This document shows, one piece after another, positions 1 through 9,316 of a stretch of 9,316 bases of DNA. The translations under genes and the position numbers were made by a program. Position 1 is the stretch's first letter. Each line of letters starts with the position of its first letter. The notes below the pieces were generated by a model. That model saw only the letters and a list, made by a program, of their open reading frames with translations, ran no database searches and was not told the origin of the DNA. The stretch is from JADFSZ01 sp022560555 [NCBI: PVC group bacterium] (GTDB lineage Bacteria > GCA-001730085 > JADFSZ01): contig JADFSZ010000058.1 of the NCBI GenBank assembly GCA_022560555.1, positions 1 to 9,316 of the forward strand, read 5' to 3'.

Positions 1-1
1 G

Positions 2-103
2 GCTGCAAACTCAACGGACGGAGGCAACACCGATAACAATGAGGCAGTACCGCACTGGATATTTATTACGGGCAATGCGGTGTTTTTTGGCACAAATTTT
101 TAA
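2..103 (+). CDS. C-terminal fragment of a probable exported surface protein
   Basis: An open frame runs in from the left edge and stops at TAA 101-103, giving the last 33 residues of a protein (AANSTDGGNTDNNEAVPHWI and onward, ending GTNF). The stretch is rich in Asn, Gly and Asp and ends in aromatic residues. From memory, 'NSTDGGN...W.F' endings occur in large surface proteins of Omnitrophota and related uncultured bacteria. The frame, the position just before a mobile element and the exported genes downstream support a real gene end rather than a chance frame. Function cannot be assigned from this tail. The stop lies only 6 nt before the REP-like hairpin, so the mobile module was inserted immediately behind this gene. 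Confidence 0.55.
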   Translation, partial: AANSTDGGNTDNNEAVPHWIFITGNAVFFGTNF

Positions 104-109
104 CCCGTG

Positions 110-142
110 AACCAGTTACCACCTACGAGGTGGTAACTGGTT
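110..142 (+). repeat. Left REP-like hairpin of the RAYT module
   Basis: The sequence forms a perfect inverted repeat with 14-nt arms (AACCAGTTACCACC and GGTGGTAACTGGTT) around TACGA. The T and A of that loop can also pair, leaving a 3-nt ACG loop. It lies 28 nt before the transposase start and is not followed by a T tract, so it does not look like an intrinsic terminator. A copy with 31 of 33 identical bases, in the same orientation, lies behind the gene at 819-851. A related 8-mer, AACCCGTG (102-109), directly precedes it and resembles its first eight bases, AACCAGTT. Confidence 0.9.
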
Positions 143-170
143 GGGATAAAACAAGGAAGGCAAAAGGGTT

Positions 171-815
171 ATGACGAACGGACAAATATATCATGTTTGC
201 AATAAAAGCATTGCCGGGTTCGTGATATTTAATAATGATTCCGAATATATGCGCATGAAAAATTTGATTAAATACTATCAATTGGAAGATCCTCCTACTA
301 AATTTTCCTATTTCATGAGTCATTTAAATGAAGGAGGAGATATTCTTAATTTGGATTTGATTGATAGAAAGAATAAGCTAATAAACATTATTGCTTATTG
401 TTTGATGCCAACACACATACATTTGGTTTTGCAGCAATTGAAGGATAATGGGATATCAATATTTATGAGCAATATATTGAACGGTTATACTCGATACTTT
501 AATATCAGGCACAAAAGGAAAGGGCCCTTATGGGTAGGAAGATTTAAGAGGGTTGTGGTTAGTACGGATGAGCAATTGCTGCATTTAACACGATATGTTC
601 ATCTTAATCCAGTAACATCATATCTTATTGAAAAGCCAGAGTCCTGGACATACGGTTCATATAATGAATATTGTTCTCAAGGGACGACGGATGAGGAGAT
701 GTGTTGTTATGAGAATATTTTGGATATTGATTCCAAAAGTTATAAAAATTTTGTAAATGACAGGAAAGAGTATCAACGAGAATTGGCAAAAATTAAGGAG
801 CTCATGCTGGAATAA
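171..815 (+). CDS. REP-associated tyrosine transposase (RAYT, Y1 HUH transposase)
   Basis: This 214-residue protein is a single-strand DNA transposase/endonuclease of the Y1 HUH superfamily (Transposase_17-like). Visible family marks are the N-terminal 'YHVCNKS' strand (residues 7-13), the HUH motif in AYCLMPTHIHLVL (H82 and H84 bind the metal), 'GYTRYFN' (105-111), 'GPLWVGRFK' (118-126) and 'RYVHLNPV' (141-148). By alignment from memory with E. coli TnpA-REP, Y142 is the likely catalytic tyrosine. All key residues are present and the frame is unbroken, so the enzyme may be active. A purine-rich ribosome site (AAGGAAGG, 153-160) lies 10 nt before ATG 171. The presumed substrate is the hairpins at 110-142 and 819-851; the second begins 3 nt after the stop codon. 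The C-terminal 45 residues are charged and not recognisable. Confidence 0.93.
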   Translation: MTNGQIYHVCNKSIAGFVIFNNDSEYMRMKNLIKYYQLEDPPTKFSYFMSHLNEGGDILNLDLIDRKNKLINIIAYCLMPTHIHLVLQQLKDNGISIFMSNILNGYTRYFNIRHKRKGPLWVGRFKRVVVSTDEQLLHLTRYVHLNPVTSYLIEKPESWTYGSYNEYCSQGTTDEEMCCYENILDIDSKSYKNFVNDRKEYQRELAKIKELMLE

Positions 816-818
816 GCC

Positions 819-851
819 AACCCGTTACCACCTACGAGGTGGTAACAGGTT
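819..851 (+). repeat. Right REP-like hairpin of the RAYT module
   Basis: This copy has the same orientation and the same TACGA loop as the left hairpin. Its arms, AACCCGTTACCACC and GGTGGTAACAGGTT, pair except for one C.A mismatch (823 with 847). The two differences from the left copy fall exactly on the two partners of that pair, which is A-T (114/138) on the left. It starts 3 nt after the transposase stop and ends 10 nt before the start of the next gene, so it forms part of that gene's 5' untranslated region. Confidence 0.9.
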
Positions 852-861
852 GCGAAATGAG

Positions 862-3159
862 ATGGTTATGGTGAAGAGAATACACATATATATATTAATA
901 TTCCTTATGACTGCATCGACTGCGGAAGCTGTTGACACGTTCTTTGAGGATTTTAATTCGCACGCCGAAAACACCACAATCAATGATGTCAATAATTGGA
1001 GTGTGGACGCGGGCGATACGGATGGGGCCGTGACACAATCCGGAAAAAGTTTTGAAGGAAGCGGGAAAGCACTCAAAATCATCGGGGACGAAAACGCGGT
1101 CGAAGTCTCCCGGAGTGAAAATTACGGTAATCTTTCGCCTGGCTGGATCGAATTTCTCGTAAACCCCGGTGTGGGTGCCGAATCGCGGGATGTGCCTTCC
1201 GGACGGATCGCGGGTGTGACATTTGATATGAACGGAAAAATTTACGCGTCAGACGGATCGAGCTGGGTGGATATAGGGGAAATGTTTACGCCTGACACTT
1301 GGTACCGGGTGATCCTAAAACTAGATTTTACCACGCATATGTATGATATCTATACATCACCCGCGAGTGCTCCCGAAGTCGGGTTTACTCCGGATAAAAC
1401 AGGTCTTCATTTTATTGATTCCACGATCAATTCGATCAATCAAATCGGATTTTCCGGAGTGCATAATGAAAGCATGCCGGATGACTCCTACGTGGATGAC
1501 ATTGTGATTCATTTTATTGACCGGGTTAATTTTCTCACGACCTCCAAAAAGTTTGACAGCGGAAGTGTGACAAGTCCCATCACGGTACAGATCCAAAATT
1601 CCCTATTAGAACCTCAAACAGCTTGGCGGGATATTTATCTCGCTCTGAGATCCACATCAGGTACAGGAGAATTTTCGTTGACCGAAGAACCATGGGCTCT
1701 TATTACGCAAGTGGTGATATTCGAAGGCGGACACAGCACAAGTTTTTATTATAAAGACAGTACAGACGGAAAACCCGTGATTACAGTCAAAGAAGATCCT
1801 GACAGAGGCTGGTTAGAAGCATTTCAGGAACAAGAAGTCTTAGAAACGCCGTTAGGTTTTGAAATTATAGCCGAAACTCCGCAGGTTGCGGGAGAAGCGT
1901 TCGATGTGACATTCACCGCGAAAAAAGATTCCGGTGAGATCGAGACAGAATATACAGGGAGTATAAATGTTTCCGTAAGTTATGTGAATCCGATAAGCGG
2001 AACGATGCAGATATCGCCTCAGTTGGTCTCAGGCTTTGTGAATGGTGTGACAACTTTAAGTTTTGTTTATCCGGATTGCGGGTTGATTGAAATTATGGCG
2101 GAAGATTCTGATGATGATGAAAAATCGGGAATATCGGGAGAAATCATGATGATTCCGGCCGGTTTTGGTTTGGCAAGTTCAGTAACCGAAGAAGGAGAGA
2201 TTTTTGAAGTAGATGTAGATCAAATTGTCGCGCGGACATTTCCGATATTTGTCACAGCAATTAATGAAGACGGCGCGATCACACCGAATTTTACAGGGAG
2301 TGTCAATCTTTCTCCTGTCGGTATTGATCCCGAAGAAACCGAGGGCGGTGTCATGACTCCTCAGGTGATTAGCGGTATTACGTTTTCGGGAGGGACCGCC
2401 GAAGCGCAGGTTTCTTATGACCGCTGGGGCAAAATCCAGATACAAGTATCAGATGCCAATTACCCGGCGCAACTTGGAAAAAGTAATGAAATTATGTTTG
2501 ATCCTGACACGATTGTTTTGACAGTGGAATATCCGAGTGAGAGCCGGGACTTCTTTTACACGGGAGAAGCAATCCCCGTGTCCCTTTCAGCCGTGGACGC
2601 GAACGGACAAGTCATCCCAAATTATTTAGGTGAGGTTGAAGTCTCCGCGAGTTTGGGAATGGGGATACCGGGAGAATATCTGTTTTTACCGTCAGACGCG
2701 GGTGAGCATATTTTTGATGCTTCTGTGGATTCATCGGGGATGTATTATGTGGATGCGCTAGAGCCGACGAATAATATTCATGCGGAAACTCTAAAGATTG
2801 AAGTCAAACAGGTTTCGATTGTCGTGGAGTCGACTTATGCGCCTGTCGGAACAACGGAAGTCACGATAAAATTAGTGGATGAAGACGGAAACGTGATTTA
2901 CTCGGAAAGTTCATTGAGTATTTTAATCGAAATCAAAGAAGAGTTTGAAGATTTTAGTGCGTTGTCTTCGGCTCAATCTCAACCGGTCACTTTTAAAAAT
3001 GGTATTGCCAAAGTAAGTGTGAGTGATTCAAGGGCGGAAATTGTGACGATTTGGGCTGTAAGTGATTTGGATTTTGAGATTAAAAAAGGAACCATAACAT
3101 TTGGACGGATCACAAAAACGGGGGTAGGATCTTTGATGTGGAGGGATATCTCAGAATAA
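862..3159 (+). CDS. Secreted multidomain protein: lectin-like domain plus tandem Ig-like domains
   Basis: This 765-residue protein begins with a signal peptide (VKRIHIYILIFLMTASTAEA, likely cleaved after A23). Residues 25-222 look like a jelly-roll / LamG-like domain: it opens 'FFEDFNSH', has 'WIEFLVNP', 'TWYRVILKLD' and closes 'SYVDDIVIHF'. Residues about 225-325 form an Ig-like unit with 'PWALITQV' and 'TSFYYKDSTDGKPVITVKED', a pattern I recall from bacterial surface proteins. Four related beta domains follow at about 331-430, 434-545, 550-647 and 650-748, sharing 'D..G.....Y.G.V' and a later 'F..G' strand. There is no transmembrane anchor, LPXTG or other sorting tail. The protein is probably extracellular or outer-surface and adhesive. 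Its place before a pseudopilin gene resembles MshQ-type proteins, a weak analogy. ATG 868 is an alternative start; neither start has a good ribosome site. The final 'WRDISE' and stop may come from the repeat at 3145-3176. Confidence 0.82.
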   Translation: MVMVKRIHIYILIFLMTASTAEAVDTFFEDFNSHAENTTINDVNNWSVDAGDTDGAVTQSGKSFEGSGKALKIIGDENAVEVSRSENYGNLSPGWIEFLVNPGVGAESRDVPSGRIAGVTFDMNGKIYASDGSSWVDIGEMFTPDTWYRVILKLDFTTHMYDIYTSPASAPEVGFTPDKTGLHFIDSTINSINQIGFSGVHNESMPDDSYVDDIVIHFIDRVNFLTTSKKFDSGSVTSPITVQIQNSLLEPQTAWRDIYLALRSTSGTGEFSLTEEPWALITQVVIFEGGHSTSFYYKDSTDGKPVITVKEDPDRGWLEAFQEQEVLETPLGFEIIAETPQVAGEAFDVTFTAKKDSGEIETEYTGSINVSVSYVNPISGTMQISPQLVSGFVNGVTTLSFVYPDCGLIEIMAEDSDDDEKSGISGEIMMIPAGFGLASSVTEEGEIFEVDVDQIVARTFPIFVTAINEDGAITPNFTGSVNLSPVGIDPEETEGGVMTPQVISGITFSGGTAEAQVSYDRWGKIQIQVSDANYPAQLGKSNEIMFDPDTIVLTVEYPSESRDFFYTGEAIPVSLSAVDANGQVIPNYLGEVEVSASLGMGIPGEYLFLPSDAGEHIFDASVDSSGMYYVDALEPTNNIHAETLKIEVKQVSIVVESTYAPVGTTEVTIKLVDEDGNVIYSESSLSILIEIKEEFEDFSALSSAQSQPVTFKNGIAKVSVSDSRAEIVTIWAVSDLDFEIKKGTITFGRITKTGVGSLMWRDISE

Positions 3160-3262
3160 CGCTGATTTACGCGGATTTTTAAAAAACCACGGATATACGC
3201 GGATATTAAAAGAATCGCAGATCGACGCGGATTGATAAAACAAACCGCCGATAAACGCGGAA
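3160..3262 (+). repeat. Four degenerate CGC.GAT..ACGCGGAT repeats
   Basis: Four 17-18 nt units lie about 27-30 nt apart: CGCTGATTTACGCGGAT (3160-3176), CACGGATATACGCGGAT (3188-3204), CGCAGATCGACGCGGAT (3216-3232) and CGCCGATAAACGCGGAA (3246-3262). The common form is CGC.GAT..ACGCGGAT, itself two head-to-tail copies of a CGC.GAT core. The spacers are A-rich. Similar short arrays are scattered through many environmental bacterial genomes, as I recall, often beside GxxExxY genes. The units are too short and too variable for a CRISPR array. They fill the gap between the secreted-protein gene and the nuclease-like gene. Confidence 0.85.
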
Positions 3263-3298
3263 GAACAGAATTTAGAAGAAAGATAAGAGGAGATAGAA

Positions 3299-3685
3299 AT
3301 GAGTAAGCTGTTGTATGAGAAAGAATCCTATGAAATAAGAGGCGCATGCTTTTCTGTGTGGAACGAATTTAAGGGAGCTTTTAAGGAAAAGATCATTGAA
3401 AATTCCTTAGCAAGGGAGCTAAAGGATAGGAGCCTTAATGTGGAGCAGCAAAAGAGAATAGAAATATTCTATAAAGATGAGAAAGTTGGGACATATGTTC
3501 CTGATTTTGTTATCAATAATAAGGTTATTCTTGAAATAAAATCTAAGCCTTATCTTGCAGATGAAGATAAAAGGCAGTTCTGGCAATATATGAAAGGATC
3601 CGAATATCGGTTGGGATTTTTAATAAACTTTGGAGCAAAGAAATTAGAAATGATAAGAAAAGTTTATGATACAGCACGAAAATAG
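3299..3685 (+). CDS. GxxExxY-family protein, PD-(D/E)XK nuclease-like
   Basis: This 128-residue protein matches the GxxExxY (PDDEXK_3) family in length and layout: 'YEIRGACFSVWNEF' (11-24), a degenerate form of the name motif (A27..E30..I33 in 'GAFKEKII', instead of G..E..Y), 'QKRIEIFYKDEKVGTYVPDF' (51-70), 'VILEIKSK' (76-83), 'RLGFLINFG' (104-112) and the C-terminal 'YDTARK'. The nuclease-fold signature P68-D69-(9 residues)-E79-I-K81 is intact, so metal-dependent DNA cleavage is plausible, although I know of no established activity for the family. A good ribosome site (AGAGGAGA, 3286-3293) precedes ATG 3299. The gene overlaps the next one by 20 nt. The AT-rich composition and flanking inverted repeats mark it as foreign to the surrounding exported-protein genes. 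Confidence 0.85.
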   Translation: MSKLLYEKESYEIRGACFSVWNEFKGAFKEKIIENSLARELKDRSLNVEQQKRIEIFYKDEKVGTYVPDFVINNKVILEIKSKPYLADEDKRQFWQYMKGSEYRLGFLINFGAKKLEMIRKVYDTARK

Positions 3686-4937
3686 AATATGGTTTAAAGG
3701 TCTTAGATCTGCGGGTGTCCGCGTTTTTAGGGATCTGCGTCGATCCGCGGCCTTTACCTTGTTAGAAGTGATGATGGCTATTGGAATCATGGCGATTATC
3801 ACGGGGACGATTTTCTTTGCTCTGACGACAGGTTTGGATAGCTGGGCTTATTCGAAAAATCAGTTGGCGCTCCAAAAAGTTTTAAGTGATGTTGTGGAGA
3901 TGATCACAAACGGCGCGCCTCATCAAAATGGTGTTAAAGACGGATTGGAAATATTGGAGGCAAGCCGGGAACGGCTTGTGTTTGTCTCCCCGTGGACGGA
4001 TGACACTCACACAGTGGTGCGGGATGAATATACCTATATATTAGACCGAAAGATCAAACCGGGTGCTGCGCCACCGGTGGTGATGATTCGGTATCCAGGA
4101 TCTGATGAGACGGAATTTTCAAATGTGCAGGTTACGCATGCCACAAAATACGCGCTCTCAGAAGTGATGATCGGCACTAAGGCTCCGCTGGGAAGCCGGC
4201 TCTATTTTACGTACCATCCGGATTCGAAAACAAATCCGGATGTGATTGAGACCCTTTGGTGGGATAAAAAAGAAAAACAAATATATTTGGAAGACATAAA
4301 TGGGGTCGAAAATCTTTCAAAAAACCCCTTTGGGGTGGTCATCAGTGAATTTCGGATGACGTATTTTGATAATAAAAACGAGCTTGTATCCGATCGTGAC
4401 TGGCTGGATCCGGATGACCGGAATTTTGTGACGGGGATTGAGATTTATTTGGAAGCTGAATTAGAAGAGTACAAGTTAACCCTTTTGACATTTATCAATT
4501 TAAGAAACGCGCCGATGTGTTTGGGGTACACAGTTTTAGAAAAAGGAACACGGATTAAAATTCCCGACAGCACAAGGATACATACTTTCCAATTAACGAA
4601 TTTTAGCGGAGTGGATCAAGATGATGTTTTGGAGTTGTTAGCGACATCGGATAAAAGAGGAGAATGGCTGATCAAAATCATGTTTGAAAATAGCGGAATT
4701 ACGCCGCCTAAAATCAGCCGGTTTGACATCGAGTATCCTGAAGGCAATGTTGTGTACACGGCAACTCCCAAATCGGATATTGCCATTGGGTTGGATATGC
4801 TGTTGTTGGATGTTGAGAGTTTGTTTGATTATGATGATGATCCGGATATAGAAGATGTGGTCATGATGACAGGGGAAGTTGTGTTAGAAGTGAAGGAAAT
4901 GGATATTGAGGGGGCCGGATTGTTTGTGAGACCTTAA
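3666..4937 (+). CDS. GspJ/PilW-like pseudopilin with extra C-terminal domain
   Basis: This 423-residue protein carries a type IV prepilin signature, A29|FTLLEVMMAIGIMAIITG, with Phe at +1 and Glu34 at +5, followed by one hydrophobic helix (about 30-55). Prepilin peptidase would cleave before F30 and the helix would pack into a pseudopilus or pilus. Residues 56-282 resemble minor pseudopilins of the GspJ/PilW kind, ending in a strand pair 'GIEIYLEAELEEYKLTLLTF' and 'INLRNAP'. Residues 283-423 form an extra, probably beta-rich domain that I do not recognise, with an acidic patch 'YDDDPDIED' (389-397). ATG 3666 is the only ordinary start in frame before the cleavage site; it overlaps the preceding gene by 20 nt, so translation is probably coupled. 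Much of the long leader (residues about 14-28) is encoded by inverted repeat units. Ala at -1 is less common than Gly, but I recall it as frequent in PVC-type prepilins. Confidence 0.8.
   Translation: MIQHENRIWFKGLRSAGVRVFRDLRRSAAFTLLEVMMAIGIMAIITGTIFFALTTGLDSWAYSKNQLALQKVLSDVVEMITNGAPHQNGVKDGLEILEASRERLVFVSPWTDDTHTVVRDEYTYILDRKIKPGAAPPVVMIRYPGSDETEFSNVQVTHATKYALSEVMIGTKAPLGSRLYFTYHPDSKTNPDVIETLWWDKKEKQIYLEDINGVENLSKNPFGVVISEFRMTYFDNKNELVSDRDWLDPDDRNFVTGIEIYLEAELEEYKLTLLTFINLRNAPMCLGYTVLEKGTRIKIPDSTRIHTFQLTNFSGVDQDDVLELLATSDKRGEWLIKIMFENSGITPPKISRFDIEYPEGNVVYTATPKSDIAIGLDMLLLDVESLFDYDDDPDIEDVVMMTGEVVLEVKEMDIEGAGLFVRP
3707..3750 (-). repeat. Two inverted copies of the CGC.GAT repeat inside the pseudopilin leader
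   Basis: ATCTGCGGGTGTCCGCG (3707-3723) and ATCTGCGTCGATCCGCGG (3733-3750) are reverse-strand members of the repeat family found at 3160-3262. The second reads CCGCGGATCGACGCAGAT on the minus strand and shares the central GATCGACGC with the unit at 3216-3232. They are separated by a T-rich spacer, the complement of the A-rich spacers on the left. Both units lie in the reading frame of the pseudopilin and encode residues from about S15 to A29. Confidence 0.8.
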
Positions 4938-4950
4938 AAGGAGAAAGATG

Positions 4951-5397
4951 ATGAGTATTAAAAAAATCGTATATAATGTTTTTGTATTACTCTTCGCGTT
5001 TATATTAATGAATGGTAAACTTTTTGCCGAAGAGAAGGTCTGGAACGCGGATGGGGACGGAACGACCTGGGAAAGTGACGCCAATTGGTGGATGAGCGGA
5101 CATCCGATAGAGGGAGACGATGTGGCAATTGATATGGATGCTGCGGCTGTCACGATCAATCAGACATTTAAGGCGGGGTCTATTACGCTGGGCGGAAAAG
5201 AGAACGTGGAATTAAGGAAAATCAATTTTGTGCATGGGACGATTGAACCTGATTCAACGAGTGATGTTGCTATCACAAATAAATCCGGCGGGCATTTAAT
5301 TTTAGAAGGTATCGGGACTGTAACTGTTCGTGGAACATATTTGGATACTCTTGGTACGTCGGTCAATGAACCGAGTTTTATGTTTTGGGTCAAATAA
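4951..5397 (+). CDS. Small secreted beta-strand-rich protein
   Basis: This 148-residue protein has a signal peptide (lysines 4-5, hydrophobic core to about 20, likely cleavage after A26 in 'KLFA|EE'). The mature part opens with 'VWNADGDGTTWESDANWW' (30-47) and 'DDVAIDMDAAAVTI', then 'AGSITLGG'. This is the N-terminal pattern of large autotransporter-like or beta-helical surface proteins in environmental bacteria, here as a single short unit that ends 'FMFWVK'. There is no membrane anchor beyond the signal peptide. The strong ribosome site AAAGGAG (4937-4943) sits 7 nt before ATG 4951 and only 4 nt before ATG 4948, which favours the second Met. The site begins on the last base of the pseudopilin stop codon, so the two genes form a tight operon pair. 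The function is unknown; it is probably a surface or pseudopilus-associated accessory. Confidence 0.75.
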   Translation: MSIKKIVYNVFVLLFAFILMNGKLFAEEKVWNADGDGTTWESDANWWMSGHPIEGDDVAIDMDAAAVTINQTFKAGSITLGGKENVELRKINFVHGTIEPDSTSDVAITNKSGGHLILEGIGTVTVRGTYLDTLGTSVNEPSFMFWVK

Positions 5398-5433
5398 TTT
5401 ATAGTTTTTAATCTTTACAAAGGAGGGGTGAGG

Positions 5434-5709
5434 ATGAAGAATTTTATAATTTGTTTAGTATTTATTTTTGGTTTTGTTGCATCGATAAACATGCTTTATG
5501 CGGAATCAATGCGGGATATTAAGGAAAAGGCGGCCTCATATCACGAAAAGGCGACGAGTAATTTCGTTTATTTAGATAGTGAGATGACGGCTATGTATTA
5601 TCAAAATATTCAGATTATTGATGCTTTAGAGCAGATTCGAGACCTTCTCAAAGAAAACCTTCGGCAAATGAGGGAGATTGTAAGGGAAAACAAGGATCAA
5701 GGCGCTTGA
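5434..5709 (+). CDS. Small secreted helical protein of unknown function
   Basis: This 91-residue protein begins with a signal peptide (KNFIICLVFIFGFVASINML, likely cleaved after A23, 'LYA|ES'). The 68-residue mature part is almost entirely helical in character, with heptad-like hydrophobic spacing in 'IQIIDALEQIRDLLKENLRQ' (59-78), and could form a short coiled coil in the periplasm. I do not recognise a family. ATG 5434 was chosen because AAAGGAGGGG (5419-5428) lies just upstream with 7 nt from GGAGG to the ATG; GTG 5428 overlaps that ribosome site. It is the last gene before the hairpin at 5717-5758 and probably belongs to the same operon as the pseudopilin, 36 nt after the preceding stop. 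Confidence 0.7.
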   Translation: MKNFIICLVFIFGFVASINMLYAESMRDIKEKAASYHEKATSNFVYLDSEMTAMYYQNIQIIDALEQIRDLLKENLRQMREIVRENKDQGA

Positions 5710-5716
5710 CCATGGA

Positions 5717-5758
5717 TGAATCTATTCTTAAATTCTTGAGAATACAAGAATAGATTCA
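5717..5758 (+). terminator. Nested hairpin, probable terminator of the exported-protein operon
   Basis: A perfect 13-bp stem (TGAATCTATTCTT, 5717-5729, with AAGAATAGATTCA, 5746-5758) starts 7 nt after the stop codon at 5709. Its 16-nt loop holds a second small palindrome, ATTCT-TG-AGAAT (5732-5743). ATTTTAA follows, a weak U tract. The stem is AT-rich, so termination may be inefficient, but position and symmetry support an end-of-operon role. The alternative pairing 5723-5728 with 5739-5744 could compete with the long stem. Confidence 0.6.
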
Positions 5759-5810
5759 ATTTTAAGACTTGACCCCAATCGCTTCAATGGCTCACAATTG
5801 CTCAAAAACG

Positions 5811-8800
5811 ATGAATCAACCCAACTCCCTAAAATCCAAAGGTTTTCGATCCCTCCTGGTGACCCAGTTTCTGGGGGCCTTCAACGATAACGCTTTTAAA
5901 TTGGTGATCTTGCTCCTGGCCGTTAAGATGTTTGCCGATCAACCCGGCACGGCGACGACATATATCGCGCTCGCGGGAGCAATATTCATTCTTCCTTTTA
6001 TTATCTTCTCCGCCTACGCGGGGTATTTCGCGGATCGTTACAGCAAAAAACGGATCATTGTGCTGGCCAAATTCGCCGAAGCCGCCGTCATGATTCTTGG
6101 ATTGATCGCGTTTCTCGCCGAAAGTATTCCTCTCATGCTCGGTGTGCTGTTTTTGATGGGCACACAAAGCGCGTTTTTCAGTCCCGCCAAATACGGAATT
6201 CTCCCCGAAATTATGGATGATGAAGAATTGTCACAGGGAAACGGACAGATGCAGCTGTGGACTTTTATTGCTATTATTCTGGGCACTGCCATCGGAGGGC
6301 AACTACTGGATCTGTTTTCCGATCCTTATAAAATATCCTTTGTTTTTATTGCTATTTCCGTGATCGGAATATTTTCGAGCTTCTTTGTCACGGATGTCCA
6401 ACCAGCGGGCTCCCCAAGAGCCTTTCAGAAAAACTTTCTGAAAGATATGTGGATGACGCTTCGTGAAGTCAAAAAAGAAAAGGTTCTCTTTTTGTGCATT
6501 ATGGGGAGCGCGTTTTTTTGGTTTTTGGGCGCCATATATCAAATGAATATCGTGCTCTATGCCAAAACCATGATGGGCCTCAGTGATTCCGCCTCCGGAA
6601 TCCTGCTCACGGGTATTGCTTTGGGGGTTGGTGTGGGAAGTGTTCTGGCCGGAAAGTGGTCGGGAGAAAAAATCGAATTCGGACTGGTCCCTCTTGGTGC
6701 TATTGGGCTGGGTGTGACCTCGATCTTAATCGGGTTTAGTTATGAATCCTTTTTCTTCTCGCTGTTGCTGTTTTTTCTTCTCGGTATGAATTTCGGGTTT
6801 TTTAATATTCCCCTCACGGCTTACATTCAGCAAAAAAGTCCTCGGGACAGCAAGGGGCGCGTGATCGCCGCTAATAATTTTGTGTCCTTCTGCAGTATGA
6901 TCCTTTCATCCCTTGTATTGTTGGTACTGCGTAATTTTATACAGATTAGCCCGGCAGGGATTTTTGTCATTCTCGGTTTGGCGTCGTTCGTTGTCATAAT
7001 CTATATCTGCAAACTTTTACCTGATTTTCTGACTCGTTTTCTTGTTTGGCTGCTGACGCATACGTTTTACCGGATACGAATGGTAGGGCGTCAAAATGTT
7101 CCTAAAGAGGGCGGGGCTCTGTTGGTATGCAATCATGTCTCCTATGTGGATGGTTTTATCGTGACGGCCTGCATACAAAGGTTTATCCGAATGATGCTCG
7201 CAAGAGAGTTTTATGATATTAAATTCTTGAACCCTCTGTTTCGAGCGATGAAAGTCATCCCGATCTCACCGAAAGACGGACCGAAAAAAATGGCGAAAAG
7301 CCTGGAACAAGCCAGTGAATATCTCAGGCAAGGAGAGCTTGTCTGCATATTTGCCGAAGGCGGCATTACGCGCACCGGTAATATGCTGCCGTTCGGAAAA
7401 GGACTGGAGCGCGTGATGCGCCATGTGGATGTGCCGATCATTCCCGTCCATCTTGGCCATGTATGGGGAAGTATATTTAGTTTTGAAAGAGGAAAATTTT
7501 TAAGAAAAATCCCGAGGTATATCCCTTATCCTGTGACTGTTAGTTTTGGAAAACCTATGAACGCGAAATCAAAAACATATCAGGTGCGGCAAACGATCGA
7601 AGAATTGGGAGCGGAAGCCTTCCGGTATCGTAAAGATGAACAGGAGACATTGCCGTTTCGCTTTTATCGGCAGGCCCGTATGAATCCCTTTAAGTTTTGT
7701 ATGGCTGATTCGGGAGGAAAAAAATTAAATTATATACAAGCGTTGATAGGAACAATGGCCCTTTCAAAAGCAATCCGGAGACGATGCACGAGATACAAAA
7801 TGATCGGAATCATGCTGCCGAGTTCCGTTGTCGGAACGCTTGTCAATATCGCGATCTCGATGTTAGGGAAGGTCCCCGTCAATCTGAATTTTACATCATC
7901 CGAGGAGGCCCTCGCCAAAGCGATTGAAAAATGTGATATTAAATTTATTTTTACCTCTCGTGAACTTCGGGAAAAATTGAACATCAAAAAAACCGATATG
8001 ATGATCGATATGGAGGATTTTAAGAGTGAAGTTAGGCCCGTGGATAGGTGGCGGGCTTGTTTCGATATGCTCATGTGTCCGTTCTTTATTCTTAAGCGAT
8101 TGTATATGCATACACCGAAAGTCACCAACGATGATTTGGCTACCGTGATATTTTCGAGTGGGAGCACAGGAGATCCGAAAGGCGTCATGCTCTCCCATGC
8201 GAACATCAATTCGAATATTGAAGGGCTGTACCAGGTGTTTCACGCGGAAAAAAATGATATTGTTCTCGGTATATTGCCCCTGTTTCATTCATTTGGATTT
8301 ACCGGTACACTTTGGTATCCGCTCACTACAGGAATCGGGGTGGTGTATCACAGCAATCCTCTCGACTTTAAGACCATCGGAGAGATAGCCGGTAAATACA
8401 AAACGACGATTCTCATGGCCACGCCGACTTTTCTCATGGGATATATCCGCAGGTGTACACCGGAGCAATTCCGGTATTTACGGCAAGTTGTTGTCGGAGC
8501 CGAGAAACTAAAAGAACGAATTGCCGAATCATTTAAAAAGCGTTTTAATATAGCTCCTCTTGAAGCATACGGCTGCACGGAATTGTCCCCAATTGTTTCT
8601 CTGAATATTCCGGATGTGCAGCACGGCAAGATTCACCAGGTTGGACATAAGCCTGGAACCATCGGCCATCCGATCCCCGGCGTGGCGGTCAAAATCGTCG
8701 ATCCGGATACTTTTGAAGAAAAAGCGATAAACGAAGAAGGGATGTTACTTGTTAAAGGGCAAAATGTTATGCAGGGATATCTCAAAGATGATAAAAAAAC

Positions 8801-9215
8801 AAAAGAAGTGATGCATGACGGCTGGTATATTACGGGGGATATCGCGCTGGTGGATAATGACGGATTCATCACTATTAAAGACCGCTTGAGCCGGTTTAGT
8901 AAAATTGCCGGGGAAATGGTTCCCCATATTTGTGTGGAAGAAGAAATCCATCAGGCTCTGGGAGTGACGGAGGAGCAAGTTTGTGTCGTGACATCGGTGC
9001 CCGATGAACGAAAAGGAGAGGCATTGGCGGTGTTGTATAAAGGAGATATTGATATTGAATCCCTTTGGGAAAAACTGAACGCGTCAGAGCTGCCGAGACT
9101 ATGGGTTCCAAAAAAGGAATATTTTTATCAGATTGAGAAAATTCCCGTTTTGGGAAGCGGAAAGCTGGATCTAAAAAAAATCAAAACTCTGGCACAGGAA
9201 AAGTTCCTAGGCTAA
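5811..9215 (+). CDS. aas: Fused lysophospholipid transporter / acyltransferase / acyl-ACP synthetase (LplT-Aas)
   Basis: This 1134-residue inner-membrane protein joins three activities of lysophospholipid recycling. Residues 1-405 are an LplT-like major facilitator: 'FLGAFNDNAFK' (20-30) in helix 1 and the loop motif 'GYFADRYSKKR' (71-81). Residues about 415-610 are a PlsC-type acyltransferase with the catalytic HX4D motif (H442, D447 in 'NHVSYVDG') and 'FAEGGITRTG' (514-523). Residues about 635-1134 are an AMP-forming acyl-ACP synthetase with 'FSSGSTGDPKG' (781-791), 'YGCTELSP' (920-927), 'GWYITGD' (D1010) and the C-terminal catalytic lysine in 'GSGKLD' (K1118). In E. coli LplT and Aas are separate neighbouring proteins; fusions of about 1140 residues are known in other bacteria. 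The order flippase, acyltransferase, ligase suits import of lysophospholipid, activation of fatty acid on ACP and reacylation. ATG 5811 is chosen because homologues begin close before the first helix; ATG 5787 and TTG 5769 are possible. None has a clear ribosome site. Confidence 0.93.
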   Translation: MNQPNSLKSKGFRSLLVTQFLGAFNDNAFKLVILLLAVKMFADQPGTATTYIALAGAIFILPFIIFSAYAGYFADRYSKKRIIVLAKFAEAAVMILGLIAFLAESIPLMLGVLFLMGTQSAFFSPAKYGILPEIMDDEELSQGNGQMQLWTFIAIILGTAIGGQLLDLFSDPYKISFVFIAISVIGIFSSFFVTDVQPAGSPRAFQKNFLKDMWMTLREVKKEKVLFLCIMGSAFFWFLGAIYQMNIVLYAKTMMGLSDSASGILLTGIALGVGVGSVLAGKWSGEKIEFGLVPLGAIGLGVTSILIGFSYESFFFSLLLFFLLGMNFGFFNIPLTAYIQQKSPRDSKGRVIAANNFVSFCSMILSSLVLLVLRNFIQISPAGIFVILGLASFVVIIYICKLLPDFLTRFLVWLLTHTFYRIRMVGRQNVPKEGGALLVCNHVSYVDGFIVTACIQRFIRMMLAREFYDIKFLNPLFRAMKVIPISPKDGPKKMAKSLEQASEYLRQGELVCIFAEGGITRTGNMLPFGKGLERVMRHVDVPIIPVHLGHVWGSIFSFERGKFLRKIPRYIPYPVTVSFGKPMNAKSKTYQVRQTIEELGAEAFRYRKDEQETLPFRFYRQARMNPFKFCMADSGGKKLNYIQALIGTMALSKAIRRRCTRYKMIGIMLPSSVVGTLVNIAISMLGKVPVNLNFTSSEEALAKAIEKCDIKFIFTSRELREKLNIKKTDMMIDMEDFKSEVRPVDRWRACFDMLMCPFFILKRLYMHTPKVTNDDLATVIFSSGSTGDPKGVMLSHANINSNIEGLYQVFHAEKNDIVLGILPLFHSFGFTGTLWYPLTTGIGVVYHSNPLDFKTIGEIAGKYKTTILMATPTFLMGYIRRCTPEQFRYLRQVVVGAEKLKERIAESFKKRFNIAPLEAYGCTELSPIVSLNIPDVQHGKIHQVGHKPGTIGHPIPGVAVKIVDPDTFEEKAINEEGMLLVKGQNVMQGYLKDDKKTKEVMHDGWYITGDIALVDNDGFITIKDRLSRFSKIAGEMVPHICVEEEIHQALGVTEEQVCVVTSVPDERKGEALAVLYKGDIDIESLWEKLNASELPRLWVPKKEYFYQIEKIPVLGSGKLDLKKIKTLAQEKFLG

Positions 9216-9245
9216 TCTACTCAAATACTTATAAATATCTATAGA

Positions 9246-9279
9246 AGAATGACAAGAACCTCTATATAATAGTCATTCT
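9246..9279 (+). promoter_or_regulatory. Inverted repeat around a -10 box (possible operator or weak terminator)
   Basis: AGAATGAC (9246-9253) and GTCATTCT (9272-9279) form a perfect 8-bp inverted repeat with an 18-nt, AT-rich interval that contains TATAAT. It lies 30 nt after the stop of the fused transport/acyltransferase gene and 24 nt before the next start codon. The long loop and lack of a T tract argue against a classic terminator. A repressor site over the promoter of the gene at 9304 is a reasonable reading, but no regulator is known. Confidence 0.4.
9265..9270 (+). promoter_or_regulatory. Candidate -10 box (TATAAT) for the gene at 9304
   Basis: TATAAT is an exact match to the sigma-70 -10 consensus and lies 33 nt before the start codon at 9304, a fitting distance for a short leader. 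No good -35 hexamer is seen 16-18 nt upstream, and the region is generally AT-rich, so the match could be chance. TATACT at 9282-9287 is a second, weaker candidate. Confidence 0.35.
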
Positions 9280-9303
9280 GGTATACTTAGATAGGAGGCG
9301 TTT

Positions 9304-9316
9304 ATGAGAAAGAGGA
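9304..9316 (+). CDS. Start of a further gene, cut by the window edge
   Basis: ATG 9304 follows a strong ribosome site (AGGAGG, 9293-9298) at 5 nt spacing, and the visible codons read M-R-K-R. The basic start would fit a signal peptide, a prepilin leader or a cytosolic protein; nothing more can be said. The intervening 88 bases after the previous stop and the candidate promoter at 9265 suggest its own transcription. Confidence 0.6.

Follow-up and report, generated by a model that had tools for sequence, protein, structure and literature searches.

Inverted heptamer arrays flank genes for predicted GxxExxY nucleases across many phyla: a candidate mobile or repeat-propagating element

Several described systems join a small gene to short repeats, or a nuclease to its target. 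In the REP/REPIN elements with their RAYT genes, a small gene lies between inverted short repeats, solo pairs are dispersed through the genome and the type of repeat matches the enzyme. In insertion sequences and MITEs, terminal inverted repeats surround one gene and many gene-less inverted-repeat derivatives occur, while free-standing homing endonucleases are selfish nuclease genes near a presumed target; repeat arrays on both sides of the gene and many solo arrays are not part of classical homing. The cyanobacterial small dispersed repeats (SDR), reportedly described by Elhai and colleagues in 2008, are very short and mobile-looking, and we know of no linked nuclease gene described for them. 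Finally, the residue pattern D..ExK..QxxxY is that of the RecB/Cas4 nucleases.

The locus described here resembles each of these systems in part, including the Cas4/RecB nucleases in predicted fold and residues. It differs from its closest counterparts in the following: i) the enzyme is a predicted PD-(D/E)XK nuclease (PF13366) instead of the HUH Y1 transposase of REP/RAYT systems, and the repeat is an array of spaced heptamers instead of one palindrome with a loop, so that the element follows a REP/RAYT-like logic with another enzyme and another repeat and is not filed under REP/RAYT; ii) unlike insertion sequences and MITEs, it has a gene without a transposase domain in profile searches, ends made of iterated heptamers and no fixed target duplication.

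The locus lies in the window, the whole stretch of 9,316 nucleotides analysed here, which is one of the 222 contigs of a draft genome (1.66 Mb) in which GxxExxY matched once (Table 1). The original prediction had described a GxxExxY-like gene enclosed by inverted arrays of one repeat unit. Its four forward units upstream were all found, as were its two reverse units downstream, the outer with 1 mismatch to CGCNGATNNACGCGGAT and the inner with 3 mismatches, for which reason the latter is called degenerate. That the repeat stands at both flanks thus held, while the basic unit was refined to the heptamer CRCNGAT, arranged in pairs of 10-bp period.

Table 1. Features of the window, in positions of the whole stretch.
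Feature	Position	Strand	Basis or detail
RAYT-like gene with its own palindromes	171-815		profile search
Upstream array, four CRCNGAT heptamer pairs	3160..3262	+	motif search, sequence inspection
Upstream pairs	3160-3176, 3188-3204, 3216-3232, 3246-3262	+	10-bp period within pair, 28-30 bp from pair to pair
GxxExxY protein, 128 aa, PD-(D/E)XK nuclease with predicted RecB/Cas4-like core	3299..3685	+	profiles, alignment, model
Neighbouring ORF, prepilin-like, altered by the element and not a working part of it	3666..4937	+	ORF list, profile searches
Downstream array, inverted orientation	3707..3749	-	pair 3733-3749 and degenerate pair 3707-3723

At up to 3 mismatches, CGCNGATNNACGCGGAT has 7 matches in the window, all of them at 3150-3262 (+) or 3707-3749 (-); 200 shuffles gave 0.79 matches on average and never more than 3. 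Read on the minus strand, the outer downstream pair is CGCGGAT-cga-CGCAGAT, with the same spacer letters as the third upstream pair (3216-3232), and the arms 3216-3240 and 3725-3749 are 80% complementary. The stop codon of an 800-aa ORF (3157-3159) directly precedes the upstream array. On the other side, the prepilin-like ORF has its first ATG within the nuclease gene, and in-frame translation would turn the downstream array into its leader peptide (...DLRRSAA/FTLLEV). With 0-1 mismatch, CGCNGATNNACGCNGAT occurs at 9 places in the draft genome, 5 of them at the window locus. Gene-less array copies are found on other contigs, for example on contig C17, where a forward and inverted set stands directly 5' of a gene whose start presumably resembles ribosomal protein L11, and on contig C35, inside another prepilin-like leader. 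No Rfam family was found at the window at threshold.

Membership of the GxxExxY family was upheld by profiles, with 107.4 bits for TIGR04256 (cut-off 35) and 108.1 bits for PF13366 (cut-off 22); the literal G-x-x-E-x-x-Y signature, on the other hand, is degenerate (E30 is kept, with A27 and I33 in the other places), and the assignment of the window protein therefore rests on the profiles. The ORF is intact, as had been proposed together with its D69 and E79-x-K81 core, and its full motif is D69, E79-x-K81, Q93-xxx-Y97. In the 61-sequence alignment used for the model (L144, L152, L160 and L162, though on the initial list, left out) D69, E79, K81 and Q93 are invariant and Y97 is present in at least 90%; a separate alignment, also used for the signature and core residues, left out L036 and L038. 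The AlphaFold2 model of the window protein has a pLDDT of 92.8. Its closest solved fold is SSO0001, which we take to be a Cas4 (Foldseek E 3e-4; Z 9.0 over 105 residues, rmsd 5.0), followed by AF1548 (Z 8.1) and a further match at Z 7.8; the LHK-Exo exonuclease is also among the best matches (Foldseek E 2.9e-3), and restriction enzymes and Hjc come lower (Z 6-7.6). A RecB/Cas4-type fold class is thereby supported by the predicted model; close kinship to Cas4 is not. Unlike Cas4/RecB nucleases, the window protein comprises 128 aa with one cysteine (C17), lacking the iron-sulphur cysteines of Cas4, and a sequence search of the PDB returned no solved relative at E up to 1. No PADLOC defence family matched it at E 0.01, and relative L013 has weak PADLOC Cas4 matches only.

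The arrays are not peculiar to the window. A first set of 80 loci from many phyla was chosen by protein alone with one genome per species; being the best of at least 584 candidates, it leans towards query-like proteins. Arrays were sought as a heptamer of consensus CRCDRAK repeated at a period of 8-11 bp within 250 bp of the gene. They stood on both sides of 57 of the 77 GxxExxY genes with enough flank, and 42 of the 77 had forward arrays only upstream and reverse arrays only downstream. By contrast, arrays on both sides were met at 5/352 other ORFs of the same loci (3 in the standard orientation), at 1/114 other ORFs of similar size and at 10/2600 random positions. The enrichment of flanking repeats that the original prediction had proposed as its check is thus borne out.

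A second set was drawn from 145 genomes, each from another family of organisms (33 of them carry a GxxExxY gene), and from the genus of G060, with identical proteins and matches spanning <85 model positions dropped. Here arrays lay on both sides of 45/79 genes and 34/79 were without arrays on both sides; L031 and L091, on contigs of equal length, look like one locus, so that this set is not wholly independent of the first. In the pool of all 154 genes, 94 have arrays on both sides and 132 on either side. A test free of any motif agreed: exact 7-mers repeated at 8-13 bp number 5.4 and 7.2 per kb within 250 bp of the gene and 0.9-1.5 per kb further away, i.e. ~5-fold lower. Moreover, the recurrent 7-mers are forms of one motif, with CACGGAG, CACGAAG, CGCAGAG, CGCAAAG and CACAGAG found for the most part on the upstream side and their reverse complement for the most part on the downstream side. 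At the level of sequence, the flanking of the gene by arrays is shown to be general across many phyla and to hold in most family members examined.

Gene and arrays together probably form one mobile or repeat-propagating element, in which the predicted RecB/Cas4-like nuclease would recognise the arrays in cis and in trans. That the two belong to one element, as originally proposed, is supported by copies within the same genome, by solo array hairpins and by array numbers that go with the gene. Two G055 copies on different contigs (L029 and L083, 93% alike) are homologous only between a point ~12 nt ahead of the first heptamer and one ~20 nt past the last, and L083 has on both sides a 26-bp direct repeat that includes the start codon of hisG. 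Two G094 copies in the same genome (L319 and L320, 91%) lose homology about at the arrays, their downstream arrays being unlike, and homology from array to array (76%) was also seen between two different genomes (L126 and L135). For the pairs L100/L128, L328/L331 and L129/L156 the shared flanks extend beyond the arrays, and L331/L334 (96%, two species) have no array adjoining. Gene-less arrays are dispersed and are abundant chiefly in genomes that carry the gene.

Direct repeats ≥20 nt long flank 20/154 genes, as against 2/214 control positions. Fifteen of the 20 contain heptamers and are partly duplicated arrays; that of L029 lies inside the element, and some, among them those of L022 and L020, hold host sequence, in these two the 3' ends of a class I (Tyr/Trp) tRNA synthetase gene and of a shell-protein gene, respectively. 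A target duplication of fixed length did not emerge: matches of at least 5 nt, with offsets up to 7 and lengths up to 12, were found in 14/89 elements versus 9.7 after shuffling. The site that follows one conserved gene is occupied by a CGCAGAT hairpin in G060 and by CACTGAG arrays in G151 and G152, and no array stands there in the stretch shown of three congeners. At the locus of the G060 gene, G155 has neither the gene nor CGCAGAT arrays, with flanks 75-78% identical. In the genus of G047, G145 and G148 were considered as a clean empty site and rejected; they seem to keep the last codons of the gene, which points to gene loss by deletion with a gene remnant. A 400-kb comparison covered ten array sites of G047 and two of G145, of which two had unmapped flanks and one was too long to align; the nine aligned sites gave no clean insertion, and at two of them another dispersed repeat replaces part of the array.

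Part of this picture would also suit a resident system, in which the protein is a chromosome-maintenance or recombination nuclease, with the arrays as dispersed binding sites that spread by ordinary duplication and drift and not by the enzyme; those beside the gene itself would serve its autoregulation. We judge this unlikely. It would account for the position of the gene between carA and carB in different genera of Alphaproteobacteria (by Pfam on both sides in L109, by Pfam in L131, and in L116 with the downstream start read by eye) and between trpE- and trpG-like genes in Betaproteobacteria (L098 and L114, by Pfam on one side each), and for the locus with conserved flanks that G047 and G150 have in common. 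It would also suit the rarity of the gene on vehicles: plasmid carriage amounts to 8 records, phage records gave no match at E 1e-5, and 11 stretches of viral contigs match the pattern and 3 encode a relative; viral or plasmid carriage was set aside as rare. Four observations speak against a resident nuclease: a single genome can have almost identical copies at separate sites, congeners can differ in the array family that occupies a given intergenic position, occurrence within genus g48 is patchy (2/7 genomes), and many gene copies are partial or broken (some at contig ends).

The anatomy of the element bears on how the arrays would be recognised. The nuclease gene stands between a left and a right array of iterated heptamers that mirror each other. 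The 89 elements in standard array orientation measure 417-756 bp (median 468; the window element ~590 bp), and 55 of them have three heptamers in each arm. Inverted identity at the 3 bp outside the outer heptamer is 0.84, 0.88 and 0.65 versus 0.52, 0.50 and 0.32 expected, and further out the match is near background in these 89 elements, which gives sharp ends; common ends are TTCAC, TTAAC and TGAAC. Among the 55 elements with three heptamers per arm, the two arms have mirrored spacer lengths in 108/110 cases (shuffled mean 48.9, maximum 66) and the heptamers agree at 0.69, 0.51 and 0.58 versus 0.12-0.16 expected. Heptamer and geometry are thus kept while the spacers drift, which we read as protein recognition of spaced sites.

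The inverted arrays might instead act as folded single-stranded DNA or RNA (cruciform or terminator-like), which the nuclease would process much as T7 endonuclease I or a junction resolvase does. Many solo copies of G060 are near-perfect hairpins including their spacers, the window protein has a weak match to the phage endonuclease I family PF05367 (E 0.0011, below cut-off), and Hjc is among the fold matches (Z 6.3). The spacer letters of the 55 elements, however, barely pair between arms (0.51 versus 0.39 shuffled, maximum 0.57) though their lengths are mirrored, and recognition of duplex heptamers at fixed spacing fits this combination better than base pairing. We consider processing of a folded form quite unlikely.

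The type of repeat also follows the lineage of the protein. On a tree of 162 proteins (FastTree, 117 columns, 162 rows; many forks are unresolved) the final heptamer position (T or G) requires 6 changes, versus a mean of 19.4 and a minimum of 15 when shuffled, and the array period 31 changes versus 59.1; heptamer positions 5 and 2 also cluster. The window protein groups with three G094 proteins that likewise have GAT-type heptamers at 10 bp. The two paralogues of G060 differ, one being flanked by CGCAGAT and the second by CGCAGAG/CACAGAG. In cis, such agreement between repeat and protein tree can be accounted for by linkage alone. Arrays more than 1 kb away, on the other hand, match the variant of the gene at 0.406 versus 0.261 when permuted (18 loci; 3/2000 permutations as high). 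Among the matches listed for one genus, solo heptamers correspond to those at the genes, namely CACTGAG for G151 and G152, CGCGAAG with a few CACGGAT for G154, and CGCAGAT for G060; G155 stands outside this listing. Exceptions are the many tandem CGCGAAT copies among the matches listed for G154 and a large CGCAAAG family in G060 that matches neither of its two genes.

Across whole genomes, array numbers go with the gene. A triple-array pattern, in which overlapping matches count more than once, occurs 1388 times in the 145 genomes and its backward-read control 34 times. Five or more triple arrays were found in 23/33 genomes with the gene and 5/112 without (odds ratio 49, p 2e-14). In G151-G153 the control counts are too high, since by our reading of the sequences CACTGAGG arrays, taken in a shifted phase, fit the control as well. 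The pattern allows spacers of 1-2 bp and therefore does not catch families spaced by 3 bp (many Bacteroidota loci, G094 and the pairs of the window itself); 6/33 genomes with the gene have no match to it. In genus g48, counts of 128 and 113 triple arrays in the two gene-bearing genomes compare with 24, 18, 6, 0 and 0 in the five that lack the gene. Arrays without a detected gene also occur: G009 has 26, G013 22 and G120 18; G065 has 53 and G098 15, both with raised control counts; G145 and G148 have 24 and 18 in the genus comparison; and G153, the sole genome of genus g61 without the gene, has 59, with a control count also of 59.

These counts bear on whether another enzyme, e.g. a REP-associated tyrosine (HUH) transposase, spreads the arrays and the GxxExxY gene is cargo or helper. 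RAYT matches are present in 29/33 GxxExxY genomes, the window has a RAYT-like gene of its own, and some array-rich genomes are without GxxExxY. Yet among the 112 genomes without GxxExxY, at least 5 arrays are reached in 4/56 with RAYT and 1/56 without it, counts that do not support RAYT as the sole driver; the RAYT-like gene of the window is flanked by a palindrome different from the heptamer arrays; and arrays flank GxxExxY genes and rarely the other ORFs counted above. We consider a passenger role for the GxxExxY gene very unlikely. A helper or joint role of RAYT alongside GxxExxY may exist and is kept because of the 29/33 genomes that carry RAYT and because only 1 of the 4 GxxExxY genomes without it reaches five arrays. 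Chance or a local oddity is ruled out by the shuffles, the random positions and the controls on other ORFs.

Under the reading that gene and arrays form one propagating element, the GxxExxY nuclease would bind the iterated heptamers as a dimer or oligomer, the sites being 8-11 bp apart, roughly one helical turn, and would nick or cut the ends of arrays or solo arrays. Host repair would then copy the element or array into the broken site, by homing-like gene conversion or by duplicative insertion. Gene-less array hairpins would be non-autonomous passengers spread in trans, and the repair would leave adjoining host DNA tandemly duplicated or directly repeated as a by-product. It is quite possible, if somewhat short of probable, that GxxExxY nucleases make up a pan-bacterial class in which each lineage recognises a particular heptamer and spacing, cleaves solo arrays and propagates the gene and gene-less hairpins by repair-mediated copying; such a class would account for much of the dispersed CACAGAG-, CACGAAG- and CGCAGAT-type repeats of environmental genomes. 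Repeats of the heptamer-array kind number in the hundreds in some genomes. The probabilities that we attach to the main reading and to its rivals overlap in part.

In one study a pipeline gave a GxxExxY domain where cas4 was expected (PMC8934634). No description of the pairing of GxxExxY genes with heptamer arrays was found among the open-licence papers searched; subscription journals may hold such work. Given the class of enzyme, the architecture of the repeat and the breadth of occurrence, all judged from sequence, we rate the pairing as new in kind. Linking the GxxExxY family to dispersed repeats gives both a testable function. The family would thereby be a candidate for a new type of enzyme in gene-and-repeat propagation, and it may offer a naturally occurring range of nucleases, each with a target sequence and spacing that would be legible in the DNA beside its gene.

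The heptamer arrays associated with GxxExxY nuclease genes were also found inside coding sequence: in the window (3666-3760) and near 5494-5544 of another contig of the same draft genome (C35; L046), an array falls, in frame, within the part of a prepilin-like gene that encodes its leader. Moreover, the window harbors a second gene-plus-repeat element (110-855), located 2.3 kb upstream of the nuclease element and built around a transposase-like gene. Further downstream, a single ORF of 1148 aa (5769-9215) fuses major-facilitator transporter and acyltransferase regions to an AMP-binding (acyl-activating) domain.

Components of the transposase-like element in the window
Feature	Position	Evidence
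REP-associated Y1 transposase-like gene	171-815	PF01797 above cut-off; NF047646 below cut-off
Palindrome, upstream copy	110-146	92% identity to downstream copy
Palindrome, downstream copy	819-855	92% identity to upstream copy

Arrays and genes did not always coincide. Pattern searches of genomes, in which overlapping matches were counted repeatedly, returned 26, 22 and 18 triple-array matches in G009, G013 and G120 respectively, yet no PF13366 gene was found in these three genomes; in G009, five array pairs were in reverse-forward order, spaced by ~111 bp. CGCAAAG hairpins with TTGA/TCAA ends form a large family in G060 (e.g., L300:3425 and L070:6485) that matches neither of that genome's two GxxExxY genes and may have been left behind by a lost gene.

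At two sites compared between related genomes (G047:C1:905847 and G145:C1:2876767), a different dispersed repeat substitutes for part of the array in one of the two relatives, and the genome altered at one site is intact at the other. This partial replacement looks like conversion at arrays.

The genes themselves can be crowded: in G141 (C1:799691-808677), several GxxExxY copies and fragments occupy 9 kb, some with CGCAGAT arrays, and two members stand in tandem 472 bp apart. Furthermore, GxxExxY elements occur repeatedly upstream of carB in Alphaproteobacteria (L109, L116 and L131), and in Betaproteobacteria they recur between a trpE-like and a trpG-like gene (L098 and L114), each site being common to different genera.
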